DNA of 64,000 nucleotides from Synergistaceae bacterium. Its GTDB lineage: Bacteria; Synergistota; Synergistia; Synergistales; Aminobacteriaceae. Location of the stretch: positions 1-64,000 of the forward strand of contig JAFSWZ010000038.1 of the NCBI GenBank assembly GCA_017450125.1. Reading direction: 5' to 3'. Under the pieces are notes generated by a model. The model was given only the letters and a program-made list of their open reading frames with translations. It searched no databases and was not told the DNA's origin. The first letter of the stretch is position 1; every line of letters starts with the position of its first letter. A program made the translations under genes and the position numbers. Shown here piece by piece: positions 1 to 64,000 of this stretch.

Positions 1-43
1 CCGTGTGAAAGCGGGAGGGTTTAATTTTTCTGGAGGTGTATTA

Positions 44-1318
44 ATGATGCAGAAACGGCGCAAGTCTTCAAATGTATTGCTTGATACGGCACTTCAGGAG
101 TTTTACGGTGCGGCTGACGAAATGGGATTGAGCGAGAACCTTATAGCCGTCCTGAGCAGGTCAGAACGCAGGGTGCAGGTCTCAATTCCCGTAGAGATGG
201 ACGACGGGACTGTTGAGGTCTTCGAGGGCTACCGTGTCCAGCACTCAACGGCACTGGGCCCATCGAAGGGAGGAATACGCTACGACTTGGGCGTTGACAT
301 GGACGAGTGCGAAGCGTTGGCCATGCTGATGACGTGGAAATGCTCTCTTGCGGGCATCCCTTACGGCGGCGGCAAAGGCGGAATCTGCTGCGACCCGCTC
401 ACAATGTCCAAGAAGGAGAAGGAGAAGCTTACACGGACATACGCGGCACGGATTGAGCCGATACTTGGCCGGTGGAGCGACGTACCTGCTCCCGACATGA
501 ATACCGGCGGGCAGGAGATGGTGTGGATTCTCGACACTGTCAGCAAGATGCGCGGGAAACTCGAACCCGCAATCCTCACCGGCAAGCCCGTAACCTACTG
601 GGGAAGTTTCGGGCGCAACGAGGCAACGGGACGCGGAGTCGCGACGTGCGGGCTGGAATTGATGCGCATTCTGGACAAAAACCCCGGCAGTGTTACGGCA
701 TCCGTTCAGGGTTTCGGGAACGTCGGGAGCTACACGGCAAAGACGCTCAACGATGCCGGAGTGAAGATCGTGGGCATAAGCGACATCACAGGAGGGTACT
801 ATTCGGCGGGAGGCATCGACATACACAAAGCCTTTGAGGCAGTGCGCAATCACCCCAAGAAGCTGCTTGAAGGTTTCGAGAGCATCGGTAACTGCGAGAA
901 GGTCGATGATGTGCTGTTCACGGATTGTGATTTCCTGTTTCCTTGCGCGAGGGACGGCGTAATCAACCGCGACACTGCGGGCAGAGTGAAGGCACGTTAC
1001 ATTGTGGAGGGAGCTAACGGCCCGACGACTCCCGAAGGCGAGGACATCCTTGAGGGTAACGGCGTGATGATTGTCCCCGACTTCCTCGCTAACTCCGGCG
1101 GGGTTATCGGCTCGTATTTCGAGTGGGCACAGAACCTTCAGGGTGCGTTCTGGACTGAGGAGGAGTACAACAGCAGGCTTGTGCACATGATGAAGGGGAA
1201 CTTCCGGCGGGTGTGGGACTACGCGGAGACGAAGCACGTGAAGATGAGGCGTGCGGCAACTATGGCGGCAATTCAGCGTGTGGCTGATGTTGTCGAGATG
1301 AGGGGAATGTTCTTGTAG
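44..1318 (+). CDS. gdhA: Glutamate dehydrogenase (Glu/Leu/Phe/Val dehydrogenase family)
   Basis: Cytoplasmic enzyme for the reversible oxidative deamination of glutamate to 2-oxoglutarate and ammonia; in amino-acid fermenters it usually works catabolically with NAD. The 424-residue product has the substrate-binding stretch PSKGGIRY and the catalytic-lysine motif PYGGGKGG (lysine near residue 111). A Rossmann GFGNVG follows near residues 223-228. Length is normal for the hexameric class. A GTG at position 5 would add 13 residues, but GGAGGTG lies 5-6 bases before the ATG at 44, so that start is preferred. The gene ends just before a strong hairpin terminator and converges on cca. Cofactor preference cannot be read from the sequence with certainty. 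Confidence 0.95.
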   Translation: MMQKRRKSSNVLLDTALQEFYGAADEMGLSENLIAVLSRSERRVQVSIPVEMDDGTVEVFEGYRVQHSTALGPSKGGIRYDLGVDMDECEALAMLMTWKCSLAGIPYGGGKGGICCDPLTMSKKEKEKLTRTYAARIEPILGRWSDVPAPDMNTGGQEMVWILDTVSKMRGKLEPAILTGKPVTYWGSFGRNEATGRGVATCGLELMRILDKNPGSVTASVQGFGNVGSYTAKTLNDAGVKIVGISDITGGYYSAGGIDIHKAFEAVRNHPKKLLEGFESIGNCEKVDDVLFTDCDFLFPCARDGVINRDTAGRVKARYIVEGANGPTTPEGEDILEGNGVMIVPDFLANSGGVIGSYFEWAQNLQGAFWTEEEYNSRLVHMMKGNFRRVWDYAETKHVKMRRAATMAAIQRVADVVEMRGMFL

Positions 1319-1336
1319 TATGAGTGATTGTGAAAC

Positions 1337-1373
1337 TTTCCCCCTGTCGTCGCTAGGCAGGGGGGATTTTTTT
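1337..1373 (+). terminator. Rho-independent terminator of gdhA
   Basis: CCCCCTG (1340-1346) pairs with CAGGGGG (1358-1364) around an 11-base loop and is followed by seven T. It overlaps the 3' end of the convergent cca gene, whose stop codon lies in the loop. Confidence 0.85.
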
Positions 1374-2636
1374 CGCGAAACTTATTAGTTCTTCACGCGA
1401 GTTGCTCAGCTCTCCGTCAACTACAGCTTCAAGCAGTGCCGCTAATGTCTTCCCGATTGCCGGGCCCTTAAGCCCCAGTGCAATCATGTCATGACCGTTC
1501 ACGGCCAAATCCGTAATCTTCAGGCAGGCATCCTCGTCAATAACTTCCTGTATAAGCTCAAATGCACGTCTGAGCTGTGCCTCATTCTCGGGGAGCTCGA
1601 CATGTGCCGCCAGATCTGCCCTCTGAAGTTCGAGTAGCTTCATCACGTTGTCATACCCATGACGCGACAATAACCGTCTTGCTGTCTTTGTGTTTGCCGG
1701 AAAGTTTATGCAGTGCTCAGAGATCAGGAACTCCACCGTCCTCTTTGTGGCGTTGTCGAAACGCAGCCTGTTCATGATAACTTCTGCCGTTTCCGCGCCC
1801 GTCTTGTCGTGTCCGTAGAAATGCCCCTGCCCGTTCTCTCCCATGAAGAAGCATCTCGGCTTTGCGATGTCGTGAAACAGTGCCGCCCATCGAAGCTCCG
1901 GCGTGTTTTTGACCTCAACAACAACTTTCACCGTGTGTGCGTAAACGTCAAGATAGTGGTACGAGTTGTGCTGCTCGAAGCCTATCATCTCCCTGACCTC
2001 CGGGATTACTTCTCCCAGAACGTCCGCAAACTCAGTGAGCACGCTTTCAGCGTACGGTGCACAGAGAATCTTCGTCAGCTCGTCGCGTACACGTTCGGGC
2101 GCAACACCCGACAACGTCCCCGCCATCCCGTGAACTGCCTCTGCTGTCTCCTCCTCGACCCTGAAGCCGAAGAGTGCCGCAAACCTCAGCCCGCGAAGAA
2201 TCCTCAACGGGTCTTCCCCGAACCTCAGGCGCGCGTCAACAACTCCGCGAATGACTCTGTTCCTGATGTCCTCACGGCCTCCGAACGGGTCAATCATTTC
2301 CCGCGACGGATGCCAAGCTATTGCGTTGACGGTGAAATCTCTGCGCGACAGGTCATCAGTCAGCGTTTTCCCTCCGTATCTGTACGTAGTAACCTCGATG
2401 CCGTGATCCTCTCCGTCAACGATGACCTTCACCGTCCCGTGCTGCTCGCCTGAACCTATGGGGCGGCAGTCAAGCACCCTCTCGACCTCCTCAACACTCG
2501 CGCTTGTTGCAATGTCGAAGTCTGCAGGCAGAAGGTTCATCAGGAAGCTGCGCACGCATCCTCCGACGAGAAAAGCATCATACCCGGCGGAATTGAGGCT
2601 CATAATAACTTTCAGTGCAGCATCATAACCATTCAT
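1353..2636 (-). CDS. cca: CCA tRNA nucleotidyltransferase (class II, HD domain)
   Basis: Adds or repairs the 3' CCA of tRNAs. The 427-residue protein has the nucleotidyltransferase signature: GGCVRS at residues 25-30 and the metal-binding DFD at 39-41. An arm-like motif follows, then an HD phosphohydrolase-type domain with HDIAKP at about residue 255 and a second conserved HD further on. The open frame extends 35 codons further upstream but would then run into the tRNA-Leu gene. The ATG at 2636 gives the usual family N-terminus, although only a weak GGCGG-type ribosome site precedes it. It lies next to tRNA-Leu, which does not encode its CCA end. A poly(A) polymerase is the alternative for this family; the single-copy context and HD domain favour CCA addition. 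Confidence 0.9.
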   Translation of the reverse strand: MNGYDAALKVIMSLNSAGYDAFLVGGCVRSFLMNLLPADFDIATSASVEEVERVLDCRPIGSGEQHGTVKVIVDGEDHGIEVTTYRYGGKTLTDDLSRRDFTVNAIAWHPSREMIDPFGGREDIRNRVIRGVVDARLRFGEDPLRILRGLRFAALFGFRVEEETAEAVHGMAGTLSGVAPERVRDELTKILCAPYAESVLTEFADVLGEVIPEVREMIGFEQHNSYHYLDVYAHTVKVVVEVKNTPELRWAALFHDIAKPRCFFMGENGQGHFYGHDKTGAETAEVIMNRLRFDNATKRTVEFLISEHCINFPANTKTARRLLSRHGYDNVMKLLELQRADLAAHVELPENEAQLRRAFELIQEVIDEDACLKITDLAVNGHDMIALGLKGPAIGKTLAALLEAVVDGELSNSREELISFAKKIPPA

Positions 2637-2657
2637 AATGCGGAAAATTTTACCGCC

Positions 2658-2686
2658 TTGACGATAAATAGCAAGTAGAGTAAAAT
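2658..2686 (+). promoter_or_regulatory. Sigma-70-type promoter of the tRNA cluster
   Basis: TTGACG (2658-2663), a 17-base spacer and TAAAAT (2681-2686); transcription should start near 2693, about 24 bases before tRNA-Leu. The same hexamer pair and spacing recur before the DUF1015 gene at 46186. Confidence 0.8.
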
Positions 2687-2716
2687 AGCCCTTGTGCTTA
2701 ATCACCAGCATTGAAC

Positions 2717-2800
2717 GCCGGGCTGGTGGAATGGTAGACACACGGGACTTAAAATCCCGAGGGCGTTAAGTCCGTGAGAGTTCGAGTCTCTCGTCCGGCA
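2717..2800 (+). tRNA. tRNA-Leu (anticodon TAA)
   Basis: An 84-base class II tRNA with a seven-pair acceptor stem (GCCGGGC with GTCCGGC), a variable arm and an anticodon loop reading TTAA. The discriminator A is followed by TTG, so the CCA tail is not encoded and must be added by the adjacent cca product. Confidence 0.95.
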
Positions 2801-2815
2801 TTGACAAGTGAACAT

Positions 2816-2892
2816 CGCGGGGTGGAGCAGTTTGGAAGCTCGTCGGGCTCATAACCCGAAGGTCAAAGGTTCAAATCCTTTCCCCGCCACCA
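2816..2892 (+). tRNA. Initiator tRNA-fMet (anticodon CAT)
   Basis: The 77-base gene closely matches bacterial initiator tRNA. Positions 1 and 72 are C and C, hence unpaired, and three consecutive G-C pairs close the anticodon stem (GGG...CCC). Both are initiator hallmarks. CCA is encoded at 2890-2892. Confidence 0.95.
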
Positions 2893-2896
2893 ACAA

Positions 2897-2973
2897 GGCG
2901 GTATAGCTCAGATGGCTAGAGCATGCGGTTCATACCCGCAGTGTCCCCGGTTCGATTCCAGGTGCCGCCACCA
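2897..2973 (+). tRNA. Elongator tRNA-Met (anticodon CAT)
   Basis: A 77-base gene with acceptor GGCGGTA pairing TGCCGCC, anticodon stem TGCGG/CCGCA, loop TTCATAC and encoded CCA. A CAT anticodon could also be the lysidine-modified tRNA-Ile2; the body looks more like elongator Met, but this is not certain. Confidence 0.88.
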
Positions 2974-3008
2974 AGACAGTAACGCGTACACAAGCGCACA
3001 TTATAGAA

Positions 3009-3033
3009 GCCCGCAAGCAGAGCGGGTTTTTTT
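3009..3033 (+). terminator. Terminator of the tRNA cluster
   Basis: CCCGC (3010-3014) pairs with GCGGG (3022-3026) and is followed by seven T. Confidence 0.8.
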
Positions 3034-3058
3034 GTACACATACCGAAAACTAACCCCG

Positions 3059-3067
3059 TGATATAAT
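3059..3067 (+). promoter_or_regulatory. Extended -10 promoter of the glycan operon
   Basis: TGATATAAT is a full TGnTATAAT extended -10 element, with no good -35 hexamer at 16-18 bases. It lies 43 bases before the first ATG of the operon, behind the tRNA terminator. Nothing like a regulator gene is nearby; variation here seems to be at the G tracts. Confidence 0.65.
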
Positions 3068-3109
3068 GCACCAAGTTTTCCCACAACATAGAAGGAGGAG
3101 TTGTTCATT

Positions 3110-4323
3110 ATGAGCAGAATTGCTATTGTCGGCGGCTGCGGGCATGTCGGTTTCCCGTTAGGGCTTGCGCTAGCCAGCGGTCTAAGTAATTCACACAAGG
3201 GGGGGGGGCAAACTACGTATCGCTGATCGACATCAACGCTGAAGTCATCAGCACCATCAACAGCGGCCGCGTACCCTTCCAAGAAGCCGGAGCAGAAAGC
3301 ATACTCCGCGAAGTCCTCGAGGCAAAGGCACTCCACGCCTCAGACGACATGAATCTTGTGCGTGATGCAGACGCAGTAATCTTCGTAACAGGCACTCCAG
3401 TCGACGAACACCTCAACCCAAGAATCCGCGACGTTCTCAGCGTCATAAAGCTCTATCTTCCGTACATGAATCCTGGACAGCTGATAATTCTCAGGAGCAC
3501 AATCTTTCCCGGAGTGTTCCGTGTTGTCGACAATATGCTGACTAAGTCGTTCGGCACTGCACCGAAGCTGGCGTTCTGCCCGGAGCGCATCGTTCAGGGC
3601 AAGGGTATCGAGGAGATCTTCACGCTCCCGCAGCTCGTCTCAGCGAACTCTCCTGAAGCCTTCCGCGAAGCATCAGAGCTCTTCTCGCACATAGCACCGA
3701 AGATTATTCCCCTCGAGCCCGAAGAAGCCGAGCTGGCCAAGCTCCTGACGAACTCGTGGCGTTACCTAGAGTTTGCCATAGCCAATCAGTTCTACATGAT
3801 GTGCGAGGAGAAGGGTTACAGCTTCTACAAGATTCTTGGTGCGCTGAGTGAGGATTACCCGAGAGCGAGGCATTTTGCGCGGGCTGGTTTCGCTGCCGGG
3901 CCGTGCCTGTTCAAGGACACGATGCAGCTGTCAGCCTTCTACAACAACAAGTTCTTTCTGGGTCAGGCAGGAATGCTCGTGAATGAGGGATTGCCTGATT
4001 TCGTGGTCAGCCAGCTCGAGAAGCGCATGGGAGGAAGCCTCAAGGACAAGAAGATAGCTATTCTGGGAATGGCCTTCAAGCCCAACAACGACGACACGCG
4101 CGAGAGCCTGTCGTTCAAGCTCAGGAAGAATCTCGAGTTCAGGATGGCGGAAGTCCTGATACATGACCCGTATCTAGACACAGCACCGCTCGGGGAAGTC
4201 CTTGCGCAGGCTGACGGAGTGATACTCGGCGTGCCTCATGACGAGTACTTGGGGCTGAAGATTGCTGTCCCGTTCGTGGACTGCTGGAACGTGTGGGCAA
4301 CGACATCCGGGAAGGAGGACTAA
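3110..4323 (+). CDS. Nucleotide-sugar 6-dehydrogenase (UDP-glucose/GDP-mannose dehydrogenase family), out of frame at a G10 tract
   Basis: Family members oxidise the C6 hydroxyl of an NDP-sugar to a uronic acid with two NAD+. Translation from ATG 3110, after the ribosome site GGAGGAG, gives a Rossmann start (IAIVGGCGHVGFP). It then enters a run of ten G (3199-3208) and stops at 3224-3226. The rest of the enzyme continues in the other frame to 4323: NAD-domain end, central helix, active-site AGPCLFKD (cysteine near 266 of the restored protein) and C-terminal domain with FKPNNDDTRES. With 8 or 11 G the frame would be open for about 404 residues. An internal ATG at 3349 would lack the NAD-binding motif. 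The best reading is a phase-variable gene in the OFF state; a plain frameshift mutation or a base-calling error is the alternative. It is first in the operon, so polarity on later genes is possible. Substrate unknown. Confidence 0.85.
3199..3208 (+). repeat. Homopolymer G10 tract (putative phase-variation switch, OFF)
   Basis: Ten consecutive G inside codons 30-33 of the nucleotide-sugar dehydrogenase. Ten or nine G lead to an early stop; eight or eleven restore the frame. Elsewhere in the window G or C runs reach only about six, apart from the second tract at 6580. Confidence 0.9.
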
Positions 4324-4326
4324 CTC

Positions 4327-5349
4327 ATGAAGATACTTGTTACAGGTTCGGCGGGGTTCATATGCGGCTACCTTGTTGAAGACCTGCTTGAACGCGGGCA
4401 CGAAGTCATAGGCATCGACAACTTCTCGAAGTACGGTCCTGTCCAGAAATCGTACGACAGCCATCCGCACTACAGGTTCATAGAGGGCGACGCGAAGGAC
4501 ACCGGCCTCATGAAGGAGATTGCCTGCGAGTGCGACCAGATTCTGGCGGCGGCGGCAATGATCGGCGGAATATCGTACTTCCACCACTACGCGTATGACC
4601 TCTTGGCCGAGAACGACAGGATAACCGCCTCAACGTTCGACGCGGCGATCTATGCCTACAATCACGGCCATCTGAAGCGCATTAACGTTCTGAGCTCGAG
4701 CATGGTCTACGAGTCGGCAGCAAAGTTCCCGAGCGCAGAGGGCGAAGAGAGGCAGTGTCCTCCGCCTCAGAGCACGTACGGCTTCCAGAAGCTGGCCTGC
4801 GAGTACTACGCTCAGGGAGCGCGCGAACAGTACGGCCTGCCCTGCACGGTGATTCGTCCGTTCAACTGCGTCGGCACTGGCGAGAGGCGGGCTTTGTGCG
4901 ACAGCGAGATACTCTCCGGGAACGTGAAGCTGGCCATGAGCCACGTAGTACCTGACCTTGTCCAGAAAGTCCTCAAGGGTCAGAACCCCCTGCACATTCT
5001 CGGCAAAGGGAATCAGGTGCGGCATTACACGTACGGCGGGGATTTGGCGCGCGGAATCAGGATGTGCATTGAGAGCGAGGCGGCCGTCAACGAGGACTTC
5101 AACCTCTCGACTCCCGTATCAACAACGGTGCTTGAGCTTGCCGAAGCGATATGGCGCAAGATTCACGGGGACAGCCTTCCGTTCGAGTATGTGTGCGACG
5201 ATCCCTTCAAGTATGACGTTCAGAAGCGCGTTCCGTCGACGGAGAAGGCAGAGAGGATTCTGGGTTTCAGGGCAGAAACGACGCTTGACGAGATTCTCGA
5301 CGAGGTAATTCCGTGGATAGCAGAGCAGGTCAGGCTCGGGGGAATATAA
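4327..5349 (+). CDS. NAD-dependent epimerase/dehydratase (extended SDR) for a nucleotide sugar
   Basis: A 340-residue extended short-chain dehydrogenase that would interconvert or dehydrate an NDP-sugar in the cytoplasm. Visible features are the N-terminal cofactor motif TGSAGFICG, an acidic residue after beta-2 (GIDNFS) favouring NAD, the active-site serines in SSSMVYE and the catalytic YGFQK (YxxxK). Three bases separate it from the dehydrogenase, so the pair probably acts in sequence, for example dehydrogenation then epimerisation to a uronic-acid donor. Its stop overlaps the next start (TAATG). The exact substrate cannot be told. Confidence 0.88.
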   Translation: MKILVTGSAGFICGYLVEDLLERGHEVIGIDNFSKYGPVQKSYDSHPHYRFIEGDAKDTGLMKEIACECDQILAAAAMIGGISYFHHYAYDLLAENDRITASTFDAAIYAYNHGHLKRINVLSSSMVYESAAKFPSAEGEERQCPPPQSTYGFQKLACEYYAQGAREQYGLPCTVIRPFNCVGTGERRALCDSEILSGNVKLAMSHVVPDLVQKVLKGQNPLHILGKGNQVRHYTYGGDLARGIRMCIESEAAVNEDFNLSTPVSTTVLELAEAIWRKIHGDSLPFEYVCDDPFKYDVQKRVPSTEKAERILGFRAETTLDEILDEVIPWIAEQVRLGGI

Positions 5350-6065
5350 TGCCGCTCCTCAGCATAGTTATTCCCGTCTACAACGAGGGCGGGAACATCA
5401 GGACGTGCCTTGAGGCCATAGAAAGCCGCGTTGAACGTGAGCACGAAATACTTATCGTTTACGACTTCGACGAGGACAACACACTTCCGGCAGTACGTGA
5501 GCTCATGCCGTCAATGCCCTGCATCCGCCTCGTCAGGAACAAGTACGGGCGCGGAGTCCTCAACGCGATAAAGACCGGCCTTGAGACTGCGGGCGGAAAG
5601 TATGTCGCTGTAACGATGGCAGACCTCTCTGACCCGCCGGAAGTCATGAACGCGATGATTGATGCGGCAGAACGTGAGGACGCTGACGTTGTGTGTGCGT
5701 CGCGCTACATGAAGGGAGGCCGTCAGGTCGGCGGGCCGTTCCTCAAGGGGCTGATGTCCCGGACTGCGGGGCTGACGCTTCACTGGTTCGCGGGGCTTCC
5801 GACGCATGACGCAACCAACAGCTTCAAGCTCTACAGGAAGAGTTATCTTGAGAGTGTTGCGGTTGAGAGCACGGGAGGCTTTGAGCTGGGGATTGAGCTC
5901 ACGGTGAAGGCATACCGTCAGGGCAGGAAAATCTGTGAAGTTCCCACAACTTGGACGGACAGGACAGCAGGAGAGTCGCACTTCAAGATCATGAAGTGGC
6001 TGCCCGGTTACCTGCGCTGGTACTTCTACGCGTTCGGCAGAAAGGAGCGCAGACATGGAGCTTGA
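5349..6065 (+). CDS. Family 2 glycosyltransferase (dolichol-phosphate-mannose-synthase-like)
   Basis: A GT-A-fold enzyme of 238 residues that transfers a sugar from an NDP donor, in this subgroup often to a polyprenyl phosphate on the inner membrane face. It begins with the typical LSIVIPVYNEGGN, has acidic DFDED and ADLSDPP stretches for metal and donor binding, and lacks C-terminal membrane helices, so it would be peripheral. The start at 5349 overlaps the previous stop by one base, indicating coupling; an upstream in-frame start would put 12 non-homologous residues in front. Its 3' end overlaps the methyltransferase start by 11 bases. A polyprenyl-linked sugar made here could feed the membrane protein at 6753. 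Confidence 0.87.
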   Translation: MPLLSIVIPVYNEGGNIRTCLEAIESRVEREHEILIVYDFDEDNTLPAVRELMPSMPCIRLVRNKYGRGVLNAIKTGLETAGGKYVAVTMADLSDPPEVMNAMIDAAEREDADVVCASRYMKGGRQVGGPFLKGLMSRTAGLTLHWFAGLPTHDATNSFKLYRKSYLESVAVESTGGFELGIELTVKAYRQGRKICEVPTTWTDRTAGESHFKIMKWLPGYLRWYFYAFGRKERRHGA

Positions 6066-6756
6066 CAGGCTGTACTCAAACCGTTTCGGCACTGCAGAAA
6101 TGAAGCGGCGAAACGATATGTGGCGTATTCTGTGCGCTGACTTCTTCGACAGGTACACCAAGCCTTCCGACGATGTCCTTGACGTTGCTGCAGGTTACTG
6201 CGACTTCATCAACAACATAGCTTCTCCAGCCTCAGGGCAGACGCGCGGCAGAAGGATAGCCGTTGACCTCAACCCTGACGTGAAAGACCACGCGGCAGAG
6301 TTTGTCGAGGTACACAACGTTCCTGCACAGAAGCTGGACTTCCTCGAGGATTCGAGCATCGACACGGTATTCGTGAGCAACTTCTTCGAGCACGTAAGGG
6401 ACAAGGAAGAGATCCTGAAGATTCTCGGCGAGGCTCTGCGTGTCCTTCGGGACGGCGGGAAGCTGATGATACTTCAGCCCAACATCAAGTACCTCACCGG
6501 CGAATACTGGGACTTCTTCGACCACTACACTCCACTGACGGAGAAAAGCATGTGCGAAGCTATAAGTATAATTACTGATGGGGGGGGGGGGCACTTCATT
6601 TTGAGGACTGTACTCGATAAGTTCATGCCCTACACAACGAAGAGCAGGCTTCCGCAGTACGGGTGGATGATAAAGCTGTACTGCCATTGTCCGCTGGCGT
6701 GGAAGGTGCTGGGGAAACAGATGTTTATTGTCGCTAGTAAGGAGGTTTGCCGATGA
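6055..6756 (+). CDS. SAM-dependent methyltransferase with an in-frame G12 tract
   Basis: A class I methyltransferase of 233 residues. Motif I (DVLDVAAGYCDF) is near residue 43, an acidic residue after beta-2 (AVDLNPD) follows, and there is a motif IV-like SNFFEHV. Its operon position suggests it methylates a sugar or glycan. Codons 176-179 (DGGGGH) are made entirely of a twelve-G run. With 11 G the frame stops after about four more codons; with 13 G it stops after about ten. The gene is thus ON as sequenced but should be prone to slippage, and truncation would remove the last quarter of the protein. Substrate not recognisable. Confidence 0.85.
   Translation: MELDRLYSNRFGTAEMKRRNDMWRILCADFFDRYTKPSDDVLDVAAGYCDFINNIASPASGQTRGRRIAVDLNPDVKDHAAEFVEVHNVPAQKLDFLEDSSIDTVFVSNFFEHVRDKEEILKILGEALRVLRDGGKLMILQPNIKYLTGEYWDFFDHYTPLTEKSMCEAISIITDGGGGHFILRTVLDKFMPYTTKSRLPQYGWMIKLYCHCPLAWKVLGKQMFIVASKEVCR
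6580..6591 (+). repeat. Homopolymer G12 tract (putative phase-variation switch, ON)
   Basis: Twelve consecutive G encode four glycines in the methyltransferase. Loss or gain of one base brings a stop within about ten codons in either direction. Confidence 0.9.
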
Positions 6757-8732
6757 CAGCAGAAAGAGAAGACAGCATGAAGCTGAGATTCCTGAAGATA
6801 TGCTATGTGGTTTCAGCGTTCGTAGCTTGTTTCAGGTTCAGGGTCAGCGCAGTATACAACACGGGCGCAGAGTACCATAGTCTGGATTACTCATGGCAGT
6901 ACGCCATTAACCGCCTGTTCCATGAGGGCAGATTATGGGGCAGTGATGTAATCTTTACGTACGGGCCGCTCGGCTTCATGTTTAATCCGATACCGTTCGG
7001 GAACAACGTTGTAATTGCACTGGCATTCTGGAGCGCAGTATCAGTTCTGGCCGCGCTTCTGTTCTCCTACGTAATGTTCTCTGAACGCATGAAGAAGGTA
7101 AACACGAGAGCCTCAAATATCCTGCTGTCGTTCATACTCTTTTACGCAGGGAATTACCTTATGGGGAGGCTGTACCCTGAATACGTGCTCTCATTCCTTA
7201 TACTCTGCCTTTTGTCCGTATGCTGGCACACCGGCGGACTGATCCCTTTCCTGACAGCTTCAGTGCTGAGTGTAGTATCTGCATTCATGAAGTTCAACTC
7301 GGGATCGATGGATTTCGTGAGCGTTGCTGTATTTGCGGTGCTTATGTCGATCCGCAAGGGCAGGGAAGGCCTGAAGTTCATTGCTGCGTTGTTTTTCGCG
7401 CCGGCAATGTTCTGCGTATGCTGTCTGCTGTACAATCCGAGCCTTCATGAACTTGCTATGTATGTCAGGGGAGCTTACGAGATTGCCGCAGGGTATATTT
7501 CAGCAATGAGCAGGCCTGTCATGCCCTCAGCACTTCTTGTGTGTATGCTGTCTGCATTTATCGGCTTCCTGATGCTTGTTATGGTGCTCCTGCTCAGAGC
7601 TTTTGCGTTTACGAGGACTCAGCAGTCCGTGCTCTACGCAATGGTTTTCGCTGTAAGCACGGCCGTCTGCTTCAAGCACGCCTTCGTTATGGGGCAGGGG
7701 CATTGCTTCATGTTTATGCCGTCGGTGTACGTGTACTGCTCTGTGTACGTTATGTTCATGGACAATGAGCTGGCCGCATCATCAGGGACGAAAAAATTTC
7801 TGTGTTACGCAGGAGCTGCGGTTTTCTTCTGCACTCTCGCTATATCTGCCGCAGGTCTCAATAAGTTTCACCTGCCCGATACTGTGAATTTCAGGAACAA
7901 GAAGGAACTTAACCGCCTTGTATCCAATATCCTGACTAACCCGCTCGCTGAATTTCACGGCAATATAGCTTCTCTTGGAAGCGCGGACAAAGTTTACGAC
8001 ATGAGGAATCTCAAACTGCCTGAGTGGGTGATAAGCACTGTTTCATCAGACAGCGCGGGATTTTATCCTACAGAGCTCTCGCTTGTACACGATCTGCCGG
8101 GCTTTGTGAACATGCCTGTCATTCAGGCTTACAGCGCATATACTTCATGGCTTGACATCCAGAATGCGGGCTTTTTTGCGGATGATGACCGTGCCCCCAA
8201 GTTCATAATATTGCGCGGCTTAGCTTTCGACAACAGGTTCGCAGTTATGGATTCTCCTCTTGCCTGTCTTGAAATGCTGAGGAATTATTCGATACGGCGG
8301 AAGGAGGACTCTTATTTTCTGCTGGAACGCAGGCCTCAGCCTAAGAATTTCACCCGCAGAGAAATAGCTTCGCGGGAAGTCAGCCGTGACTCGTTCATCG
8401 ATATTCCCAAGACGGCACAGCACTGCCTGATGAAACTTGAGATGCCCCTCAGCCTTATGGGCAAGGCCGCAAAATTGTTCTGGAAGATTCCTGAAGTCAG
8501 GATGGAAGCAGAGCTTGAAGGAGGATTGCGTATCACCAAACGGGTTATCCCTGAGGTACTGGCGAATGATACCCTGATAAGCTCTATAGTTTCCGATGAT
8601 GAAACGTTCGGTGAGATTATGGACGGACGGACGGACATAAACCGTGTGAAACGCATACATTTTTCCGGGAGCGGCCTGAAATTTTTCGCGCCTGTTATTA
8701 AGCTGAAGTTTTTGGAGCTGCTACAGGAATAA
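6753..8732 (+). CDS. Large polytopic membrane protein, possibly a GT-C-type glycosyltransferase
   Basis: A 659-residue protein with about ten to twelve hydrophobic helices over roughly the first 360 residues, then a soluble C-terminal part. An extracytoplasmic first loop holds acidic residues and a FTYGPLGFM stretch, a layout like GT-C enzymes that use polyprenyl-phosphate sugars. I do not recognise the family firmly. The ATG at 6753 is chosen over an upstream TTG because AAGGAGG lies six bases before it and it overlaps the methyltransferase stop as ATGA. It looks somewhat more AT-rich than its neighbours, compatible with transfer. Likely role: last membrane step of the glycan operon (transfer or polymerisation). 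A flippase or plain uncharacterised membrane protein are alternatives. Confidence 0.6.
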   Translation: MTAEREDSMKLRFLKICYVVSAFVACFRFRVSAVYNTGAEYHSLDYSWQYAINRLFHEGRLWGSDVIFTYGPLGFMFNPIPFGNNVVIALAFWSAVSVLAALLFSYVMFSERMKKVNTRASNILLSFILFYAGNYLMGRLYPEYVLSFLILCLLSVCWHTGGLIPFLTASVLSVVSAFMKFNSGSMDFVSVAVFAVLMSIRKGREGLKFIAALFFAPAMFCVCCLLYNPSLHELAMYVRGAYEIAAGYISAMSRPVMPSALLVCMLSAFIGFLMLVMVLLLRAFAFTRTQQSVLYAMVFAVSTAVCFKHAFVMGQGHCFMFMPSVYVYCSVYVMFMDNELAASSGTKKFLCYAGAAVFFCTLAISAAGLNKFHLPDTVNFRNKKELNRLVSNILTNPLAEFHGNIASLGSADKVYDMRNLKLPEWVISTVSSDSAGFYPTELSLVHDLPGFVNMPVIQAYSAYTSWLDIQNAGFFADDDRAPKFIILRGLAFDNRFAVMDSPLACLEMLRNYSIRRKEDSYFLLERRPQPKNFTRREIASREVSRDSFIDIPKTAQHCLMKLEMPLSLMGKAAKLFWKIPEVRMEAELEGGLRITKRVIPEVLANDTLISSIVSDDETFGEIMDGRTDINRVKRIHFSGSGLKFFAPVIKLKFLELLQE

Positions 8733-8740
8733 GCAGACAA

Positions 8741-8770
8741 TACCCCCGCCAACCACGACGGGGGACAATT
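8741..8770. terminator. Hairpin between convergent genes
   Basis: CCCCCG (8743-8748) pairs with CGGGGG (8759-8764) over a 10-base loop. T runs are short on both strands, so it is a modest terminator that may act in both directions. Confidence 0.6.
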
Positions 8771-8775
8771 TTCTC

Positions 8776-10896
8776 CTACGCACTCAGCGACAAAAGATTA
8801 CGATAAATCGGGTACGGCCAGATCTCCGCACTCGTAACGAGTTCCGCCGCATCACACTTCGCCCTTATGCTGTCCATCAGCGGAATAATCTCCGCAAGCA
8901 GGAAACCGCTTCTCTCTCGCGCATCCATCCCCGCAAGCCTGCCCTTCAGCTCGAACAGTGCATTAGCGTCCTTGATGAGCGCGTTCTTCGCCCGGCCAAG
9001 ACCTCCGACGTAGTCCCGCCACGGTGTCATGTCCCCAAAGTCCACGTTCTCAAAGTACAGCATCGAGTTACGCTCAAGTGTGAGCTGCTTCGACAGTGCC
9101 GGAAGTACTCCCTCCCAAAGCATGTCGTACAGCACCGCCGCTTCAACCTCAAGCCCCGTCGCAAAACTCTCCATGCGGATATCTCTCAGGTTCTCGAGCT
9201 CGTGCGCGCGGTAAACGCCGAGCTTCTCGAGCATCTCCTTGTTCTCGGGCTTTAGCAGAAGGTCTATCCTGCCCGGCATGTCCTCAGCCTCGACAAGCCC
9301 CCTTCTGCGTGCTTCGTCCTGCCACTCCTTAGAGTACGCGTCTCCCTCGAAGAGAACTGCGCTGCCCATCCTGAAGGCCTCGCGTGCCGCATCAAGTGCC
9401 GCGTCTATCGGGTCAGTGCCTCCTGCGCTGCGGGTCTCAATCATTCCCGTGAGCTGCTCGATTCCCCACGCCCACAGAGACGCAAACATCGTTACGGGAA
9501 GGGCTATGCTCTGCGACGAGCCGGGCGCGCGGAACTCGAATTTGTCGCCCGTGAACGCAAGCGGTGATGTCCTGTTCCTGTCGCTGTCGAACGGGATGAT
9601 GTCAGGAAGTTTCGCCAAGCCGAGATCCATCGTGCCGTGTTCGGGAAGCGACACGTCCGAGCTGTCGAGCCTGCGGATTAAGTCAGTGAGTGCAGAGCCA
9701 AGATACACGCTGATGATTGACGGAGGAGCTTCGTGCCCGCCCAGACGGAACAGGTTGCCGTAAGTCGCTATCGAGGCCTGAAGCAGGCTGTGGAACTTCG
9801 ACACACCAAGCACTAGCGCAGACAGGAACGTCAAGAATATCACGTTGCGCCTGTGCGAGTTCGAGGGCTTCAGGAGGTTGCGGCCTTCGCTGTCCATCAG
9901 AGACATGTTCGTGTGCTTGCCGCTTCCGTTCATCCCCGCAAAAGGCTTCTCGTGGAACAGCAGGCGCAGTTCATGCGTGCGGGCGAGCTTCCTCATCGTC
10001 TCCATCAGAATCTGGTTCTGGTCGCAGGCTCTGTTTGCGTCGCTGTAGAGGTGCGCGAACTCGAACTGGCAGCGTGCCACCTCGTTGTGCCGCGCGAACA
10101 CACTCACTCCCAGCCGTGCGAGGTCTCGTTCAACGTCCTCCATGTAGCTCAGCACTCGGCGGTGAATCGCTCCCATGTAGTGATGGTCGAGCTTCTGGTC
10201 TTTGGCGGGCTGTGCACCGATTAACGTCCTTCCGCAGAATCTTATGTCGGGTCTCAGCTGTGCTCTTGGCCTGTCCAGAAGGAAATACTCCTGCTCCGCA
10301 CCTACGGTCATCTTCACGCTCTTCACTCCGCGCTGGCCGAGTGTCTTCAAGAGGCGCAACGCCCTTCCTTCAACGGCATCAAGCGCGCGCAGAAGAGGAG
10401 TCTTCAGGTCTAACGGTGTGCCGTCGAACGACAGGAACACTGACGGAATGCACAGCGTCCCTCCTTTCGGCGAAGGAACGATGAACGCCGGGCTTGAGAT
10501 GTCCCACGCAGAATATCCCCGTGCCTCGAACGTCGAACGCGTCCCGGCACTCGGGAAACTCGATGCGTCGGGCTCTCCCTGTGCGAGGTTCTTGCCCCTG
10601 AAGACCTCCATAGGGTTGCCGTCCCCATCACTCATCGTGAAGCCCTGATGCTTCTCGGCGGTCAGTTCGCTCATCGGCTGGAACCAGTGCGCCCAGTGCG
10701 TCGCTCCCTTCGACACTGCCCAGTCTTTCATGGCTGTTGCTACGATGTCTGCGGCTTCGGGCGATAACCTCTGGCGGCCTTCCATTGCGGCTATGACCTG
10801 CTCGTAGATGTCGGGGTTGAGCTTCTGTTTCATCACGCGCTTATCAAACAGCAGCGAGCCAAAAATTTCGTGTAAAGACGGATATTCTTTATTCAT
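8776..10896 (-). CDS. glnN: Glutamine synthetase type III
   Basis: ATP-dependent synthesis of glutamine from glutamate and ammonia. At 706 residues it matches the large type III enzymes rather than the roughly 450-residue type I. It shows the GSIII N-terminal segment, the VGAEQEYFL metal-site region, NGSGKHTNMSL in the ATP/glutamate site and the EFRAPGSSQS segment. A Gram-negative-style GSI adenylylation loop is not apparent. AAGAAGG lies nine bases before the ATG. It is monocistronic, flanked by a convergent terminator downstream and a 153-base gap upstream. With gdhA in the same window it covers both directions of ammonia-glutamate traffic. Confidence 0.95.
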   Translation of the reverse strand: MNKEYPSLHEIFGSLLFDKRVMKQKLNPDIYEQVIAAMEGRQRLSPEAADIVATAMKDWAVSKGATHWAHWFQPMSELTAEKHQGFTMSDGDGNPMEVFRGKNLAQGEPDASSFPSAGTRSTFEARGYSAWDISSPAFIVPSPKGGTLCIPSVFLSFDGTPLDLKTPLLRALDAVEGRALRLLKTLGQRGVKSVKMTVGAEQEYFLLDRPRAQLRPDIRFCGRTLIGAQPAKDQKLDHHYMGAIHRRVLSYMEDVERDLARLGVSVFARHNEVARCQFEFAHLYSDANRACDQNQILMETMRKLARTHELRLLFHEKPFAGMNGSGKHTNMSLMDSEGRNLLKPSNSHRRNVIFLTFLSALVLGVSKFHSLLQASIATYGNLFRLGGHEAPPSIISVYLGSALTDLIRRLDSSDVSLPEHGTMDLGLAKLPDIIPFDSDRNRTSPLAFTGDKFEFRAPGSSQSIALPVTMFASLWAWGIEQLTGMIETRSAGGTDPIDAALDAAREAFRMGSAVLFEGDAYSKEWQDEARRRGLVEAEDMPGRIDLLLKPENKEMLEKLGVYRAHELENLRDIRMESFATGLEVEAAVLYDMLWEGVLPALSKQLTLERNSMLYFENVDFGDMTPWRDYVGGLGRAKNALIKDANALFELKGRLAGMDARERSGFLLAEIIPLMDSIRAKCDAAELVTSAEIWPYPIYRNLLSLSA

Positions 10897-10996
10897 TATG
10901 CTAACCTTCTTTCGTTGTTAAGCAAGAAATTTCGCGAAAGATTTGCTTATAATTACAACATTGTAGGCTTAACACGCAAAACTGTCAACGCAAGCC

Positions 10997-11036
10997 AAAA
11001 AAATTGCGGCCTCCCCTTCAAGCGAGAAGACCGCAG
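10997..11036 (-). terminator. Terminator of the purine permease transcript
   Basis: Read on the minus strand, TGCGG pairs with CCGCA and is followed by a run of eight T. It lies 15 bases after the permease stop, in the gap that must also hold the glnN promoter. Confidence 0.8.
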
Positions 11037-11049
11037 AATATTCACCGTC

Positions 11050-12354
11050 TTACGCCAAGAACTCCTTAGCGATGAACAGCGCAGAAAGCACCACCATCAA
11101 GAAAGATATGTCCTTCACCTTGCCGGTCAGGAGCTTAACTGCAACGTATGAGACTATCGCGAACTCGATACCTACCGCGATGCTGTACGCAAACGGCATC
11201 ATGAAGAACCCGAGCAGTGAGGGGATAAGTTCCGTCCAGTCGTCATAGTTCACATCACGCAGGGACATCATCATGTACACTCCGACGATGATCAACGCAG
11301 GAGCTGTCGCGTACGAAGGCACTATTCCGACAAGCGGCGTGAGGAAGATTGCTCCGACGAAGAGCAGTGCCGTTACTATCGCGGTCAGTCCCGTGCGTCC
11401 GCCCTGCGCTACTCCCGACGAACTCTCCACGTAGCTCGTTACCGTCGACGTTCCCATAGCAGCACCGGCTATCGTTGCGACTGCGTCAGCCATGAGTGCA
11501 CCCTTTGCGCGCGAAAGGTTGCCGTTCTCGTCGAGAAGCCCCGACCTGTTGCACACGCCTACGAGCGTCCCCAGCGTGTCGAAGAAGTCCACGAAGAAGA
11601 ACGTGAACACCACCACCCAGAACTGAGGCTCTTTGATGAGGGAGAAGTCAAGCTGTCCGACGAGGGGCATGATTGACGGAGGCTCAGAGACGAACTTCTC
11701 AGGAATCTGTACGAGACCCAGTGCCGCCGCCGCCGCAGTGATGACGATTATTCCGATGAGGAGCGCACCCTTGACGTTGAGGGCGGTCAAGACAGCCATG
11801 ATGATAAGGCCGACCATCGACATCATCATGGGTACGTTGTTGCGGATGCTCCCGAGCCCGAGAAGCGTCGCGTCGTTGTTCACCACTATTCCCGCGCTCT
11901 GAAGACCGATGAACGCGATGAACAGCCCGATACCCGCAGAGATGCCTATCTTCAGGCTCTTGGGAATGCTGTTCATGATTGCCTCGCGGATGTTCGTCAG
12001 GGTCAGGACTGCGAAGATTACTCCCTCAATGAAGACCGCCGCTAGTGCCATCTGCCATGTTACGGGAGCTCCGTTGATCTTCATGTTAAGGACGACACCG
12101 AAGGCGAAGAACGCGTTGAGACCCATTCCGGGCGCGAGGGCTATCGGGTAGTTGGCGAAGAGTGCCATGAGGAACGTTCCCAGAGCGGACGCAAGGCACG
12201 TAACGACAACGAGCGCGTTGAAGTCCATGCCGGTCTGGCTGAGGATGTTGGGGTTGACGAAAATGATGTACGACATTGTTACGAACGTTGTGATTCCCGC
12301 GAGAACTTCGGTCATGAAGGTGCTGCCGGTCTCGCGAATCTTGAATAACGACAT
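11050..12354 (-). CDS. NCS2 family purine permease (AzgA/PbuG-like)
   Basis: An integral membrane proton symporter of 434 residues with about 12-14 helices. AzgA-group hallmarks are the N-terminal GMGLNAFFAFG, an FFVDFFDTLGTLVG segment, and GAAMGTSTVTSYVESSSG near the substrate site. Family members import hypoxanthine, guanine or adenine. The ATG at 12354 is preferred; a GTG four codons upstream sits almost on top of the GGAG site. It follows adenine deaminase by 37 bases, so adenine import and deamination to hypoxanthine are probably linked. Confidence 0.92.
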   Translation of the reverse strand: MSLFKIRETGSTFMTEVLAGITTFVTMSYIIFVNPNILSQTGMDFNALVVVTCLASALGTFLMALFANYPIALAPGMGLNAFFAFGVVLNMKINGAPVTWQMALAAVFIEGVIFAVLTLTNIREAIMNSIPKSLKIGISAGIGLFIAFIGLQSAGIVVNNDATLLGLGSIRNNVPMMMSMVGLIIMAVLTALNVKGALLIGIIVITAAAAALGLVQIPEKFVSEPPSIMPLVGQLDFSLIKEPQFWVVVFTFFFVDFFDTLGTLVGVCNRSGLLDENGNLSRAKGALMADAVATIAGAAMGTSTVTSYVESSSGVAQGGRTGLTAIVTALLFVGAIFLTPLVGIVPSYATAPALIIVGVYMMMSLRDVNYDDWTELIPSLLGFFMMPFAYSIAVGIEFAIVSYVAVKLLTGKVKDISFLMVVLSALFIAKEFLA

Positions 12355-12391
12355 GATTGTTATCACACTCCGTAAAAAGAATGAGACGTAA

Positions 12392-14113
12392 TTATCTCAC
12401 AAAAAGGGGCTGTTTTCCGCCCTTCGTTATGTCAACATACCCCAAGTCAGTTATCCTCAGCTCAGGAATCACGCTAAGGCACAAGAACGACAGCACCATG
12501 AACGGGTGAGGTATCCTCACACCGAGAGCCCCTGCGGCTGTCTCCATCTTCGTGAGCTCCGCGCAGACCTGCTCGGGTTCAAGGTAGCTCATCAGTCCTC
12601 CGATAGGCAGGGCAAAAGATGCCTTCACCTCCGCGCCTTCACTGACTACCAGGCCTCCGCCCATCTCTGCGAGAGCCTTCAACGCCGTGATTATGCTCTC
12701 GTCGTCCGCACCAGCCACAACGTAATTGTGTGCGTCATGCGCAACAGAGCTCCCCACAGCCCCGCGCATTATCCCGAGCCCCTTCACGAAGCCGACACCG
12801 AAGCGTCCCGTGTCCCTGTGGCGTTCGAGCACGACAATCTTCGCGATGTCGCGTTCAGTGTCAGGCACGGCAAAGCCGCCGCAGGTTTTAGGGGGCAGGG
12901 TTAAGGTGTTAGTTATGACTGTGCCTTCGGTTACGCCGATCACGTTCAGCATTCCGTCCTGCGCAGGAACGCGTATCTGTTCCGTTGTGGGGACGTTCTT
13001 CACCCTCACGCGCAAAACCGGCGCGGCGTGTTCTGCGTCGTTCGCCGTGAAGACATCATCATCACGCACAGCAAGCCGCCCGTCCTTCCAGACCTCGCGG
13101 ACAGTGAAATTCTCGTCCATCGTATCAGCATCGAGGAGGGCAAAGTCAGCCTTCATTCCCGGCGCGATGCCTCCTCTGTCGTGAAGCCTGAAGTACTCGG
13201 CAGGGCTCAGCGTTACCATCCTCAGGGCAACGAACGGGTCAAGCCCCTCGCTTATCATGATGCGCATCTTCTCGTCCATGTGCCCGCGCTCAAGAAGGTA
13301 GCGTGCGGTTATGTCGTCGCTCACAACCATACAGCGTGCGGCATTGAGGGGGTTCTCCTTGATGAGGGGCAGGAGAGTTTTCAGGTCGAGGAAGGAAGCT
13401 CCCTCGCGAATCATCAGCCACATTCCCCGCGAAAGTTTCTCCCTCGCTTCGTTGAGGTCAGTGCATTCGTGGTCGGAGTTCACGCCACTCGCAAGGTAGG
13501 CGTTGAGGGCTTTGCCGGACACTCCGGGCGCGTGGCCGGTTAATGGTACGTTGCCAGCCGCAAGAATTTTCCCCCATGCTTCCGGGTCTCCGGCGATAAC
13601 TGCGGGAAAGTTCATCATCTCGCCCAAGTGCTGGACTAATCCCCTGTCGAACATGGATTTCACCGCAACCATGTCGAGCTCCTCAAAGGGTGTCTCGAGC
13701 TCGCTCGCCGGTACGCATGACGGTGCTCCGTAGAAGATGTCGACCGGCAGTCCCTGCGATGCCCGGAACATGTACTCTAGCCCCTTAATGCCGAGAGCGT
13801 TGGAGATCTCATGAGGGTCAGCAAGAACTGTTCCCGTCCCGAAACGCGCGGCAGTAAGGGCAAAGTTCTGCGGGGTCATCATCGTGTCCTCAATGTGTAC
13901 GTGCCCGTCAATCATCGAGGGGATTAACACCCTTCCTCCTGCGTCAACATTCACGCGTCCGCTGTAGCCCGTTCCGATGCCCGCAATACGCCCGCCGTAA
14001 ACTGCCACGTCTGCCGGTTCGTAGCTCAGGCTGTAGACGTTAGCTATCCGTGCGTTGTGTATCACCAGCTCTGCGGGAATGTCTCCCCTCGCACATGCCG
14101 CCAGTCTGTTCAT
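12392..14113 (-). CDS. ade: Adenine deaminase
   Basis: Converts adenine to hypoxanthine and ammonia; an amidohydrolase with a dinuclear metal site. The 573-residue protein has the metal-binding DGHVHIEDTMM near residues 60-70, an HECTD-type segment, VVSDDIT and the extended C-terminal domain of bacterial Ade. Length is as expected. The ATG overlaps the gtrA stop (ATGA), which couples it to the upstream flagellin-gtrA pair. That pairing is odd and may reflect compaction rather than shared function. The downstream neighbour is the purine permease. Confidence 0.95.
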   Translation of the reverse strand: MNRLAACARGDIPAELVIHNARIANVYSLSYEPADVAVYGGRIAGIGTGYSGRVNVDAGGRVLIPSMIDGHVHIEDTMMTPQNFALTAARFGTGTVLADPHEISNALGIKGLEYMFRASQGLPVDIFYGAPSCVPASELETPFEELDMVAVKSMFDRGLVQHLGEMMNFPAVIAGDPEAWGKILAAGNVPLTGHAPGVSGKALNAYLASGVNSDHECTDLNEAREKLSRGMWLMIREGASFLDLKTLLPLIKENPLNAARCMVVSDDITARYLLERGHMDEKMRIMISEGLDPFVALRMVTLSPAEYFRLHDRGGIAPGMKADFALLDADTMDENFTVREVWKDGRLAVRDDDVFTANDAEHAAPVLRVRVKNVPTTEQIRVPAQDGMLNVIGVTEGTVITNTLTLPPKTCGGFAVPDTERDIAKIVVLERHRDTGRFGVGFVKGLGIMRGAVGSSVAHDAHNYVVAGADDESIITALKALAEMGGGLVVSEGAEVKASFALPIGGLMSYLEPEQVCAELTKMETAAGALGVRIPHPFMVLSFLCLSVIPELRITDLGYVDITKGGKQPLFVR

Positions 14114-14502
14114 GAATTGCTTTCCCCCTTGAAGATTATCAGCTTGCTGAACACGTAATTGAGGATCACCACCAGAACGTTCGAGGCAGTCTTTATGAAC
14201 ACGTCGTGGAAGCCCAGAACGTCAACGAACACGTACATGATGATAACGTCAATCACTCCCGTAGTTATCCTCGCACCGAAGAAGTATGCCGCCTCTCGGA
14301 GCATTCCCCTGAAAGAAGCCTCCGTGCTGCGGAAAACGTATTTGCGGTTGGTGTAGTACGCAAAGAAGACTGCGACTGTCCACGCAATCACCGTCGAAGG
14401 CACGACCGCCAGTCCCAGAACCCGAGTCAATGCCCAGTACGCAAAGATGTTGAGGACTGTTGTTAATACGCCAAAGATTCCATAGAGTATCAGCTGTTTC
14501 AT
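14110..14502 (-). CDS. GtrA family membrane protein
   Basis: A 130-residue protein with four predicted helices covering the whole length, typical of GtrA. Family members are thought to move or help present polyprenyl-phosphate-linked sugars across the inner membrane for O-antigen, teichoic acid or protein glycosylation. Its ATG overlaps the flagellin stop by four bases (ATGA), and its own stop overlaps the ade start in the same way. Coupling to flagellin suggests, but does not prove, a role in flagellin or surface glycosylation. A family 2 transferase partner is not adjacent; the nearest is at 5349. Confidence 0.88.
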   Translation of the reverse strand: MKQLILYGIFGVLTTVLNIFAYWALTRVLGLAVVPSTVIAWTVAVFFAYYTNRKYVFRSTEASFRGMLREAAYFFGARITTGVIDVIIMYVFVDVLGFHDVFIKTASNVLVVILNYVFSKLIIFKGESNS

Positions 14503-17123
14503 CTCATTAAGCTCAGTACCTGCTGGGGTGTCTGGTTAGCCTGCGTGAAAACGGAATTTGTCGCCTGAAGCCGTATGTTCAGCTTCGTGAACTTCATCAT
14601 CATTCGTGCCATGTCAGCATCACGTATGCGGCTCTCAGCTTCGTTCATGTTCCTGCTCTCGATGCGCAGCTTCTCCGTGATGTGCTCAAGAGTGTTCTGC
14701 GATGCTCCGAGTTTTGCGCGCTGAGAAGATACTTTGTCGATTGCGCCGTCAATCATCGTCAGCGAACGTACTGCCGCTTCCTGCGAGGAGACATTCACGC
14801 CGTCAAGGCCGAGTGCTGATGCGGTCATGTTTCCGATGCTGATGCTGAACCTGTCGCCCTCGTACGCGCCCGTCTGCAGCTTCACACTGTTGTCCTTCAG
14901 GTGCAGGTCGAAAGAGTATGTGCCCGCAGAGCCCAGAACGTACTTCTTATCCTTGTCGTCCCACTTGGCCGCAACCGGCTTCATCGCGTCGAACTCTACG
15001 TCAATGTGTGGGGCAATAATGCCGTGAAGTTTGCTGCCCGTCGTCTTCACGTCCTTAGCGACAATTTCGCCCGAATGTGCCTCGCGAATCGTCGTCTTGT
15101 ACGTCGCTTCCTTTGAGGACTGTACGGTGTTCAGCCCGAGAACGTTCAGCATTTCCTGGCTGCCCGAGAAGCTGAGCTCGCCCGCTTTTCCCGCAACTAC
15201 AGAGCGCACAAGCAGGGTGGATGACTCGGTTGCTCCGGTGTCTGCCGTTTCCACTACAGATTCTGACGTGCCGAAGCCTCCGCGCGCTATGTTGCAGAAG
15301 TTGTTGTTGTCTTCAGCTTTGGTGAGGTATTTGCTCTGGCCGAGCCCGACGCTTATTGCGTCATTGATCTTTGCGGCGACATCCCGCATCGTGTCAGAAG
15401 CGTAAAGCATAACGCTCGCGGTTTTGCCGTCGCCCTGAGTTATCGTGAGCTTCTGCGCATCATCAAGGAGAAAGCGTCCGTCGTCGGTGTAGAACTGCTC
15501 TATCTCGCTGAGCTCGTAATCCACCATTTCGAGCCCTGAGCTTATCTCGCGCTTGGGTTTCTCTGGGGTTTCCCTAGCGGCAGGACGCTTCATGTCCTTG
15601 TACGTAACATCTGCCGAGCTGGCTCTCTCTCCATGCCCGATAGGCTCTGTCTGCTCAGCGTCAGTGAAGCCGTCAACTGTGAGGTCAAGCCCGTTCTGTA
15701 TGGTGATAGTTCCGCCCTGAACACCACCGCCGCCTCCGATTGCCGCACCTTTGCCGGTGTATGCGTTTCCTTCGCCGCCCGTCGCAGTTACAGTTCCTCC
15801 GCGTATCTTTATCGTCCCTTCGTTGGGGTAATTGCTGCCCGCAGAAACTCCAGAACCTGAACCGATGCCCGCACCGCCTACGCCTCCTGTGGCAGTAACA
15901 ATTCCGCCGTTGATGGTGATGTTTCCGCTGTGCCCGGGCAGCGAGCCCCCGGCACTTCCTCCGCCGATGCCAGCTCCGTACTCGCCGCCTATCGCAGTAA
16001 TCGTTCCGCCGAAAATCGTGATGTCGCCAGCAGGTGAAGCTCCGCCTCCGACTGCGTAGCATGAGCCGCCGATCCCTGCTCCGTGCGTACTTCCTTCTGC
16101 GCGGAGTTTACCGGCTGTCTGGTAGTCGCCCTTCATGCTGCTTATCGTCAGGGTTGAGCCTTCGGAGGCCTGAATCGCCGAGCTGTGAGGGCCTCCCATG
16201 TTCGTGCGGAAAATGTTTTCGTTGTCGTGGTCGCCGGGGTCTATCCACAGGTCAACATCAGCACCGACCATGTCGAATGCGTACTTTGTCGCCTCAATGT
16301 GCACGTCGCGGATAATTATCGTTGCCTTGACACCGCCGTCTACCTTGATGTAGTGGCCGGTCGCTATTGTGCCGCCTGATGCGTCGAGAGTACCTATCAC
16401 GCTGTAAGTTCCGTCCCCCGTGATGTGCAGGAAGCCTCCGTCATCGAACGTCCAGCCCTTGCCTGAAGTTTCGCCGAGTGTGTCCGTACCTTCAACTATG
16501 TTGATCTCAAACTCTTCGTAGCGTAGATAGGACTCTGCGTGCTGTATGCTGAAGATGTTTGTCTTCTGGACCTGCCCCTGCCCCGCGTCGTCCACGCTCA
16601 CGTCGAACTGGTAGTTCCCCTCAAAGTCGCCTTCGGCGTTCCCGCCGTTCTCGCCGGTGATGTATGCCCTTACCCCGAGTTCACTCGCTGACCACTCGAG
16701 GCCGGTCTCGCCGTTGAGGAGCTTCTTCTTGTTGAACTGCGTTGTGTGCGCTGTGCGGTCAATCTCCTTCTTGAGCTGGTCTATCTCCTTCTGGATGTGC
16801 TCGCGATCCTGCTGGGTCAGTGTCCCCGTCGCCGCCTGAACTGAGAGTTCGCGCATACGGTGAAGCATTCCTGTCGTGTCCTGCAGTGCTCCTTCTGCGG
16901 TCTGAAGAAGGCTTATTCCGTCCTGAGCATTCTCAAGAGCAGTGTCGAGGCCGCTTATCTGTGCCCTCATGCTCTCGCTTATCTCCATTCCGGCTTCATC
17001 GTCGGCGGCACTGTTTATCTGGAAACCCGTAGACAGTGCCTGAATTGTCCCGTCGAGTTTCTTGCCCGTGTCCTTCATCACGTTGAAGGCACTTAACGCT
17101 GATATGTTGTGATTGATCCTCAT
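14499..17123 (-). CDS. fliC: Flagellin with a large glycine-rich beta-helix-like insert
   Basis: Filament subunit, 874 residues, about twice a typical flagellin. Residues 1-165 are the classic D0/D1 N-terminus (MRINHNISAL, heptad-rich helices, QRE-type turn) and about 780-874 are the C-terminal D1/D0 ending in a helix-SLMR tail, so filament assembly looks intact. Between them, about 186-510 holds a non-flagellin block. Its core (345-475) repeats a roughly 35-residue unit: GAGIGGG-like at 348, 383, 417 and 459, each followed by an ITI.GGT.TATGG strand. Residues 540-770 resemble the ordinary outer D2/D3 region. AAGGAGATC precedes the ATG. It follows dprA by 72 bases and is coupled to gtrA. The insert would project from the filament and could bind a ligand. 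Confidence 0.93.
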   Translation of the reverse strand: MRINHNISALSAFNVMKDTGKKLDGTIQALSTGFQINSAADDEAGMEISESMRAQISGLDTALENAQDGISLLQTAEGALQDTTGMLHRMRELSVQAATGTLTQQDREHIQKEIDQLKKEIDRTAHTTQFNKKKLLNGETGLEWSASELGVRAYITGENGGNAEGDFEGNYQFDVSVDDAGQGQVQKTNIFSIQHAESYLRYEEFEINIVEGTDTLGETSGKGWTFDDGGFLHITGDGTYSVIGTLDASGGTIATGHYIKVDGGVKATIIIRDVHIEATKYAFDMVGADVDLWIDPGDHDNENIFRTNMGGPHSSAIQASEGSTLTISSMKGDYQTAGKLRAEGSTHGAGIGGSCYAVGGGASPAGDITIFGGTITAIGGEYGAGIGGGSAGGSLPGHSGNITINGGIVTATGGVGGAGIGSGSGVSAGSNYPNEGTIKIRGGTVTATGGEGNAYTGKGAAIGGGGGVQGGTITIQNGLDLTVDGFTDAEQTEPIGHGERASSADVTYKDMKRPAARETPEKPKREISSGLEMVDYELSEIEQFYTDDGRFLLDDAQKLTITQGDGKTASVMLYASDTMRDVAAKINDAISVGLGQSKYLTKAEDNNNFCNIARGGFGTSESVVETADTGATESSTLLVRSVVAGKAGELSFSGSQEMLNVLGLNTVQSSKEATYKTTIREAHSGEIVAKDVKTTGSKLHGIIAPHIDVEFDAMKPVAAKWDDKDKKYVLGSAGTYSFDLHLKDNSVKLQTGAYEGDRFSISIGNMTASALGLDGVNVSSQEAAVRSLTMIDGAIDKVSSQRAKLGASQNTLEHITEKLRIESRNMNEAESRIRDADMARMMMKFTKLNIRLQATNSVFTQANQTPQQVLSLMR
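15714..16091 (-). repeat. Glycine-rich tandem repeats inside the flagellin gene
   Basis: Four degenerate copies of about 35 codons (residues 345-470). Each has a GAGIG motif followed by an I-T-I, GG, T-V-T-A-T-G-G strand signature like those in right-handed beta-helix surface proteins. Spacings between GAGIG motifs are 35, 34 and 42 residues. Confidence 0.8.
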
Positions 17124-17195
17124 GATCTCCTTCTCCGTCCTCTGGCTATGCCTCGTTTTTTGTTGGGATAATATTTATTGTCGGAATTTTCCGCT

Positions 17196-18269
17196 TCATG
17201 CTAAAGCTGAGTACCTGCCCCCTGCGTTCGTGATGAGAGCCTCCGCCTCGAGCTCCATCAGCGCGGAGTTCACGCTCACGAAGTCCTGCCCGGTCTCCCT
17301 GACGATTTCGTCTGCAGTACGCCCGCCCTGCCTCTGAAGCAATGAGTACACCGCCTGAGCATCTTCCGAGAGTTCAGGAGGTTCACCGAGCCCTAGCGAC
17401 AACTGCTCACGATGACCGGCAACTGACGCAACGAACTCCTCAACGCTCACGAGAATTTTCGCCCCCTCAGCAATGAGCCTGTTAGTTCCGCCGCAAGTCT
17501 CCTCGCTGATTCGTCCCGGAACTGCCCAGAGTTCGCGGCCAAGACGTACGCACATTCTCGCTGTGTGCATCGCCCCGCCGGTCTCCGAACTCTCCACAAC
17601 AACCGTCCTCCCTGAGAGTGCGGCAATGATTCTGTTGCGCTCTACGAACCTCCAGCCCTCGCCGGTTGTCCCGAAGGGGTATTCAGACACGATTGCTCCT
17701 CTCTCTGCGATGCGGCTGAACAAGTCTCTGTTCGACGAAGGATATATCACGTCGATTCCTGTCCCGAACACCGCAACAGTGAACCCATCCTCCGCGAGAG
17801 CTCCCCTGTGCCCTGCGCTGTCGACACCTGACGCACCTCCGCTGGTTACGGTTATTCCTGCGCGCGCTAAAGCCCTCCCGAGCTGCGTTGCTGTGTTCTG
17901 CCCGTATGAACTTGGCCGACGCGTCCCGACAACTGAGACCGACGGAAGCGAGATGTTCACCGTGCCTTTGACGTACAGCCCGACGGGGGGCTTGTCGAGA
18001 TCAAGGAGAAGTGCCGGGTAGGTGATGTCCTTGATGGTGATGAATGATGCGCCGAAGGACTCCGTACGTTCGAGCTCCTGTTCTGCCCAGCTGTCTTTGG
18101 CGAGAAGGGAGGTGAGACGCTGCTTCTGTGAGCTCGTCATGCCCAGTTCCTCCCACAAGGAATGAGAGCCCGCGTCTTCCGGCGAGAACTCCGAGCAGAG
18201 CCGCCTGAACATCGAGCAGGGTACACCGGCGGCATTGAAGAGTAGGCCTGCTGTTGTTATGTCATACAT
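17196..18269 (-). CDS. dprA: DNA processing protein A (DprA/Smf)
   Basis: Loads RecA onto incoming single-stranded DNA during natural transformation. The 357-residue protein has an N-terminal SAM-like region, the Rossmann DprA core (SVVGTRRPSSYG near residue 110, GGASGVDSAGH near 163, GTGIDVIYPS) and a C-terminal winged-helix-like domain (QGGRTADEIV). All parts expected of full-length DprA are present. It is divergent from metG with only 44 bases between starts. It runs toward the flagellin gene and may be cotranscribed with it. A competence role fits comEA, comEC and comF elsewhere in the window. Confidence 0.93.
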   Translation of the reverse strand: MYDITTAGLLFNAAGVPCSMFRRLCSEFSPEDAGSHSLWEELGMTSSQKQRLTSLLAKDSWAEQELERTESFGASFITIKDITYPALLLDLDKPPVGLYVKGTVNISLPSVSVVGTRRPSSYGQNTATQLGRALARAGITVTSGGASGVDSAGHRGALAEDGFTVAVFGTGIDVIYPSSNRDLFSRIAERGAIVSEYPFGTTGEGWRFVERNRIIAALSGRTVVVESSETGGAMHTARMCVRLGRELWAVPGRISEETCGGTNRLIAEGAKILVSVEEFVASVAGHREQLSLGLGEPPELSEDAQAVYSLLQRQGGRTADEIVRETGQDFVSVNSALMELEAEALITNAGGRYSALA

Positions 18270-18313
18270 GATATGATTAGCCTATCACAATTTTTTCGGA
18301 GGACAATTTTTTC

Positions 18314-20233
18314 ATGGACAAGACGTTCTACATCACCACACCAATATATTACGTCAACGACATTCCGCACATAGGGCACGCCTACACGACGATAGCCTGC
18401 GACACGATGGCGCGCTACAAGCGGATGAAGGGCTACAGCGTCCGCTTCCTCACAGGGACTGACGAGCACGGGCAGAAGATTCAGGCGGCGGCAGAAGCTC
18501 AGGGCATAACTCCTCAGGCACTTGTCGACAGGATACACGTGAACTTCAAGGACTTGTGGCGTGTCCTCAACATCAGCAACGATGATTTCATCCGCACGAC
18601 GGAAGAGCGGCACATCAAGGTAGTACAGGCAATGTTCGCGAAGCTGATCGAGCAGGGAGACATCTACAAGGGCACGTATTCAGGTTATTACTGCGTTCCC
18701 GACGAGACCTACGTCCCCGAAAACGCGATGGGCCCGAACAAGACCTGTCCCGACTGCGGCCGTCCTCTGACGATAATGGAGGAAGAGAGCTACTTCTTCA
18801 GAGGGAGCAAGTACGTTCCGCAGCTTATCGCGTACTACGAAGAACACATGAAGGCCGTAATTCCCTCCGTGCGCTACAACGAGATAATGAGCTTCCTCAA
18901 GGGCGGGGTAAAAGACCAGTCCGTCAGCAGAACGTCCCTGAAGTGGGGGATACCCGTGCCCGGCGACGAAAAGCACGTGATTTATGTGTGGTTCGACGCG
19001 CTCATCAACTACGCGGCGGCAATCGGCTACCTCGATGACCCGGAGATGTTCAAGAAGTGGTGGCCTCATGTCCGGCACATGGTCGGCAAGGACATCATAC
19101 GCTTCCACTGCGTAATCTGGCCGCTGATGCTGCTCGCGCTCGGTCTGCCTCTTCCCGTCGAGGTTATCGCGCACGGCTGGTGGACGGTTGACGGCGAGAA
19201 GATGAGCAAGACGCGCAAGAATGTTGTTGACCCGTTCAAGATGGTCGACAGGTACGGCCTTGACCCGTTCAGGTATTTTCTTCTGCGTGAAGTGCCTTTC
19301 GGGAACGACGGCGATTTCTCGGAGCTCGCGCTTGTGGGGAGGATAAACAGCGACCTAGCCAACGACTTGGGCAACCTCCTCAACCGCACCCTTCAGATGA
19401 TACAGAGCTACCGTGAAGGTGTTGTGCCTTCGTGCGTCGAACCGTCCTCAGTGTTGAGCGGCATGGCAGCTTCTACGCTGGGGCGTGTCGACGAAGCGAT
19501 GAACAGCTACGCGTACAGCGAGGCACTCTCCGTAATCTGGGAGTTCATCGGTAGGGCAAACAAGTTCATTGACGAGACGATGCCGTGGAAGCTCGCGAAG
19601 GATGAAGCTCAGGCGGAGAGACTCTCATTCGTCCTGCTGAACCTGTACGAGGCACTGAGGCTCTCGGCACTGCTGATTGCTCCGACGATGCCTGACACAG
19701 CGCGGCGAATCTGGGCACAGCTCGGCCAAGAGGGCGACCCGCTGTCGATGCAGTACGACGCGTTCACGTGGGGAGACGGCAAGGGCACGGCCATCAAGAA
19801 GGCGGAAGTACTTTTCCCGCGCATAGACATCGAGCAGTGGAAGAAGGACAGAGAGGCCGAGAAAGCCCCCGTTATCCCTGAGCCCCCGCACGAAGAGGAG
19901 ATAGGCATTGAGGATTTCGGCCGTGTAGAAATGCGTGTTGCTCAGGTAACGAAGTGCGAGGAGATTCCGAAGTCCAAGAAGCTCTACAAGCTCGAGGTTG
20001 ATTTGGGCTACGAGAAGCGCACGGTGTGTTCCGGCATCAAGGCATTCTTCACGACAGAAGAACTCATCGGCAAGCGCGTAATCCTCGTAACGAACCTGAA
20101 ACCCGCCAAGCTGATGGGCATAGAGAGCAGGGGAATGATTCTGTGTGCGTCGGTCAAGAAGGACGGCAAGTCGGAGCAGTTGACCCTGATAACGCCGGAG
20201 AAGGATATACCGTTAGGAAGTCGGGTGAGCTGA
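18314..20233 (+). CDS. metG: Methionyl-tRNA synthetase
   Basis: Charges tRNA-Met for initiation and elongation. Class I signature PHIGHAYT is at residues 18-25 and the KMSKT form of KMSKS is near 296. One CPDCG knuckle in the connective domain is visible, with no obvious second pair. The C-terminal 100 residues form the dimerising tRNA-binding OB fold (VEMRVAQV). The length of 639 matches the form with this appended domain. TCGGAGGA lies about 12 bases before the ATG. It is followed after 25 bases by a DUF2157 gene. The leader is too short for a T-box. Confidence 0.97.
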   Translation: MDKTFYITTPIYYVNDIPHIGHAYTTIACDTMARYKRMKGYSVRFLTGTDEHGQKIQAAAEAQGITPQALVDRIHVNFKDLWRVLNISNDDFIRTTEERHIKVVQAMFAKLIEQGDIYKGTYSGYYCVPDETYVPENAMGPNKTCPDCGRPLTIMEEESYFFRGSKYVPQLIAYYEEHMKAVIPSVRYNEIMSFLKGGVKDQSVSRTSLKWGIPVPGDEKHVIYVWFDALINYAAAIGYLDDPEMFKKWWPHVRHMVGKDIIRFHCVIWPLMLLALGLPLPVEVIAHGWWTVDGEKMSKTRKNVVDPFKMVDRYGLDPFRYFLLREVPFGNDGDFSELALVGRINSDLANDLGNLLNRTLQMIQSYREGVVPSCVEPSSVLSGMAASTLGRVDEAMNSYAYSEALSVIWEFIGRANKFIDETMPWKLAKDEAQAERLSFVLLNLYEALRLSALLIAPTMPDTARRIWAQLGQEGDPLSMQYDAFTWGDGKGTAIKKAEVLFPRIDIEQWKKDREAEKAPVIPEPPHEEEIGIEDFGRVEMRVAQVTKCEEIPKSKKLYKLEVDLGYEKRTVCSGIKAFFTTEELIGKRVILVTNLKPAKLMGIESRGMILCASVKKDGKSEQLTLITPEKDIPLGSRVS

Positions 20234-20258
20234 TGTGCAGGGCATAAGGAAGCGTGAA

Positions 20259-21320
20259 ATGGACTTCCTGAGTTCAGAGGCTAATCTCTGGACGGAGCAG
20301 GAAATAATCACTGAGGAGCAGGCCGGAAAGATTCTCGCGCTGTACGAGGTCAAGGAACACAGCCTGAGGAAGATTCTGCTGATTGCGGGAGCTGTCCTTC
20401 TCGTGCTGGCGTTCGTGAGCTTCATCGCGGCACACTGGCACACTCTGGGCAAGTTCTTCCGTGTCTGCGTAATCGGAGCGGGATACCTGTTGTCGATGTG
20501 CGCATACTCATTCACGGGCAGGAGCCAGACGCGCTGGGGCAGGGCATTTCTTCTTCTGGCGAGCATAATCTTCGGGGCAGGAATTTACCTGATAACCAGA
20601 ATGTACAACATCAAGCTGAGTTTCTCGGAGGTTCTGGGCTGGTGGCTTGTGGAGCTGGTGTTCACGTCGCTGTTCGCGCTGGACACGTGGCAGGTGTACT
20701 TCTCGCAGGCCGTCTCTCTGGTCTATCTGGTCTGGATAAACGCAATCGACATCTTTGCGCTTGAGTTCATAGGTACATCGAGGCTTCCTCTCTCACAGTT
20801 CTTCCTGCCTCTCGAGGGCTTCGGGCTGATAGCGGCATTGTGGGTAGTCTGCAAGCGCGTGAATGACCGCACGGCGGTGAACATCAGCATGATGCTGACG
20901 CTGCTTCTGCTGGCCTCGCGAATGAGCCTGTGTTTCGGCGGAACATGGACGCTGATAATTCTTGCGCTCGCCGGAGCAGGAGCGTCGTTCTCGAAGTTCG
21001 GTGATGCGGAGATTCTGGGGCTTCTTGTTGCGGGGCTGTGCGGGTTCGTGCTGACTTGGCCGGAAGTCTGGCGGGACGGCCTCGCGTCGTGGGGAAGCGT
21101 CCTCGCTGTCGTGAGTGCGGTGTTGACTGCGTGCGTAATGGTCGTCAACATCTGGCGCGGGCACGGCGTGATAGGCGTTGTGTTCTGCGTAATGCTGGTG
21201 GTGAGGTACTTCTTCGACCAGCTGTTCGGGTACATTCCGAAGGCGTGGGGCTTCGGGCTCGCCGGACTGGCGTTCTTGATTGCGGGGATATATTCCGGCA
21301 GGAAGGCAAAAGAAGAATAA
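20259..21320 (+). CDS. DUF2157 domain membrane protein
   Basis: A 353-residue protein of unknown function. A short N-terminal soluble region (TEQEIITEEQAGKIL) matches the start of the DUF2157 domain and is followed by about ten hydrophobic helices. An upstream GTG at 20235 is possible, but AAGGA lies nine bases before the ATG at 20259, which also gives the usual N-terminus. It is probably cotranscribed with metG. No catalytic motif is visible, and a transport or envelope role would be a guess. Confidence 0.75.
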   Translation: MDFLSSEANLWTEQEIITEEQAGKILALYEVKEHSLRKILLIAGAVLLVLAFVSFIAAHWHTLGKFFRVCVIGAGYLLSMCAYSFTGRSQTRWGRAFLLLASIIFGAGIYLITRMYNIKLSFSEVLGWWLVELVFTSLFALDTWQVYFSQAVSLVYLVWINAIDIFALEFIGTSRLPLSQFFLPLEGFGLIAALWVVCKRVNDRTAVNISMMLTLLLLASRMSLCFGGTWTLIILALAGAGASFSKFGDAEILGLLVAGLCGFVLTWPEVWRDGLASWGSVLAVVSAVLTACVMVVNIWRGHGVIGVVFCVMLVVRYFFDQLFGYIPKAWGFGLAGLAFLIAGIYSGRKAKEE

Positions 21321-21332
21321 CGTTATTAAGAC

Positions 21333-21357
21333 GGGGCAGACTTCATCAATCTGCCTC
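21333..21357. terminator. Possible hairpin between convergent DUF2157 and rng genes
   Basis: GGCAGA (21335-21340) pairs with TCTGCC (21350-21355) over nine bases; no T run of note on either strand. Confidence 0.35.
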
Positions 21358-22860
21358 GCCTTTGTTCCCGAGCTCCTTCGCGCGCGCTTCCGCCTCGCTC
21401 AAGCTCCTCTGATACTCCAGCCTGAACTTGTCCGTCGGGAAATCCTCCATGCCCGCAAGAAATATCTTCCTCCCGAACTCCTCTTCCCACTCGCTTCGCA
21501 CCTTGCTTAAGTACGAAGCCATGTGCACGCTCACCTGCAGAAGGAACGCCTCCGAGTTGTTCGCGCCCGTAATCTTCCTGACGAAACGCTTTATCCTCAG
21601 CGCAATATTCTCCTCGCGCTCAACGTACCCGCAACCTCCGCAGACCGGACAGTTCCTCGTGAGCAGAGTGCGCAGGTCTGAACGTTCGCGCTTCCTCGTG
21701 AGCTCCACAAGCCCCAGCTGTGTGATGCTGAACACCCGTGCCTTGAGCCTGTCGCGGCTTACACATTCCCCGAAGTGTTTCAGGAGTTCGCGCCTGTCCT
21801 CTTCCTCTTCCATGTCAATGAAGTCCACAACCACAATCCCGCCAACTGCCCTCAGCCTCAGCTGCCGTGCTATCTCATCTGCTGCCTCTAGGTTCGTCGC
21901 TAAGACCGTGTGCCTCATGTCCGGCGCGCTGGTGAACTTGCCGGTGTTCACGTCAACCACAGTGAGTGCTTCCGTCTGGTCGATCACAAGATATGCCCCG
22001 CTCCTGAGCCAGACCTTGCGTTCGAGGGCTTCCGCAATCTCCTTCTCGATGCCGAAATACTCGAAGATAGGAGTTGTGCCGGTGTATAGCTGAAGGTTAG
22101 GCTTCTCAGGGAAAAATCTTTCCACGAACGCTTTTGCGCGCTCAAATTCGTCCGGGTCATCGACAATGATTTCGTCTATTCCGCCAGCTATCTCATCACG
22201 CAGGACTTTACCCAGCGTCCCGGTGTCGCGGTAAAGCAGGCACGGCGAGGGGATGTGCTTTGCCTTGTGTCGTATGTCCTTCCAGAGCTCGAGCAGCGAA
22301 GCCATGTCCGCCCTCAAGAGTTCTTCGCTCACACCTTCTGCGGCAGTCCTGATGACCACTCCGAAGCCGGGTGCTGAGGCCTTGAGCTGTTCGGCGATTG
22401 CGCGGAGACGTTTGCGTTCTGCGTTGTCGGCAATCCTGTGCGAGACACCGAGCTCTGAGCTTTCCGGGACAAGCACGAGCCACCTGCCGGGAACTGACAC
22501 CCTCATGCTCACTCTCGGAGCTTTGTTCTGGCGTGCGTTCTTCGTTACCTGAACGATGATGTTCTGTCCGGGCTTGACTTCGTCTGTGTCGGCAATGTAC
22601 ATGAAGGCGTTGCGTCCTTCGCCGTTCTTGCGGCCGTGAGAGGTCAGGGCAACAAAAGCTGCGTTTATCGCGGGAAGTATCTTGTCGACGCGCGCCTTGA
22701 AGATGTCCCCCTGACGGGAGAGACGCGAGACCTTTGCGCCCCGTTCGTCGTCCTCAAAGCTGTAGTCGATGAAGACTTCTGCGAGCCGTCCGTCCTCAAG
22801 TATAGCCACTCTGGACTGTTCGTGCTCCCTGAGGTCAGCGATAATCTTCACGTCAGGCAT
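21346..22860 (-). CDS. rng: Ribonuclease E/G family endoribonuclease
   Basis: Cleaves single-stranded AU-rich RNA in rRNA maturation and mRNA decay. The 504-residue protein has an S1-like domain inserted in an RNase-H-like N-terminus (about 40-130), the DNase-I-like catalytic centre with VVDVNTGKF and DFIDME, and the zinc-link pair CPVCGGCG near 405. There is no long C-terminal scaffold, so it is the RNase G-like form. It overlaps the TIGR03936 gene by eight bases and is the last gene of the long cell-shape operon, a familiar rodA...rng order. Confidence 0.93.
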   Translation of the reverse strand: MPDVKIIADLREHEQSRVAILEDGRLAEVFIDYSFEDDERGAKVSRLSRQGDIFKARVDKILPAINAAFVALTSHGRKNGEGRNAFMYIADTDEVKPGQNIIVQVTKNARQNKAPRVSMRVSVPGRWLVLVPESSELGVSHRIADNAERKRLRAIAEQLKASAPGFGVVIRTAAEGVSEELLRADMASLLELWKDIRHKAKHIPSPCLLYRDTGTLGKVLRDEIAGGIDEIIVDDPDEFERAKAFVERFFPEKPNLQLYTGTTPIFEYFGIEKEIAEALERKVWLRSGAYLVIDQTEALTVVDVNTGKFTSAPDMRHTVLATNLEAADEIARQLRLRAVGGIVVVDFIDMEEEEDRRELLKHFGECVSRDRLKARVFSITQLGLVELTRKRERSDLRTLLTRNCPVCGGCGYVEREENIALRIKRFVRKITGANNSEAFLLQVSVHMASYLSKVRSEWEEEFGRKIFLAGMEDFPTDKFRLEYQRSLSEAEARAKELGNKGEAD

Positions 22861-23443
22861 AAATCAACACTTCGCCTTCTTGTTCGTCGTATATTCCTAC
22901 CCCAACGCGTACGATGTTCATTTCGTGCCATCCTGCTATTATGTTTTCGTGAATCATGTGCCTCACCAGCCCGCCTATCGGGTTCTGCGACGGCGCGGAG
23001 AGTATCAGCCTCAGCCAGCCGTCATTGTGCTCCATCATGAAGACTGCATCACCGTAGAAGTCTCTTGCAATGCCTTCGAGTTCGAGGCCGTTAATGTTCC
23101 TGAGGAGGTATTCTGCGTGAAGGCAGAACTTGCCGAGATTGGGTGAGTCTTCGTGAGGATAGAGTGCTCCTACAATGCTTAAGCCTTCGGGAAGCGATGC
23201 GTTGAGCCGCGCGGCAATGTCCTGCGGTTCGTCACCAAACCAGACATCGACGGGTTCACGGAGTGCGACGACACCTGCGGGGAGTTCCGGGCCGAAGGAT
23301 ATTTTTGCTCGCGGGGAGAAGCCCTGCGTCATCATGAGCCTGAAGCCTGCCCTTGTTGCTGAACGCGAGAATATCTGCGCCAGCGCGATATGTGGCACGA
23401 AACACGCTCCGCCTCTCTTTGCGTAAATCAGACGTACTCTCAT
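22853..23443 (-). CDS. TIGR03936 family radical SAM-associated protein (DUF2344)
   Basis: A 196-residue protein with the family start RVRLIYAKRGGACFVPH and the ARAGF...QGFSPRAKISFGPEL region. It normally lies directly after, or is fused to, the TIGR03960 radical SAM protein, as here. The pair is thought to be involved in RNA or ribosome modification, but the reaction is not established. ATG 23443 overlaps the upstream stop as ATGA, which fixes the start; in-frame upstream codons would only add sequence inside the neighbour. Confidence 0.85.
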   Translation of the reverse strand: MRVRLIYAKRGGACFVPHIALAQIFSRSATRAGFRLMMTQGFSPRAKISFGPELPAGVVALREPVDVWFGDEPQDIAARLNASLPEGLSIVGALYPHEDSPNLGKFCLHAEYLLRNINGLELEGIARDFYGDAVFMMEHNDGWLRLILSAPSQNPIGGLVRHMIHENIIAGWHEMNIVRVGVGIYDEQEGEVLIYA

Positions 23444-25200
23444 CTTGCGCACCCTATTCCGCAGGCCGCACACCCAGACAAACAATCAACCGTAAGTTCT
23501 CCGGCGTATGCTTTGTGCCTCTCCCTGAGCAGAAACTCTTTGCTGACACCAGTCTTCACGAAATCCCACGCAAGAGTCTCTGCCTCTCCTCTCTCTCGCG
23601 TAAACTCTTCCGGCTCAAGCCCGCAGTAACTGAACGCCTCGAGCCACCGCGACAGGTCAAAGTACTCCGTCCAGTTGTCGAACCTTGCTCCTGTCTGCCA
23701 CGCACGCAGGATAACTTCACCCGTCCTCTTGTCGCCGCGTGATAACACTCCCTCAAGGAAGGTCTGTTCCGGCTCGTGGTATGCGGCACTTATCGCGCGG
23801 TCGTGAATCTGCGACTTTATGTGCCGTCCCTTGTCGCGGAGCTCCTCGATGGAGTTCTGGCGTTCCCATTGAAACGGCGTGTGTGCCTTCGGGACAAAAC
23901 CCGACACCGACACGCTCACAGTAACTTTTCTGCGTCCCATAGAACGTCCGAGCTTCAGTATCTGGTAGGAGAGCTCGGCTATTGCGTCAAGGTCGTCGTA
24001 CGTCTCCGTAGGAAGTCCCATCATGAAATACAGCTTTACCCTGTCCCATCCGCGCGAGAATATCTCCCTGAGACAGTTCATTATCATTTCTTCGTTGATG
24101 CCCTTGTTGATTACGTCCCTCATTCTCTGTGTTCCTGCTTCCGGCGCAAAAGTTATGCTCCCGTGCTTCGAGCGCAGACCCTCGAGCCTCTCCGCCAAGC
24201 CCACAGAGAAGCCGTCCATCCTGAGGCTCGGAAGACTGAGCTTCGCGCGGCGTTCGTTGAGTTCGGGCGACAGGTCGTCGATGAGCTGCTCTATCCCCGA
24301 ATAGTCGCAAGAAGCCAGCGACAATAACCCGGCTTCCTCCCAGCCTGTGGTCTTGAGTATGCTGAGTATCGATGTCTTGGCCTCGTCGACCGGCCTCTCG
24401 CGTACGGGTCTGTTGACCATTCCGGCCTGGCAGAACCTGCACCCGCGCGAACATCCCCTGAAGAGTTCGACAGCCGCACGGTCATGCACAATCCCGACGC
24501 TCGGGACAATCATTGACGAGAGCGTGAATATTTCCCGTGAAATCTGACGCACCACATTGTGGGGAAAAAGAGGCACGTACATTCCCGGAAGAGAAGCAAT
24601 CTGCTGCAGGCGTTCAGCTCGAGGCAGTCCCTTCGTCTCCGCGAGCACGGGCAGCAGCGACGGCAGCAACGCTTCAGCCTCTCCTACGCAGAACACGTCG
24701 ATGAAGCTGCTCATGGGTTCGGGGACATATGCTCCGTAACCTCCCGCGATGACTATCGGGTCAGCCTCCGAACGCTCTGCGCTCCTTACCCTCAGGCCTG
24801 CTAGGTCTATCATCGTGAGAATGTTCGTGTAACCCGCCTCGTGAGGGAGTGTGAACGCGATAACGTCAAAGTCCTTCAGAGGCTTGCGGTGCTCCGTCGA
24901 TGTAAGGGGAGTGTTTGTGCGGCGCATAAGCTCTTCCATGTCCGGCCACACGCAGTATGCCCTGTCAGCAAGATACCCGCCATCCATTCCGTAAATGAAC
25001 GCCTCGATTATCTGGAAGCCGTAGTAACTCATGCCGATTTCGTACACGTCGGGGAAAGCAAGGCATATTTTGAGCCTCGAAGCATCCCACTCCGTTTTAG
25101 GGTACGGCCTCCACTCGCTCCCGGCGTAACGCGACGGACGCGATACCTGAGACATCAACGCCCATTCAGGACTGGCGAACTCCTCAAAATCTCCGGCCAT
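23440..25200 (-). CDS. TIGR03960 family B12-binding-like radical SAM protein
   Basis: A 586-residue protein. The N-terminal half resembles a cobalamin-binding-type domain (YEIGMSYYGFQI, AFTLPHEAGYTN). The radical SAM core carries the CxxxCxxC cluster motif in GCSRGCRFCQAG, followed by the usual glycine-rich strands and TFAPEAGTQRMR. The function of this family is unsettled. The ATG at 25200 is favoured over an upstream in-frame start because the family begins shortly before FASPEWALM; it overlaps rodA by 17 bases. Its partner follows immediately. Confidence 0.88.
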   Translation of the reverse strand: MAGDFEEFASPEWALMSQVSRPSRYAGSEWRPYPKTEWDASRLKICLAFPDVYEIGMSYYGFQIIEAFIYGMDGGYLADRAYCVWPDMEELMRRTNTPLTSTEHRKPLKDFDVIAFTLPHEAGYTNILTMIDLAGLRVRSAERSEADPIVIAGGYGAYVPEPMSSFIDVFCVGEAEALLPSLLPVLAETKGLPRAERLQQIASLPGMYVPLFPHNVVRQISREIFTLSSMIVPSVGIVHDRAAVELFRGCSRGCRFCQAGMVNRPVRERPVDEAKTSILSILKTTGWEEAGLLSLASCDYSGIEQLIDDLSPELNERRAKLSLPSLRMDGFSVGLAERLEGLRSKHGSITFAPEAGTQRMRDVINKGINEEMIMNCLREIFSRGWDRVKLYFMMGLPTETYDDLDAIAELSYQILKLGRSMGRRKVTVSVSVSGFVPKAHTPFQWERQNSIEELRDKGRHIKSQIHDRAISAAYHEPEQTFLEGVLSRGDKRTGEVILRAWQTGARFDNWTEYFDLSRWLEAFSYCGLEPEEFTRERGEAETLAWDFVKTGVSKEFLLRERHKAYAGELTVDCLSGCAACGIGCAR

Positions 25201-26302
25201 TGCTCGTACCCTCCACATAAACGCTCGCCACAAGTCCCAGTGCCATAAACGTAGCAAGCAAAGAACTTCCTCCGTAGCTCAGGAACGGCAGAGGCAGCCC
25301 GGTTACTGGCGTGAAGCCTATGCTCATTCCGATGCTCTCGACCGTCTGAAACCACAGCCACGACGCTACTCCCGCAACAAGAATCTTGCTCCGCCTGTCC
25401 CTGCTTCTCGTTCCGGCCAAGATAACGCGGTACAGCAGAAGACCGAACAGGAACACGAGCAGGAGGTTGCCGATGAAGCCGAACTCCTCAGAAAAGACGC
25501 TGAAGATGAAGTCGGTGTGAGGTTCGGGGAGGAATTTCAGCTTGCTCTGCGTTCCCATCATGAAGCCCTTGCCCGCAAGTCCACCAGAACCTACGGCGAT
25601 GCGCGACTGTATCACGTTGTAGCCCGCGCCGAGAGGGTCTCTCATCGGGTCAAAGAAGACAAGTATTCTGTTGCGCTGGTAGTCTTTCAGCAGGAAGAAA
25701 TACATCAGCGGTCCGGCAGCAATTCCCAGCCCCACGAGACCGCCCAAGTACTTCATGGGAGTTCCGGCGGCAAGAAGCATCCCGAACGAGATCACCATGT
25801 ACACGAGCGCGCTCCCTGCGTCGGGCTGAATCAGAACCAGAACAACGGGCAGCATTATCACTCCCAGTCCTGCGGAAAACGTCTTGAAGTCCAGCGGCGG
25901 GTAACGGCTGAGGAACTTCGACATCATGAGGATTATCGCTATCTTCGCGAACTCTGAGGGCTGGAAGCGTATTCCGCCGACACCTATCCAGCTCTGCGCT
26001 CCCTTGACCTTCGGCGCGAGAAGATCCGTCAGCAGCAGCATCAGCAGCATCAGCCCGAACAGCGGATAAGCTCCCTCGAGGAACTTGTGATGCCCGAACA
26101 CCATGACCAGCAGCATCGCGAGAATGCTCACCACCAGCCACGCTGCCTGCTTCATCGCGTAGTCGAAGCCGCGCCCCGAAGTCCCTGCCGCCGCACTGTA
26201 GATACAGAACACCCCCCACAATGACAGCATGACCGCACAGCCAAGCATCAGCCTGTCCGTCATGATCAGGTCGTCCTTGAGGGAGGCAAAAAAGTCCTTC
26301 AT
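25184..26302 (-). CDS. rodA: Peptidoglycan glycosyltransferase RodA (SEDS family)
   Basis: Inner-membrane lipid II polymerase of the elongasome that works with PBP2. The 372-residue protein has about ten helices, the SEDS aspartate-region motif near FIFSVFSEEFGFIG and the C-terminal GLPLPFLSYGGSS loop. Length fits RodA. Its position after minCDE and in the same transcript as mrdA and mreBCD favours RodA over FtsW. Confidence 0.94.
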   Translation of the reverse strand: MKDFFASLKDDLIMTDRLMLGCAVMLSLWGVFCIYSAAAGTSGRGFDYAMKQAAWLVVSILAMLLVMVFGHHKFLEGAYPLFGLMLLMLLLTDLLAPKVKGAQSWIGVGGIRFQPSEFAKIAIILMMSKFLSRYPPLDFKTFSAGLGVIMLPVVLVLIQPDAGSALVYMVISFGMLLAAGTPMKYLGGLVGLGIAAGPLMYFFLLKDYQRNRILVFFDPMRDPLGAGYNVIQSRIAVGSGGLAGKGFMMGTQSKLKFLPEPHTDFIFSVFSEEFGFIGNLLLVFLFGLLLYRVILAGTRSRDRRSKILVAGVASWLWFQTVESIGMSIGFTPVTGLPLPFLSYGGSSLLATFMALGLVASVYVEGTSNGRRF

Positions 26303-26305
26303 CCG

Positions 26306-26581
26306 TTACTGCAGCTCTATGCTTCCGCGCTTTATCCTGATTACAGGGATGTTTGCCACGAGAGCTGTGGCCTGGTCGTCCTGGTCAAGGCTGATCTCTA
26401 TCTTGTTGGTCTCGATGTCCATATATTTGGTCAGAACTTCCACTATCTCGTCGCGGAGATTGTCCAGAAGCTGGGGGGATATGTCCGTCCTGTCATGCAT
26501 AAGCACTATCTGTAAGCGGTTCTTGGCCTTCTGGCGTGAACCCTCGCTGCCTCCTCCGAATAATTTTTTCAGGAAATCCAT
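26306..26581 (-). CDS. minE: Cell division topological specificity factor MinE
   Basis: A 91-residue protein with the amphipathic MDFLKKLFGG membrane-targeting start, the MinD-contact helix (RLQIVLMHDR) and the dimerising beta domain. It drives MinD off the membrane to produce pole-to-pole oscillation. It follows minD by 12 bases and precedes rodA by three. Confidence 0.94.
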   Translation of the reverse strand: MDFLKKLFGGGSEGSRQKAKNRLQIVLMHDRTDISPQLLDNLRDEIVEVLTKYMDIETNKIEISLDQDDQATALVANIPVIRIKRGSIELQ

Positions 26582-26593
26582 CGTTATCCTCCT

Positions 26594-27406
26594 TTATCTT
26601 TTGCGTCTGCCCGTGAAGAACTGCTTTATCTTGCTGATGAAGCCTCTCGTTGCGTAACTCTCCAGATCCATCAGAGGCACGTCATGGCCAAGAAGACGCT
26701 CCGCAATGTTCAGGTACGCCTGAGCCGCAGGAGAGTCCAGCGTCATAGTCATGGGTTCGCCGTTGTTGGTGGCGCGGATAACGCTCTCGTCTTCCGGCAC
26801 AACGCCGATGAGGTCGATCGACAGCACATCGAGAATATCATCCTTCGCGAGCATGTCGCCGTCCTGAACCATGTTAGGCCTCAGACGGTTAATGATCAGG
26901 CGTATAGGGGACTTGCCCATTGATTCGAGCATCCCGATTATCCTGTCCGCGTCCCTGACTGAGGGGATTTCCGGCGTTGTAACAACAAGAGCCTCGTCAG
27001 CACCTGCGGCCGCGTTCTTGAAGCCGCCCTCTATGCCTGCGGGACAGTCCAGAAGCACGAAGTCGAAGTCCGGCCTGAGCTCCTCGCACAGAGCGACCAT
27101 CTGTTCCGGGTTGACCGCGTCTTTGGTGCGGGTCTGCGCGGCGGGAAGAAGGTACAGTCCCGGCACTCTCTTGTCCTTAACGAGAGCCTGAGCCATCTTG
27201 CAGGTTTTCTCTATGACATCGATGAAGTTATACACGACTCTGTTTTCGAGGCCCATTATCACGTCGAGATTGCGCAGGCCTACATCCGCATCAACCGCAA
27301 CGACTTTCTTGCCGAACTTGGCCAGAGCCGCCGCGATGTTTGCAGTGGAAGTTGTCTTGCCTACCCCGCCTTTGCCTGAGGTAGTTACTATTACACGTGC
27401 TGACAT
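26594..27406 (-). CDS. minD: Septum site-determining ATPase MinD
   Basis: A ParA/MinD-type ATPase of 270 residues. The deviant Walker A GKGGVGKT is at residues 11-18, the switch region DCPAGIEGG is present, and the C-terminus ends in a basic amphipathic helix (KIKQFFTGRRKR) for ATP-dependent membrane binding. It positions MinC with MinE. It lies in minC-minD-minE order with short gaps. Confidence 0.95.
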   Translation of the reverse strand: MSARVIVTTSGKGGVGKTTSTANIAAALAKFGKKVVAVDADVGLRNLDVIMGLENRVVYNFIDVIEKTCKMAQALVKDKRVPGLYLLPAAQTRTKDAVNPEQMVALCEELRPDFDFVLLDCPAGIEGGFKNAAAGADEALVVTTPEIPSVRDADRIIGMLESMGKSPIRLIINRLRPNMVQDGDMLAKDDILDVLSIDLIGVVPEDESVIRATNNGEPMTMTLDSPAAQAYLNIAERLLGHDVPLMDLESYATRGFISKIKQFFTGRRKR

Positions 27407-27423
27407 TTAGAGTTTATGCCCTC

Positions 27424-28173
27424 CTATAGTTTTTTCTCAGCTGAGAAGAATTTATGTTCCCGTATGACCGGCGCGCCGTCTTCAAGAGTGATTAATACTC
27501 CTTTGCGCCAGCATGTTGTGGATTTGGGATCAGCGTAACACAGTTTGTTGCCGATTCTGACCTGAGGTGTCTCGAAGCTCCCTGCCCACACGAACACGTC
27601 ATCACGTCCGAACCCTCCTGCGTGGACGACTCCGAGCAGGCGGCCTGCGACAATGACGCTTCCTCCGGCCTTGACCTCCGCGCCGGGATTCAGGTGCCCC
27701 CACACGAGGACATCGCCGTCGGTCTCGATTCTCTGGCCGCTCCTCATGGACGTGTAGACCACGCGGAGTTCGGGAGCGCGGATGAGTTCGGGGGGAGTTT
27801 CGGGCTTGGGAGCGTTGTCGATCTCCTGCATTGGCTCTGTCGTACACAGTCCGGCGGCCTTGAAGAGTGAGACGCTGTTCTGGTTGCTCGACAGCCAAGC
27901 GAGAATCTTCAGCCCCTTCTCCCACACGACGCTCTGAAGCATGTTGAGCACGAGACGGCGGGAACACTCGCGGCTTCCGAAGTCGAAGACCATTCCCTGA
28001 CTGTCAGAGAGCTTGTAGACGCTTGACGGTATCCCGACGAGCGTGTCGAACAGTTCCTTCTCCGTCAAGGTCTCAGGCAGGTTGAACTTTATGCCGTAGT
28101 GAGTCCTCTCAGGTTTCGGCTGAGCTCCGGGCCTCTTGATTTTGCGCAAAAGATTCAAATTGGGTATCTTCAT
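27424..28173 (-). CDS. minC: Septum site-determining protein MinC
   Basis: A 249-residue FtsZ-assembly inhibitor. The N-terminal domain (about 25-125) is followed by a proline-rich linker and the C-terminal right-handed beta-helix domain with VWGHLNPGAEVKAGGSVIV and AGRLLGVVHAG, the MinD/FtsZ-tail contact region. It starts at ATG 28173, 78 bases after mrdA; no terminator is visible in that gap, so it is probably read from the mre side. Confidence 0.92.
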   Translation of the reverse strand: MKIPNLNLLRKIKRPGAQPKPERTHYGIKFNLPETLTEKELFDTLVGIPSSVYKLSDSQGMVFDFGSRECSRRLVLNMLQSVVWEKGLKILAWLSSNQNSVSLFKAAGLCTTEPMQEIDNAPKPETPPELIRAPELRVVYTSMRSGQRIETDGDVLVWGHLNPGAEVKAGGSVIVAGRLLGVVHAGGFGRDDVFVWAGSFETPQVRIGNKLCYADPKSTTCWRKGVLITLEDGAPVIREHKFFSAEKKL

Positions 28174-28251
28174 CGTTAGGTCATCATGTCAAAAAATTTT
28201 GTGTGCTGGTGTAATGTTATGTGAATGCTGAAATTTTGCAAGTGTTAATTT

Positions 28252-29964
28252 CTAGTGAGACAGCAAATACGCTAACAATTCCCCGACCATAGGACCGGCT
28301 ACCGAGCTCCCGTGCTTGCCGCCTTCAACCACAGCTACCGCAACATACTTCGGAGCTTCCGCAGGAGCATAGCCCGCAAAAAGTGCGTGGTCATCACCGT
28401 GAGAGTTCTGCGCCGTTCCTGTCTTGCCCGCAACGTGAACACCGAAACGCCCCGCACGCGAGCCCGTGCCCCTGCTCACGACAGCTTCAAGCCCCTTCTG
28501 TACAATAGCCAGCTTCGCGGGGTTCAGGCCGATGTTCTCGGGAGTCTTGTAGCCTTTTGCGTTGAGGTGAGGAGTAACCATCTTCCCGCCGTTCGCAACA
28601 GCAGCATAGACTCTCGCAATCTGCAAAGGAGTCATGAGCATATAGCCCTGCCCTATCGAGTAGTTCACAGTGTCGCCGCTTCCCCAAGCCCTGCCGAAAC
28701 GGCGCATCTTCCATTCATCTCCGGCTATGTTTCCGCCGCTCTCGCCCGGAAGGTCAATTCCTGTAGGCTCTCCCAAGTGAAACTTTTTCCCCCACTTTAT
28801 GAGCCGCTCAATCCCTGTCCTCAGTCCTACCTGATAATAGAACACGTCGCACGAATGCTGAAGCCCGCCGATAACGTTCAGGCTTCCGTGCCCAGAATGC
28901 TTCCAACACTTGAACAGGTGCGTACCCATTCTGAGGCCTCCCCTGCAGGCAATCATTGTGCTCTGGGTTATCGTGCCTTCCTCGAGCGCGGCGATCGACA
29001 TGAAGGCCTTGAACGTCGACGCAGGGGGGTACACTCCCGCAATGGCTCTGTTGAGCATGGGACGTGCAGGGTCGTTAATGAGTGCGTTCCACTCGCGGCC
29101 GGAAACTCCCCACGCTAAGGGGTTGTTGTCGTAAACGGGGTTTGAGGCCAGCGCGAGGACTTCACCGGTGTTGACATCCATTGCGACAATCGCACCCTTC
29201 CAGTCCTTGAGGAGTTCGACGGCCAGCTTCTGCGCCCCCATGTCAAGCGTGAGGTGAATGTCCTCTCCCTTGACGGCGGGGTTAGCGTCGAGAGTGCGGA
29301 TTCTTCTGCCCCTCGCGTCAACCTCCAGGGACTCTTGGCCGGGCGAACCGCGAAGTTCTGCCTCGTATGCCCGCTCAATCCCCGACTTGCCGATGAGGTC
29401 GCCTCCGACGTAGCCTTCGTCCGAACGTGCCTTGAGCTCACTCTCCGAGATTTCGCCGACGTAACCCAAAACGTTCGCGGCCGTGCTTCCTGCGGGGTAA
29501 GTCCTCCGCCACACGCTCAGCGGGAAGAGTTCGCGCGGAAAGTCATAGTCCGCTACGAGTTCCGCCATCTGCGTCATCGTGAGGTTGGGGACGATCTTCA
29601 TCACGCGGTAAGGTGCTAACCTCTGTTGCTTGATGGTCTTCTCGAGGTCAGCGACGCTCATCGGGATGCCGTGCCTCATGAGAATCTTGCTGAGGTGCTC
29701 GAGCTTCTCGGGGGTATTGAGGTCGAGGGGGTAGCCCATTATGCTGAAGGTAGTGTCGTTGACGGCCAGAGGTACGCCGTTGCGGTCGAAGATTTCGCCT
29801 CTTGGTGCGGCGAAACGTATCAGACGAAGCCTGTTGTTGTGCGCGAGGCGTATATACTTGTCGCCTTGCCTGATCTGACAGAAGTACAGCCCGCCGACGA
29901 GAATAGCCAGAATCAGAAACATAAGATACCTGAAGTTGTTTAGCCTGCTGTCCAATAATTCCAT
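28252..29964 (-). CDS. mrdA: Penicillin-binding protein 2 (elongasome transpeptidase)
   Basis: Class B PBP of 570 residues, cross-linking peptidoglycan with RodA. It has a single N-terminal membrane anchor (RYLMFLILAILVGG), a pedestal with the APRGEIFDRNG motif, and a transpeptidase domain with STFK (active serine near 316), SCD in place of SxN, and KTGTAQ near the C-terminus. The order mreB-mreC-mreD-mrdA is the classic elongasome arrangement. Confidence 0.95.
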   Translation of the reverse strand: MELLDSRLNNFRYLMFLILAILVGGLYFCQIRQGDKYIRLAHNNRLRLIRFAAPRGEIFDRNGVPLAVNDTTFSIMGYPLDLNTPEKLEHLSKILMRHGIPMSVADLEKTIKQQRLAPYRVMKIVPNLTMTQMAELVADYDFPRELFPLSVWRRTYPAGSTAANVLGYVGEISESELKARSDEGYVGGDLIGKSGIERAYEAELRGSPGQESLEVDARGRRIRTLDANPAVKGEDIHLTLDMGAQKLAVELLKDWKGAIVAMDVNTGEVLALASNPVYDNNPLAWGVSGREWNALINDPARPMLNRAIAGVYPPASTFKAFMSIAALEEGTITQSTMIACRGGLRMGTHLFKCWKHSGHGSLNVIGGLQHSCDVFYYQVGLRTGIERLIKWGKKFHLGEPTGIDLPGESGGNIAGDEWKMRRFGRAWGSGDTVNYSIGQGYMLMTPLQIARVYAAVANGGKMVTPHLNAKGYKTPENIGLNPAKLAIVQKGLEAVVSRGTGSRAGRFGVHVAGKTGTAQNSHGDDHALFAGYAPAEAPKYVAVAVVEGGKHGSSVAGPMVGELLAYLLSH

Positions 29965-29985
29965 GCCGTGAAAATCTCCTGTAAT

Positions 29986-30453
29986 CTAGACTTTGCTGTT
30001 CCTGACATGACGCAGATAAACATACATGCTGAAGAGTATTGCGGGCAGTGAGTACATCTGCTGCATGAGAAAGAAATTCCAGCCCGCCGCCCATCCGAGT
30101 ATCAGGACGGGAAGCATCGGTGGCACAAGCTGCGAGACCTCGAACAGCCCGAAGACCAGAAAGCTCGTCCCGCTCGCCCGACCCTGCGGAGGAATCATCC
30201 CCCAGACCTGAATCACGACCACCACCACAATAACATAGCCCAGCGTGAAGAAGCCGGGTATTCCGACCCACCGCAAGTCCCAGAGTATTCCGCCAGCCCA
30301 CGCCGCCCATATTGCCCACAAGGAATCCTCGCTACCTTCGTCGGTCAGGAGCTTGTAGACGATGCCGAGCATGAACAGTCCTGGAAGCTGCATTCCGCCG
30401 CCGGTGAAGACGGTCAGCAGGTCCTGAACGAGCCACAAGATAACCAGCGTCAT
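29986..30453 (-). CDS. mreD: Rod shape-determining protein MreD
   Basis: A 155-residue protein with four or five membrane helices, diverged in sequence but of the right size and in the exact mreC-mreD-mrdA slot. It is thought to stabilise the MreC-PBP2-RodA complex in the membrane. A charged segment (LTDEGSEDSL) lies between the early helices. Identification rests mainly on context and topology. Confidence 0.82.
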   Translation of the reverse strand: MTLVILWLVQDLLTVFTGGGMQLPGLFMLGIVYKLLTDEGSEDSLWAIWAAWAGGILWDLRWVGIPGFFTLGYVIVVVVVIQVWGMIPPQGRASGTSFLVFGLFEVSQLVPPMLPVLILGWAAGWNFFLMQQMYSLPAILFSMYVYLRHVRNSKV

Positions 30454-30456
30454 CGT

Positions 30457-31224
30457 TCAGTAGCTCACGGTGTAGAAGCCTGACATGTCTGCGCCGGGTT
30501 CTACTCTGTACGTCGTATAGCCGTCAACACCGGCCATGAGCTCACCGGCAATCTGTCCTATGGGAAGCCCGGGCGGGAGCTGTTCGCCAATCATCGCGGT
30601 GCTGACCTTCATTCCGGCTCTCACTCCTCTTCCTGCAGGAATATACCGCAAGAGCACCGCACCTGTCCCGTCTCCGGCAACGACTCCGAGTTCGCGGGTC
30701 TCCTCGATTACCGCAGGAATCATGAACGACGGCGAAGTGATTAACTCAGCCCACGAGGACATTGCGGAAACGGAGCTTATCCGTCCGACGAGATAACCTC
30801 TGCTGAAGACAGGCAGCCCCTGCGTAATCTTGTCCTGTCCGCCTCTGTCTATGCGGATCTCGCTCCACCAGGACATGGGCGAACGCAGAGTTACACGGGC
30901 AGTACGTGCCTCGCTGTCCGCAGAGGTGTAGACGCTCTCCCCCGCGAACTTGGCCAAGTCAAGGCGCAGGCGGGCATTCTCGTTCTTTAGGCGCGAGACT
31001 TCCTCGTTGAGCTTGTCCACGTCGGACGAACGGGACTTCCAGCCGAGATATATATCTCTCAGGACTACGGCAGGATACTCGGGAATGAAGAGAATGCTTC
31101 CCCACAGGTCAACGATGTCCTTCATTACTCCGAGCCCCGAACTTACGCCCAGAAGGAACACACCGAGAATAAGGGCAGTAAGCCCGTGAACAAGCTCACG
31201 TGTGGTGCTGCGAGTGTTGTCCAT
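30457..31224 (-). CDS. mreC: Rod shape-determining protein MreC
   Basis: A 255-residue bitopic membrane protein. One N-terminal anchor is followed by a coiled coil (about 70-100, VDKLNEEVSRLKNENARLRL) and a two-barrel extracytoplasmic domain with GYLVGRISSV and the DGTGAVLLRYIP region. It activates PBP2/RodA. It shares one base with the mreB stop. Confidence 0.93.
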   Translation of the reverse strand: MDNTRSTTRELVHGLTALILGVFLLGVSSGLGVMKDIVDLWGSILFIPEYPAVVLRDIYLGWKSRSSDVDKLNEEVSRLKNENARLRLDLAKFAGESVYTSADSEARTARVTLRSPMSWWSEIRIDRGGQDKITQGLPVFSRGYLVGRISSVSAMSSWAELITSPSFMIPAVIEETRELGVVAGDGTGAVLLRYIPAGRGVRAGMKVSTAMIGEQLPPGLPIGQIAGELMAGVDGYTTYRVEPGADMSGFYTVSY

Positions 31225-32279
31225 CAGCGTGAACCGCGCTCAACCGACATGAGCACGCGGCGCATCGTCCCGAGATTGTCGAGAATCTTGCCGACACCCA
31301 ACGCTACGGAGTTCAGGGGCTGTTCTGCGACGATTACGGGGGTGTTTATGGCTCTGGATAGCCTCTCGCTGAAGCCCCGCATCAACGCAACGCCGCCCGT
31401 GAGGATTATTCCTCTGTCGACGACATCTTTGGCGAGTTCGGGTGGCATCTTCTCGAGCGCAACCTTGACCATGTCTTCAATGCCCGTGAAGATGGGCTCC
31501 ATTGCCTCGCGAACCTCGACTGACGAAATCGTGTCGCTCTTCGGAAGGCCGCCCGACAAGTCCCGTCCCTTGACGTTCATCTCGAGTTCTGAGGCAAGCG
31601 GAAGAGCACTCCCTATCGTGTTCTTGACCTCCTCAGCTGTACTCTCGCCGATAAGCAGGGCATAGCGTGAACGCACCATCGCAATTATTGTGTTGTCCAT
31701 CATCTTGCCGGCAGTTCGGAGAGAGCTTGTTACGACGATTCCGCCGAGAGAAATCACGCTGACTTCGCTCGTTCCGCCGCCTATGTCGATAACCATGCAG
31801 CCATTGGGCTTGTCGATGGGAAGTCCCACCCCCAGTGCCGCACTTATCGGCTCTTCGACGACGTATGCTTCACTTGCTCCTGCTCCGAGCGTCGCATCAA
31901 TTACAGCTTTGCGTTCAACCTCCGTAACTTCTGCTGGTATCGAGATTACTACGCGCGGATGAACCATGAAGGTATTGCTGGAACTTACGCGCTTTATGCA
32001 GTAGCGTATGAGCTCCTGCGTCATGTCGAAGTTCGCGATGACTCCGCCTTCAAGAGGCCATATCGCGTCAATCCCTGCCGGAACTTTCCCCGACATTGCT
32101 TTTGCGTCCGAACCCACAGCTATAACGTCGAACCCCTCGCCTCTCGGCCTTCTCTTAACGGCGACTGCAGAAGGTTCGCTGAAGACTATTCCTTTGTCCT
32201 TGACGTAGACTACTATATTTGACGAGCCGAGATCTATTCCTACGTCCATGCCTAACATGCCTGATAACAGCTTGAACAT
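31224..32279 (-). CDS. mreB: Rod shape-determining actin homologue MreB
   Basis: A 351-residue actin-fold ATPase whose membrane filaments guide lateral wall synthesis. Phosphate-1 motif GIDLGSSN, phosphate-2 VIDIGGGTSEV and the adenosine motif TGGVALMRGF are all present. The N-terminal MFKLLSGMLGMD could act as a membrane-binding amphipathic helix. It begins the mreBCD-mrdA group. Confidence 0.96.
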   Translation of the reverse strand: MFKLLSGMLGMDVGIDLGSSNIVVYVKDKGIVFSEPSAVAVKRRPRGEGFDVIAVGSDAKAMSGKVPAGIDAIWPLEGGVIANFDMTQELIRYCIKRVSSSNTFMVHPRVVISIPAEVTEVERKAVIDATLGAGASEAYVVEEPISAALGVGLPIDKPNGCMVIDIGGGTSEVSVISLGGIVVTSSLRTAGKMMDNTIIAMVRSRYALLIGESTAEEVKNTIGSALPLASELEMNVKGRDLSGGLPKSDTISSVEVREAMEPIFTGIEDMVKVALEKMPPELAKDVVDRGIILTGGVALMRGFSERLSRAINTPVIVAEQPLNSVALGVGKILDNLGTMRRVLMSVERGSR

Positions 32280-32294
32280 TGTGCGGTGCTTCTC

Positions 32295-32930
32295 CTATCT
32301 CGGCCAGTACGGATTCATTTCGCGTTCCGCCGCAATGCTGGTGTCCGGGCCGTGTCCGGGAAGGACGTGCAGGCCGTCAGGCAGGGTGTCGAGCCGTCGG
32401 AGCGAGGCCTCAAGTTTCAGGTCGTCTCCGCCCTCGAGGTCAGTGCGCCCGACGCTCTGCGCAAAGAGAGTATCCCCCGACAGCAGGACGTGATGCCCCT
32501 CTTTGTCCGTAACCATGTAGCACACGCTGCCTTCTGTGTGGCCGGGTGTCTCCATGACCTTGATTGTGTAGCCGGGAAACTCGATAACTCTGCCTTCCTC
32601 GACCTCCTTGAAGTTCGCTAAGCCCTTGCACTTCACCCCGAGCAGTGCCTGAAGGCGTGTTGACGGGTGAGCGAGGCTGAACGCATCACGCGCACCAATA
32701 TAGACGTTGTCCCCGACGTAGTCCGTGAGTTCGTGGATGCCGGCGATGTGGTCTATGTGTCCGTGCGTCAGCAGAACCATCGTGAGCTTCAGGCCGTGTT
32801 CCGCGATGAAGTCCCTGACCTCTTGGGTGTCGCCGCCCGGGTCGACAAAGAATGCTTCTCTGGTTTCGTCGTCCCAGAACAGATAGCCGTTCGTCCACAA
32901 TGCTCCCAATGGGAAACTCTTATAGTTCAT
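32295..32930 (-). CDS. MBL-fold metallohydrolase (glyoxalase II-like)
   Basis: A 211-residue metallo-beta-lactamase-fold hydrolase with the metal motif THGHIDH near residues 57-63, METPGHTEGSVC and the distal GHGPDTS. This class (YcbL/GloB-like) hydrolyses thioesters or related small molecules; the substrate is unknown. It lies between dtd and mreB, with 9- and 15-base gaps. The relA-dtd-MBL order is frequent in Firmicutes-like genomes, so the link is probably conserved. Confidence 0.88.
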   Translation of the reverse strand: MNYKSFPLGALWTNGYLFWDDETREAFFVDPGGDTQEVRDFIAEHGLKLTMVLLTHGHIDHIAGIHELTDYVGDNVYIGARDAFSLAHPSTRLQALLGVKCKGLANFKEVEEGRVIEFPGYTIKVMETPGHTEGSVCYMVTDKEGHHVLLSGDTLFAQSVGRTDLEGGDDLKLEASLRRLDTLPDGLHVLPGHGPDTSIAAEREMNPYWPR

Positions 32931-32939
32931 GAAAATAAT

Positions 32940-33389
32940 TTATCCTTTCTGCGGTGAATCTATTATAAACGTAAGCGGGCCGTCATTGATAATTTCCACT
33001 TCCATGTCCGCACCGAACTCACCAGTTGAGACTTTCTTGAGGCCAAGCCCCCGCACCTTCTCCACAAAATAATTGTAGAGCCTCTCTGCCTCGTCAGGTT
33101 TCGCGGCATCAGTGAAGCCCGGCCTTCTGCCCTTGCACGAAGCATACAGCGAGAACTGCGACACCAGCAGAACTTCGCCGTTAATGTCCTTAAGCGACAG
33201 GTTGATTTTGCCGTTCTCGTCCGAAAATATGCGGAGGTTGATGATTTTGTCGGCCAGCCAGTCTGCGTCCTTCTCGGTGTCTCCGTGAGTTACGCCGATC
33301 AGCACGCACATTCCCTGAGCTATCTCGCGGCGGTCATTGCCTTCAATGGTAACCGCGCTCCTCTTTACCCTCTGAATTACGAGCCTCAT
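32940..33389 (-). CDS. dtd: D-aminoacyl-tRNA deacylase
   Basis: Hydrolyses D-amino acids (and glycine from tRNA-Ala) off tRNA as a proofreading step. The 149-residue protein has the active-site SQFSLYA near residue 80 and the cross-subunit Gly-Pro motif as DGPLTF near the C-terminus, where the usual form is NGPVT. It starts at ATG 33389, four bases after the relA stop. Confidence 0.94.
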   Translation of the reverse strand: MRLVIQRVKRSAVTIEGNDRREIAQGMCVLIGVTHGDTEKDADWLADKIINLRIFSDENGKINLSLKDINGEVLLVSQFSLYASCKGRRPGFTDAAKPDEAERLYNYFVEKVRGLGLKKVSTGEFGADMEVEIINDGPLTFIIDSPQKG

Positions 33390-33393
33390 AAGT

Positions 33394-35724
33394 TTACCCC
33401 CTTACGACTTCGATAATGCCTCTGACTTCATTGAGCCTTGCCATCGCGGAATACAGGTGCTCGAGGCTGCGCACGCTGAGTTCTGCCTTGATGCGCATCA
33501 GGCTGTTGCCTACCATTCTCCTCTTGATGCCGATAACGCTCGTCCCGTCGAGGCTTAATGCGTGAGTTGCGTCCGCTACAAGGTCTTCGCGTGCAATGCC
33601 CTCCGCCTTCAGCCTCACAGTGTAGAGGCCTCCCCTGCGGTTAGGGTTGCCTTCGTCGTCGTTGTGTGCCGCCCACTCGACGCGGATTTTTCTGTCGCGC
33701 TTGATGGTCTTGATTACGCGGCAGCCTTTGCGGTGAATCGTGATCCCCCTGCGTTCCGAAGCGTAGCCCACGATGTCGTCGCCCGGAACAGGCGTGCAGC
33801 ATCCCGCGAGAGTTACGCTGACACCGCTTTCGCCCTCGACGAGAATATCACTCTTGCCGTCGCGCCGTCTGACTTCGGGGCGGTTCTCGAGCTCTGCGGG
33901 AGTTATCTGCTGTGCGACGGTGTGGTGCTGAAGGTACGTTAGAGAGAGTTGCTGTGCCGCTTCGCCCGGACCGAGCGACCCTGCTCCTACAGACAGAAGC
34001 TGCTCGTCAATGTTGCCGAAGTCCTCGCGCGTAACATCAGGGAAATTCCGCCGTTTGAGCTCGCGCTCTATGAGCTTCCAGCCCCGCTCTATCTTCTCCT
34101 CGCGGTCTGCCTTCTCTGCCTGCCTGAAGTAGCTCTTGATTTTCGCCTTCGTCTTGGCCGAACTCACCATCTTGAGCCAGTCCTGAGACGGAGAACCGTT
34201 CGGCGACGTGAGAATCTTCACCATGTCTCCGCTGTGAAGCTGTGTGTTCAGCGGGACAATCCGGCCGTTAATCATCGCACCGGCGCAGTGATGCCCAACC
34301 TCCGTGTGAACTGCATACGCGAAATCCAGCGTCGTCGAGCCGTTGGGCAGAATCATCGGCTTTCCGTCCGGCGTGAAGACGTAGAGCTCGCTCGTCAGGA
34401 GAATGTCGTTCTTCAGCACGTCCATAAACTCCTGAGAGTCTCCGTCCTGCCCGGCCTCTAGTGCCTGTCGTACCCACATCAATTTTGCGTCCAGACCCTT
34501 GATGGCTCTCTTGCTGCTGCCGGACTTGTACACCCAGTGCGCCGCTATGCCGTACTCCGCAAAGTGATTCATCTCGTAGGTTCGTATCTGCACCTCGAGC
34601 GGCACTCCGAACGCCATCACTGTTGTGTGAAGCGACTGGTACATGTTGCTCTTCGGCGTGGCTATGTAGTCGTCGAACTGTCCGGGTATCGGAACCCACA
34701 GAGCGTGAACGATTCCAAGAACGGAATAGCAGGTAGTTACGTCGGCAACAAGCACCCTGACCGCAAGAATGTCGTAAAGCTCCTCGAAGGAGAGCTTCTT
34801 CCTCTGCATCTTCTCGTAAATGCTGTAGTAGTGCTTCGAGCGTCCCTTTATGCGGCAGGGGATGTTCTCCTTCATGAGACGTTCCTCAAGCATCGTCTGA
34901 GCCTTCTCGATGACTTCCTCCATCTTCGGAAGACGCCGCTTTACCCTACGAACGATCTCGTTATACACGTCGGGCTGAAGGTACTTGAACGACAAGTCTT
35001 CCAGCTCGCGCTTCAGGTGGTAGATACCCAGCTTGTGGGCAAGAGGAGCGTATATCTCCATCGTCTCGAGGGCTATCCTCTGCTGCTTGTCCGGCCTCAT
35101 AACGTCGAGCGTCCTCATGTTGTGAAGCCGGTCAGCCAGCTTTATGAGCACCACTCGTATATCCTGCGCCATAACGAGAAACATCTTGCGCAGGTTCTCG
35201 CCCGTAATGTCATCGCGCGACATGAACTCCTTGACCTGCTCGCGTGCAAGTTTCGTTACGCCGTCGACGAGCATTTCTACATCAGAGCCGAATTTTTCCC
35301 GAAGTTCATCGTGGCTTACTTCCGTGTCCTCTAACGTGTCGTGAAGCAGTGCGGCTTCCAGTGTCGCCATGTCGAGCCTCATACCTGCAAGGATAAGGGC
35401 TGCGTTCACGGGGTGGATGATGTACGGGTCGCCCGACTTCCTGAACTGGTCTTTGTGCGCAACCGCAGAGAACACGAAGGCTTCACCGAGCTGCTGCATC
35501 TGTTCGGGAGTGAGCGAGAGCATTGCCCGTGCCCAAAGTTCCTGCCAGACAGAACGCACGCCTTCCTGCTGGCATTGTTCCGGGATACGCGAGAAGTATT
35601 CATCACGCAGAGAATACATGTCGCGCAAGAAGTTCGACGGTTCATCGACTATCGACGGAACGCTGTTGATGATGGACGAGAAAGTATCCTGGCCGCTGTC
35701 AATTGTCTCTATATTATCCGGCAC
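33394..35724 (-). CDS. relA: Bifunctional (p)ppGpp synthetase/hydrolase (Rel)
   Basis: Makes and degrades the stringent-response alarmone. The 776-residue protein shows, in order, an HD hydrolase (HDTLEDT intact, about residue 130), a RelA synthetase domain (RGRSKHYYSIYEKM, ~300), a TGS domain (YVFTPDG, ~455), a helical/zinc-finger region (LAGCCTPVPGD) and a C-terminal ACT domain. Both catalytic domains look intact, so it should be the single long Rel. It follows recJ by two bases. Confidence 0.95.
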   Translation of the reverse strand: MPDNIETIDSGQDTFSSIINSVPSIVDEPSNFLRDMYSLRDEYFSRIPEQCQQEGVRSVWQELWARAMLSLTPEQMQQLGEAFVFSAVAHKDQFRKSGDPYIIHPVNAALILAGMRLDMATLEAALLHDTLEDTEVSHDELREKFGSDVEMLVDGVTKLAREQVKEFMSRDDITGENLRKMFLVMAQDIRVVLIKLADRLHNMRTLDVMRPDKQQRIALETMEIYAPLAHKLGIYHLKRELEDLSFKYLQPDVYNEIVRRVKRRLPKMEEVIEKAQTMLEERLMKENIPCRIKGRSKHYYSIYEKMQRKKLSFEELYDILAVRVLVADVTTCYSVLGIVHALWVPIPGQFDDYIATPKSNMYQSLHTTVMAFGVPLEVQIRTYEMNHFAEYGIAAHWVYKSGSSKRAIKGLDAKLMWVRQALEAGQDGDSQEFMDVLKNDILLTSELYVFTPDGKPMILPNGSTTLDFAYAVHTEVGHHCAGAMINGRIVPLNTQLHSGDMVKILTSPNGSPSQDWLKMVSSAKTKAKIKSYFRQAEKADREEKIERGWKLIERELKRRNFPDVTREDFGNIDEQLLSVGAGSLGPGEAAQQLSLTYLQHHTVAQQITPAELENRPEVRRRDGKSDILVEGESGVSVTLAGCCTPVPGDDIVGYASERRGITIHRKGCRVIKTIKRDRKIRVEWAAHNDDEGNPNRRGGLYTVRLKAEGIAREDLVADATHALSLDGTSVIGIKRRMVGNSLMRIKAELSVRSLEHLYSAMARLNEVRGIIEVVRG

Positions 35725-35726
35725 AA

Positions 35727-37415
35727 CTACGCGCCTCCTTCCGTAACGGCACAGTCAAGGATAAACTGTAACTGTTCCTCATTCCTCCAGTAGTCAAGTC
35801 TTGGGTGGTATATCCATCCCCTTACCCCGCGCCCCATAAGTTCCGCGACATCACGCGCGCTCGTGTTGAAGGCAAGAAGCCTCTTGTTGTGCACGAGAAT
35901 ATAGCTGTGTTTGCCTTCTTTGCCCATCGGGTTAATCTCTGTGCTTGGGTTGATGTCAGTGTAGAACTTAGGGGAAGGGTTGCTGTTGCCGAATGGGCCG
36001 AGTGCCGAGACAGCCCGCCAGTCGGAGATAGAGATGTCTGACGGCGAAATGCTGATGACCGGCGTAACTCCCTCCGGCTTTATCTCAATGTCAGTGAGCA
36101 TACGTTCAAGCTCGTTGCAGACTTCGCGCCAGTTCTCAATGAGCACGGAGAACCCTGCGGCATACTTGTGCCCGCCCCAAGCATCGAGCTTCGGCGCAAT
36201 CTCCCGCAGTATACCCACAGCATCCCCGCCCTCAGGCACTCTCAGCGTCCCGCGAATAACCTTCGAGCCTACAGGAGCAGCAAGCACAATCGGCCTGTTG
36301 TACTGCGCGCAGATTCTGCTGGCAACGCCGCTTAGTACTCCGATAGGCCACGACTCGTTGTAGAGGACGTTGTGTTTCACCCTGCCGGTCAGAATCCCGT
36401 TGTCTATCTCGTGGGCAATATTCTCGGTGAGGCTCTGCCGTTTGCGGTTGATTCGCGTGAGGTCGTTCACGCAGGCGTAGACGGCATCGCTGCTTCCTGC
36501 ACCTAGAAGCGCGCGGACTCCTGTGTCTGCGGTGGCGATCCGTCCGGGAGCGTTGAGGCAGGGGATTACTCTCATCGAGAGGTGCTCTTCCGTGAGCTGT
36601 GCTTTGTTGATGCTGAGGCAGTCGAACAATGCGGCGAGGCCTCGTCGCGGGTTGCTGCGCATGAGGTTCATCCCGTAGCGTACGATGGAGCGGTTGAGGT
36701 TGTGCAGGGGCATACAGTCAGCGATTGTTGCGAGGGCGGCGAGGTCTACTTCGTACTGAAGGAACTGCTTCGAGACGATGTTCTCCTTCCACGCCCAGCA
36801 CCACAGAACGGCCGTCGCGCAAATCTTTTGGTGGTCGCCCGCGTCCATGTTAATGCTGGGATTGACGATCGTCGGTATCGTTATCGGTGCAGAGACCGAG
36901 TGATGGTCGAACACAAAGATGTTGATTCCGGCCTTCCTGAGCTTCTCGAGCATCTCGGAGTCATTAGTCCCGCAGTCTACCACTATGAGGGTGCTGCAGC
37001 CAGTGCCTGCGATTTTGTCGAGCACTCCGGCATTGAGACCGTAGCCGTGAACGTCCCTTCGCGGAATGAAGTACCGTACCTGCGCGGCCTTGTTGCGGAA
37101 AATCTCCATCGCCAGAACAGTAGAGCTTATGCCGTCAGTGTCGTAATCCCCGTAAACCAAGACGTTCCCGAATGAGCTTTTGGACTCCCAAAGTTTTCTG
37201 GCTTCTGCGCTTGCTGTCCCCAAGTCGAGTGTCTCCATCTGCTTCACGAAGTCCGGGTGAATCCACTCTCGCAGTACGTCAATGTCCTCCGTGCCCTTGA
37301 GCATCTCGAGGACTCCTGCGGCGAGTTCCGGGCATGATAGTTCGCTGGCTAGCTGCCGCGTGTAGTCGCCGGGCTGGTAAATCTTGAGGTCAGAGATTAA
37401 GCATGTAGGGAGCAT
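35727..37415 (-). CDS. recJ: Single-stranded-DNA-specific exonuclease RecJ
   Basis: A 5'-3' ssDNA exonuclease in recombination and repair. The 562-residue protein has DHH phosphoesterase motifs VYGDYDTDG, VDCGTND and FDHHS in the first domain, and a DHHA1-type GGHKYAAGF and OB-like C-terminus. ATG 37415 is preceded by a GGGAGG site and lies inside the end of tadA (19-base overlap); the longer open frame upstream is tadA sequence. In transformable bacteria RecJ also limits incoming DNA, but that is general knowledge only. Confidence 0.92.
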   Translation of the reverse strand: MLPTCLISDLKIYQPGDYTRQLASELSCPELAAGVLEMLKGTEDIDVLREWIHPDFVKQMETLDLGTASAEARKLWESKSSFGNVLVYGDYDTDGISSTVLAMEIFRNKAAQVRYFIPRRDVHGYGLNAGVLDKIAGTGCSTLIVVDCGTNDSEMLEKLRKAGINIFVFDHHSVSAPITIPTIVNPSINMDAGDHQKICATAVLWCWAWKENIVSKQFLQYEVDLAALATIADCMPLHNLNRSIVRYGMNLMRSNPRRGLAALFDCLSINKAQLTEEHLSMRVIPCLNAPGRIATADTGVRALLGAGSSDAVYACVNDLTRINRKRQSLTENIAHEIDNGILTGRVKHNVLYNESWPIGVLSGVASRICAQYNRPIVLAAPVGSKVIRGTLRVPEGGDAVGILREIAPKLDAWGGHKYAAGFSVLIENWREVCNELERMLTDIEIKPEGVTPVISISPSDISISDWRAVSALGPFGNSNPSPKFYTDINPSTEINPMGKEGKHSYILVHNKRLLAFNTSARDVAELMGRGVRGWIYHPRLDYWRNEEQLQFILDCAVTEGGA

Positions 37416-37873
37416 CTCTTCCCCGCCTCCCTTCTGCGCAAGAAGTAACCCTGCAGAATCTCCAGGCACTCGGTCTCCATTATGCCGGCTCTGACTTCGC
37501 ACGTGTGGTTAAGGCGCGAGTCATGAAGAATGTTGTAGAGTGTCCCTCCTGCTCCGCTCCTGTAGTTTTTCGCGCCGTAGACTACCCGCGAGACACGGGC
37601 GTTGACGCACGCACCGGCACACATCGGGCAGGGCTCAAGGGTAACGTACAGCGTACAGCCGGACAAGTTCCAGTGCCCGAGCTTCCGGCAGGCCGAACGT
37701 ATCGCGATGATCTCGGCGTGCCCTGTCGGGTCGTCAGCCTTCGTGTCGCTCCCTGAGGCAAGTACAGCACCGTCCTTCACCAGCAGTGCCCCGACGGGAA
37801 CATCTCCGCGCGACAGTGCATTCTGTGCCTCGTCGAGTGCAGTCCGCATGTAGCAATAGTCTTCAGATGTCAT
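37397..37873 (-). CDS. tadA: tRNA-specific adenosine deaminase
   Basis: Forms inosine at the wobble base of tRNA-Arg(ACG). The 158-residue zinc enzyme has the catalytic HAE (GHAEIIAI) and the zinc ligands in PCPMC. Length and motifs are standard. It is first in the long leftward transcript and diverges from guaB; a TATAAT element lies about 48 bases upstream of its start. Confidence 0.94.
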   Translation of the reverse strand: MTSEDYCYMRTALDEAQNALSRGDVPVGALLVKDGAVLASGSDTKADDPTGHAEIIAIRSACRKLGHWNLSGCTLYVTLEPCPMCAGACVNARVSRVVYGAKNYRSGAGGTLYNILHDSRLNHTCEVRAGIMETECLEILQGYFLRRREAGKRCSLHA

Positions 37874-37920
37874 GAACTGCTAATCATCTCCCAGTTGTTA
37901 ATGGTTTGAGTTTGAGGGAT

Positions 37921-37926
37921 ATTATA
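37921..37926 (-). promoter_or_regulatory. Probable -10 element of the tadA-recJ-rel-mre transcript
   Basis: TATAAT on the minus strand, preceded directly by TG; no clear -35 at the right distance. It faces tadA and would give a leader of about 40 bases. Confidence 0.5.
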
Positions 37927-37953
37927 CACGCCGGACAGACTGGCTTAGTGTGG

Positions 37954-37959
37954 TATCAT
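37954..37959 (+). promoter_or_regulatory. Possible -10 element of the IMP dehydrogenase gene
   Basis: TATCAT with CGGACA 16 bases upstream as a weak -35 (37932-37937). It overlaps the opposing tadA promoter region. Confidence 0.4.
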
Positions 37960-37995
37960 ACGGGGCAAATTTTTCGAAGGGAGAAATCTTCTGCT

Positions 37996-39507
37996 ATGGC
38001 ATATTATTACAGCGAACCGTCTCACACATTCTCCGAGTACCTGCTTATTCCGACGTACTCATCAGCTGAATGCGTGCCGTCAAACGTCTCACTAAGGACT
38101 CCCTTATGCAAGTTCAGGAAGGGAGAAGAATCGCCGCTCTCAATCAACATACCGTTAATCAGTGCATGCATGCAGTCAGTCTCCGACGACACGATGGCAA
38201 TTGCTCTGGCGCGTGAAGGCGGAATAGCTTTCATCTACTGTTCGCAGCCCGTCGAGAAGCAGGCCGAGATGGTCGCCCGTGTGAAACGCTACAAGGCCGG
38301 TTTTGTCGCCAATGACTCAGCCATCAGCCCGGAGCAGACTTTGGCGGACGTTCTTGCCCTCAAGGAACAGACAGGACACACAACCGTAGCAGTAACGCAC
38401 GACGGCTCAACGACCGGCAAGCTCTTGGGCATCATCACGAGCCGGGACTACAGGGTGAGCCGCACTCCCCTCGACACGAAGGTGAGGGACTTCATGACTC
38501 CGACGGACAAGCTGATCTTTGCGCACGACGGGCTGAACCTCAGCGAGGCGAACGACATTCTGTGGGCGAACAAGCTCAACGCGCTTCCTGTTGTCGACGC
38601 AGATGGCAACATGGTAGCGTTCGTGTTCAGGAAGGATTACGACATGCACAAGGAGAACCCGTTAGAGCTCCTCGACGACCAGAAGCGTTACATGACGGGA
38701 GCAGGCATCAACACGCGCGACTATGCGGAGAGAGTTCCTGCGCTCGTGAATGCGGGAGCTGATGTGCTGTGCATAGATTCTTCTGAGGGCTTCACCGAGT
38801 GGCAGAGGAGGACGCTCAGGTGGATACGCGAGAATTACGGCGACAGCGTGAAGGTAGGCGGAGGGAATGTAGTTGACGCTGACGGTTTCAGGTTCTTGGC
38901 CGAAGCGGGAGCGGACTTCGTGAAGATAGGTATAGGCGGCGGGTCAATCTGCATCACGCGCGAGGCGAAAGGTATCGGGCGCGGGCAGGCTACGTCAGTG
39001 ATAGAGGTTGCGAGGGCAAGGGACGAGTATTTTGCTGAGACGGGAATCTACGTGCCGATATGTTCGGACGGCGGGATAGTGATGGACTACCACATAACTC
39101 TTGCGCTGGCGATGGGCGCGGACTTCTGCATGCTGGGAAGGTACTTTGCGCGGTTCGACGAGAGTCCGACAAATCGCGTGATGGTGAACGGCAACTACGT
39201 GAAGGAGTACTGGGGAGAAGGAAGCTCGAGAGCAAGGAACTGGCAGCGTTACGACTCAGGGGATTCGTCGCAGGCGAAGCTGTCGTTTGAAGAGGGAGTA
39301 GACAGCTACGTACCTTATGCGGGAAGCCTGCGGGACAACGTGAGCGAGACGCTGAGCAAGATACGTTCAACGTTCTGCAACTGCGGAGCACTGACGCTCG
39401 CGGAGATGAGGGAGAAGGCGAAACTGACACTCGTATCACCCGTAACACTTATGGAGGGCGGAGCGCACGACGTAATCATGAAGGAAGCAGTAAGACGGAG
39501 CAAGTAA
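37996..39507 (+). CDS. guaB: IMP dehydrogenase
   Basis: NAD-dependent oxidation of IMP to XMP, committing purines to GMP. The 503-residue barrel enzyme has two CBS domains near residues 105-225, the substrate/phosphate stretch IDSSEGF, and the catalytic loop [10 protein letters not shown] with the active cysteine at about 319. The usual loop start is GPGSIC, so GGG is slightly unusual. GAAGGGAG precedes ATG 37996; the open frame extends 30 codons upstream through the promoter and is not used. Monocistronic, ending in a strong two-way terminator. It is longer and more divergent at the loop than E. coli GuaB. Confidence 0.9.
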
Positions 39508-39516
39508 GAATGAGAA

Positions 39517-39556
39517 AAATTCCCCCTGTACGAGAAATGCAGGGGGAATAATTTTA
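39517..39556. terminator. Bidirectional terminator between guaB and gltS
   Basis: A perfect 10-base stem, ATTCCCCCTG (39519-39528) with CAGGGGGAAT (39540-39549), loop of 11. It is followed by TTTT on the plus strand and five T on the minus strand. Confidence 0.85.
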
Positions 39557-39563
39557 GCGTAGG

Positions 39564-40907
39564 TTAGTTCTGTCTGCGGATGACAAGCTCGCCGAAGAGC
39601 AGACACGCCAGAGTTACAGCACCGCCGAGCCCCACAATGTACCACTGGGACTGCATAGCCAGAGGAGGAAGGATAGCCGCGAAGGTTGACGTGAAAGGTG
39701 TAGTTACTCCGATCGCGAACCCGAACGCCTTCCAGCTGTCGGACTTTGACGAAGGGTCAACGCATCTCGCGAGTGCCAGGCCGCTGGGGGTTGAGCCGTG
39801 CCCCTGACCGAAAGCCATCAGGCCGAGTTCGAACCATTCACGTTTTAGCCAGCGTCTAACGAGGAACATGCACACAAACGACATCAGAAGGATAATCACA
39901 ACCATGTGAAGCAGTATCGGCACAAAGAATGACGCAAACAGTTTGAGGTTCAGGGTAGCGGTTGCCGAGCACACGCAGATTTCCAGAGCAACGCCGCCGA
40001 TGTTCTTGATGCCCTCAAGGTCAGCATAAGTGTCTGTGTGAGTCTTCCTCATGATGTACCAGACTATGAACGCGCCGACTATGCCGTAGAGCAGGGCGGG
40101 AATTGTCTTCATTACGGAGGCGAATGCAGGGATAGGCACAAGAGCTAATGACTTGAAGAGTTTTTCGCCGATGAACATGCACAGCAGGACAATCGCTAAC
40201 TGAAGGGCGAGGCCGTTCACGACATCAGATGACACAGTCCCGACACCGAGAGACCTTCTTTCGCTCTCAGGCAGCAGTACCGGCGCATCTCCCGTGCTTG
40301 CCTTCTCCTTAGTGTACGACGACCAGCCTAACCTTGCGCCGATGTTCACCCAGACCATTCCGGCGAGCATTGCAACGATGAGGCCGAGAGTTGCCATGAT
40401 GATGCCGAGCCCTAACATTCCGGAGTTGCCCATCTCCTCAAAGATTGTTCCGGCAGTCGTAGCCGCGCCGTGTCCGCCCCAGTAGGTATATATCGCCATC
40501 ATTCCCCAAGCGTAAGGCATATCGGGCCAGTGCTTGGAGAGGAATATACCTGCGAGCGTACCTATTATCATCTGTGAAAAGTACGTGAGGAAGATTAGAT
40601 TAACAGCACCCGCATACTTCTTGAGCGTCTCCTTGTTAATCATCGAGCCGAAGATTGCCGTAGTCAGAACGACGTTAATCATGGGTGTCGCCATTCCCGC
40701 CCAAGTTTTGGGGATGTCAATCCAGCCCAAAACCTGCGGACCGAGTATCAGCGCAACCGCACCGCCGATTAATCCTGCAGGGAGGAAGAGATTCTTGAGG
40801 GGCTTGCAGATTCTCAGCAGGAAGACTCCCAGAAGAAGGAACACCATCAGCAGAGCAAGGTCATTGACCGCAACCGTAAACACCTGTCCGAACGCTACAT
40901 TAGTCAT
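39564..40907 (-). CDS. gltS: Sodium:glutamate symporter (GltS family)
   Basis: A 447-residue inner-membrane carrier with about ten to twelve helices. Family features include the early LPAGLIGGAVALILGP, GGHGAATTAG in the first re-entrant region and GFAIGVTTPF near the end. GltS imports glutamate or close analogues with sodium. It ends an operon with an aldolase-like and a 2-hydroxyacid dehydrogenase gene, so the real substrate may be another dicarboxylic amino or keto acid. Confidence 0.9.
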   Translation of the reverse strand: MTNVAFGQVFTVAVNDLALLMVFLLLGVFLLRICKPLKNLFLPAGLIGGAVALILGPQVLGWIDIPKTWAGMATPMINVVLTTAIFGSMINKETLKKYAGAVNLIFLTYFSQMIIGTLAGIFLSKHWPDMPYAWGMMAIYTYWGGHGAATTAGTIFEEMGNSGMLGLGIIMATLGLIVAMLAGMVWVNIGARLGWSSYTKEKASTGDAPVLLPESERRSLGVGTVSSDVVNGLALQLAIVLLCMFIGEKLFKSLALVPIPAFASVMKTIPALLYGIVGAFIVWYIMRKTHTDTYADLEGIKNIGGVALEICVCSATATLNLKLFASFFVPILLHMVVIILLMSFVCMFLVRRWLKREWFELGLMAFGQGHGSTPSGLALARCVDPSSKSDSWKAFGFAIGVTTPFTSTFAAILPPLAMQSQWYIVGLGGAVTLACLLFGELVIRRQN

Positions 40908-40926
40908 AGTTTCCGCCTCCTCTTAA

Positions 40927-41919
40927 TTACTTCAGCGAGTCCGCAACCTTCTCGACGAGTTCACGTGAAGGGTTCTTGCGGTCCTCTTTCGACACCTCAA
41001 GGATTAACTTGTACAGCGACACGCCCTTAGTCTCCGCAACTTCCTTGAACATCTTTGTGAAGCTGGAGTGCGCACCTGCGAGGCCAAGAATCAGGTCGAA
41101 GGGTTTTACTGCAACGTGATAGCTGTACGCTTCCATAGCTGGGATTAATTCCTTGTCCTCGAAGTCGAGCATTGCCATGAGGTCAACGTCCTGAAGAAGC
41201 CCGAGCCTCTGGAAAGCCGCCGCCGCAAGTTCAGTCGCGCAGTTTCCGGCACTTCTTGCCATTCCGAGAAGCCCGCAGTCGAACACGTCAGCACCTGCCT
41301 CATGAGCCGCGAGGGCATTAGCTACGGACAGCCCCAGATTGTTATGGCCGTGAAACGCTACGGGAATCTTCACGCTGGCTTTGAGAGCCTTGACGTAAGC
41401 ACCGGCATCCTGCGGCATCATCGTACCGGCGGAGTCCATAACCGTAACTTCATCGAGCCCGCAACTTTCGAGCATTGCGGCTTCTTCTGCGAGTTCGTCG
41501 GGAGTCGACACATAAGCCTTCATCATCGAGAACCTGCAGATCATTCCGGCATCCTTTACGCGCTTGATGGCATCACAAGCATTTTTGCCGTCGCCTGCGT
41601 TTGCCCCGACGCGCAGGAACTTAAGGCCGTAACTCTTCGCGAGGCTGACGTTCTCAGCTGTGCCATTCTTCCAACCCATGAACATACCTATTTCCGCCTG
41701 AGGCAGGAAGGGCTGTATGACTTCAAGATATTCTTTGTCGGTACAGGGAGCTATTGAGCTGTTCGCCTCGTATGAGCCGATGCCCGTGCAGTTGCCCATC
41801 TCGATGACGCGGACATTACTGCGGATAAGCCCTCTGATTATCATTGCGGTCATCTCTGCGTTGAAACCGCGTCCAACGACGTTTCCGCCGTCCCTAAGCG
41901 TGCAGTCAAGTAACTTCAT
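40927..41919 (-). CDS. DRE-TIM metallolyase, 4-hydroxy-2-oxovalerate aldolase-like
   Basis: A 330-residue TIM-barrel enzyme of the HMG-CoA-lyase-like family. The DRE-type LDCTLRDGG is at residues 4-12, divalent-metal ligands are in HGHNNLG, and there is an MDSAGTM strand. Such enzymes cleave or form C-C bonds next to a 2-oxo acid, typically releasing pyruvate. It lacks an obvious fused acyltransferase or regulatory domain. It is placed between the 2-hydroxyacid dehydrogenase and gltS, with gaps of about 20 bases, so the three probably handle one imported acid. Substrate unknown. Confidence 0.8.
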   Translation of the reverse strand: MKLLDCTLRDGGNVVGRGFNAEMTAMIIRGLIRSNVRVIEMGNCTGIGSYEANSSIAPCTDKEYLEVIQPFLPQAEIGMFMGWKNGTAENVSLAKSYGLKFLRVGANAGDGKNACDAIKRVKDAGMICRFSMMKAYVSTPDELAEEAAMLESCGLDEVTVMDSAGTMMPQDAGAYVKALKASVKIPVAFHGHNNLGLSVANALAAHEAGADVFDCGLLGMARSAGNCATELAAAAFQRLGLLQDVDLMAMLDFEDKELIPAMEAYSYHVAVKPFDLILGLAGAHSSFTKMFKEVAETKGVSLYKLILEVSKEDRKNPSRELVEKVADSLK

Positions 41920-41940
41920 TGTTTTACCCTCCTCTGTGAT

Positions 41941-42867
41941 TTACGCGACTCTGTGAGCGGGTTCTCCTCCGCCCAGAACCTTGATGACTTCCTCTACAAC
42001 TTCCATTCCCATGCGGTAAAGTGCCTCTTCTGCACACGCGCCGATGTGCGGAGTCCCCACGAAGTTATCAAGCTCGAATAAGTTAGTGTTCTGGCGGGTA
42101 GGGGGTTCTGCGACGAAGGCATCACACGCGGCGGCTCTGAGCTTTCCGGCCTTGAGTGCGTGATACAGGTCTTCCTCGTTGACGATCCCGCCTCTTGCGG
42201 CATTAACGAGGATTGCACCCTTCCTGAAACAGTCGAAGGTGTCTCCTGCGATGAGATTCCTTGTCGAGTCGGTGAGTGGAACGCTGACGTTCACGATGTC
42301 AGAATTTGCGATGAGCTCCTGAACTGTCTCGTATTTCTCGTAGCCGAACTTTGCCATGACTTCACGCGAAACATACGGGTCATAGCCGATTACCTTAACG
42401 CCGAATCCATTGCGGAGAATTTCTGCTGCTCTGCGGGCAATGTTGCCTGTTCCTACGAGGCCGAGCGTCTTTCCAGTAAGCTCCATACCTGTCATCTCGG
42501 CGGGAGCAATCTTCTTGAACGCTCCGCCCTGCGTCTTGTTGTGCGCAAGAGTGATGTTGCGCGAGATGTCCAGCATCAGCCCGACGATGAGTTCTGCGAC
42601 GGAGTTGCTGTTTGCGCTGGGAGTGTTGAGGACGGTGATGCCGCGTTTCTTGGCCTCATCGAGGTCGATGGTGTTGCAGCCGACTCCGTGCTTGCCGATT
42701 ACCTTAAGGTTCTTGCAGGTGTCCATTACCGTAGCGTTCACTTCAAAAACTCTCAGGATGATAGCTTCTACTTCATCTGCTCTGTCGAAATTGTCAACGA
42801 CAGAACAATTCTTCCTGAGGAGCTCCAAAGCGTCAGGATGTATGTACTCGCTTAAGAATACTGACAT
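41941..42867 (-). CDS. D-isomer-specific 2-hydroxyacid dehydrogenase (phosphoglycerate dehydrogenase-like)
   Basis: A 308-residue NAD(P)-dependent enzyme interconverting a 2-oxo acid and a D-2-hydroxyacid. The Rossmann motif is GLVGTGNIA (last glycine replaced by alanine). Catalytic arginine lies in NAARGG, the glutamate in AEPP and the histidine in PHIG. It lacks the ACT domain of long SerA, so serine synthesis is only one option. ATG 42867 is chosen because GGAGG sits eight bases before it. A promoter and possible operator lie upstream, between it and the RpiR-type gene. Confidence 0.85.
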   Translation of the reverse strand: MSVFLSEYIHPDALELLRKNCSVVDNFDRADEVEAIILRVFEVNATVMDTCKNLKVIGKHGVGCNTIDLDEAKKRGITVLNTPSANSNSVAELIVGLMLDISRNITLAHNKTQGGAFKKIAPAEMTGMELTGKTLGLVGTGNIARRAAEILRNGFGVKVIGYDPYVSREVMAKFGYEKYETVQELIANSDIVNVSVPLTDSTRNLIAGDTFDCFRKGAILVNAARGGIVNEEDLYHALKAGKLRAAACDAFVAEPPTRQNTNLFELDNFVGTPHIGACAEEALYRMGMEVVEEVIKVLGGGEPAHRVA

Positions 42868-42931
42868 TGATGCTTCCTCCATGTATTAGATTGTGTGCGG
42901 GAAATGTTGTAACGTTTACTTCATGTTTAGA

Positions 42932-42960
42932 ATTATACATGTAGTTAATATTTTGCGCAA
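42932..42960 (-). promoter_or_regulatory. Promoter of the 2-hydroxyacid dehydrogenase-aldolase-gltS operon
   Basis: On the minus strand TTGCGC (42955-42960), a 17-base spacer and TATAAT (42932-42937). Imperfect inverted repeats surround it (ATGT...ACAT over the -10; GTAA...TTAC just downstream) and are candidate sites for the adjacent RpiR-type regulator. Confidence 0.7.
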
Positions 42961-43007
42961 TACTTTAAACGAAATTTTTGCTACAAATTTTCATGAGCGT
43001 GTGTGCA

Positions 43008-43036
43008 CAAAAAAAGTCCCTGCGTTCGAGGGACTC
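43008..43036 (-). terminator. Terminator of the RpiR-type regulator gene
   Basis: On the minus strand AGTCCCT and AGGGACT form a perfect 7-base stem around a 7-base loop, followed by seven T. Confidence 0.88.
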
Positions 43037-43052
43037 TGTATCGGAAAAAGGG

Positions 43053-43904
43053 TTATGCGTCTATTCGCTGGTAGGCTGTGAGTTCGTCTCGCTCGTCGAG
43101 GCGTGATTTGTAGTCAACTTCCTGGCCGGTAAGTATGAGGATGTATTCAGAGAGTGCCGCCGCACCTAAGACTGAGTGAAAGAAGCTCATTCCTGCGGTT
43201 GAGACGTAAAGCACCGTATCTGTGTACTGCTTCAACGGTTCAGGAAACTCGTTAGTGATGAGGCAGACCCTTGCGCCGTTCTTCTTGGCGGTCTCGAGAT
43301 ATTTTGCGTCGGTCTTGTAGTAGCGCGAGAACACGAACATTATCACCGCGTCGCCCGCATCAACGTCCTGCATCCTGCTGAGGGACATACCTTCGCTGTC
43401 GTCAAGGTAAAACACGTTCGGGAGCATGAAGGTCAATGTTCTGCTGAAAGTCAGCGCAAGCCCCCTGCATCCTCTGAGGCCGATAATGTACTTGTGCTTT
43501 GCGGATGTCAGAGCTTCAACTACCTTGTGAATGTCCTCCGGGCTGTTGGTGAAAGCTGATAACATGTTCTGCTGGATGAATGCCTGAAACTGTATCATAG
43601 GGTCAATGCGCTGAAATTTCTGGCTGCTCTGCGTCATTCTCTCTCCGAGCGAAAGTCCCGCAAACGAGTTTTCTACAAGCATGTTATAGACGTGAGCTTT
43701 GAGATCCTTGAAGCCCTCGTAGCCGATAATCCTGCAGAAGCGAATCACTGATGCATCACTAACGCCGATTTCACGCGCAACGTCCTGCGAGGACATTCCG
43801 GCTAATTTCTCCTGATTGTTCAGGAAGTAATCCGCCATCTTCTGCTGAAGTTTCGTGAATTTCGTGTGCCGAAGCCTGTCCGTTAATGTTCCTGTTATGG
43901 TAAT
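43053..43904 (-). CDS. RpiR/MurR family transcriptional regulator, probable AUU start
   Basis: A 283-residue regulator. The N-terminal HTH_6 domain has ADYFLNNQEKLAG and VSDASVIRFCR as the recognition region. A C-terminal SIS sugar-isomerase domain (about 135-265) is visible as YIIGLRGCRG and related strands and would sense a ligand. The first in-frame ATG (43838) would remove part of the HTH lead-in (TKFTKLQQK) and has no ribosome site. AGGAGG at 43914-43919 sits nine bases before ATT 43904, and no ATG, GTG or TTG occurs between the upstream stop and 43838. It lies beside the dehydrogenase-aldolase-gltS operon and probably controls it. It follows comEC by 40 bases. Confidence 0.85.
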   Translation of the reverse strand: MTITGTLTDRLRHTKFTKLQQKMADYFLNNQEKLAGMSSQDVAREIGVSDASVIRFCRIIGYEGFKDLKAHVYNMLVENSFAGLSLGERMTQSSQKFQRIDPMIQFQAFIQQNMLSAFTNSPEDIHKVVEALTSAKHKYIIGLRGCRGLALTFSRTLTFMLPNVFYLDDSEGMSLSRMQDVDAGDAVIMFVFSRYYKTDAKYLETAKKNGARVCLITNEFPEPLKQYTDTVLYVSTAGMSFFHSVLGAAALSEYILILTGQEVDYKSRLDERDELTAYQRIDA

Positions 43905-43944
43905 TTTGGGTTGCCTCCTAATGAAGATTTGAGCGTCTACGATT

Positions 43945-45318
43945 CTACAGGAACATCATGAACGCCGCAAAGCTCATCCCCGCCGTAACAGCAATCACCC
44001 TCAGCGGAGCAAGCCGGAAATAGTTGCACAAGCACCACACGAGAGTTCCCGTGCCGATCCACGCGGTAAAGTAATTCCAGCCCATCGAGTAAGGGACAGC
44101 TTCCGCGACGCAGTCAGCCGCTTTCTCCCAGAGCAGGAAGCCGCCTTCCGCCGCGAGCACAGCATAACGCACGCCCAGAAGCCGCAGAGCTCCCAACGCA
44201 GAAGCAATAGTGAGAGCAAACGTGAAGTATATCGGCGCAATGACATTCAGCACTATTCCAACAATAACAACTTCGCCGAAGGTACTGCTGACCTGCGGAA
44301 AGCTCACGAGGAACATCAGAGAACTCAGCGCGAGCCAGAATTTGCGGGGGATTGTCGTTATCGTGAGTGCGCAGAGCATCGACAGCCTGAATCCTATGTC
44401 CCAGAACATCAGCGGAGACCACATCAGAATCATTACTCCTGCGAGGCTGACTGAGTTCACGCCGTTCACCGGTCGGCCAAGACCACGCGCGATTAACCCT
44501 GCCTGAAACATCAAGCCCGCCCGCAACGCACTCGGAGCCGCACCAGTCAGGAGAATGTACAGCCACATAATCACCGACAGCATCACCGAACTTTCCCCGA
44601 AGAAGAACGACGCGCACAGCACAATTATTCCGACATGGAAGCCCGACACAGCCAGAAGGTGAACAGTTCCCCAGCGTCGGTGCATTCGGTTGAGGAGGTC
44701 ATCGCGCTCACCTAACCACATTGCCTTCAAGTATGAGGCTGTCGCGTCGGGAAGGTACATCGTGAGTTTCTTCGAGAGCCTGTAACGGAACAGAGCAAGG
44801 CTGAACTTTTCCCCAAGTTCTTCGACGTTGTAGAGGCTGAGCCACGAAGTTATTCCCCTTGCCTGCCAGTACCTGCCTTCGTCAAAGTTTCCGTTCTTCC
44901 TGAAGCTCCGCGTAACTCCGTCGAACTTTATGCGCGTTCCCTGCATGTATTCGGCGAACGGAAGACGCACTGCGTACCGGCCTCCTCCGTCAACGTCGAC
45001 AGTCAGGACGTACTGCCTTCCCCAAGTGCGCACAGCCGTAACCGTCCCCGCCGCTTCCGTAAGAGTTACGTTGTCTGCGGGAGGACGCGAGAGAACCCAG
45101 CAGCACCTAAGCGAGCACAACGCGCAGATAGCCAGTCCCGCAAAGAACAGCGGCCATTGTCCGGGAAGTTCGTGCTCGTAGGACGAGAACATCACCGCGA
45201 CGTACAGCGCAGGCACCATCACGGCGAACGCCCACATTCCCGCGCGGTCATAGAGTGCCAGCCCGGCAGTCAGTCCCGCGAGAACTGCGAGCATAGGCGA
45301 ACGTCTCAGAACTTCCAT
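43945..45318 (-). CDS. comEC: ComEC/Rec2-type DNA uptake channel, without beta-lactamase-like domain
   Basis: A 457-residue polytopic protein. An N-terminal DUF4131-like/OB region (about 75-170) is followed by the competence membrane domain with HLLAVSGFHVGI, the best conserved ComEC signature. It then ends, whereas many ComEC proteins continue into a metallo-beta-lactamase-like nuclease domain of 250 or more residues. No such domain follows on this strand. ComEC moves single-stranded DNA through the inner membrane in transformation. It starts exactly at the last base of the comEA-like gene. Confidence 0.88.
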   Translation of the reverse strand: MEVLRRSPMLAVLAGLTAGLALYDRAGMWAFAVMVPALYVAVMFSSYEHELPGQWPLFFAGLAICALCSLRCCWVLSRPPADNVTLTEAAGTVTAVRTWGRQYVLTVDVDGGGRYAVRLPFAEYMQGTRIKFDGVTRSFRKNGNFDEGRYWQARGITSWLSLYNVEELGEKFSLALFRYRLSKKLTMYLPDATASYLKAMWLGERDDLLNRMHRRWGTVHLLAVSGFHVGIIVLCASFFFGESSVMLSVIMWLYILLTGAAPSALRAGLMFQAGLIARGLGRPVNGVNSVSLAGVMILMWSPLMFWDIGFRLSMLCALTITTIPRKFWLALSSLMFLVSFPQVSSTFGEVVIVGIVLNVIAPIYFTFALTIASALGALRLLGVRYAVLAAEGGFLLWEKAADCVAEAVPYSMGWNYFTAWIGTGTLVWCLCNYFRLAPLRVIAVTAGMSFAAFMMFL

Positions 45319-46139
45319 CAGCGAATCACTATCTGCGTGCGAATCTGCTTTAGCTTGGCCGCACCGATACCCTTGACGTTCAGGAGGTCTTCGGGCTTCG
45401 AGAATGAGCCGTGCTTCTGCCGGTAGTCGATGATTCTTTGTGCCGTAGCTTTGCCCACTCCGTTGATGCGCTGCAGTTCCTGAAGGTTAGCGCGGTTGAT
45501 GTCGACGAGCGAACTCCCGCCGGATGACGAGCGTGTGAATGTCAGCTGCCCCCTCATCTGCTCGAGCCGTGATGAACCGATGCCCTTGACGTTGAGGAGG
45601 TCTTCAGGGCTCGTGAAGCTGCCGTGCTTCTTGCGGTAGTCGATGATCCTCTGAGCGATTGCCGGGCCAACGCCGCTGATGCGCTGAAGTTCGTGAACGT
45701 CAGCACGGTTGATGTCGACGAGACCGCCTGACTGCGGGGATGTTCCGGGTACTGGTGCGTTCGGCGATGCCTGTCCCTTCTCGGGAATGTCGATGTGCAG
45801 GTTCGGCGACAAGAAATCAGCGAGGTTCAGTGATGCCTGGTCGGCTTTCGGCGTGAAACCTCCGGCGGCGTTGATTGCCTCGTAGATTCGCGAGCCCTCA
45901 AGCAGCTTGTACACTCCTGGCTTCTTCACCGCACCAGTAACATAGACGAACCAGATTTCCGGCGCAGAAGGCTTCTCTGGTTCACTCGGGGTGGCGGCAG
46001 GCGCAGTAGCTTCGGGGACAGGCGCAGGGTTGTCGGCGGGCGTAGATTGCGGCGAGGGACGGAAGAGCATCGTGAACGTTCCGGCCAAGAGAAAGAGTAT
46101 CACTCCTGAGACGGTGATTACGAGTTTGCGGGACTGCAT
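45318..46139 (-). CDS. comEA: ComEA-like DNA-binding protein with two tandem HhH domains
   Basis: A 273-residue anchored protein. Residues 7-26 are one membrane segment, followed by a Pro/Ala-rich spacer (30-60), an SLBB-type domain (62-119, VTGAVKKPGVY) and two near-identical ComEA helix-hairpin-helix domains at 140-200 and 211-271. Each domain has VDINRA...LQRI.GVG..AQRIIDYR and LLNVKGIG. Usual ComEA carries one. It should bind double-stranded DNA in the periplasm and pass it to ComEC, encoded next. ATG 46139 follows AGGAG by ten bases; the frame runs further upstream without family sequence. Confidence 0.9.
   Translation of the reverse strand: MQSRKLVITVSGVILFLLAGTFTMLFRPSPQSTPADNPAPVPEATAPAATPSEPEKPSAPEIWFVYVTGAVKKPGVYKLLEGSRIYEAINAAGGFTPKADQASLNLADFLSPNLHIDIPEKGQASPNAPVPGTSPQSGGLVDINRADVHELQRISGVGPAIAQRIIDYRKKHGSFTSPEDLLNVKGIGSSRLEQMRGQLTFTRSSSGGSSLVDINRANLQELQRINGVGKATAQRIIDYRQKHGSFSKPEDLLNVKGIGAAKLKQIRTQIVIR
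45327..45509 (-). repeat. HhH coding repeat, copy 2 of comEA
   Basis: Codes for residues 211-271 of the ComEA-like protein; about 80 percent identical at protein level to copy 1 by eye. Confidence 0.85.
45540..45722 (-). repeat. HhH coding repeat, copy 1 of comEA
   Basis: Codes for residues 140-200. The two copies are joined by a short Ser/Gly linker of ten residues. Confidence 0.85.
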
Positions 46140-46172
46140 GGGCAATTTCTCCTGATGTGAAAATTTATGCTG

Positions 46173-46178
46173 ATTATA
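46173..46178 (-). promoter_or_regulatory. Possible -10 element for comEA
   Basis: TATAAT on the minus strand, 34 bases before the comEA start; no convincing -35. Confidence 0.4.
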
Positions 46179-46185
46179 TAACGCA

Positions 46186-46214
46186 TTGACGCGCATTTGA
46201 CCCGCGAATAAAAT
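46186..46214 (+). promoter_or_regulatory. Sigma-70-type promoter of the DUF1015 gene
   Basis: TTGACG (46186-46191), a 17-base spacer and TAAAAT (46209-46214), identical in both hexamers to the tRNA promoter at 2658. Transcription would start near 46221, leaving about 26 bases before ATT 46247. Confidence 0.75.
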
Positions 46215-46246
46215 TATCTTCATCCTTAACACGAAAGGACTGACAG

Positions 46247-47449
46247 ATTATATTCAGAGCAGCCGACTTCCTCCTGCCCAACTCTGAGGACTTGTCTTCG
46301 TGGGCAGTTGTTGCCTGCGACCAGTTCACATCACAGCCCGAATACTGGGACAAGGTCAGAGACATAGCGGGCATTTCGCCTTCCGCGTACAATCTCATTC
46401 TGCCGGAAGCACTCCTGAGCTCCTCGACACCAGAGACCTGCGCGCACATAAATTCCATGATGGCAGACTACCTCGAACACGGCTTCTTCACCGAGTACAG
46501 AGACGCGTACATTTACGTTGAACGCACTCTCCTCGACGGCTCGATACGTCCCGGCATAGTGGGAGTGATTGACCTCGAAGAGTACGACTACCTTCCAGGC
46601 ACAACGCCCCGCATCCGCGCGACCGAGCAGACCGTCAGCGAACGAATCCCCGCCCGCAAAGCCATCCGACAGAACGCCGCGCTCGAACTCTCGCACGTTA
46701 TCCTTCTGTGCGACGACGAACGCCGCGAACTCATCGAGCCCCTGAAGCACTCAAAGCATAGCATGAGGAAGCTCTACAGCTTCGAGCTTATGCTGGGAGG
46801 CGGGAACATTCAGGGCTGGCTGGTCGAAGGAGACCACGCAAGAGCCTTCAACACACGGCTTGCCAGCTACATCCGGCGCAAGAGCAGAGACCTTCCGTTG
46901 GTGTTCGCTGTCGGGGACGGAAATCACTCTCTAGCGGCGGCGAAAGCATGTTACGAGGAACAGCGCAGCACCAACCCCCTCGCACGTTACGCGATGGTCG
47001 AGCTCGAGAACATTCACGACGACTCGCTGAAGTTCGAGCCGATTCACCGCATCGTCAAAGGCGTTGACCCTGATACTGTGCTCGCATCGATGAAGGCTGA
47101 CATCTGCGCTCCGATGTTCGGGGCTTCCTGGCCGATAAAGTATTACGCGCGCGGAAAGTCCGGCACTCTGCACCTCGACAAAGCACGCGGAGCATCAGCC
47201 TTAATCGTGCTTCAGCAGTACCTTGACGCGAAACGCTGCAGCATTGATTACATTCACGGGACGGACACACTGATTCAGCTGTCGTCTCATGAAGGATGCA
47301 TAGGCTTTGAGCTTCCTCCGTTCGACGAGGCGGCAAAACGCGACTTCTTCAGGGTCATTGCAGAGTCAGGAGTCCTGCCGCGAAAAACTTTCTCGATGGG
47401 TCATGCCCAAGAGAAACGCTACTACCTCGAGGCAAGGAAGATACGTTAA
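46247..47449 (+). CDS. DUF1015 family protein, probable AUU start
   Basis: A 400-residue cytoplasmic protein of the DUF1015 family, some of whose members are reported as serine kinases; activity here is unproven. The conserved beginning (FRAADFLLP, then WAVVACDQFTSQPEYW) starts right after a TGA at 46241. No ATG, GTG or TTG precedes this region; the first TTG at 46292 would cut off 15 conserved residues. ATT 46247 lies seven bases after AAAGGA and just behind a well-placed promoter. ATA 46250 is the other candidate. Also seen are VGDGNHSLAAAK and a conserved LENIHDDSL stretch. It overlaps the EamA start by one base. Confidence 0.85.
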   Translation: MIFRAADFLLPNSEDLSSWAVVACDQFTSQPEYWDKVRDIAGISPSAYNLILPEALLSSSTPETCAHINSMMADYLEHGFFTEYRDAYIYVERTLLDGSIRPGIVGVIDLEEYDYLPGTTPRIRATEQTVSERIPARKAIRQNAALELSHVILLCDDERRELIEPLKHSKHSMRKLYSFELMLGGGNIQGWLVEGDHARAFNTRLASYIRRKSRDLPLVFAVGDGNHSLAAAKACYEEQRSTNPLARYAMVELENIHDDSLKFEPIHRIVKGVDPDTVLASMKADICAPMFGASWPIKYYARGKSGTLHLDKARGASALIVLQQYLDAKRCSIDYIHGTDTLIQLSSHEGCIGFELPPFDEAAKRDFFRVIAESGVLPRKTFSMGHAQEKRYYLEARKIR

Positions 47450-48306
47450 TGCTCGCGGATCTCGGCCTTCTGTACTGCGCGTTCTTCTGGGGCACGAGCT
47501 TCGTAACCATGAAGATACTCGTGGGGGTTTACCCTGCGTGCTGGCTTCTGTTCCTGAGGTTTTCAACAAGCTCGGTGATGCTCTATCTGTTCTTTCACAA
47601 TCGCATCAATAAATCCTTCCGCCATGTCTTCAAGGACGGAGTAATACTAGGCTTCCTGCTGTTTGTTGCGATAACGACGCAGACCGTAGGGCTGAACTAC
47701 ATCGGCGGAGGACGGAGCGCGTTCATCTCTGCGACGTATGTGCTGATGGTGCCGCTGATGCTCTGGGCACTGCAGAAGGATTTTCCGGGCTGGGTGAAAC
47801 TTTTTGCGGCGGCGTTGTGCGTTGCGGGAATGTACTTCCTCACGGGCGAAGATGTCTCGGAGGCTTCGGCACTCGGAGACGCTTTAACGGTGATTTGTGC
47901 GCTGACGTTCGCGGTTCAGGTTATCGTGATAAGCCGGAGCACTCAGGGGAGCGACCCCATCGCGCTGAGCTTTGCGGAGTTCGTGAGCTTCTCGGTGTTC
48001 GCACTCGTTGCGTCGCTGATGTTCGAGACACGCCCCGTGCTTCTGGACGCTGGAAGTCTGCCCGAGCTTCTGTTCACGATAATCTTCGCGACGTTCGGGT
48101 GTTACTCGATGCAGATAGTCGCCCAGAAATACGCCGAACCTTCACACGCAACAATCATCATGAGCCTCGAGTCAGTCTTCGGCCTAGCGGGAGGGATAAT
48201 CTTTCTCGGAGAGAGCCTGACCTTCCGCGCTGGTGTCGGCTGTGCGTTAATCTTTGTGTCGGTGCTGATCTCAGAACTTGAACCCTACTTCCGCAAAAGG
48301 AGCTGA
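47449..48306 (+). CDS. EamA/DMT superfamily transporter
   Basis: A 285-residue membrane protein with ten predicted helices in two EamA repeats; FWGTSFVTMKIL at the start of the first repeat and SLESVFGLAGG in the second are typical. Such carriers export amino acids or metabolites, but the substrate is not predictable. ATG shares a base with the DUF1015 stop, so the two are coupled. Confidence 0.88.
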   Translation: MLADLGLLYCAFFWGTSFVTMKILVGVYPACWLLFLRFSTSSVMLYLFFHNRINKSFRHVFKDGVILGFLLFVAITTQTVGLNYIGGGRSAFISATYVLMVPLMLWALQKDFPGWVKLFAAALCVAGMYFLTGEDVSEASALGDALTVICALTFAVQVIVISRSTQGSDPIALSFAEFVSFSVFALVASLMFETRPVLLDAGSLPELLFTIIFATFGCYSMQIVAQKYAEPSHATIIMSLESVFGLAGGIIFLGESLTFRAGVGCALIFVSVLISELEPYFRKRS

Positions 48307-48313
48307 ACGGTAA

Positions 48314-49423
48314 TTGCTTGAGCGTTTCTTCTCGGGTACTAACTGGCTGTTGATTCTGTCGCTGGTTTTCGGCAGTGCTGCCCTCGCCGTTCTGGGGGAT
48401 TCGCTCGGCTCTAAGTACGGCAAAAAGCGAATGTCCCTCTTCGGCCTGCGTCCCAAGTACACCAGCCGCCTCATAACTGCGTTCACCGGAGCATTAATCG
48501 CGGCGGGAGTTCTGGCGGTCATGTCCGTATTCTCGCAGGACGTGAGAACCGCGCTGTTCGGGATGAAGCTCCTGAAGCAGCAGATGTACGATCTGCAGTT
48601 CCAGCTGACACGTAGCGAGGAGAACGCACAGCAGGCACGCGTGAGCTTGGCCGAAGCCTCAGCGAGCCTTGACCTCACGAGCTTTGAGCTAGACACGATG
48701 AAGAATGACCAGCTGCTCCTGCAGTTACAGCGCGATGAACTTCAGGCCTCGTTGCGGGTGATGCGCGAGGAGTCCCAGCAGCTGCGCGAGGAGATACGTT
48801 CACTGAGGAGCGAGGCGATCGCCATGAACGCGAACGTACTTCTCGGGCAGGCGGCGTTTGAGCCAGGGATGTCGCGGGAGGAGATTGCGGCGGGGATAGC
48901 GGCCTTGAAGCAGCGCGTGAGGCTGAACGTGCTGTCGCTAATCTCTAACCAGTCCTTCACGCGGATGCGGGACATTCCCGTAGAGTTCGACGCAGAGGCA
49001 GAGGCGGCACTAATTGACGAGCTTGCGGGTTCTGACATGAGGCAGTACGTGCGCGCGCTGTCGGGAGAAAATTACGTTTTCGGCGATAACATGAGAATCA
49101 TGGTGAGGCTTGAGACCGGCACGAGCATAATCATCTACCCTGACGGTTCGCCTGTGTACAGAAAGTTCTTCGCTAACGGCGGCTCGGCCAAGAGTGAGGA
49201 GACATTGCACGTGTTTCTGCGGGAGCTCAGGGAGAAAGTGATTAATGACGGAGTTCTGCCCGACCCTGCGACGAACAACGTCGGCACTCTCGAAGGGGAG
49301 GCGTTCTTCAGCGCAGTAGAGGCTCTGAACGCGATAAACTCTCCCGTGATAATCAGCGCGCTTGCGTCGGGCGACATCTACACTGAAGGCCCGGTAGTGA
49401 TTGACATAGTCTTCGAGGAATGA
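48314..49423 (+). CDS. DUF3084-like membrane-anchored coiled-coil protein
   Basis: A 369-residue protein with two N-terminal helices (about 10-30 and 55-80), a coiled coil from about 90 to 165 (KLLKQQMYDLQFQL, LREEIRSLRSEA) and a C-terminal soluble region. The layout matches DUF3084 proteins of unknown function. The start is TTG 48314, with AAGGAG about 11 bases upstream; the ATGs downstream lie after the first helix. It overlaps rnhA by four bases. Confidence 0.72.
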   Translation: MLERFFSGTNWLLILSLVFGSAALAVLGDSLGSKYGKKRMSLFGLRPKYTSRLITAFTGALIAAGVLAVMSVFSQDVRTALFGMKLLKQQMYDLQFQLTRSEENAQQARVSLAEASASLDLTSFELDTMKNDQLLLQLQRDELQASLRVMREESQQLREEIRSLRSEAIAMNANVLLGQAAFEPGMSREEIAAGIAALKQRVRLNVLSLISNQSFTRMRDIPVEFDAEAEAALIDELAGSDMRQYVRALSGENYVFGDNMRIMVRLETGTSIIIYPDGSPVYRKFFANGGSAKSEETLHVFLRELREKVINDGVLPDPATNNVGTLEGEAFFSAVEALNAINSPVIISALASGDIYTEGPVVIDIVFEE

Positions 49424-49869
49424 CGATGCCGCACGTAATCATCTACACCGACGGCGGAGCATCACCGAATCCAGGTCTCGGAGGCTGGGCGGCAATTCTC
49501 CACTCTCCCGCTCACAGCAAGACCCGCGAGATCTGGGGCGCAGAGCCCGACACCACCAACAACCGCATGGAACTCACCGCCGCAATCCGTGCCCTCGAAG
49601 CCCTGAAAGTTCCCTGCGAAGTGGATCTTTACACGGACTCGGCCTACCTGCAGAACGCTTTTGTGAAACGCTGGCTCGTCAGCTGGAAGCGCAAAGGCTG
49701 GAAGACTTCCGCAGGCTCTGATGTGCTCAACCGCGATTTGTGGGAACGCCTCGAGGAACTCACGAAGATTCATCATGTCTCGTGGCACTGGGTGAAGGGA
49801 CATTCCGACGACGCACGAAATGAACGCTGTGATGAACTTGTCCGCAAAGCTCGCGAAGAATACCGCTGA
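49420..49869 (+). CDS. rnhA: Ribonuclease HI
   Basis: Degrades RNA in RNA-DNA hybrids. The 149-residue enzyme has the complete acidic active site: YTDGGASPNPG, MELTA, TDSAY and the terminal RCDEL aspartate. ATG overlaps the DUF3084 stop (ATGA), and its 3' end overlaps comF by 50 bases. Confidence 0.95.
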   Translation: MTMPHVIIYTDGGASPNPGLGGWAAILHSPAHSKTREIWGAEPDTTNNRMELTAAIRALEALKVPCEVDLYTDSAYLQNAFVKRWLVSWKRKGWKTSAGSDVLNRDLWERLEELTKIHHVSWHWVKGHSDDARNERCDELVRKAREEYR

Positions 49870-51058
49870 AGCACTCCTGCACTTCCTCTTCCCCGTCAGC
49901 TGTCCCGTGTGCGGCCGTCCGGGCGTTAAAGTCTGCCCCGAATGCCGCCCCTACCTCGACGATGAACCCGCAGTTGTCCTTCCCGATGCAGCGATTCCCG
50001 AACTGTTTAGCGGAGATGTAATCACACGAAGCATCAGCGGCCTGACGGTACATTCTGCCGTGAACTGCGACACCTCCGCCGCAAGGGAGGCAGCAAGAAG
50101 CCTCAGGCATTCACGCGAGCTCTGCCGGACGCTGGGCAGGCACATGGCGAGGAGTTTCGGGGACTGCGACGCAGACATCATCATACCTGTGCCGCTACGC
50201 CTCTACAGCAGGAGAGCTTTTAACCATGCCCGCGAAATCGCAGAAGGATTGTCGGACGTGTGGGGTATCGAGGTGTGGGACTTTGCGCTGTGGACGAGAG
50301 AGATTATCCACAAGGACACGATAACCTATGAAGACTTCCGGCTCACGAGGGATGTTTACGGCAAACGCGTTGTGCTGGTCGATGACGTTGTGAGTTCGGG
50401 AAGGACGCTGTCGTGCCTCGCCAAGACATGCCGCAATGACGGCGCAGAAGTCGTGTGCGCGTACACTTTCGCGTCGGAAGGATTGAGCGGGGAGGCCGCA
50501 CCTTCCCCTGCTGCTGCTGGGCACTCCGAGAAACGCTACAAGGAACTGTACAGGTTCTTCACCGGCGACGTAATTACGCGGCAGATTAACATTCTCACGG
50601 TGTATTCTGCTTGCCGTTACCACGAGGGCGGCATCAGGGAGGAAATCCACAAGTTCAAGTACAGCGGGGGTTACGGACTTTGCTGGTACATGGGCAGGCA
50701 CATGGCGGAGAAGTTCGGCGAATGCAGAGCGGATTACCTTATGCCCGTACCTCTTCACCTCAACAGCGAGAGGACGTACAACCAGACGCTTCTTCTTGCT
50801 GAGGGGATGTGCAGTCTGTGGGAGGCAGAGATTCTTGACGCGGCGGTGTGGACGCGCGACGTAACCAGACGTGCAGTCAGCACAGGGAGACGCGAGCTCA
50901 CGCCTTCTGACTTCGCGATAACTCAGGACATCAGGGGGAAGAGAATAGCCCTCGTTGATGACGTGTGTACATCGGGAATGACTTTGTCGTGCCTAGCCTC
51001 TTCCTGCAGACAGAATGGAGGCGTAATAGTCTGCGCATACACTCTGGCTTCTGTATAA
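49820..51058 (+). CDS. comF: ComF-type phosphoribosyltransferase, internally duplicated
   Basis: A 412-residue protein, nearly twice the usual 220-250 of ComF. Residues 28-42 form a CPVC...CPEC zinc finger. The first phosphoribosyltransferase domain (about 65-220) has VPLRLYSRRAFNHA and the PRPP loop VVLVDDVVSSGRT (184-196). After an Ala/Pro-rich linker (225-236), a second domain (245-412) repeats it, with VPLHLNSERTYNQT and IALVDDVCTSGMT (376-388), but without a zinc finger. ComF is needed for DNA uptake in several naturally transformable bacteria, probably in ssDNA handling. The start could be ATG 49820 or 49832; neither has a clear ribosome site. Both overlap rnhA. Confidence 0.88.
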   Translation: MNAVMNLSAKLAKNTAEALLHFLFPVSCPVCGRPGVKVCPECRPYLDDEPAVVLPDAAIPELFSGDVITRSISGLTVHSAVNCDTSAAREAARSLRHSRELCRTLGRHMARSFGDCDADIIIPVPLRLYSRRAFNHAREIAEGLSDVWGIEVWDFALWTREIIHKDTITYEDFRLTRDVYGKRVVLVDDVVSSGRTLSCLAKTCRNDGAEVVCAYTFASEGLSGEAAPSPAAAGHSEKRYKELYRFFTGDVITRQINILTVYSACRYHEGGIREEIHKFKYSGGYGLCWYMGRHMAEKFGECRADYLMPVPLHLNSERTYNQTLLLAEGMCSLWEAEILDAAVWTRDVTRRAVSTGRRELTPSDFAITQDIRGKRIALVDDVCTSGMTLSCLASSCRQNGGVIVCAYTLASV

Positions 51059-51079
51059 TCTCTGCGAGGTGATAATATC

Positions 51080-52624
51080 TTGCAGAACAATTCATCAAGT
51101 CCTTCGATGGTACGTCATGCAGTGTTCATGATGGCCGGAACTCTCATAAGCAGAATATTAGGTTTGGCGCGTGAAGTCATGGTGGCAGCCCTTTTCGGGG
51201 CAACCCGCGCAATGGATGCCTTCAACGTAGCTTACACGCTCTCGAACCTTGCCCGCCAGCTCCTAGCCGAAGGAGCACTGTCCGCCGCGTTTGTCCCCGT
51301 GTTCTCGCAGGCACTCGCCAAAAGCCGCGAGAAAGCCTTAGCCCTCGCTCGCGGAACTATGACGGTGTTAATGTGCGCTACATTGTTTGTTGTGGGATTG
51401 GGGATTGCGGGAGCTCCTGCACTCGTAAAGATTATGGCTCCCGGCTTCAGTGAAAGTGATAGCGTGCTGGCCGTCGGATTGACGCGCTGGATGTTCCCAT
51501 TCCTGATATTCATTTCGCTCGAGGCACTAACGATGGGTGCGTTAAATTCTTTGGGTTCGTTCTTTGTTCCTGCGCTCTCTCCGGCGTTGAGCAACCTAGT
51601 ATTCATCATCACTGCTCCGTTCTTCGCGGCGAGGTTCGGGGTGTACGGTCTTGCGTTGTCGGTTTTGTGCGGAGGGTTCGCTCACTTCATGACGCAGTGG
51701 CTCTACGGCTTCAAGATGAAGGCTGTGCTTTACCCAGCGCGCCCGGACATGTCAGACCCGGACCTGAAGCGCATAATGAAGCTCTTTCTCCCCTACGCGG
51801 CCGGCCTATCGCTGAATCAGGTCAACCCCGTCATAAGCAGAATGCTCGGCTCGTTCCTTCAGGCGGGGAGCATCTCCGTGCTGAACTACTCGAACAGAAT
51901 CCTTCAGCTTCCTCTGGGACTGTTCGTTATCGCGATTTCTCAGGCAGTGCTTCCTCAGCTTGCACGTGCAAAGAATGACGACGAGTTCGTCGAGACATTG
52001 AGGCAGGCAGTAAGGTTCGCGCTGTTCGTTGTTCTTCCTGCGTCGCTTGGAGTTATGGCGATCTCGCGGGAGTTCGTTCACCTCGTGTTTGTGCGCGGAC
52101 AGTTCGGGGCGTGGGCGTGGGACGCTACGACAACAACACTGGCCTTCAGTATGCTCGGCCTTCCCGGAATGGCGTGCTCGACGGTGATAATGCGCGCTCT
52201 CTATGCTCTCTCGATGCCGAGACAGGCCTTCAGGGTTACGCTGTTCAGTGTGTGTGCGACGGCGGTTCTGTCAGTGATTCTGGTCTGGCCGATGGGTTAC
52301 AACGGTCTTGCTCTCGCGCCGGGAATCGCCTTCACGTTGTCGGCAGGGCTGGGGCTTCACTACGTCCGCCGTAAATTAAGCCGTCCCTTAGGGATAATCA
52401 CCCGCAAGGTCTTCGGTAACTACCTTGTTGCGCTGGCAGTTCTTGATGCGACGGTGCTGCTCTGCAGGTTCGTCATGCCCTATGACCCTGCGGCCGGGCT
52501 GGCAGTTCGTGCGCTGTGGGTGCTGGGAGTGATAGCGGCGGCGGCAGTAGTGTACGGAGCTGTTACGGTGAAGATGAAGTTTGAGGAATGGGGACTGCTT
52601 GTGCAAGCGTTCAGGAGGAAGTGA
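51080..52624 (+). CDS. murJ: Lipid II flippase MurJ
   Basis: A MOP-superfamily membrane protein of 514 residues with about 14 helices that moves lipid II across the inner membrane for wall synthesis. MISRILGLAREV-type start (LISRILGLAREV) and GALNSLGSFFVPALSP are characteristic. TTG 51080 follows GAGGTGAT by about eight bases; ATG 51107 is an alternative start. A TATAAT at 51054-51059, at the end of comF, may serve it. Confidence 0.92.
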   Translation: MQNNSSSPSMVRHAVFMMAGTLISRILGLAREVMVAALFGATRAMDAFNVAYTLSNLARQLLAEGALSAAFVPVFSQALAKSREKALALARGTMTVLMCATLFVVGLGIAGAPALVKIMAPGFSESDSVLAVGLTRWMFPFLIFISLEALTMGALNSLGSFFVPALSPALSNLVFIITAPFFAARFGVYGLALSVLCGGFAHFMTQWLYGFKMKAVLYPARPDMSDPDLKRIMKLFLPYAAGLSLNQVNPVISRMLGSFLQAGSISVLNYSNRILQLPLGLFVIAISQAVLPQLARAKNDDEFVETLRQAVRFALFVVLPASLGVMAISREFVHLVFVRGQFGAWAWDATTTTLAFSMLGLPGMACSTVIMRALYALSMPRQAFRVTLFSVCATAVLSVILVWPMGYNGLALAPGIAFTLSAGLGLHYVRRKLSRPLGIITRKVFGNYLVALAVLDATVLLCRFVMPYDPAAGLAVRALWVLGVIAAAAVVYGAVTVKMKFEEWGLLVQAFRRK

Positions 52625-52631
52625 GTTAGGC

Positions 52632-52637
52632 TATAAT
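52632..52637 (+). promoter_or_regulatory. Probable -10 element of the nucleoside kinase gene
   Basis: TATAAT, with TTCAGG 16 bases upstream as a weak -35 in the end of murJ. The ATG follows 33 bases later, after GAGGAGGA. Confidence 0.5.
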
Positions 52638-52669
52638 TACACGAAAATTTTTGAGGAGGAATAATCATT

Positions 52670-54349
52670 ATGGCATTCACAGTATGCGTACTAACAGCCG
52701 CCAAGAAGCGTGATACATACATAGCCAGCTACATAGCAGGAGAATCGCCGGTAACGGGGCACGAAGTCATGACGGAGATGATAACCAAGCACGACATGCC
52801 GCAGAGACGAGTCATCGCGTGGTTCGTGAACAACTACACGCGCCCGCTGGACTGGCTGGTCGATGAGGACGCGACGGTAGAGTTCATAACGTCGACTTCA
52901 CCGATGGGACAGAGAATCTACAAGCGTTCGCTGGGCTTCGTGCTGATAATTGCTTGTGCGAAGGTTCTAGGGCGCAAGGCGATACTCCGGCACTCGATAG
53001 CCGACGGGCATTACTGGGAGTTTGAGGACGGCGCGGTAACACAGTCTGATGTTGACAGGATCAAGGCAGAGATGATTGACATAATCCGTCATGATACGAC
53101 GATAACGCGCGAGATTTTGACCATCGACAAAGCAAGACGGGTTTTCCAGCGTCAGGGCGAGCCGGAGATAGCGGAACTTTTTGTGCGCGCCAATCTTGAC
53201 CCGATAGAGGTGTACAGATGCGGGGACAGGTACGGTTATTTCTGCGGCGGGCCTATCGCTCCGTCGACGGGAATGCTCAAAACGTTCGACATCGTGCTTT
53301 ACGAGCAGGGAATGTTGCTGCGCTTCCCTGACCCGGAAGACCCCGAGCACATCCCCGAGCTGAAACTTGACCCGTCGATGGGAAAAGTATTCTTCGACTA
53401 TGCGCACTGGCTTCAGGTTCTCGACCTCAACTACCTCAACAAGCTGCATCACCGCGTAACTGAGGGCAGAATACAGGAGCTTATCCTCATTGCAGAGGCC
53501 TTTCACTCGCAGAGCTTGGGCAACATCGCCGAGAGCATTGCCGAACGTCCCGTGAAAGTCGTAACGATTGCCGGGCCGTCGGGCTCAGGCAAGACGACAT
53601 TCTCCGAACGCCTGAAGGTTCAGCTGATGGTGTGCGGCAAAACTCCCGTAACCCTTCCTCTGGATAACTACTTCAAGGAGCGTGAGGACAGCCCCAAAGA
53701 CGAGATGGGCGAATACGATTACGAGAGGCTAGACGCGTTAGACCTTGACCTTCTGGAGGACAACCTCACGAGGATTCTTGCTGGCGAGGAAGTAACAACC
53801 CCCGTCTACAACTTCATCAAGGGCAAGAAAGAGCCGGGCAAGGTGATAAAGCTGAAGCCTTCTGACGTTCTGATAATGGAGGGCATTCACGGCCTCAATG
53901 ACCACATATTGGGGATGCTGCCGGAGAGTTCGCGCTACGGAGTGTTTGTGTCTCCGCTCACGGGAATATGCATTGACCCGCACAACAGAACCAGCACCAG
54001 CGACAACAGGTTACTCCGCAGAATTATCCGCGACTACAGGACGAGGGGGAAGAGCGCGCAGGTTACGCTGGAGGTGTACCCGAAGGTTATACGCGGCGCG
54101 AGGAAGTACATTTTCCCGTACAGGAGCAGGGCAAACGCTATCTTCAACTCGTCGCTTCCGTATGAGCTGGGAGTCCTGAAGCCCTACGTTGAGCCCTTGC
54201 TTCACACCGTCGACGAGAACTCGAGCGTGTTTAGTGAGGCTTTGAGGCTGCTGAACATCCTGCGGTTCGTTCCGGCACTGAACAACGACGGGATTCCGAA
54301 CAACTCGGTGATAAGGGAGTTCATCGGCGGGAGCTGCCTCGATGTATGA
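52670..54349 (+). CDS. Uridine-kinase-like nucleoside kinase with threonyl-tRNA-synthetase-like N-terminus
   Basis: A 559-residue two-part protein. Residues 1-280 contain a TGS/ThrRS-editing-like region (NNYTRPLDWLVDEDATVEFI, RHSIADGHYW with a metal-type H-x-x-x-H pattern). Residues 290-500 are a phosphoribulokinase/uridine-kinase P-loop domain with GPSGSGKTT at about 302 and DNYFKERED. Such fusions occur in Firmicutes and Thermotogae and are annotated as nucleoside kinases; the role of the front domain is unclear. GGAGGA precedes the ATG by nine bases. Confidence 0.87.
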   Translation: MAFTVCVLTAAKKRDTYIASYIAGESPVTGHEVMTEMITKHDMPQRRVIAWFVNNYTRPLDWLVDEDATVEFITSTSPMGQRIYKRSLGFVLIIACAKVLGRKAILRHSIADGHYWEFEDGAVTQSDVDRIKAEMIDIIRHDTTITREILTIDKARRVFQRQGEPEIAELFVRANLDPIEVYRCGDRYGYFCGGPIAPSTGMLKTFDIVLYEQGMLLRFPDPEDPEHIPELKLDPSMGKVFFDYAHWLQVLDLNYLNKLHHRVTEGRIQELILIAEAFHSQSLGNIAESIAERPVKVVTIAGPSGSGKTTFSERLKVQLMVCGKTPVTLPLDNYFKEREDSPKDEMGEYDYERLDALDLDLLEDNLTRILAGEEVTTPVYNFIKGKKEPGKVIKLKPSDVLIMEGIHGLNDHILGMLPESSRYGVFVSPLTGICIDPHNRTSTSDNRLLRRIIRDYRTRGKSAQVTLEVYPKVIRGARKYIFPYRSRANAIFNSSLPYELGVLKPYVEPLLHTVDENSSVFSEALRLLNILRFVPALNNDGIPNNSVIREFIGGSCLDV

Positions 54350-54377
54350 GCCAGTCCGTCAGTCCCGGTAATCCTGA

Positions 54378-54405
54378 TTGGGATTGAGCCGTAAACTGCT
54401 ATAAT
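54378..54405 (+). promoter_or_regulatory. Promoter of the secreted SH3-like protein gene
   Basis: TTGGGA (54378-54383), a 16-base spacer and TATAAT (54400-54405), followed by AAAGGAG at 54430 and ATG 54445. Confidence 0.65.
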
Positions 54406-54444
54406 CTCTCTAACAAATCACATTACACAAAGGAGTGCATAATC

Positions 54445-55086
54445 ATGACAAAGAAGTCTCTCATCCTCGCGGCACTGCTTGTCGCTGTCTTGGCCACCGC
54501 CTCACTCGCCGCACCAGTCCCTCCCGCAAAAGGCCAGTGGGCTTGGATTCTCGAGGACACAATACGCCTCTACGATGAAGCCGACATCGAGTCCGGCTAC
54601 ACGGAGATTGACGCTCCCGGCAAATGGATCAGCGTACCCAGCGCAGTCCGCGACGACGACAACTATCTGTGGTACAAGGTCAAGATCGGGAAAGACTCCG
54701 GCTGGCTTCCTCAGAACGGCGTGCGTCTCAAGATGGGCCCGAAGAGCAAATCAGCCGCCAACCTCTACAAGGCCTACCTCAAGAACCGCCGCAGGACAGA
54801 ATACAGCGAGGACGACACCTTCACCATCGACGACGCAAAAATCTGCAGGCAGCTTCTGGGCGTGAACCTCATCAACCTGCCTCAGCCGGAACTCCGCAAG
54901 AAACTCGGCACTCCGACCTTCAGGGAATCTCCCTATGACGACAAAGACCTCAACATCCTGTCGTTCGAGCTGTCTGACCGCAACATGACCCTCTCAGTTA
55001 CCGAGAAGCGTTCGGGCATGGACAGGGACGGCAAAGTGATAGCCATAGAGGTCTACGAGGGCAGGGCAGGCGAGCAGGTATATTAG
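54445..55086 (+). CDS. Secreted protein with an SH3-like domain, function unknown
   Basis: A 213-residue protein. A clean signal peptide (lysines, then LILAALLVAVLATASLAA) is followed by cleavage near residue 22-23. Residues 28-98 look like a bacterial SH3b domain (IRLYDEAD, YLWYKVKIGKDSGWLP). A charged C-terminal region (about 110-213) is not recognised. It is probably periplasmic. It precedes the cobalamin genes and may share their transcript, but has no evident link to them. Confidence 0.75.
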   Translation: MTKKSLILAALLVAVLATASLAAPVPPAKGQWAWILEDTIRLYDEADIESGYTEIDAPGKWISVPSAVRDDDNYLWYKVKIGKDSGWLPQNGVRLKMGPKSKSAANLYKAYLKNRRRTEYSEDDTFTIDDAKICRQLLGVNLINLPQPELRKKLGTPTFRESPYDDKDLNILSFELSDRNMTLSVTEKRSGMDRDGKVIAIEVYEGRAGEQVY

Positions 55087-55103
55087 CCTTTGTCCTTGCG
55101 CTT

Positions 55104-55982
55104 TTGCTTGATGCAGTCGTCGGAGACCCGAAGTTCTTTCCTCATCCCGTTGAACTCATCGGCAGGTTCATAGCCGTACAGATGAACACCAGCTCCCGTA
55201 CGTTCGCGCGGGGGCTTCTTCTTTGCGCAAGTACCATCGCGGTTACAGGGCTTGCCGTATGGCTGATGCTGTACCTCACGGGCTGTAATCTCGTTGTCCG
55301 CGTGTATCTGCTGTATTCCGCGCTGGCTTGGAGAGACCTCAAGGACGAGACTGCTCCAGTTCTGTCGTGCCTCATGAATAACAACGTAAACGGTGCGAGG
55401 TTCTGGCTATCGCGCGTTGTCGGAAGGGACACAGAGAATCTCAGCGAGGCCGAAATTTCCCGCGCAACGATCGAGACCATCGCGGAGAACTCCATTGACG
55501 GAGTGATGAGCGTAATGTTCTGGGCATGTCTCGGCGGGCTCGTGAATGCATCTTACGGCGCGTGTGTCGCAGTGTGGATGTTCAAGGCCTCTAGCACTCT
55601 CGACAGCATGGCAGGCTACGAGAGGTTTGGTGTGTACGGCTGGCCAAGTGCACGGCTCGATGACCTGCTGAACTTCATCCCTGCGCGGCTCGGAGGACTG
55701 GTGATAGTTCTTGCAGGCGGAAGAGGTTTCAGCGTGTTCATGAGGGACAGGCTCAAGCACAAGAGCCCCAACAGCGCGCACGGTGAATCTGCGTTCGCGG
55801 GAGTGCTGGGGGTTAGGCTCGGAGGAGGGGCGTACTATGGCGGGAAGTTCGAGCATAGAGACTGGCTGAACGCTGAAGGACGGGACGCAACGCCGGAAGA
55901 CATTATCTCCGCGTGGAAGGTGCTTGATTCGTCGTGCTCAGTCTTCGCGCTTCTGGTAACATTGCTGCTATGCTTGACGTAA
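55104..55982 (+). CDS. cbiB: Adenosylcobinamide-phosphate synthase CbiB/CobD
   Basis: Attaches the aminopropanol linker to adenosylcobyric acid in the membrane. The protein has several helices, with GDPKFFPHPVELIGRFI at the start, ISRATIETIAENSIDG and NAEGRDATPEDI near the end. The true N-terminus is uncertain. The hydrophobic family start (LAFVLALLLDAVVGDP) extends upstream of TTG 55104 to about 55083, yet no ATG, GTG or TTG lies there. ATA 55080 or TTG 55104 (292 residues) are the options. It overlaps the next start by 13 bases. Confidence 0.9.
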   Translation: MLDAVVGDPKFFPHPVELIGRFIAVQMNTSSRTFARGLLLCASTIAVTGLAVWLMLYLTGCNLVVRVYLLYSALAWRDLKDETAPVLSCLMNNNVNGARFWLSRVVGRDTENLSEAEISRATIETIAENSIDGVMSVMFWACLGGLVNASYGACVAVWMFKASSTLDSMAGYERFGVYGWPSARLDDLLNFIPARLGGLVIVLAGGRGFSVFMRDRLKHKSPNSAHGESAFAGVLGVRLGGGAYYGGKFEHRDWLNAEGRDATPEDIISAWKVLDSSCSVFALLVTLLLCLT

Positions 55983-56944
55983 TTCACGGTGCTAACCCCG
56001 AACAGCTCTATCGCGCGTTTGGCCTTCCGATGCCGGAAGAAGTTATCGACTTCAGCACAAACACTAACGCGCTCTCTTGGCCGGACATTAACATTGATGT
56101 TAGGGAGCTTGCATCCAGCTACCCAGACCCGGAATGCTCTGCTCTGCGCGAACTCGTCTCATCACGCGAGAATGTTTCGCCTTCACGCATACTCTTCACC
56201 AGCGGCACGAACGAGGCGATTTTCCTTCTCTCGCAGGTGATAACCGGCAGCACAGCGATTCTCCAGCCCGCCTACTCGGAATACTTCCGGGCATTCAGGG
56301 AACTTAGCGGCTGCTCCGGCCTTGCGGAAGCGTTGAAGCACCAGAACATCATCGTCGTCAACCCCAGCAACCCGACGGGAAAATACATTCATCTTTCACA
56401 GACCATCAACAACCATCCCGACAACCTCTTCATCATCGATGAAGCCTACAGAGATTTTCTGTTATGGGAAACTCCCGAACGTCTCTGCAGCTTCCCTAAC
56501 GTCATACTTCTCCGCTCTCTCACGAAAATCTACCACCTCAGCGGAGCTCGGATAGGCTACGTCATTGCACCAGAACACATCATCGCACGCCTTCGTGAAC
56601 GCCAGCCCTCTTGGAGCGTCAACGGCATTGCTCAGGCTCTGGCTCTGCAGTTCATGAGGGACAAAGACTTCATCAGCAGGACGAGAGACTTCTACCGCAG
56701 GAACACTCCGGCGTTCATCGAGGGACTTAGACGCGCGGGCTGTGAGGTCATGAGCAGTGATGTACACTTCTTCCTCGTGAGGGTCAACGATGACGAGAAA
56801 GTCATCAGGCATCTCCTTAAGAGAGGAATTGTTGTGAGGCACACAAGAAATTTTGCCGGGCTCGGTGGAAAGTACATCAGAGCTGCAACGATGCGGCCGG
56901 AGGACAACAAAAAACTTATCGCCGCGATGAAGGATATTGTATAA
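55970..56944 (+). CDS. CobD-like threonine-phosphate decarboxylase (class I/II aminotransferase fold)
   Basis: A PLP enzyme of 324 residues. It has HGANPEQL at the start (typical of CobD/CobC), FSTNTNAL, the NPSNPTGKY motif, DEAYRDF with the pyridine-binding aspartate, and SLTKIYHLSGARIGY with the cofactor lysine. Next to cbiB, it most likely makes aminopropanol phosphate from L-threonine phosphate; histidinol-phosphate aminotransferase is the alternative by family. ATG 55970 gives the family N-terminus and overlaps cbiB. Confidence 0.87.
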   Translation: MLDVIHGANPEQLYRAFGLPMPEEVIDFSTNTNALSWPDINIDVRELASSYPDPECSALRELVSSRENVSPSRILFTSGTNEAIFLLSQVITGSTAILQPAYSEYFRAFRELSGCSGLAEALKHQNIIVVNPSNPTGKYIHLSQTINNHPDNLFIIDEAYRDFLLWETPERLCSFPNVILLRSLTKIYHLSGARIGYVIAPEHIIARLRERQPSWSVNGIAQALALQFMRDKDFISRTRDFYRRNTPAFIEGLRRAGCEVMSSDVHFFLVRVNDDEKVIRHLLKRGIVVRHTRNFAGLGGKYIRAATMRPEDNKKLIAAMKDIV

Positions 56945-56990
56945 TTCTTGCCCAAAACTTACAGCGAAAGTGTGGCATCCCATAACTCCC

Positions 56991-57815
56991 ATGAAGAAAT
57001 ACTTGCTCTTATTCATGCTGATTACGGCAGCCCTGCTCTACAACTACCTTGCTGCTCCGAAAACAAAGCCTGTTCTCCGCATAGGCGTTGAGTGCGACCA
57101 CGTCCCTTACAACTGGGAGACAGGCACTCCCAACAAAGACAATTTCCCCCTCGCCAACAACCCGGGCTTCTACGCTGACGGCTATGATGTGCAGATTGCC
57201 GCGATGATTGCCGCCCGTCTCGAGGCACAGCCTGAGTTCTACAAGATACCGTTCGACAACCTTATTGGTGCGCTGAACAGGGGCGAGATTGACGCGATAT
57301 TTTCCGGCATGGTTGACACTGAGGACCGCAAGCAGAGCATTGACTTCACGATACCATACGAGATGAGGAAAACGGAATACGCCGCACTTGTCCACATCGA
57401 CAGCAAGTACATTGCCGCGAGGTCAATACGGGAGCTCAGGGGCGCAAGGATGATGGCACAGTCCGACTCGCGCTTCGACGAAGTTATTGACCAGATACCA
57501 GACGTGATTCACTTGCCTGCGAAAGGCACACAGGCGGAAGTTATCAGCGAGCTCCTGAAGTTCAGCATTGACGGAACAGTCTTGAACTACGACACAGCAT
57601 TATCTTACGCACGAAACCACAAAGAATTTCGGGCTGTACGTTTTTCGGAGGGGAACGGCTTTGACTTGGGCTTCACGGGGTTGTGCGCGGGGCTTCGGAA
57701 GGGTGATGAGGAAATGCTGGAGAACTTCAACAGAATGATAGAGGATATACCGATGAGGCAGAGGCTCAGGATAATGGACAGGGCAATAATCAGGGCAGGT
57801 GATGACCTGAATTGA
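56991..57815 (+). CDS. Extracellular solute-binding protein (family 3, amino-acid type)
   Basis: A 274-residue periplasmic-binding-type protein. The N-terminal hydrophobic segment (KKYLLLFMLITAALLYNYLA) acts as signal or anchor and no lipobox cysteine is seen. The mature part has the family-3 fold: LRIGVECDHVPYNW, GALNRGEIDAIFSGM, TEDRKQSIDFTIPY. No permease or ATPase gene is adjacent, so it may serve a transporter elsewhere or be a stand-alone sensor. It sits inside the cobalamin group, overlapping the next gene by four bases. The start at 56991 has no good ribosome site. Confidence 0.85.
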   Translation: MKKYLLLFMLITAALLYNYLAAPKTKPVLRIGVECDHVPYNWETGTPNKDNFPLANNPGFYADGYDVQIAAMIAARLEAQPEFYKIPFDNLIGALNRGEIDAIFSGMVDTEDRKQSIDFTIPYEMRKTEYAALVHIDSKYIAARSIRELRGARMMAQSDSRFDEVIDQIPDVIHLPAKGTQAEVISELLKFSIDGTVLNYDTALSYARNHKEFRAVRFSEGNGFDLGFTGLCAGLRKGDEEMLENFNRMIEDIPMRQRLRIMDRAIIRAGDDLN

Positions 57816-58633
57816 ACGGCCTGATGATTCAGGGAACTTCCAGCAACTCGGGCAAGAGCTTCATCGTTACGGGACTTTGCCGGCTATTCGCTGACATGGG
57901 AGTACGTGTCTGCCCCTTCAAGTCGCAGAACATGTCCGGCCTCTCCTACATCACCCATGACGGCAGGGAAATCAGCTGTGCCCAAGCCCTGCAGGCAATG
58001 GCCGCAGGTCTTACCCCAGAAGCCTTCATGAACCCAATCCTCCTCAAGCCCACGCACAACACTTCCTCAGAGATTATCCTCAACGGCTATCATTACGCAC
58101 CGACAACGAAGGGTTATCGTGAGTTCACGCAGACTGTCGGCATTCAGGCGGTGAGGGAAGCACTGTCGCACATCAGGGACAACTTCGAGGCCGTAATCAT
58201 CGAGGGAGCAGGAAGTCCGGCAGAGATAAACCTCAACGCGTGGGAAATCGTGAACATGAGGATAGCACGTGAGGCGGACGTTCCCGTATTGCTCACCGCT
58301 GATGTCGACAGAGGAGGAAGCCTCGCATCAGTCGTCGGAACTCTCGAGCTTCTCGGCCAAGACAGAGAACGCGTGAAGGGCATCATCTTCAACATGTTCA
58401 GGGGGGACATTGCGCTTTTCCGCGATGCTGTCGAATGGACGGAGAACTACACGGGCGTTAAGGTCATGGGAGTCCTGCCGTTCGTCGAAGGAGTGTTCCT
58501 CCCGCCGGAGGACAGCCTCAGCAGCGGGGGGAGTAAGGATTCTCTCAACCCTGAAACTTTCGGGATGATTGCTCAGGCACTGCGCGATAACCTTGACGTT
58601 GAAGGGTTAATCAGCCTCTTACGCATTCGCTGA
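57812..58633 (+). CDS. cbiP: Cobyric acid synthase ATPase domain, amidotransferase half missing
   Basis: A 273-residue protein matching the N-terminal ATP-binding part of CbiP/CobQ: QGTSSNSGKSFIVTGLCR (P-loop), CPFKSQNMSG, IIEGAGSPAEINL, ADVDRGGSLASV. Full CbiP is about 480-510 residues with a C-terminal glutamine amidotransferase domain, which is absent. The frame ends inside the convergent glycosyltransferase gene. TTG 57812 overlaps the previous stop; ATG 57824 is the alternative. It may be a truncated remnant, or work with an amidotransferase encoded elsewhere. Confidence 0.85.
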   Translation: MNGLMIQGTSSNSGKSFIVTGLCRLFADMGVRVCPFKSQNMSGLSYITHDGREISCAQALQAMAAGLTPEAFMNPILLKPTHNTSSEIILNGYHYAPTTKGYREFTQTVGIQAVREALSHIRDNFEAVIIEGAGSPAEINLNAWEIVNMRIAREADVPVLLTADVDRGGSLASVVGTLELLGQDRERVKGIIFNMFRGDIALFRDAVEWTENYTGVKVMGVLPFVEGVFLPPEDSLSSGGSKDSLNPETFGMIAQALRDNLDVEGLISLLRIR

Positions 58634-59609
58634 CTGCTGCCTCGAGGAGCCCTGAACAGTGTTCGGGCGAGTACTTTGCCTTGATGTGCCTCATGAGTTC
58701 GCCGGTGGTCTCGCAGGACAAGCGTTCGAGAATGCCCTTGCCGATGTCGTCGATAGAGTTCGGGTCAACGAGACGCGCAAGCCCGCTGTAGTACTCTTTG
58801 GGTGCACCGCGATTCGTGATGACAACCTCGCACCCGCACGAAGCTGCCTCGAGTGCCGCCATCCCTACGCCTTCCCACAAGCTCGGCAGCGCGAAAACTT
58901 TTGCCCTGAGGTACCAGCTCCTGAGCTCCTCGTCCGACAGAGCACCTGTGCAGGTTACGTTGTCCGCACCGCGCGTCCACTCCGCGAGCTGCCTCCTGCC
59001 GTCCTCGCCGCGAACCGCCCCCACAAGCACAAGGCGGAAACCGTACCTCTTTGCGGCCGCCACCAAACGTGATACGTTCTTGTTGCGGGCATTGAGGTTG
59101 CTGACGTGAAGGCAGAACGGCTCTTTCTCCGGCATTGTTTCAGCTGGCTTTATCCTGAACGACAGCGGCACTATCCTGACCTTCGCGGGGTTTATGCTGT
59201 AGAAGTCGCAGAGGTGCTTCTTCTCGTACTCCGAGCGCGCCAGAAACATGCTCACTCTCTTTGCGCCCTCCATGAACTCGCTGGCAGGGTCAGCAACCCG
59301 GATTCTGTCGGCCTGTCCCCAGTGTGCTTCGAGGCGGCTCATACGCATTGTGCTTCGGGGCGTGAAGATAGGGGCGGAGATTACGCGTGTCCCGTAGTTC
59401 TTGAGCTCGTTGACGGTGTTGCGGAAGCCAGTCCCTGAGCGCAGAATTATCACCGCGTCGAACTCCGAATAATCCACGTCGTCCCAGTAGTTCAGGAGCT
59501 CAGCATCATGCCCGCGCGAGACAAGAGCATCACGCCACATCATTCCCTGAAGTTTCACTCCGTTGCGGCGGACAAGCTCAACACATGCGCTCGTTATTCC
59601 TATCTTCAT
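58611..59609 (-). CDS. Family 4-type (GT-B) glycosyltransferase
   Basis: A 332-residue retaining-type transferase. The C-terminal domain has SLWEGVGMAALEAASCGCEVV, the E-x7-E-type donor site, and the middle holds VRIVPLSFRIKP. Acceptor and sugar are unknown; surface polysaccharide is likely in general. ATG 59609 overlaps the miaB stop (ATGA) after GGGGAGG. Its 3' end overlaps the convergent cbiP gene by 23 bases. Confidence 0.85.
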   Translation of the reverse strand: MKIGITSACVELVRRNGVKLQGMMWRDALVSRGHDAELLNYWDDVDYSEFDAVIILRSGTGFRNTVNELKNYGTRVISAPIFTPRSTMRMSRLEAHWGQADRIRVADPASEFMEGAKRVSMFLARSEYEKKHLCDFYSINPAKVRIVPLSFRIKPAETMPEKEPFCLHVSNLNARNKNVSRLVAAAKRYGFRLVLVGAVRGEDGRRQLAEWTRGADNVTCTGALSDEELRSWYLRAKVFALPSLWEGVGMAALEAASCGCEVVITNRGAPKEYYSGLARLVDPNSIDDIGKGILERLSCETTGELMRHIKAKYSPEHCSGLLEAAVSECVRG

Positions 59610-60931
59610 TCGGTTACCTCCCCGTGTAAGCACCACGCTTCTGCCTTCGTGATCTTCACCTTCAAGAACTCTCCCAGAAGAGCCTTGCTGCCCTCAAAGA
59701 TTACCACTTTGTCCTGAGGTGTCCTGCCCTGAAGGAAGCCTCCTCCCTTCGGTGCCGCATCATCCGCGAGAACCTCTACCGTCTGTCCCTCAAGCTGCTT
59801 GTTGATGTCCAAAGTTATTGCGTCCTGCAGTGCGTTGAGGGCGTTGAGGCGTTTCAGCCTGACTTTGACGGGTAAAGCTCCCTCCATCGTAGCGGCGGGT
59901 GTGCCTTCACGTTCGGAGTATGCCGCGCTGTGTACGAGGTCAAACCTCAGCTCCTGCAGTGCACTCAAGCTGTCCGCAAAGTCTTCCTCCGTCTCGCCGG
60001 GAAACCCCGTGATTATGTCCGTAGTCAGCGAAACATCCGGCACTTTCTCCCTTAACATCTTCACTTTGCCGAAATATTCTTCTCGGGTGTACTTCCTGTT
60101 CATCAGCCGCAAAACTCTCGTGCTTCCTGACTGTATAGGGAGGTTGAGCGACGGGCACACGGTCTCTTCTTCCGCCATTACGTCAGCAATCTCTTCCGTG
60201 AAATCCTGAGGCAGCGACGTAACGAACCGTAACCGCCTCAGTCCCTCAAGCCTCGAGACTTCACGCAGAAGCCCGGAGAACGACAAACCAATATCCTTGC
60301 CGTAACTGTTGACGTTCTGGCCGAGAAGAGTAATCTCCTTCACGCCGTCAGCTATGAGCATCCTGCATTCAGCTATAACGTCTTCCGGCTTCCGCGATAC
60401 GAACCTTCCGCGAACGTAGGGGACAATGCAGTACGTGCAGAAGTTGTCGCACCCGTGAGCTATCGTAACGTATGCCTTGTACTTGTTCTCGCGCTTTATG
60501 GTAACGTTTCCCGCGTTGAAGTCCAGCGCGTGGAACTCTCTCGGGTCTGTGTCGAGAAGGCTGATTCGCGTTTTGGAGTGCGAGTGTACCTGCTCTATCG
60601 CGTCGGGGATAAGTCCGATGTGTCTCGGCCCTGCAGCAAGTCTCACGTACGGGAAGCGGGCTAACGCTTTTTCCCCGAGCCTCTGCGCAATGCATCCCGT
60701 CAGCGCAACTATCGGCCTCTGGTTCTTATGCCACGAAGGCTCGTACAGCCCCAGCTCGCTCCAGACTTTCTGCTCTGCCTTCGCCCGTACGCTGCACCCC
60801 GTAATCATCACAACGTCAGCAGAATCTTCGTCCGTCTCCTGCCAGCCGCGCGAACACAGAACAGTGCGTACACGGTCGGCATCGTAGACGTTCATCTGAC
60901 AGCCGTAGACTTTGACGCAAAAGCTCTTCAC
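59606..60931 (-). CDS. miaB: tRNA-2-methylthio-N6-dimethylallyladenosine synthase
   Basis: Radical SAM methylthiotransferase acting on A37 of tRNAs. The 441-residue protein has an N-terminal UPF0004 domain with three cluster cysteines (VYGCQMN, TGCSVR, TGCIAQ), the radical SAM HGCDNFCTYC motif and a C-terminal TRAM domain (about 375-437). All domains are intact. It overlaps purB by four bases. Confidence 0.94.
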   Translation of the reverse strand: MKSFCVKVYGCQMNVYDADRVRTVLCSRGWQETDEDSADVVMITGCSVRAKAEQKVWSELGLYEPSWHKNQRPIVALTGCIAQRLGEKALARFPYVRLAAGPRHIGLIPDAIEQVHSHSKTRISLLDTDPREFHALDFNAGNVTIKRENKYKAYVTIAHGCDNFCTYCIVPYVRGRFVSRKPEDVIAECRMLIADGVKEITLLGQNVNSYGKDIGLSFSGLLREVSRLEGLRRLRFVTSLPQDFTEEIADVMAEEETVCPSLNLPIQSGSTRVLRLMNRKYTREEYFGKVKMLREKVPDVSLTTDIITGFPGETEEDFADSLSALQELRFDLVHSAAYSEREGTPAATMEGALPVKVRLKRLNALNALQDAITLDINKQLEGQTVEVLADDAAPKGGGFLQGRTPQDKVVIFEGSKALLGEFLKVKITKAEAWCLHGEVTE

Positions 60932-62223
60932 TCGAAGAACCTCGCGAATATCTCGTCAACGTACCTCAAATAGTAATCGTTCTCGAACAAGTCCCTGATA
61001 CTCTCGGGGTCAACAACTCCTTTAAGCCTCTCGTCGCTCAGCAGGAGGTCTAGGAACGCAACACCGCTTGAAGCCGTCTTCATCGCGTTCTCCTGAACAA
61101 TCGCGTATGCATCTTCGCGGGACAGCTTTAGTTCATCGAGAAGGTACGTCAGGACTCTCTGGGAGTACACGAGGCCGTTGGTCTTGTTGATGTTGTGGCG
61201 GACTCTAGTCTCGTCGACGGTGAGCCCCCGCAGAATCTTCGTCATGCTCCGCACCATGAACGCCGCAATGTTGAACGCATCCGGCCAGATCACGCGCTCG
61301 GTCGAACTGTGGGAGATGTCCCGTTCATGCCACAGGGCGATGTTCTCCATGCCCGTTAACGCGTAGCCCCGCAGAAGCCTCGACATTCCGCAGATGCGCT
61401 CGCACTTGATGGGGTTGCGCTTGTGGGGCATCGCTGAACTCCCCTTCTGCCCCTGACCGAACGGCTCAAAGGCCTCGCGGACTTCCGTGCGCTGTAAGTT
61501 CCTGACCTCTAAGGCCATCCTCTCGAGCGTCGAACCCATCACCGCAAGGGCATTGAGCACTGCGGCGTGCCTGTCCCTCTGAAGAATCTGGTTCGAGACT
61601 TTGGCGGGCTCAAGGTTCAGGAGCTCGCAGACCCGGGCTTCAAGAGCGGGGTTGCACATCGCGTACGTCCCGACTGCGCCGGAAATTTTCCCTGCAGATA
61701 CGTCCTTCTTCGCGTACTCGAGGCGGCCTCTGTCGCGCAGTAACTCGGCGTGCCAGTTCAGGAAGCGCAGGCCAAGAGACATAGGCTCGGCGTGAATGCC
61801 GTGCGTCCTGCCTATCGTCGGAAGGTACTTGTACTTCAGCGCGAGTTCAACAACTACCGCATCAAGTTCGTCGAGGGCAGTAATTACTATGTTGAGGGAA
61901 TCACGGAGCATTATCGAGCTGGCTGTGTCGAGAATGTCGCTGCTCGTCATCCCCAAATGCAGATACCTTCCGTTTGCCCCTATGTTCTCCGCGACTGCAC
62001 TCACGAACGCCACAACGTCATGCTGTGTCCTCTTCTCGATCTCCTGCACGCGCTCGACGGTGAAATGTGCGTTGGCGGCTATGTCCTCCATCGCTTCCTG
62101 AGGGATTCTGCCCTGTTCCGTCCACGCTTGGCACACAGCAAGTTCAACGTCAAGCATCACCTTCAAGCGGTTATACTCATCCCAGAGCGCAGAAATATCA
62201 CGCTCAGAATATCTGTCAATCAT
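60928..62223 (-). CDS. purB: Adenylosuccinate lyase
   Basis: Acts twice in purine synthesis (SAICAR and adenylosuccinate cleavage). The 431-residue protein has the superfamily signature GSSAMPHKRNP, TSSDILDTA and RTHGIHAEPMS. ATG 62223 follows AGGAGG by nine bases; the open frame upstream covers the promoter. It heads a purB-miaB-glycosyltransferase transcript. Confidence 0.96.
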   Translation of the reverse strand: MIDRYSERDISALWDEYNRLKVMLDVELAVCQAWTEQGRIPQEAMEDIAANAHFTVERVQEIEKRTQHDVVAFVSAVAENIGANGRYLHLGMTSSDILDTASSIMLRDSLNIVITALDELDAVVVELALKYKYLPTIGRTHGIHAEPMSLGLRFLNWHAELLRDRGRLEYAKKDVSAGKISGAVGTYAMCNPALEARVCELLNLEPAKVSNQILQRDRHAAVLNALAVMGSTLERMALEVRNLQRTEVREAFEPFGQGQKGSSAMPHKRNPIKCERICGMSRLLRGYALTGMENIALWHERDISHSSTERVIWPDAFNIAAFMVRSMTKILRGLTVDETRVRHNINKTNGLVYSQRVLTYLLDELKLSREDAYAIVQENAMKTASSGVAFLDLLLSDERLKGVVDPESIRDLFENDYYLRYVDEIFARFFE

Positions 62224-62265
62224 ATGGATAATCCTCCTAGCAGTTAGTGCTGATGGAATGCCTAG

Positions 62266-62294
62266 ATTGTAATTGCCGCCTTTTTCCGCGTCAA
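62266..62294 (-). promoter_or_regulatory. Sigma-70-type promoter of purB
   Basis: On the minus strand TTGACG (62289-62294), a 17-base spacer and TACAAT (62266-62271), about 43 bases before the purB ATG. Confidence 0.75.
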
Positions 62295-62364
62295 GCACGG
62301 GCAATTTTCGCAAGTGTTAGTGTAAAATATGCGCAATCCATATTCATAGAGGGAGCTGTTAGTT

Positions 62365-64000
62365 TTGCGGAGGGTCATTCTGTTGTGTCTGATGCTGTTG
62401 CTTTGGGCAGGAGGTGCTTATGCATCTACCAGTGCCAATCAGGGATTTACAGGATTGTGGGAGTATCCTACCGCAGAAGTGCCCGACGACGGAGCAGGAC
62501 GCTTCGGTTACACCGGCAACTCACCCTACCACTATTCATTCATAGACATTGCCTTTCTGCCATGGCTCGAGATCAATACGCGGCTATCAACGTTCGATCA
62601 TCGCTCTATGGGCAACAGAAGCTACATGGATAAGGCTATGGATCTCAAGCTCCTGCTGTGGCACAACTCGAATCCCAAGATGTGGTTCATGCCGTCAATC
62701 GCTGCCGGTGTCATCGACATGATGGGCACGGAAGTCATGAAGTCATGGTACGGCGTAGCTACGTGGCGGTGGGGGGACGTGGCTCTTACCGCAGGCTACG
62801 GAACTGACAGGCTCAACGGATTCTTCGCTGGTATCGAGTGGGACATAGCAGACTGGCTGACCGTGAAAGCAGAGTACAGCCCGCTGGATTACTCCAAAGA
62901 ACGACTGCTGGGCGGCGGAAGGATAGTCGACGAGAACCCGTCAACCAAGTACAACGCCGGAATAGTCCTGAAAGCTCCGTGGGGGCTGGAAGGCTCGGTG
63001 AGTTACCAGCGCGGCGACGAGTGGGCATTCACTCTCACACAGCGCATCAACCTCAAGGGGCCGTTCATCGGCAACGCACACAAGAGCTTCAGCGCGCCCG
63101 GCGAATCCAGAGCCATAACATGGGACAGCATCGACGCTCAGGAACTTGTCGCGCGTATAGCTTCCGGCCTCGAGAAGTACACGAGAGTTCGCGATGTTGA
63201 CATCAAGCTCGAGGAGACAGATGACGGGCACAGGCTCTCGCTGTCTTACGAGAACTACGGCTACTCATCGCACGCTGAGGCAATGGCACGTGTGCTTGTT
63301 GTGCTCTCAGCGGTAATGCCCGAGACGGAAGAACTCGTGCTTATCCACAAGAACGCTGGGATTCCTGTCGTGAAGGCCGAGTTTCCCGGCTCGCTGCTGT
63401 TCGACCTCAGGGCACGCAACCTCAGGGACGACGACGCGACGGGCGGAGCAGTGTTCACGTGGGCGAGCGCGGATGTCGCGGAGGCAGACGCAGAGGCTCT
63501 CCTGAAGAAGAAGGCACAGCACGAGGTCAAGGCAATGGTGGTCTATGAGCCGCGAATTGACCAGACACTCAGAGAGGAATACATGGACAGGTGGGACATC
63601 GACCTCATCTACAACGGACGCTACTCAAACGGCTGGGGCGGAAAGGTTGACGTTCGCTTCCCGATTCACGTACACGCTGACACTCAGGACGGAATCGGCC
63701 TGTGGTGGGAAAAGGACTTCAACGACAAGATACGTCTCCAGACAGTGGGGATGACCTACGCGAACCACTTCGGCGCAGAAGGCAGGGCATGGCTGTTCGG
63801 CGAAGGCGGCTGGCTCGACGAAGAATGGTTCAGCGCAAACTTGTGGGGAAGGTATTACGGCAAAGACGGCAACTGGTGGATAGGCGCGCGTCTCGGTGCA
63901 CTTCACGACAGAGACCCGTACTCGTTCGCAGGCTTGACGAGCGGACGGTGGGTGTACTTCGAGGATTACGGCATAACAAGAGATGTAAAGACCGGCAAGG
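62365..64000 (+). CDS. YjbH-like exported polysaccharide-biosynthesis protein, 3' end outside window
   Basis: The open frame of 545 codons runs off the window. TTG 62365 is preceded by GAGGGAG with a nine-base gap. A signal peptide (RRVILLCLMLLLWAGGAYA) is followed by GFTGLWEYPTAEVPDDG and FLPWLEINTRLS, the start of the YjbH family (outer-membrane-associated, capsule or exopolysaccharide loci). Many alternating aromatic strands (WGGKVDVRFP, WWIGARLGAL) suggest a beta-barrel or beta-rich fold. It diverges from purB. No partner genes (YjbEFG-type) are visible inside the window. Confidence 0.8.
   Translation, partial: MRRVILLCLMLLLWAGGAYASTSANQGFTGLWEYPTAEVPDDGAGRFGYTGNSPYHYSFIDIAFLPWLEINTRLSTFDHRSMGNRSYMDKAMDLKLLLWHNSNPKMWFMPSIAAGVIDMMGTEVMKSWYGVATWRWGDVALTAGYGTDRLNGFFAGIEWDIADWLTVKAEYSPLDYSKERLLGGGRIVDENPSTKYNAGIVLKAPWGLEGSVSYQRGDEWAFTLTQRINLKGPFIGNAHKSFSAPGESRAITWDSIDAQELVARIASGLEKYTRVRDVDIKLEETDDGHRLSLSYENYGYSSHAEAMARVLVVLSAVMPETEELVLIHKNAGIPVVKAEFPGSLLFDLRARNLRDDDATGGAVFTWASADVAEADAEALLKKKAQHEVKAMVVYEPRIDQTLREEYMDRWDIDLIYNGRYSNGWGGKVDVRFPIHVHADTQDGIGLWWEKDFNDKIRLQTVGMTYANHFGAEGRAWLFGEGGWLDEEWFSANLWGRYYGKDGNWWIGARLGALHDRDPYSFAGLTSGRWVYFEDYGITRDVKTGK

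Follow-up and report, generated by a model that had tools for sequence, protein, structure and literature searches.

Poly-G Tracts of a Synergistaceae Glycan Operon as Probable Contingency Switches in a Genome-Wide Set with a Genus-Specific Flank Motif

Two long G tracts lie within genes of a glycan operon in an uncultured member of the Synergistaceae whose relatives include species from the gut of deer and goats. We think it highly probable (roughly 0.88) that these tracts are contingency switches belonging to a genome-wide set, that their genes phase-vary by slippage, and that a motif peculiar to the genus is kept at the level of the DNA beside them. Poly-G phase variation as such is of a known kind; the unexpected part is the genus-specific motif directly 5' of the G run. 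The tracts, their reading frames, the classes of genes involved, the differences in length between species and the motif with its controls are observed; that the tracts slip in living cells, that slippage has a phenotype and that the motif acts on the birth, upkeep or mutability of the tracts, we infer.

Results

The Window Operon

The window, by which we mean the whole 64-kb stretch of DNA analysed, contains a gene for a nucleotide-sugar (UDP-sugar) dehydrogenase (3110..4323, on the plus strand like all the features given here) whose frame is broken at the first tract, G10 at 3199-3208. As assembled, it starts at the ATG at 3110, runs for 38 codons to a stop TGA at 3224-3226 and is therefore OFF, and its downstream piece matches PF03721, PF00984 and PF03720 in Pfam and TIGR03026 in NCBIfam. 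Comparison with homologues places the tract in the loop that follows the first Rossmann helix; at the same site in L034, L035, L040 and L054 it is absent. The 5' flank of this tract (TAAGTAATTCACACAA, 3183..3198) is a copy, though a degenerate one, of the genus motif described below, and the word TACGTA occurs on the 3' side of the tract, at 3214-3219. There follow an NAD-dependent sugar epimerase/dehydratase (4327..5349; PF01370, PF16363) and a family 2 glycosyltransferase (GT2; 5349..6065; PF00535), which has a weak likeness to polyprenyl-phosphate sugar synthases and scores far under the curated cut-offs of NF007986 and NF041391.

The second tract, G12 at 6580-6591, lies inside a SAM methyltransferase gene (6055..6756; PF08241) whose frame of 233 aa is open, or ON, at this length, and its 5' flank (ATAAGTATAATTACTGAT, 6562..6579) is likewise a degenerate motif copy. 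The stop of this gene overlaps the start of the next in the sequence ATGA (6753-6756). The latter gene (6753..8732) encodes a membrane protein with zero matches in Pfam and NCBIfam and none in a sequence search of the PDB. Its AlphaFold model (pLDDT 68) finds ArnT (5f15) as the best Foldseek match, a weak one (E 1.0e-3, TM 0.32), followed by EmbB and AftA, and the protein is possibly a GT-C glycosyltransferase with an ArnT-like fold. An Rfam scan of positions 2600-9000 returned three tRNAs and nothing else.

These results bear out most of a preliminary description of the locus, which had reported runs of 10 and 12 G in two operon genes, one OFF and the other ON, against other G or C runs of about six at most in the 64 kb (after the two tracts, the longest counted is 6), and had taken the genes for a coherent sugar-modification set, as the family matches also indicate. 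Its four possible states call for revision: the two tracts are there, one OFF and one ON, but an OFF dehydrogenase should make methylation moot because the dehydrogenase would act first, and the phenotypes are probably three.

Tracts across the Genome and the Genus

The preliminary description had also judged the locus notable for its kind of genome. The poly-G tracts are real, but the operon is not special in its own genome, where it accounts for 2 of the 36 tracts of 10-14 G (22 forward and 14 reverse), or in the genus, where 42 of 43 genomes, our own counted in, have tracts, with up to 58 long ones per genome. Overlapping matches in the own genome (162 for G8 and 89 for G10) imply a single tract of 8 and none of 9, and in 318.5 kb drawn from the surroundings of the tracts the distribution of run lengths is bimodal, with 38 runs of 6, zero of 7-9 and 36 of 10-14. 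With 36 runs of 10 or more in the genome the tracts are not due to chance; the decay of run lengths, extrapolated to the whole genome, predicts 0.6.

Surface-structure genes appear over-represented at the tracts: a Pfam scan covering 31 of the 36 tract genes placed 11 of the 31 above cut-off for clear glycan-synthesis families, the tract genes alone being counted. Further tract genes of this genome encode an HsdS, two pilin-like proteins and two FG-GAP giants. In the hsdS gene (L014) PF01420 matches on either side of a C13 tract, which places the homopolymer between two target-recognition domains, and two other tracts (L004 and L024) sit in promoter spacers. Automatic frame calls gave 13 tracts ON and 23 OFF; these calls are unreliable at intergenic and N-terminal tracts, and they set the start of the window dehydrogenase wrongly. 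A run of 10-14 G can be misjudged in a short-read assembly.

It had been proposed that relatives be searched for the same genes with G runs of other lengths, and such genes exist. The dehydrogenase site carries G10 in the window and G12, G9 and G12 in three relatives, where the frame is open and encodes 399-400 aa, and the methyltransferase site carries G12 in the window, G8 in L029 and G11 in L032; these differences are between species only, at conserved sites.

A MutS1 model matches all 43 genus genomes, 37 of them over cut-off, MutL is found in 39 of 43, and the own copies of both are over cut-off; we reject absent mismatch repair as the cause of the tracts. Since MutS and MutL are both present, slippage need not be fast.

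The Flank Motif

The motif specific to the genus is approximately TACGTAAWWTTACGNAY; it is directional and ends at the first G or a few bases before it. The motif words were chosen on the own genome. Loose ones occur at 98 of the 144 genus tracts (a set made unique by the 24 bases of the flank, in which one low-complexity G18 run, L283, is counted), and 46 of the 144 have none. The share is 29/35 in the own genome, 13/27 in a set of one tract per genome, and 10/19, 14/19, 17/22 and 15/22 in genomes G043, G046, G060 and G062. The strict word TACGTA is present in 17 of 35 own 30-base 5' flanks (shuffle mean 1.7, maximum 5), as against 2 of 1137 short runs of 4 G in the same genome, 0 of 206 of 5 G and 0 of 38 of 6 G. 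Elsewhere in the genus it is found at 14 of 75 tracts (shuffle mean 1.5, maximum 6; short-run controls approximately 3/523, 1/126 and 1/23), and at 10 of 44 tracts of G060 and G062 taken together (mean 1.0, maximum 4; controls 3/344, 0/84 and 0/19), a test that is not wholly independent because the L111 and L114 loci (3 of the 44 tracts) were in the earlier motif set. In G043 only 1 of 20 tracts has the strict word.

When synonymous codons were resampled in frames set by hand, 0.9 motif occurrences were expected and 11 of 25 observed. Where the gene reads C, the motif stays 5' of the G strand (12 cases, L177 being of promoter type and L003:4311 preceding the probable start of its gene); with L177 set aside, TRCGYA is found in 4 of 11 cases on the 5' side of the G and in 0 on the 3' side. 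Two other genera gave no motif word of any kind at 23 tracts, and 7 further rows of that set gave one, on the 3' side; in another set from other genera CGTAA or TTACG is present in 1 of 22. Both sets contain low-complexity and artefactual runs. Orthologues of an FAD oxidoreductase link tract and motif weakly and marginally by sequence comparison, with loose words in 4 of 4 that have the tract versus 3 of 9 that do not, and TRCGYA in 3 of 4 versus 1 of 9 (one-sided Fisher approximately 0.05 in both cases). As to a possible DNA hairpin, the 5' flanks fold slightly better than their shuffles (mean difference 0.19 kcal/mol, z -3.75) and have a raised palindrome score (z 2.7), both small effects.

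In 16 orthologous pairs, identity of the 5' flank is 0.70 over the first ten bases, 0.78 over the next ten and 0.60-0.82 farther away, not clearly lower near the tract, and we reject a hypermutable 5' flank; on the 3' side it is 0.59 over the first ten bases versus 0.66-0.76 farther away. Two candidate agents behind the motif were considered and rejected. A reverse transcriptase, whether of a diversity-generating retroelement or of another system, is encoded in 21 of 43 genomes, our own included, and does not track with tract number: G060, G062 and G054 lack it and yet have 33-42 tracts. A Y1 transposase of the REP/RAYT or IS200 type has 0 matches in the own genome and is present in 15 of the 43 in the genus; it does not track with tract number either. 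We found no protein that reads the motif.

Discussion

The long G runs could in principle be errors of sequencing or assembly, and in a genome of the family (G006) one contig does begin with a run of about 50, just as one own tract (C23:1-13) is found at the end of a contig; with 35 of the 36 own tracts internal to contigs and most of them flanked by a reading frame on either side, and with several sites, and the motif too, common to separately assembled species, this explanation is hardly credible. It is unlikely, to a lesser degree, that we are dealing with ordinary poly-G phase variation and that the motif is only a side effect of AT-rich codons in loops and of stop codons close by. The own tract flanks are indeed 62% AT versus 42-46% at short runs, stop words are commoner on the 3' side (2.0 versus 1.4 per 30 nt) and a third of the genus tracts lack the motif; nevertheless, dinucleotide shuffles of the very same flanks point to a specific DNA signal, and the synonymous-codon resampling, the genes that read C and the other genera favour one as well.

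A signal at the DNA level could also be a minus-10-like promoter element on the C strand, so that antisense transcription starting beside the tract would make it slip or would regulate the gene. Of 147 tracts, 8 lie in the spacer of a consensus-like C-strand promoter (TTGACN-Cn-TATAAT; shuffle mean 0.6, maximum 4), compared with 1 on the G strand (mean 0.7, maximum 3), and minus-10-like words are enriched at 135 other tracts on that side (16 versus 7.2, sd 2.3) and not on the opposite side (9 versus 7.1). Yet exact TATAAT occurs zero times in those 135 tracts, where 1.0 would be expected, the remaining tracts failed a two-box promoter search, and the strongest positions of the motif (CGTA) are not minus-10 positions, which makes this reading distinctly improbable. 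We consider it very unlikely that genes acquired tract and flank together by insertion of a small mobile cassette. The tract-bearing dehydrogenase exceeds its tract-free homologues by some 10 residues (399-400 versus 387-392), as insertion would predict, but in the FAD oxidoreductase a loop of almost the same length gives way to the tract, and the motif shares bases with conserved codons. Sites resembling the motif (≤3 mismatches) number 38 versus 28 for a control pattern, 11 of the 38 adjoin tracts and there is no excess elsewhere; no clean tract-plus-flank insertion difference between strains was seen in the loci compared, the Y1 transposase is missing from the own genome and the reverse transcriptase from the three tract-rich genomes named above.

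The most probable reading is that of contingency switches that slip. Slipped-strand mispairing at replication would add or remove a G and so bring the downstream part of the gene into or out of frame; the dehydrogenase frame would be kept at 8, 11 or 14 G and that of the methyltransferase at 9, 12 or 15. The dehydrogenase, the epimerase and the GT2 probably make a lipid-linked sugar, which the GT-C-like membrane enzyme would probably add to a surface glycan, with methylation as an option. Through the 36 tracts, many surface genes and one HsdS would be switched independently of one another. Such an arrangement recalls the lipid-carrier sugar transfer of ArnC and ArnT in that a GT2, a possible GT-C membrane protein and a UDP-sugar dehydrogenase and epimerase share one operon; it differs in that the NCBIfam models of ArnC and ArnA score far under cut-off and the fold match of the membrane protein is weak.

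To our knowledge, Campylobacter is without MutS and MutL, unlike the Synergistaceae genome studied here, and it belongs to a different phylum. Campylobacter jejuni NCTC11168 is described as having 29 poly-G/C loci of 7 or more (PMC4965091), whereas the Synergistaceae tracts are of 10-14 with almost none of 7-9. The two resemble each other in having, in each genome, many long G runs inside the reading frames of glycan and surface-modifying genes, with lengths that vary between strains or species (PMC6321876); that same paper uses "motif" 0 times and "flanking" once, about ORFs, in contrast to the conserved flank motif found here. The Synergistaceae genome is like Neisseria in having mismatch repair and differs from it in its taxon, its flank motif and its many glycan genes. 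The tracts in promoter spacers (L004 and L024) are like that of the Neisseria porA promoter (PMC3639595), and the split hsdS (L014) is like that of NgoAV (PMC9577141). As judged by titles and the beginnings of abstracts, none of the papers found in our literature searches deals with phase variation in the Synergistetes or Synergistaceae.

The presence of the motif beside many tracts is a hint that they are tended by some factor in the cell. A tentative and still doubtful proposal is a dedicated system of the genus, in which a protein would bind the near-palindrome TACGTAAWWTTACG, whose half sites are spaced by roughly one turn of the helix, immediately 5' of the G strand and so promote the birth, upkeep or slippage of the run. 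If this were true, switching could be fast and specific to the tracts in spite of the mismatch repair genes, and phase variation would be targeted and not a passive consequence of how long the repeat is. As a rule, poly-G phase variation is viewed as a property of the repeat alone; with its many tracts, its repair genes and a shared directional motif, this genus offers a testable case that the sequence adjacent to a repeat, perhaps together with a protein that reads it, matters.

The Window Operon and Its Two Tracts

Downstream of three tRNA genes lies a five-gene operon (3110–8732) which contains a run of 10 G at 3199–3208 and a run of 12 G at 6580–6591. Family matches identify a nucleotide-sugar dehydrogenase (with the G10 run inside it), an epimerase/dehydratase, a family 2 glycosyltransferase and a methyltransferase (with the G12 run inside it). 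The last gene encodes a membrane protein that matched no family; the best, though weak, structural matches of its AlphaFold model (pLDDT 68) are GT-C glycosyltransferases (ArnT, E 1.0e-3, TM 0.32; then EmbB and AftA). Such an operon would make and transfer a lipid-linked sugar whose methylation is optional.

The preliminary description had envisaged here a phase-variable surface-glycan operon, and its reading of the locus is borne out: both tracts are present, the dehydrogenase is broken and the methyltransferase is open. As assembled, the dehydrogenase reaches a stop after 38 codons, and its frame is kept at 8, 11 or 14 G. In three relatives, whose tracts at this loop are G12, G9 and G12, the gene runs to 399–400 codons; in four homologues without a tract it has 387–392, so that the protein is longer where the tract is present. 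The methyltransferase, open at G12, is also open at G11 in one relative (L032); another (L029) has G8 at this site and an early stop at codon 23, the start codon being assumed. Because the methyltransferase stop overlaps the membrane-protein start (ATGA, 6753–6756), switching the methyltransferase OFF may reduce the amount of membrane protein as well. The methyltransferase orthologue in a red-deer relative (L031:4160–4860) has no G run and its frame is broken at the same site.

Distribution of the Tracts

The genome to which the window belongs carries 36 tracts of 10–14 G where 0.6 are expected from the decay of run lengths; it also has a single tract of 8 G, and no tract has 9. These long tracts are not the result of chance, nor are they confined to the window. 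Tracts of this kind occur in 42 of the 43 genomes of the genus (this one included), with 0 to 58 per genome. Among named genomes, those closest to this one belong to Synergistaceae/Synergistales and come from goat rumen, red deer and reindeer. Some members with genomes of 1.6–2.0 Mb (G015, G044, G048–G051) have 0–5 tracts each, and it is possible that they have lost tracts or glycan genes.

A Pfam scan covered 31 of the 36 tract genes, and 11 of these matched clear glycan-synthesis families above the cut-off (NDP-sugar dehydrogenase, GT2, GT92, EpsG, capsule synthesis, epimerase, pyruvyl transferase and GT4). Others encode FkbM, ketoacyl synthase III, short-chain dehydrogenases, asparagine synthase, a condensation domain, two FG-GAP giants, HsdS and two pilin-like proteins, in one of which (L003:4311) the tract is upstream of the likely gene start; two are radical-SAM-like (PF04055, below cut-off), and in L022 and L025 the scan found no family match. 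The FG-GAP repeat genes (L019:4162–9000 and L020:2–4457) exceed 4.3 kb, and close to the 5' ends they carry tracts of G14 and G11. Locus L011 (3659–8623) has four tracts within 3 kb; its GT2 paralogues, three in tandem (one scanned), carry tracts near their 3' ends, beside a gene with a Wzy_C match below cut-off. In L014 (3347–4880) hsdS is split between its two recognition domains by a C13 tract (G000:C25:127343–127355) and is preceded by an ORF (1337–3301) that looks methylase-like from its sequence; together they probably form a phase-variable type I methyltransferase.

A Directional Flanking Motif

Viewed side by side, the flanks of the tracts in this genome resemble each other. The word TACGTA occurs 16 times in their 25-base 5' flanks, against 0.06 expected, and expectation maximisation on 112 flanks from the genus gave the motif TACGTAATTTTACGTA, whose half sites fall around -18 and -7. 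TACGTA was found in 17/35 5' flanks of this genome (dinucleotide shuffles of the same flanks: mean 1.7, maximum 5), in 14/75 other tracts of the genus (mean 1.5, maximum 6) and in 10/44 5' flanks of two further genomes (mean 1.0, maximum 4; 3' flanks, 3/44). Only one of the 35 3' flanks in this genome has it, that of the window's dehydrogenase tract. Beside short G runs of this genome it is found in 2/1137 (runs of 4), 0/206 (5) and 0/38 (6). When the eight codons preceding 25 tracts of this genome were resampled synonymously, the mean was 0.9 and the maximum 6, against 11 observed. In other genera TACGTA was absent from 22 tracts, and a second set of 23 contained no motif word at all. Elsewhere in this genome there is no excess of the motif: 38 sites with at most three mismatches, 11 of them adjoining tracts, compared with 28 for a reversed control pattern.

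Looser words lie 5' of the G run at 98 of the 144 tracts from the genus and on the 3' side at 33, random 24-mers having one in 7–12% of cases; the share of tracts with such a word varies from 10/19 (G043) to 29/35 (this genome). At 12 tracts classed by codon score as lying in C-reading genes, a motif word is 5' of the G in eight and 3' in one (TRCGYA, five and none). The motif belongs to the G strand, a constancy not expected from an effect on mRNA or the ribosome.

Origin and Mechanism

In other bacteria the established route by which long G runs vary is slippage; the present genome encodes both MutS and MutL. The motif might be bound by a protein, might make the DNA easy to bend or melt, or might derive from a minus-10 element. 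Spacers of C-strand promoters contain 8/147 tracts (shuffle mean 0.6, maximum 4) and those of the G strand one. These eight (L004:4738–4748, L024:4369–4380 and relatives L112, L152, L160, L177, L261 and L278) have consensus-like promoters, TTGACN-Cn-TATAAT with spacers of 16–21, and are probably transcriptional switches. Beside the other tracts, minus-10-like words on the C strand are also in excess (16 vs 7.2). Neither a reverse transcriptase nor a Y1 transposase fits as a common agent.

The FAD oxidoreductase (L026) has a tract in four genomes, this one included, and none in nine, of which one homologue (L237) is cut short; since the loops are nearly equal in length, a tract can arise in place without a large insertion. 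At the homologous bases a loose word is present in 4/4 with the tract vs 3/9 without, and TRCGYA in 3/4 vs 1/9, both differences being marginal (one-sided Fisher ~0.05).

A G10 run without the motif lies downstream of the orthologous epimerase, in similar flanks, in L036, L037 and L046 (Gastranaerophilales) and in L045, recorded as Fusobacterium sp. CAG:439; an operon of this kind may thus be phase-variable in an unrelated phylum. Among the matches listed from open-licence papers, as represented by title and start of abstract, none described Synergistaceae phase variation and none a conserved motif adjacent to poly-G tracts, which weakly suggests that earlier literature is absent on both points. 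Beyond the single locus, the genus as a whole carries a set of contingency tracts flanked by a directional motif; what might read this motif is a testable question.

Follow-up and report, generated by a model that had tools for sequence, protein, structure and literature searches.

Near the start of the stretch analysed here (64,000 nucleotides from a Synergistaceae bacterium, hereafter the window), the gene of a nucleotide-sugar dehydrogenase lies in two reading frames that meet at a run of ten G, which raises the question of whether this gene is damaged, misread by sequencing, or caught in one state of a switch. The original prediction that the run splits the gene into two well-preserved frames meeting exactly at the run is confirmed by the coordinates, frames and domains, and its arithmetic, according to which 11 or 8 G would restore a product of about 404 residues, is correct. 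The relevant features are as follows:

3110..3226, + strand: N-terminal frame of the nucleotide-sugar dehydrogenase, with ATG at 3110 and a stop directly past the G run
3183..3193, + strand: upstream copy of the motif discussed below, TAAGTAATTCA, five bases 5' of the G10 tract, found by a matrix built from three other species
3199..3208, + strand: G10 tract, exactly ten G flanked by A and C; the proposed switch, off in the assembly
3208..3219, + strand: possible downstream copy of the motif, GCAAACTACGTA, whose first base is the last G of the run; recognized by eye, with similar flanks in a related species (G012)
3208..4323, + strand: remainder of the dehydrogenase in another frame, open to TAA 4321-4323, with matches to PF03721 (part), PF00984, PF03720 and TIGR03026

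The frame starting at ATG 3110 is preceded by GGAGGAG at 3094-3100, a kept ribosome-binding site, and comprises 38 codons up to TGA 3224-3226, five codons beyond the run, while the frame after the run continues for 370 codons without a further stop. Another inactivating mutation in the gene was looked for, and none was seen. The length of the run is the value given by a draft assembly of 43 contigs.

A match to the dehydrogenase of some kind is present in 33 of 41 genomes, namely this one and 40 related ones. Two species of the genus (G005 and G012) have close orthologues, with identities of 87% and 83%, and the remaining matches are 24-38% identical. Both close orthologues carry G12 at the site of the G10 run and are open, with frames of 399 and 400 aa, so that neither of them lacks the run; TIGR03026 and all three domains (PF03721, PF00984, PF03720) are matched by the pieces in the window as well as by the two intact proteins. 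The DNA adjoining the run diverges among the three species, and the rest of the gene aligns well. Since the orthologues have an open frame with G12 at this very site, the dehydrogenase gene of the window has the appearance of a contingency gene in the off state and not of an old pseudogene. This agrees with the earlier proposal that it is off by run length, which the 370 stop-free codons and the 35 further tracts of the genome described below also favour. As expected of a contingency locus, the frames are kept on both sides of the run, and the gene is off here and on in the two orthologues, in a comparison made between species with one assembly each. Many of these assemblies derive from metagenomes, and their run lengths may deviate by one base.

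The orthologue of G012 belongs to the UDP-glucose/GDP-mannose dehydrogenase family and is similar to the UDP-ManNAcA dehydrogenase 4r16 (137 bits) and to Cap5O (3ojl, 117 bits), with all three Pfam domains common to both. In the alignment, it has about ten residues more than Cap5O, with the poly-glycine, at the position of the run. We take this insertion site to be the loop after the first Rossmann helix.

The dehydrogenase gene is the first gene of a cluster that encodes, in addition, an epimerase/dehydratase, a family 2 glycosyltransferase, a methyltransferase and the product of a large open frame:

4327..5349, + strand: NAD-dependent nucleotide-sugar epimerase/dehydratase (PF01370, 132 bits)
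5349..6065, + strand: glycosyltransferase family 2 (PF00535, 91 bits)
6055..6756, + strand: methyltransferase containing the second tract, in frame (PF08241, 40 bits)
6563..6573, + strand: upstream copy of the motif, TAAGTATAATT, six bases 5' of the second tract
6580..6591, + strand: G12 tract in the methyltransferase gene, in frame
6747..8732, + strand: large open frame without a Pfam or NCBIfam match

The methyltransferase gene of this cluster would represent a second putative switch, on in the assembly.

The two tracts of the window belong to a much larger set. A pattern search of the whole genome revealed 21 runs of seven G, one run of eight, none of nine, and 36 runs of 10 to 14 G (7, 14, 8, 5 and 2 runs of G10, G11, G12, G13 and G14, respectively). 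For 2.16 Mb, 0.15 runs with at least ten G would be expected, as extrapolated from runs of 1-6 G in 345 kb with an about five-fold fall per added base. This bimodal spectrum of run lengths is the mark of maintained tracts. Gene families were scanned for 32 tract genes, two in the window and 30 in pieces from elsewhere in the genome; the four remaining tracts (the first tract of L034, L035, L043 and L055) lie in intergenic regions or in ambiguous or short frames. The largest class, 13 of the 32, consists of genes of glycan synthesis, namely those for glycosyltransferases, capsule synthesis, EpsG, pyruvyl transferases, a sugar epimerase and the dehydrogenase of the window. The others include genes of two large FG-GAP proteins, two asparagine-synthase-like proteins, one type I restriction specificity subunit and one protein with a pilin-type N-methylation motif; no family was found for five at 1e-5, and the remainder is mixed. 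Judged by the families of the 32 scanned genes, many of the tract genes have a predicted role at the cell surface or in restriction, as expected of contingency genes.

Several loci of this genome (G000) deserve a separate mention. A Methylase_S gene of type I restriction specificity (L045:4047-5577, contig 25) is broken by a C13 tract whose G strand bears the motif, a possible switch of the methylation pattern of the genome. The FG-GAP frames of L050:4562-9448 (contig 29) and L051:257-5089 (contig 33), with G14 and G11, extend for 1458 and 1572 codons after the tract and probably encode surface proteins. Contig 23 opens inside the G13 tract of a glycosyltransferase gene (L040:1-13), as would happen if the assembler had met mixed run lengths. 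On the same contig, three tandem glycosyltransferase genes (L042:4159-7070) contain a G11-G13 tract near each 3' end.

Extended to four species, the set comprises 116 tracts (94 in G sense, 14 in C sense and 8 unclear, according to open frames). Open frames of 40 or more codons flank 66 of the G-sense tracts on either side; among these, 31 tracts are in frame and the other 35 are out of frame; the in-frame share is somewhat above the one third expected for a free-running tract, although the frame state was taken from the longest open frames, which may bias this count.

These results bear on three explanations in which the dehydrogenase would not be a switch. The frameshift could be a homopolymer error of sequencing or assembly in a gene that is intact and does not vary: the genome is available as a draft of 43 contigs, and errors in length are in general common in homopolymers of ten. 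Such an error would account for the frame, but not for 36 runs of 10-14 G in a genome with no G9 and one G8, and it would explain neither the motif nor the presence of a long run at this site in two further species; we regard it as very improbable. That the gene is a pseudogene which has lost its switching accords with its being off in the assembly; however, the frame past the run is open, the start codon and the ribosome-binding site are kept, and the identity to open orthologues with a tract at the same site is high (see above), so that we give this explanation almost no weight. The run might also be a site of programmed frameshifting or transcriptional slippage, with the off-frame allele yielding a full-length enzyme, since long G runs are generally able to slip in transcription or translation. 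An out-of-frame relation common to homologues would then be expected, but G12 leaves both orthologues in frame and the tract genes are in mixed frame states, and thus no fixed shift is conserved; the hairpin signal is absent too (see below), and this explanation appears extremely improbable. We consider it highly probable, as a whole, that the dehydrogenase is phase-variable by slippage of its G run, that its tract is one of 36, and that the motif shared by the tracts of the genus owes its presence to selection, or to writing, that acts on the DNA itself.

The upstream flanks of tracts located in unrelated genes resemble each other. In most tracts, a motif approximating TACGTAAWWTTAC, an interrupted palindrome GTA-N4-TAC, lies a short way 5' of the G strand. 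Exact GTA-N2-6-TAC occurs in the last 24 nt before the run in 43 of the 116 tracts of the four species (15/36 in this genome, 11/29 in G005, 9/28 in G012 and 8/23 in G017), compared to 0.7-1.3% of control windows taken 100-400 nt from the run. With one mismatch allowed, it is found in 101 tracts (30/36, 27/29, 23/28 and 21/23, respectively) vs. about 22% of control windows, and 15 tracts lack it even then. The sample of G017 consists of 23 runs from 20 stretches, out of 40 places with G runs. On the 3' side of the run, the signal is weaker (8/116 exact, 41/116 with at most one mismatch) and strongest in G005 (6/29 and 16/29). In 12 of the 14 C-sense tracts the motif is present, with at most one mismatch, on the 5' side of the G strand, and in nine it is present on the 3' side; because C-sense genes show it on that side too, its orientation is not clear-cut. 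The gap between motif and run is 6-9 nt in 82 of the 116 tracts, and the spacer between GTA and TAC is 4 nt in 28 and 3 nt in 10 of the 43 exact sites.

Short runs do not share this feature. Beside 21 short runs of this genome (20 of the 21 G7 runs and the single G8), the exact motif was found in no case and the motif with at most one mismatch in six, which is near chance; 5' of 21 runs (19 of them G9) in two control genomes from one other genus of the order, it was found neither exactly nor at one mismatch. The motif was defined after the flanks had been viewed, and the control with G7-G8 runs and a matrix test came later. In the latter, a matrix trained on G005, G012 and G017 was applied to 345 kb of this genome, in stretches chosen around tracts with the exception of the window, and 17 of the 20 best unique sites lay within 25 nt of a tract, where 0.1 would be expected by area. 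At lower scores, the proportion of tract-adjacent sites falls to 29/92 (score at least 10) and 37/365 (score 8). The four species are related, and their tracts are not all independent events.

It may be asked whether the motif has a function at all. It could be a by-product of G-poor, AT-rich flanks, of peptides favoured before poly-glycine, or of selection for stops in the wrong frame. The flanks of the tracts are indeed G-poor, but a de novo search over the 116 tracts returned nTacGTAAttt with a score of 257, compared to 23-32 for flanks shuffled by mononucleotides; the flank at a distance of 30-58 nt scored 62. Asparagine and threonine are enriched about two-fold before the tract; however, the motif falls into two different codon frames, with 33 and 19 cases, and the choice among synonymous codons is biased towards it. 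In the seven codons 5' of the run, pooled over 81 G-sense genes that include paralogues, so that the p values are rough, valine is encoded by GTA in 63% vs. 22% (p = 5e-8), serine by AGT in 52% vs. 13% (p = 1e-9), leucine by TTA plus CTA in 61% vs. 22% (p = 8e-9), and arginine by CGT in 53% vs. 17% (p = 4e-5). The two codon frames together with the synonymous bias make a peptide-level cause unlikely; a cause at the level of RNA is less likely as well. As to stops, GTAA is a stop codon in one frame, which is seldom used (3 of 55 cases), and it can be argued, without statistics, that wrong-frame stops 5' of the tract are never reached from the gene's own start. Altogether, we consider a motif devoid of function rather unlikely. 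A hairpin was also considered and rejected: the outer pairs are complementary in 16 of the 43 exact sites vs. 16.9 in permutations, and the folding energy of 24 nt is not below that of shuffled sequences (p = 0.40, with a parameter set that may not be that of DNA).

Comparison of alleles with and without the run indicates how runs and motifs come and go. Of the 43 genomes of the genus, 15 have relatives of a FAD-binding protein with a GAGPAG motif and no Pfam match (L057); 12 alleles could be read from 13 loci. Four of them carry G10, in each case preceded by GAAATT(C/T)TACG, which is also present in one of the eight run-less alleles; the run-less allele of G017 (L294) retains the motif-like GAAATTTTACG. 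The length between the anchors is 75-79 nt in the four alleles with the run and 75-78 nt in the eight without it, and from this overlap it follows that run and motif arise in place. A mobile cassette of fixed length was rejected on the same grounds. In contrast, the dehydrogenase is about ten residues longer than Cap5O at the run. In the case of the family 92 glycosyltransferase, 14 of 30 loci were compared (16 rows), the other 16 loci being without the anchor peptide. The run is present in five rows and the motif in four of those; nine rows have neither, two of them representing the same gene, and one of these nine has TACGTA (L332). Two family 92 paralogues (L311 of G047 and L335 of G005) have kept the motif with a G run that is broken by T or shortened, as if their tracts were locked, and another paralogue (L327) has G16 without the motif. 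Motif and run can therefore part, as L294, L311 and L335 keep the former without an intact run.

Certain tracts have a different layout. In five of them (L035 and L055 of this genome, L162 and L164 of G012, and L263 of G045), TTGACA or TTGACT and TATAAT on the C strand are separated by a 19-21 nt spacer with the C run inside, so that slippage would alter the spacing of a promoter and not a reading frame. Phase variation of promoter spacers by G or C runs is a known form, as in Neisseria and Bordetella, and these five tracts share its layout, from which the tract of the dehydrogenase differs in being coding. The promoter-type tracts are weak witnesses for the motif, because it overlaps the -10 box there.

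Within the order, the motif is restricted to the genus. Among 180 genomes of the order, GTAAW at most 13 nt 5' of nine G is present in 37 of the 43 genomes of the genus, six being without it, and in 19 of 137 others. The sums for the genus are 118 vs. 7 for the reversed control in the first orientation and 385 vs. 47 in the other, in our reading of the table, each tract enters once in the first orientation, and overlaps are included in the other. Outside the genus, the first orientation gives 11 vs. 9, which is near chance. A search for TACGTAATT-N0-10-G10 over one genome per species (84,980 species) yielded 24 stretches, of which 20 are in records of Synergistaceae, Synergistales or Fretibacterium, many of them of goat, deer or reindeer origin. 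The tract flanks of G005 match those of RGIG3476, and those of G012 match Reindeer_1_mag_22. In a Fretibacterium genome (G045, L257), two of six sampled tracts have the exact motif and all six have it with at most one mismatch. The other four stretches come from an archaeon, Treponema, Melainabacteria and Bifidobacterium, where 1/7, 1/8, 2/7 and 3/6 sampled tracts, respectively, have the motif with at most one mismatch, and where the exact motif is confined to the archaeal and Treponema matches themselves. Judged by these sampled tracts, the four were taken as chance matches, and an occurrence of the motif in other phyla was rejected. In viral contigs, the single pattern TACGTAATT-N0-10-G9 was not found. 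The Melainabacteria record (G043; L276, L286, L247) contains 48 runs of nine or more G. Several of them follow TTC soon after ATG, in some cases with a prepilin-like GFTLA behind the run, and lack the exact motif; they may form a separate set of switches.

The tracts, their frames, the orthologues and the motif, with its restriction to the genus within the order, are shown here, and from them we infer the switching itself, a sugar phenotype and any role of the motif. Slipped-strand mispairing in replication would add a base to the G run or remove one, and the dehydrogenase would be made or not in each cell; with the enzyme on or off within a population, the surface sugar that depends on it would change. 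Loss of mismatch repair, judged by the MutS_I domain alone, was rejected, as this domain is present in 43 of 43 genomes of the genus, here in an open frame of 862 codons. In our best guess, the motif may keep the adjoining run long and unstable, for example as a putative protein-binding site, which is the first guess because of its palindromic form, the preferred spacing and the lack of a hairpin signal. A factor specific to the genus might target the motif and render the G run next to it hypermutable, maintain it in that state or initiate its growth; this is a tentative proposal, and one whose correctness we would doubt more readily than expect. If it were true, contingency loci would be sequence-addressed, the gain of a motif would make a gene switchable, and directed local hypermutation would replace passive slippage.

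Phase variation by G runs is usually held to depend on the run itself. Unrelated genes of one genus that have a common motif beside the run suggest that the behaviour of the run may be set in cis. The findings also suggest that uncultured Synergistales living in the rumen and gut possess a large repertoire of phase-variable genes; according to the excerpts of a review from 2025 (PMC11868660), the fact that such repertoires are known from pathogens only may be due in part to a bias of the databases. Among the matches listed in the open-access literature, no paper was found that deals with switching by G tracts in Synergistota or with a motif conserved next to poly-G tracts. We read the locus as slipped-strand phase variation, a phenomenon of a known kind, and the genus-specific candidate cis element beside the tract as new.

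The closest comparison is with the poly-G/C loci of C. jejuni. The excerpts of two studies (PMC4965091, PMC6321876) describe about 29 G/C tracts in strain NCTC11168, mostly within reading frames and in genes of surface structures, and, in a survey of the Campylobacter genus, tract lengths of mainly 9-10 and both promoter and coding forms. As far as these excerpts go, the system presented here is similar in its many tracts, in the coexistence of coding and promoter forms and in the association with genes of surface structures. It differs in the length of the tracts, which are longer here (10-14), and in base composition, as C. jejuni is AT-rich and the GC content here is 50-58% (2-kb windows of the stretch). 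In the excerpt of PMC4965091, the flanking sequence was judged, from amplified tracts, to have no influence on slippage in C. jejuni, and an effect of the motif on the run would therefore be new. Unlike the loci of C. jejuni, as these excerpts describe them, most tracts of the genus studied here carry a common DNA motif on their 5' side.

Follow-up and report, generated by a model that had tools for sequence, protein, structure and literature searches.

A gene of the window, the 64,000-nucleotide stretch of DNA analysed here, encodes a protein of 874 amino acids which by its PF00669 and PF00700 domains is a bacterial flagellin, and whose outer region holds an additional domain predicted to fold as a beta-solenoid. 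The initial annotation had described a chimeric flagellin with a beta-helix-like insert. The insert of foreign fold stood up to the analysis, but the protein is not a singular case: three paralogues of the genome carry the helix domain, and so do flagellins in six or more Synergistota genera, that of the window included; on the sequences compared it is a recurrent outer-domain module rather than a unique chimera. As for its role, we put slightly above even, at roughly 0.5, the probability that the protein is an accessory flagellin with a solenoid of the Cthe_2159 kind that binds glycans and is adhesive.

Table 1 Features of the flagellin gene and its neighbours (positions in the window)
Feature	Position	Strand	Basis
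Flagellin gene with beta-helix outer domain, 874 aa	14499..17123	-	
Flagellin_N, N-terminal D0/D1 part, aa 1-139	16707..17123	-	PF00669, aa 3-139, 130.8 bits
Inserted outer domain, aa 198-534	15522..16532	-	Alignment of the genome's seven flagellins
Predicted beta-solenoid proper, aa ~205-510	15594..16511	-	AlphaFold2
Glycine-rich coils GAGIG / ITIxGG / TATGG, aa 348-464	15732..16082	-	
D2-like flagellin part, weak Flagellin_IN motif, aa ~535-785	14769..15521	-	Common to the other complete paralogues
Flagellin_C, C-terminal D1/D0 helical part, aa 788-873	14505..14762	-	PF00700, 79.5 bits
GtrA-family membrane protein	14110..14502	-	PF04138, 76.9 bits
Adenine deaminase, overlaps gtrA by 4 bases	12392..14113	-	PF13382, PF01979
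dprA, directly upstream of the flagellin gene	17196..18269	-	PF02481

Both assembly ends of the protein are canonical, as initially annotated, and their scores (Table 1) far exceed the Pfam cut-offs of 26.6 bits for PF00669 and 23 bits for PF00700. The boundaries of the insert were set at residues ~198-534 by alignment with the 549-residue paralogue C27, which lacks it; relative to C27 the insert comprises ~337 residues, close to the ~325 first estimated. Residues 537-873 match the flagellin of Geovibrio thiophilus (9au6), which among solved structures is closest to the flagellin parts and gave no significant match to the solenoid. Since residues ~535-785 constitute an ordinary D2-like part, the outer domain was added and the middle of the protein was not wholly replaced. 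The repeats named in the initial annotation are present within the insert as four copies of G-A-G/A-I-G (residues 348, 383, 417 and 459), three of [IV]xIxGG (368, 402 and 438) and three of [IV]TA[TI]GG (375, 409 and 445), counts equalled by none of 10,000 shuffles of the insert. The Beta_helix_3 model (PF18889) matched three stretches of the protein with 30.7 bits against a cut-off of 27, and it matched all 20 of the 20 flagellin inserts aligned. An identity as flagellinolysin (NF033876) was rejected at 72.9 bits against a cut-off of 205, the best stretch being residues 678-805 in the C-terminal part; the HExxH motif occurs nowhere in the translated flagellin.

The insert region (residues 186-545), modelled with AlphaFold2 from 45 sequences, came out as an all-strand beta-solenoid with a mean pLDDT of 86 and a pTM of 0.85. 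In the full-length model the D0/D1 helices, the solenoid and the D2-like part follow one another, and its best structural match was the Geovibrio thiophilus flagellin; this model was weak outside the solenoid (pLDDT 71 overall, pTM 0.44), the solenoid itself being mostly at pLDDT 80-96. The predicted fold is hence a beta-solenoid and not D2/D3, in agreement with the beta-helix-like domain first proposed. Foldseek placed Cthe_2159 of Clostridium thermocellum (4peu) first with a probability of 1.00 and an E-value of 3.2e-3, although the similarity is distant (TM 0.42/0.58, the latter by target length; rmsd 6.0; 13% identity), and no later match was significant (E of 0.15 at best). A profile built from 20 inserts likewise ranked Cthe_2159 (4peu/4phb) first among solved structures (E 2e-4). 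Because glycine-rich repeats may mislead such a search, it was redone without the glycine-rich half, and the non-repetitive first part again returned 4peu first (E 1.8e-3, bias 0.4 bits). Cthe_2159 is a beta-helix protein but not a flagellin, and the extra GAGIG/TATGG coils belong to the domain of the window. The insert of the window did not match the Pfam family of Cthe_2159 (PF14262) and is therefore likened to Cthe_2159 in function, not placed in its family; ten of the 20 flagellin inserts match PF14262 weakly, at E-values up to 1 and at best 7e-6. With the handedness taken from the Cthe_2159 match, the insert would be a right-handed parallel beta-helix. An origin from phage tail fibres was also considered and found no support, as the fold search against viral proteins gave no significant match.

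The 2.16-Mb genome contains eight Flagellin_N matches, namely seven flagellins and FlgL. The check for further flagellin genes called for at the outset thus revealed a whole set of paralogues, and three of the seven flagellins (that of the window, C24 and C25) bear the helix domain at the same site. The domains of C24 (959 aa) and C25 (917 aa) are 47% and 49% identical to the insert of the window. C7, C10 and C17 have a different outer domain at this position and C27 has no insert. The flagellar export genes include one FlhA (885 bits), FlgL and, as judged by eye, a FlgK-like ORF. A simple scan found no perfect sigma-28-type promoter for the window flagellin; paralogue C7 has one. Being one of seven flagellins, and lacking a perfect promoter of this type, the protein may be a minor subunit and need not be present in the thousands of copies per filament first pictured; it is probably accessory rather than the main flagellin.

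The start codon of gtrA overlaps the stop codon of the flagellin gene, and the two genes are therefore probably co-transcribed. The GtrA-family gene is possibly linked to glycan handling, or it is a passenger. The adenine deaminase gene, beyond which lies a purine-type permease gene, is a neighbour only and stands outside the mechanism proposed below. The gene order metG-dprA-flagellin-gtrA-ade recurs in one relative of a different species (L052), whose flagellin at the syntenic locus has kept the helix domain; its core is 64% and its insert ~51% identical to those of the window flagellin.

The genus falls among the Synergistales / uncultured Fretibacterium, with samples that include the rumen of red deer and goat. 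Flagellins were found in all 43 of the 43 genus genomes searched, with two to fourteen Flagellin_N matches each, and those examined were very large except for a small class. The helix domain occurs in 27 of the 65 complete genus flagellins examined rather than in every flagellin of the clade, and it is beta-helix-like; nearly all full-length insert matches within the genus are flagellins that carry it in one and the same position. A search of relatives with the single protein had made the insert look specific to the genus. This was overturned by a profile search of 188 genomes of the phylum, which detected the domain in 54 genomes and 12 of 63 genera, not always in flagellins. Based on twenty examined matches outside the genus, helix flagellins occur in g18, g25, g31 and g33 of the same family and in g49 of another family, and the domain resides in non-flagellin ORFs in g29, g30 and g45. 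In one genome of a sister genus (G088, L251-L280) there are about 19 genes for flagellins, the longest open frame reaching 2073 aa.

Beyond the Synergistota, a contig scan with a seven-row insert alignment detected the same repeats in large proteins other than flagellins from rumen Bacteroidales, Prevotella, Ruminococcus, Lachnospiraceae, Lentisphaerae and Treponema, which agrees with the initial remark that such repeats are typical of large adhesin-like proteins, here of rumen and gut bacteria. The only exception among the matches found was a flagellin with helix repeats from a Bacillota member, Ruminiclostridium sp. from the colon of a water deer (L138, 2625-6233, plus strand, 1202 aa). It combines GAGIG repeats with an HExxH peptidase region of the flagellinolysin type, which at 172 bits stays under the cut-off of 205.

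Foreign domains in the middle of flagellins are known, with 61 domain types and proteolytic flagellins described (PMC5595980). The flagellinolysin FliA(H) of Clostridium haemolyticum likewise has a foreign domain in the hypervariable, surface-exposed middle with the ends intact, and flagellinolysins are likewise patchy across taxa (PMC5595980); their domain is a zinc metallopeptidase, in contrast to the glycine-rich beta-solenoid reported here, and the flagellin from Ruminiclostridium sp. has regions of both types. No description of a beta-helix flagellin was found in the literature compared, the supplementary list of 61 domains of PMC5595980 standing outside that comparison.

The adhesive, glycan-binding flagellin that we favour would be exported and would assemble through its ordinary D0/D1 helices, with the solenoid positioned on the outside of the filament in a socket between D1 and the D2-like part. 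Sister flagellins have another outer domain, or nothing, at this site. The solenoid would bind a polysaccharide, either of the plant cell wall or another glycan of gut or rumen, and a filament, or a segment of helix flagellin within it, would attach the cell to fibre particles, to mucus or to cells nearby. Cellulose and polygalacturonic acid are reported ligands of Cthe_2159 (PMC6712302); as the nearest solved relative of the insert binds plant polysaccharide, the filament may double as a sticky, particle-grabbing fibre. Solenoids related to Cthe_2159 form a class among adhesive domains (PMC9210967). One of them, the binding region of the Lactobacillus reuteri SRRP, serves as an adhesive head and reportedly binds epithelial cells and pectic acid (PMC9210967), although these fibrillar adhesins, likened to the present protein by description, are stalk-type surface proteins and not flagellins. 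Again by description, EtpA of enterotoxigenic E. coli is comparable as a beta-helix adhesin presented via the flagellum and bridging to intestinal glycans (PMC10284417); it is a separate, two-partner-secreted protein at the flagellar tip, whereas here the helix lies within the flagellin chain. Of 37 genus genomes, 36 furthermore encode proteins that match the Cthe_2159 family; a search of 24 genomes belonging to the order's other families gave a single weak match below the cut-off and none above it. The family member of the genome itself has 732 aa and a lipoprotein-like N-terminus (L218, 3241-5436, minus strand; G000:C13); its gene adjoins a metal-ATPase-like gene. Taken together, the binding data of Cthe_2159, the adhesive solenoid class, EtpA and the Cthe_2159 proteins of the genus lead us to favour a carbohydrate-binding, adhesive flagellin. 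The repeats shared with non-flagellin proteins, the domain retained at the L052 locus and the Bacillota flagellin also speak for it; the missing PF14262 match of the insert, the distant superposition on 4peu and the weakness of the full-length model outside the solenoid count against it. Synergistota are mostly amino-acid fermenters, and a plant polysaccharide would thus be an anchor for the cell and not its food. Of the adhesin or receptor decoy originally suggested, adhesion through carbohydrate binding of the Cthe_2159 type became the most specific lead, and nothing but its surface exposure speaks for the decoy.

When the cores of 65 genus flagellins were placed in a tree, the 27 helix-bearing rows required at least seven label changes, forced by well-supported branches, a count to be read with care for L086, which has weak helix matches, a long branch and low identity. 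The three helix paralogues of the genome fall into three different core clades. The insert tree mostly tracks the core clades; L065, with starred support in both trees, joins a clade-C core to a clade-B insert, which indicates a module swap. Evolution is much faster in the inserts than in the core, with median end branches of 0.67 and 0.12 changes per column in trees built from different sets of rows.

Homopolymeric tracts may be a further source of variation. Seven flagellins of the sister genus g18 contain a poly-G tract of 11-19 G, as read from the assemblies, which separates D1 from the outer domain at codon ~155, and five of the seven carry the helix. The frame is open through the tract into the helix in L232 (G13, ~3247), and the helix is out of frame in L233 (G18, 3061), L234 (G13, 1854), L237 (G12, 1167) and L238 (G11, 2961). 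The frame of G089:C130 (L264, G13) is open beyond the tract, but the part of it that was read showed no helix; that of G088:C29 (L254, G19) meets a stop soon after the tract. From this pattern we infer slipped-strand phase variation in g18. Tracts also precede helix flagellins: paralogue C24 (G000:C24; L012, 6549) has G12 located 69 bases before its ATG, and L055 (G10), L079 (G9) and L059 (A12) have tracts at -68 to -96; the other flagellins of that set have no such tract upstream. Phase variation of the window flagellin itself was rejected, as no G/C tract of at least 8 occurs in or near the gene. Combining paralogue sockets that accept the helix with poly-G tracts acting as on/off switches, one may tentatively picture switchable adhesive flagella, with cells varying in the glycans they hold. 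Among the relatives, several helix flagellins are interrupted as assembled; no homopolymers were found where L050 and L073 are broken, and mutations or assembly errors are possible. In a sister-genus flagellin (L231, 2210-2214) an in-frame stop codon, TGA, separates D1 from the helix domain in an otherwise open frame. Stretches of 55 and 27 consecutive C close to the end of a contig (L235, 3970-4052) are probably an assembly artefact.

Fast insert evolution, the swap of outer domains between paralogues in L065 and the phase-variation-like tracts in or before helix flagellins could also mark an antigenic or phage-escape coat, a variable shield whose exact shape is irrelevant and which evades flagellum-binding phages and host antibodies. 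We regard this explanation as rather doubtful. Phase variation is just as typical of adhesins, and the fold has been kept across genera, in two families and at the L052 locus. A free-for-all would also leave unexplained why one carbohydrate-binding-like fold recurs, even in the Bacillota.

A mechanical function appears unlikely. Bulky outer domains would then contact each other along the filament and make it stiffer or wider, as an aid to swimming through viscous rumen content or mucus, with no ligand involved. Such roles have been reported for outer domains of other flagellins (PMC8931119; PMC10256154), in the former paper that they can serve motility in viscous media, and the large size of the genus flagellins outside the small class suggests that size may matter whatever the domain. 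However, the fold is of an adhesin/CBM type found elsewhere mainly in non-flagellar proteins, and unrelated outer domains coexist on paralogues in the same cell. It is very unlikely that the filament is enzymatic, with a polysaccharide lyase-like or otherwise hydrolytic solenoid. Cthe_2159 was indeed described as polysaccharide lyase-like and related to the PL9 fold (PMC6712302), pectate lyases share the fold and appeared low in the fold-search ranking, and flagellins with peptidase domains exist (PMC5595980), but the fold matches beyond Cthe_2159 lack significance, no catalytic signature was identified in the insert, and its conserved columns are dominated by the glycine-rich coils. Least probable of all is a decaying or silent paralogue, unexpressed and with a domain content not under selection: the long core branch of the window flagellin (0.49), the promoter scan and the broken helix flagellins of relatives would fit, but the frame of 874 codons is intact, the assembly ends are conserved and the locus is retained in L052.

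To our knowledge, the outer domains of flagellins vary enormously, and for most of them no function is known. A recurrent helix module with a carbohydrate-binding relative, exchange between paralogues and, in a sister genus, apparent poly-G switches makes the purpose of an outer domain testable in a gut setting. If the favoured adhesive role holds true, an amino-acid-fermenting gut bacterium would gain a means of staying on fibre or mucus, and the protein would offer a natural template for the display of binding domains on filaments.

Poly-G tracts are also frequent elsewhere in the genome, where 125 overlapping G9 matches correspond to roughly 35 separate tracts, each of 10-14 G. They are often similarly flanked, by TTAC..A before and CA after the tract, with examples in the window at 3199 and 6580, and are probable contingency loci. 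Four tracts on G000:C23 (L208; 62058, 63047, 64033 and 65046) lie about 1 kb apart, and two of them are situated just before glycosyltransferase-like ORFs.
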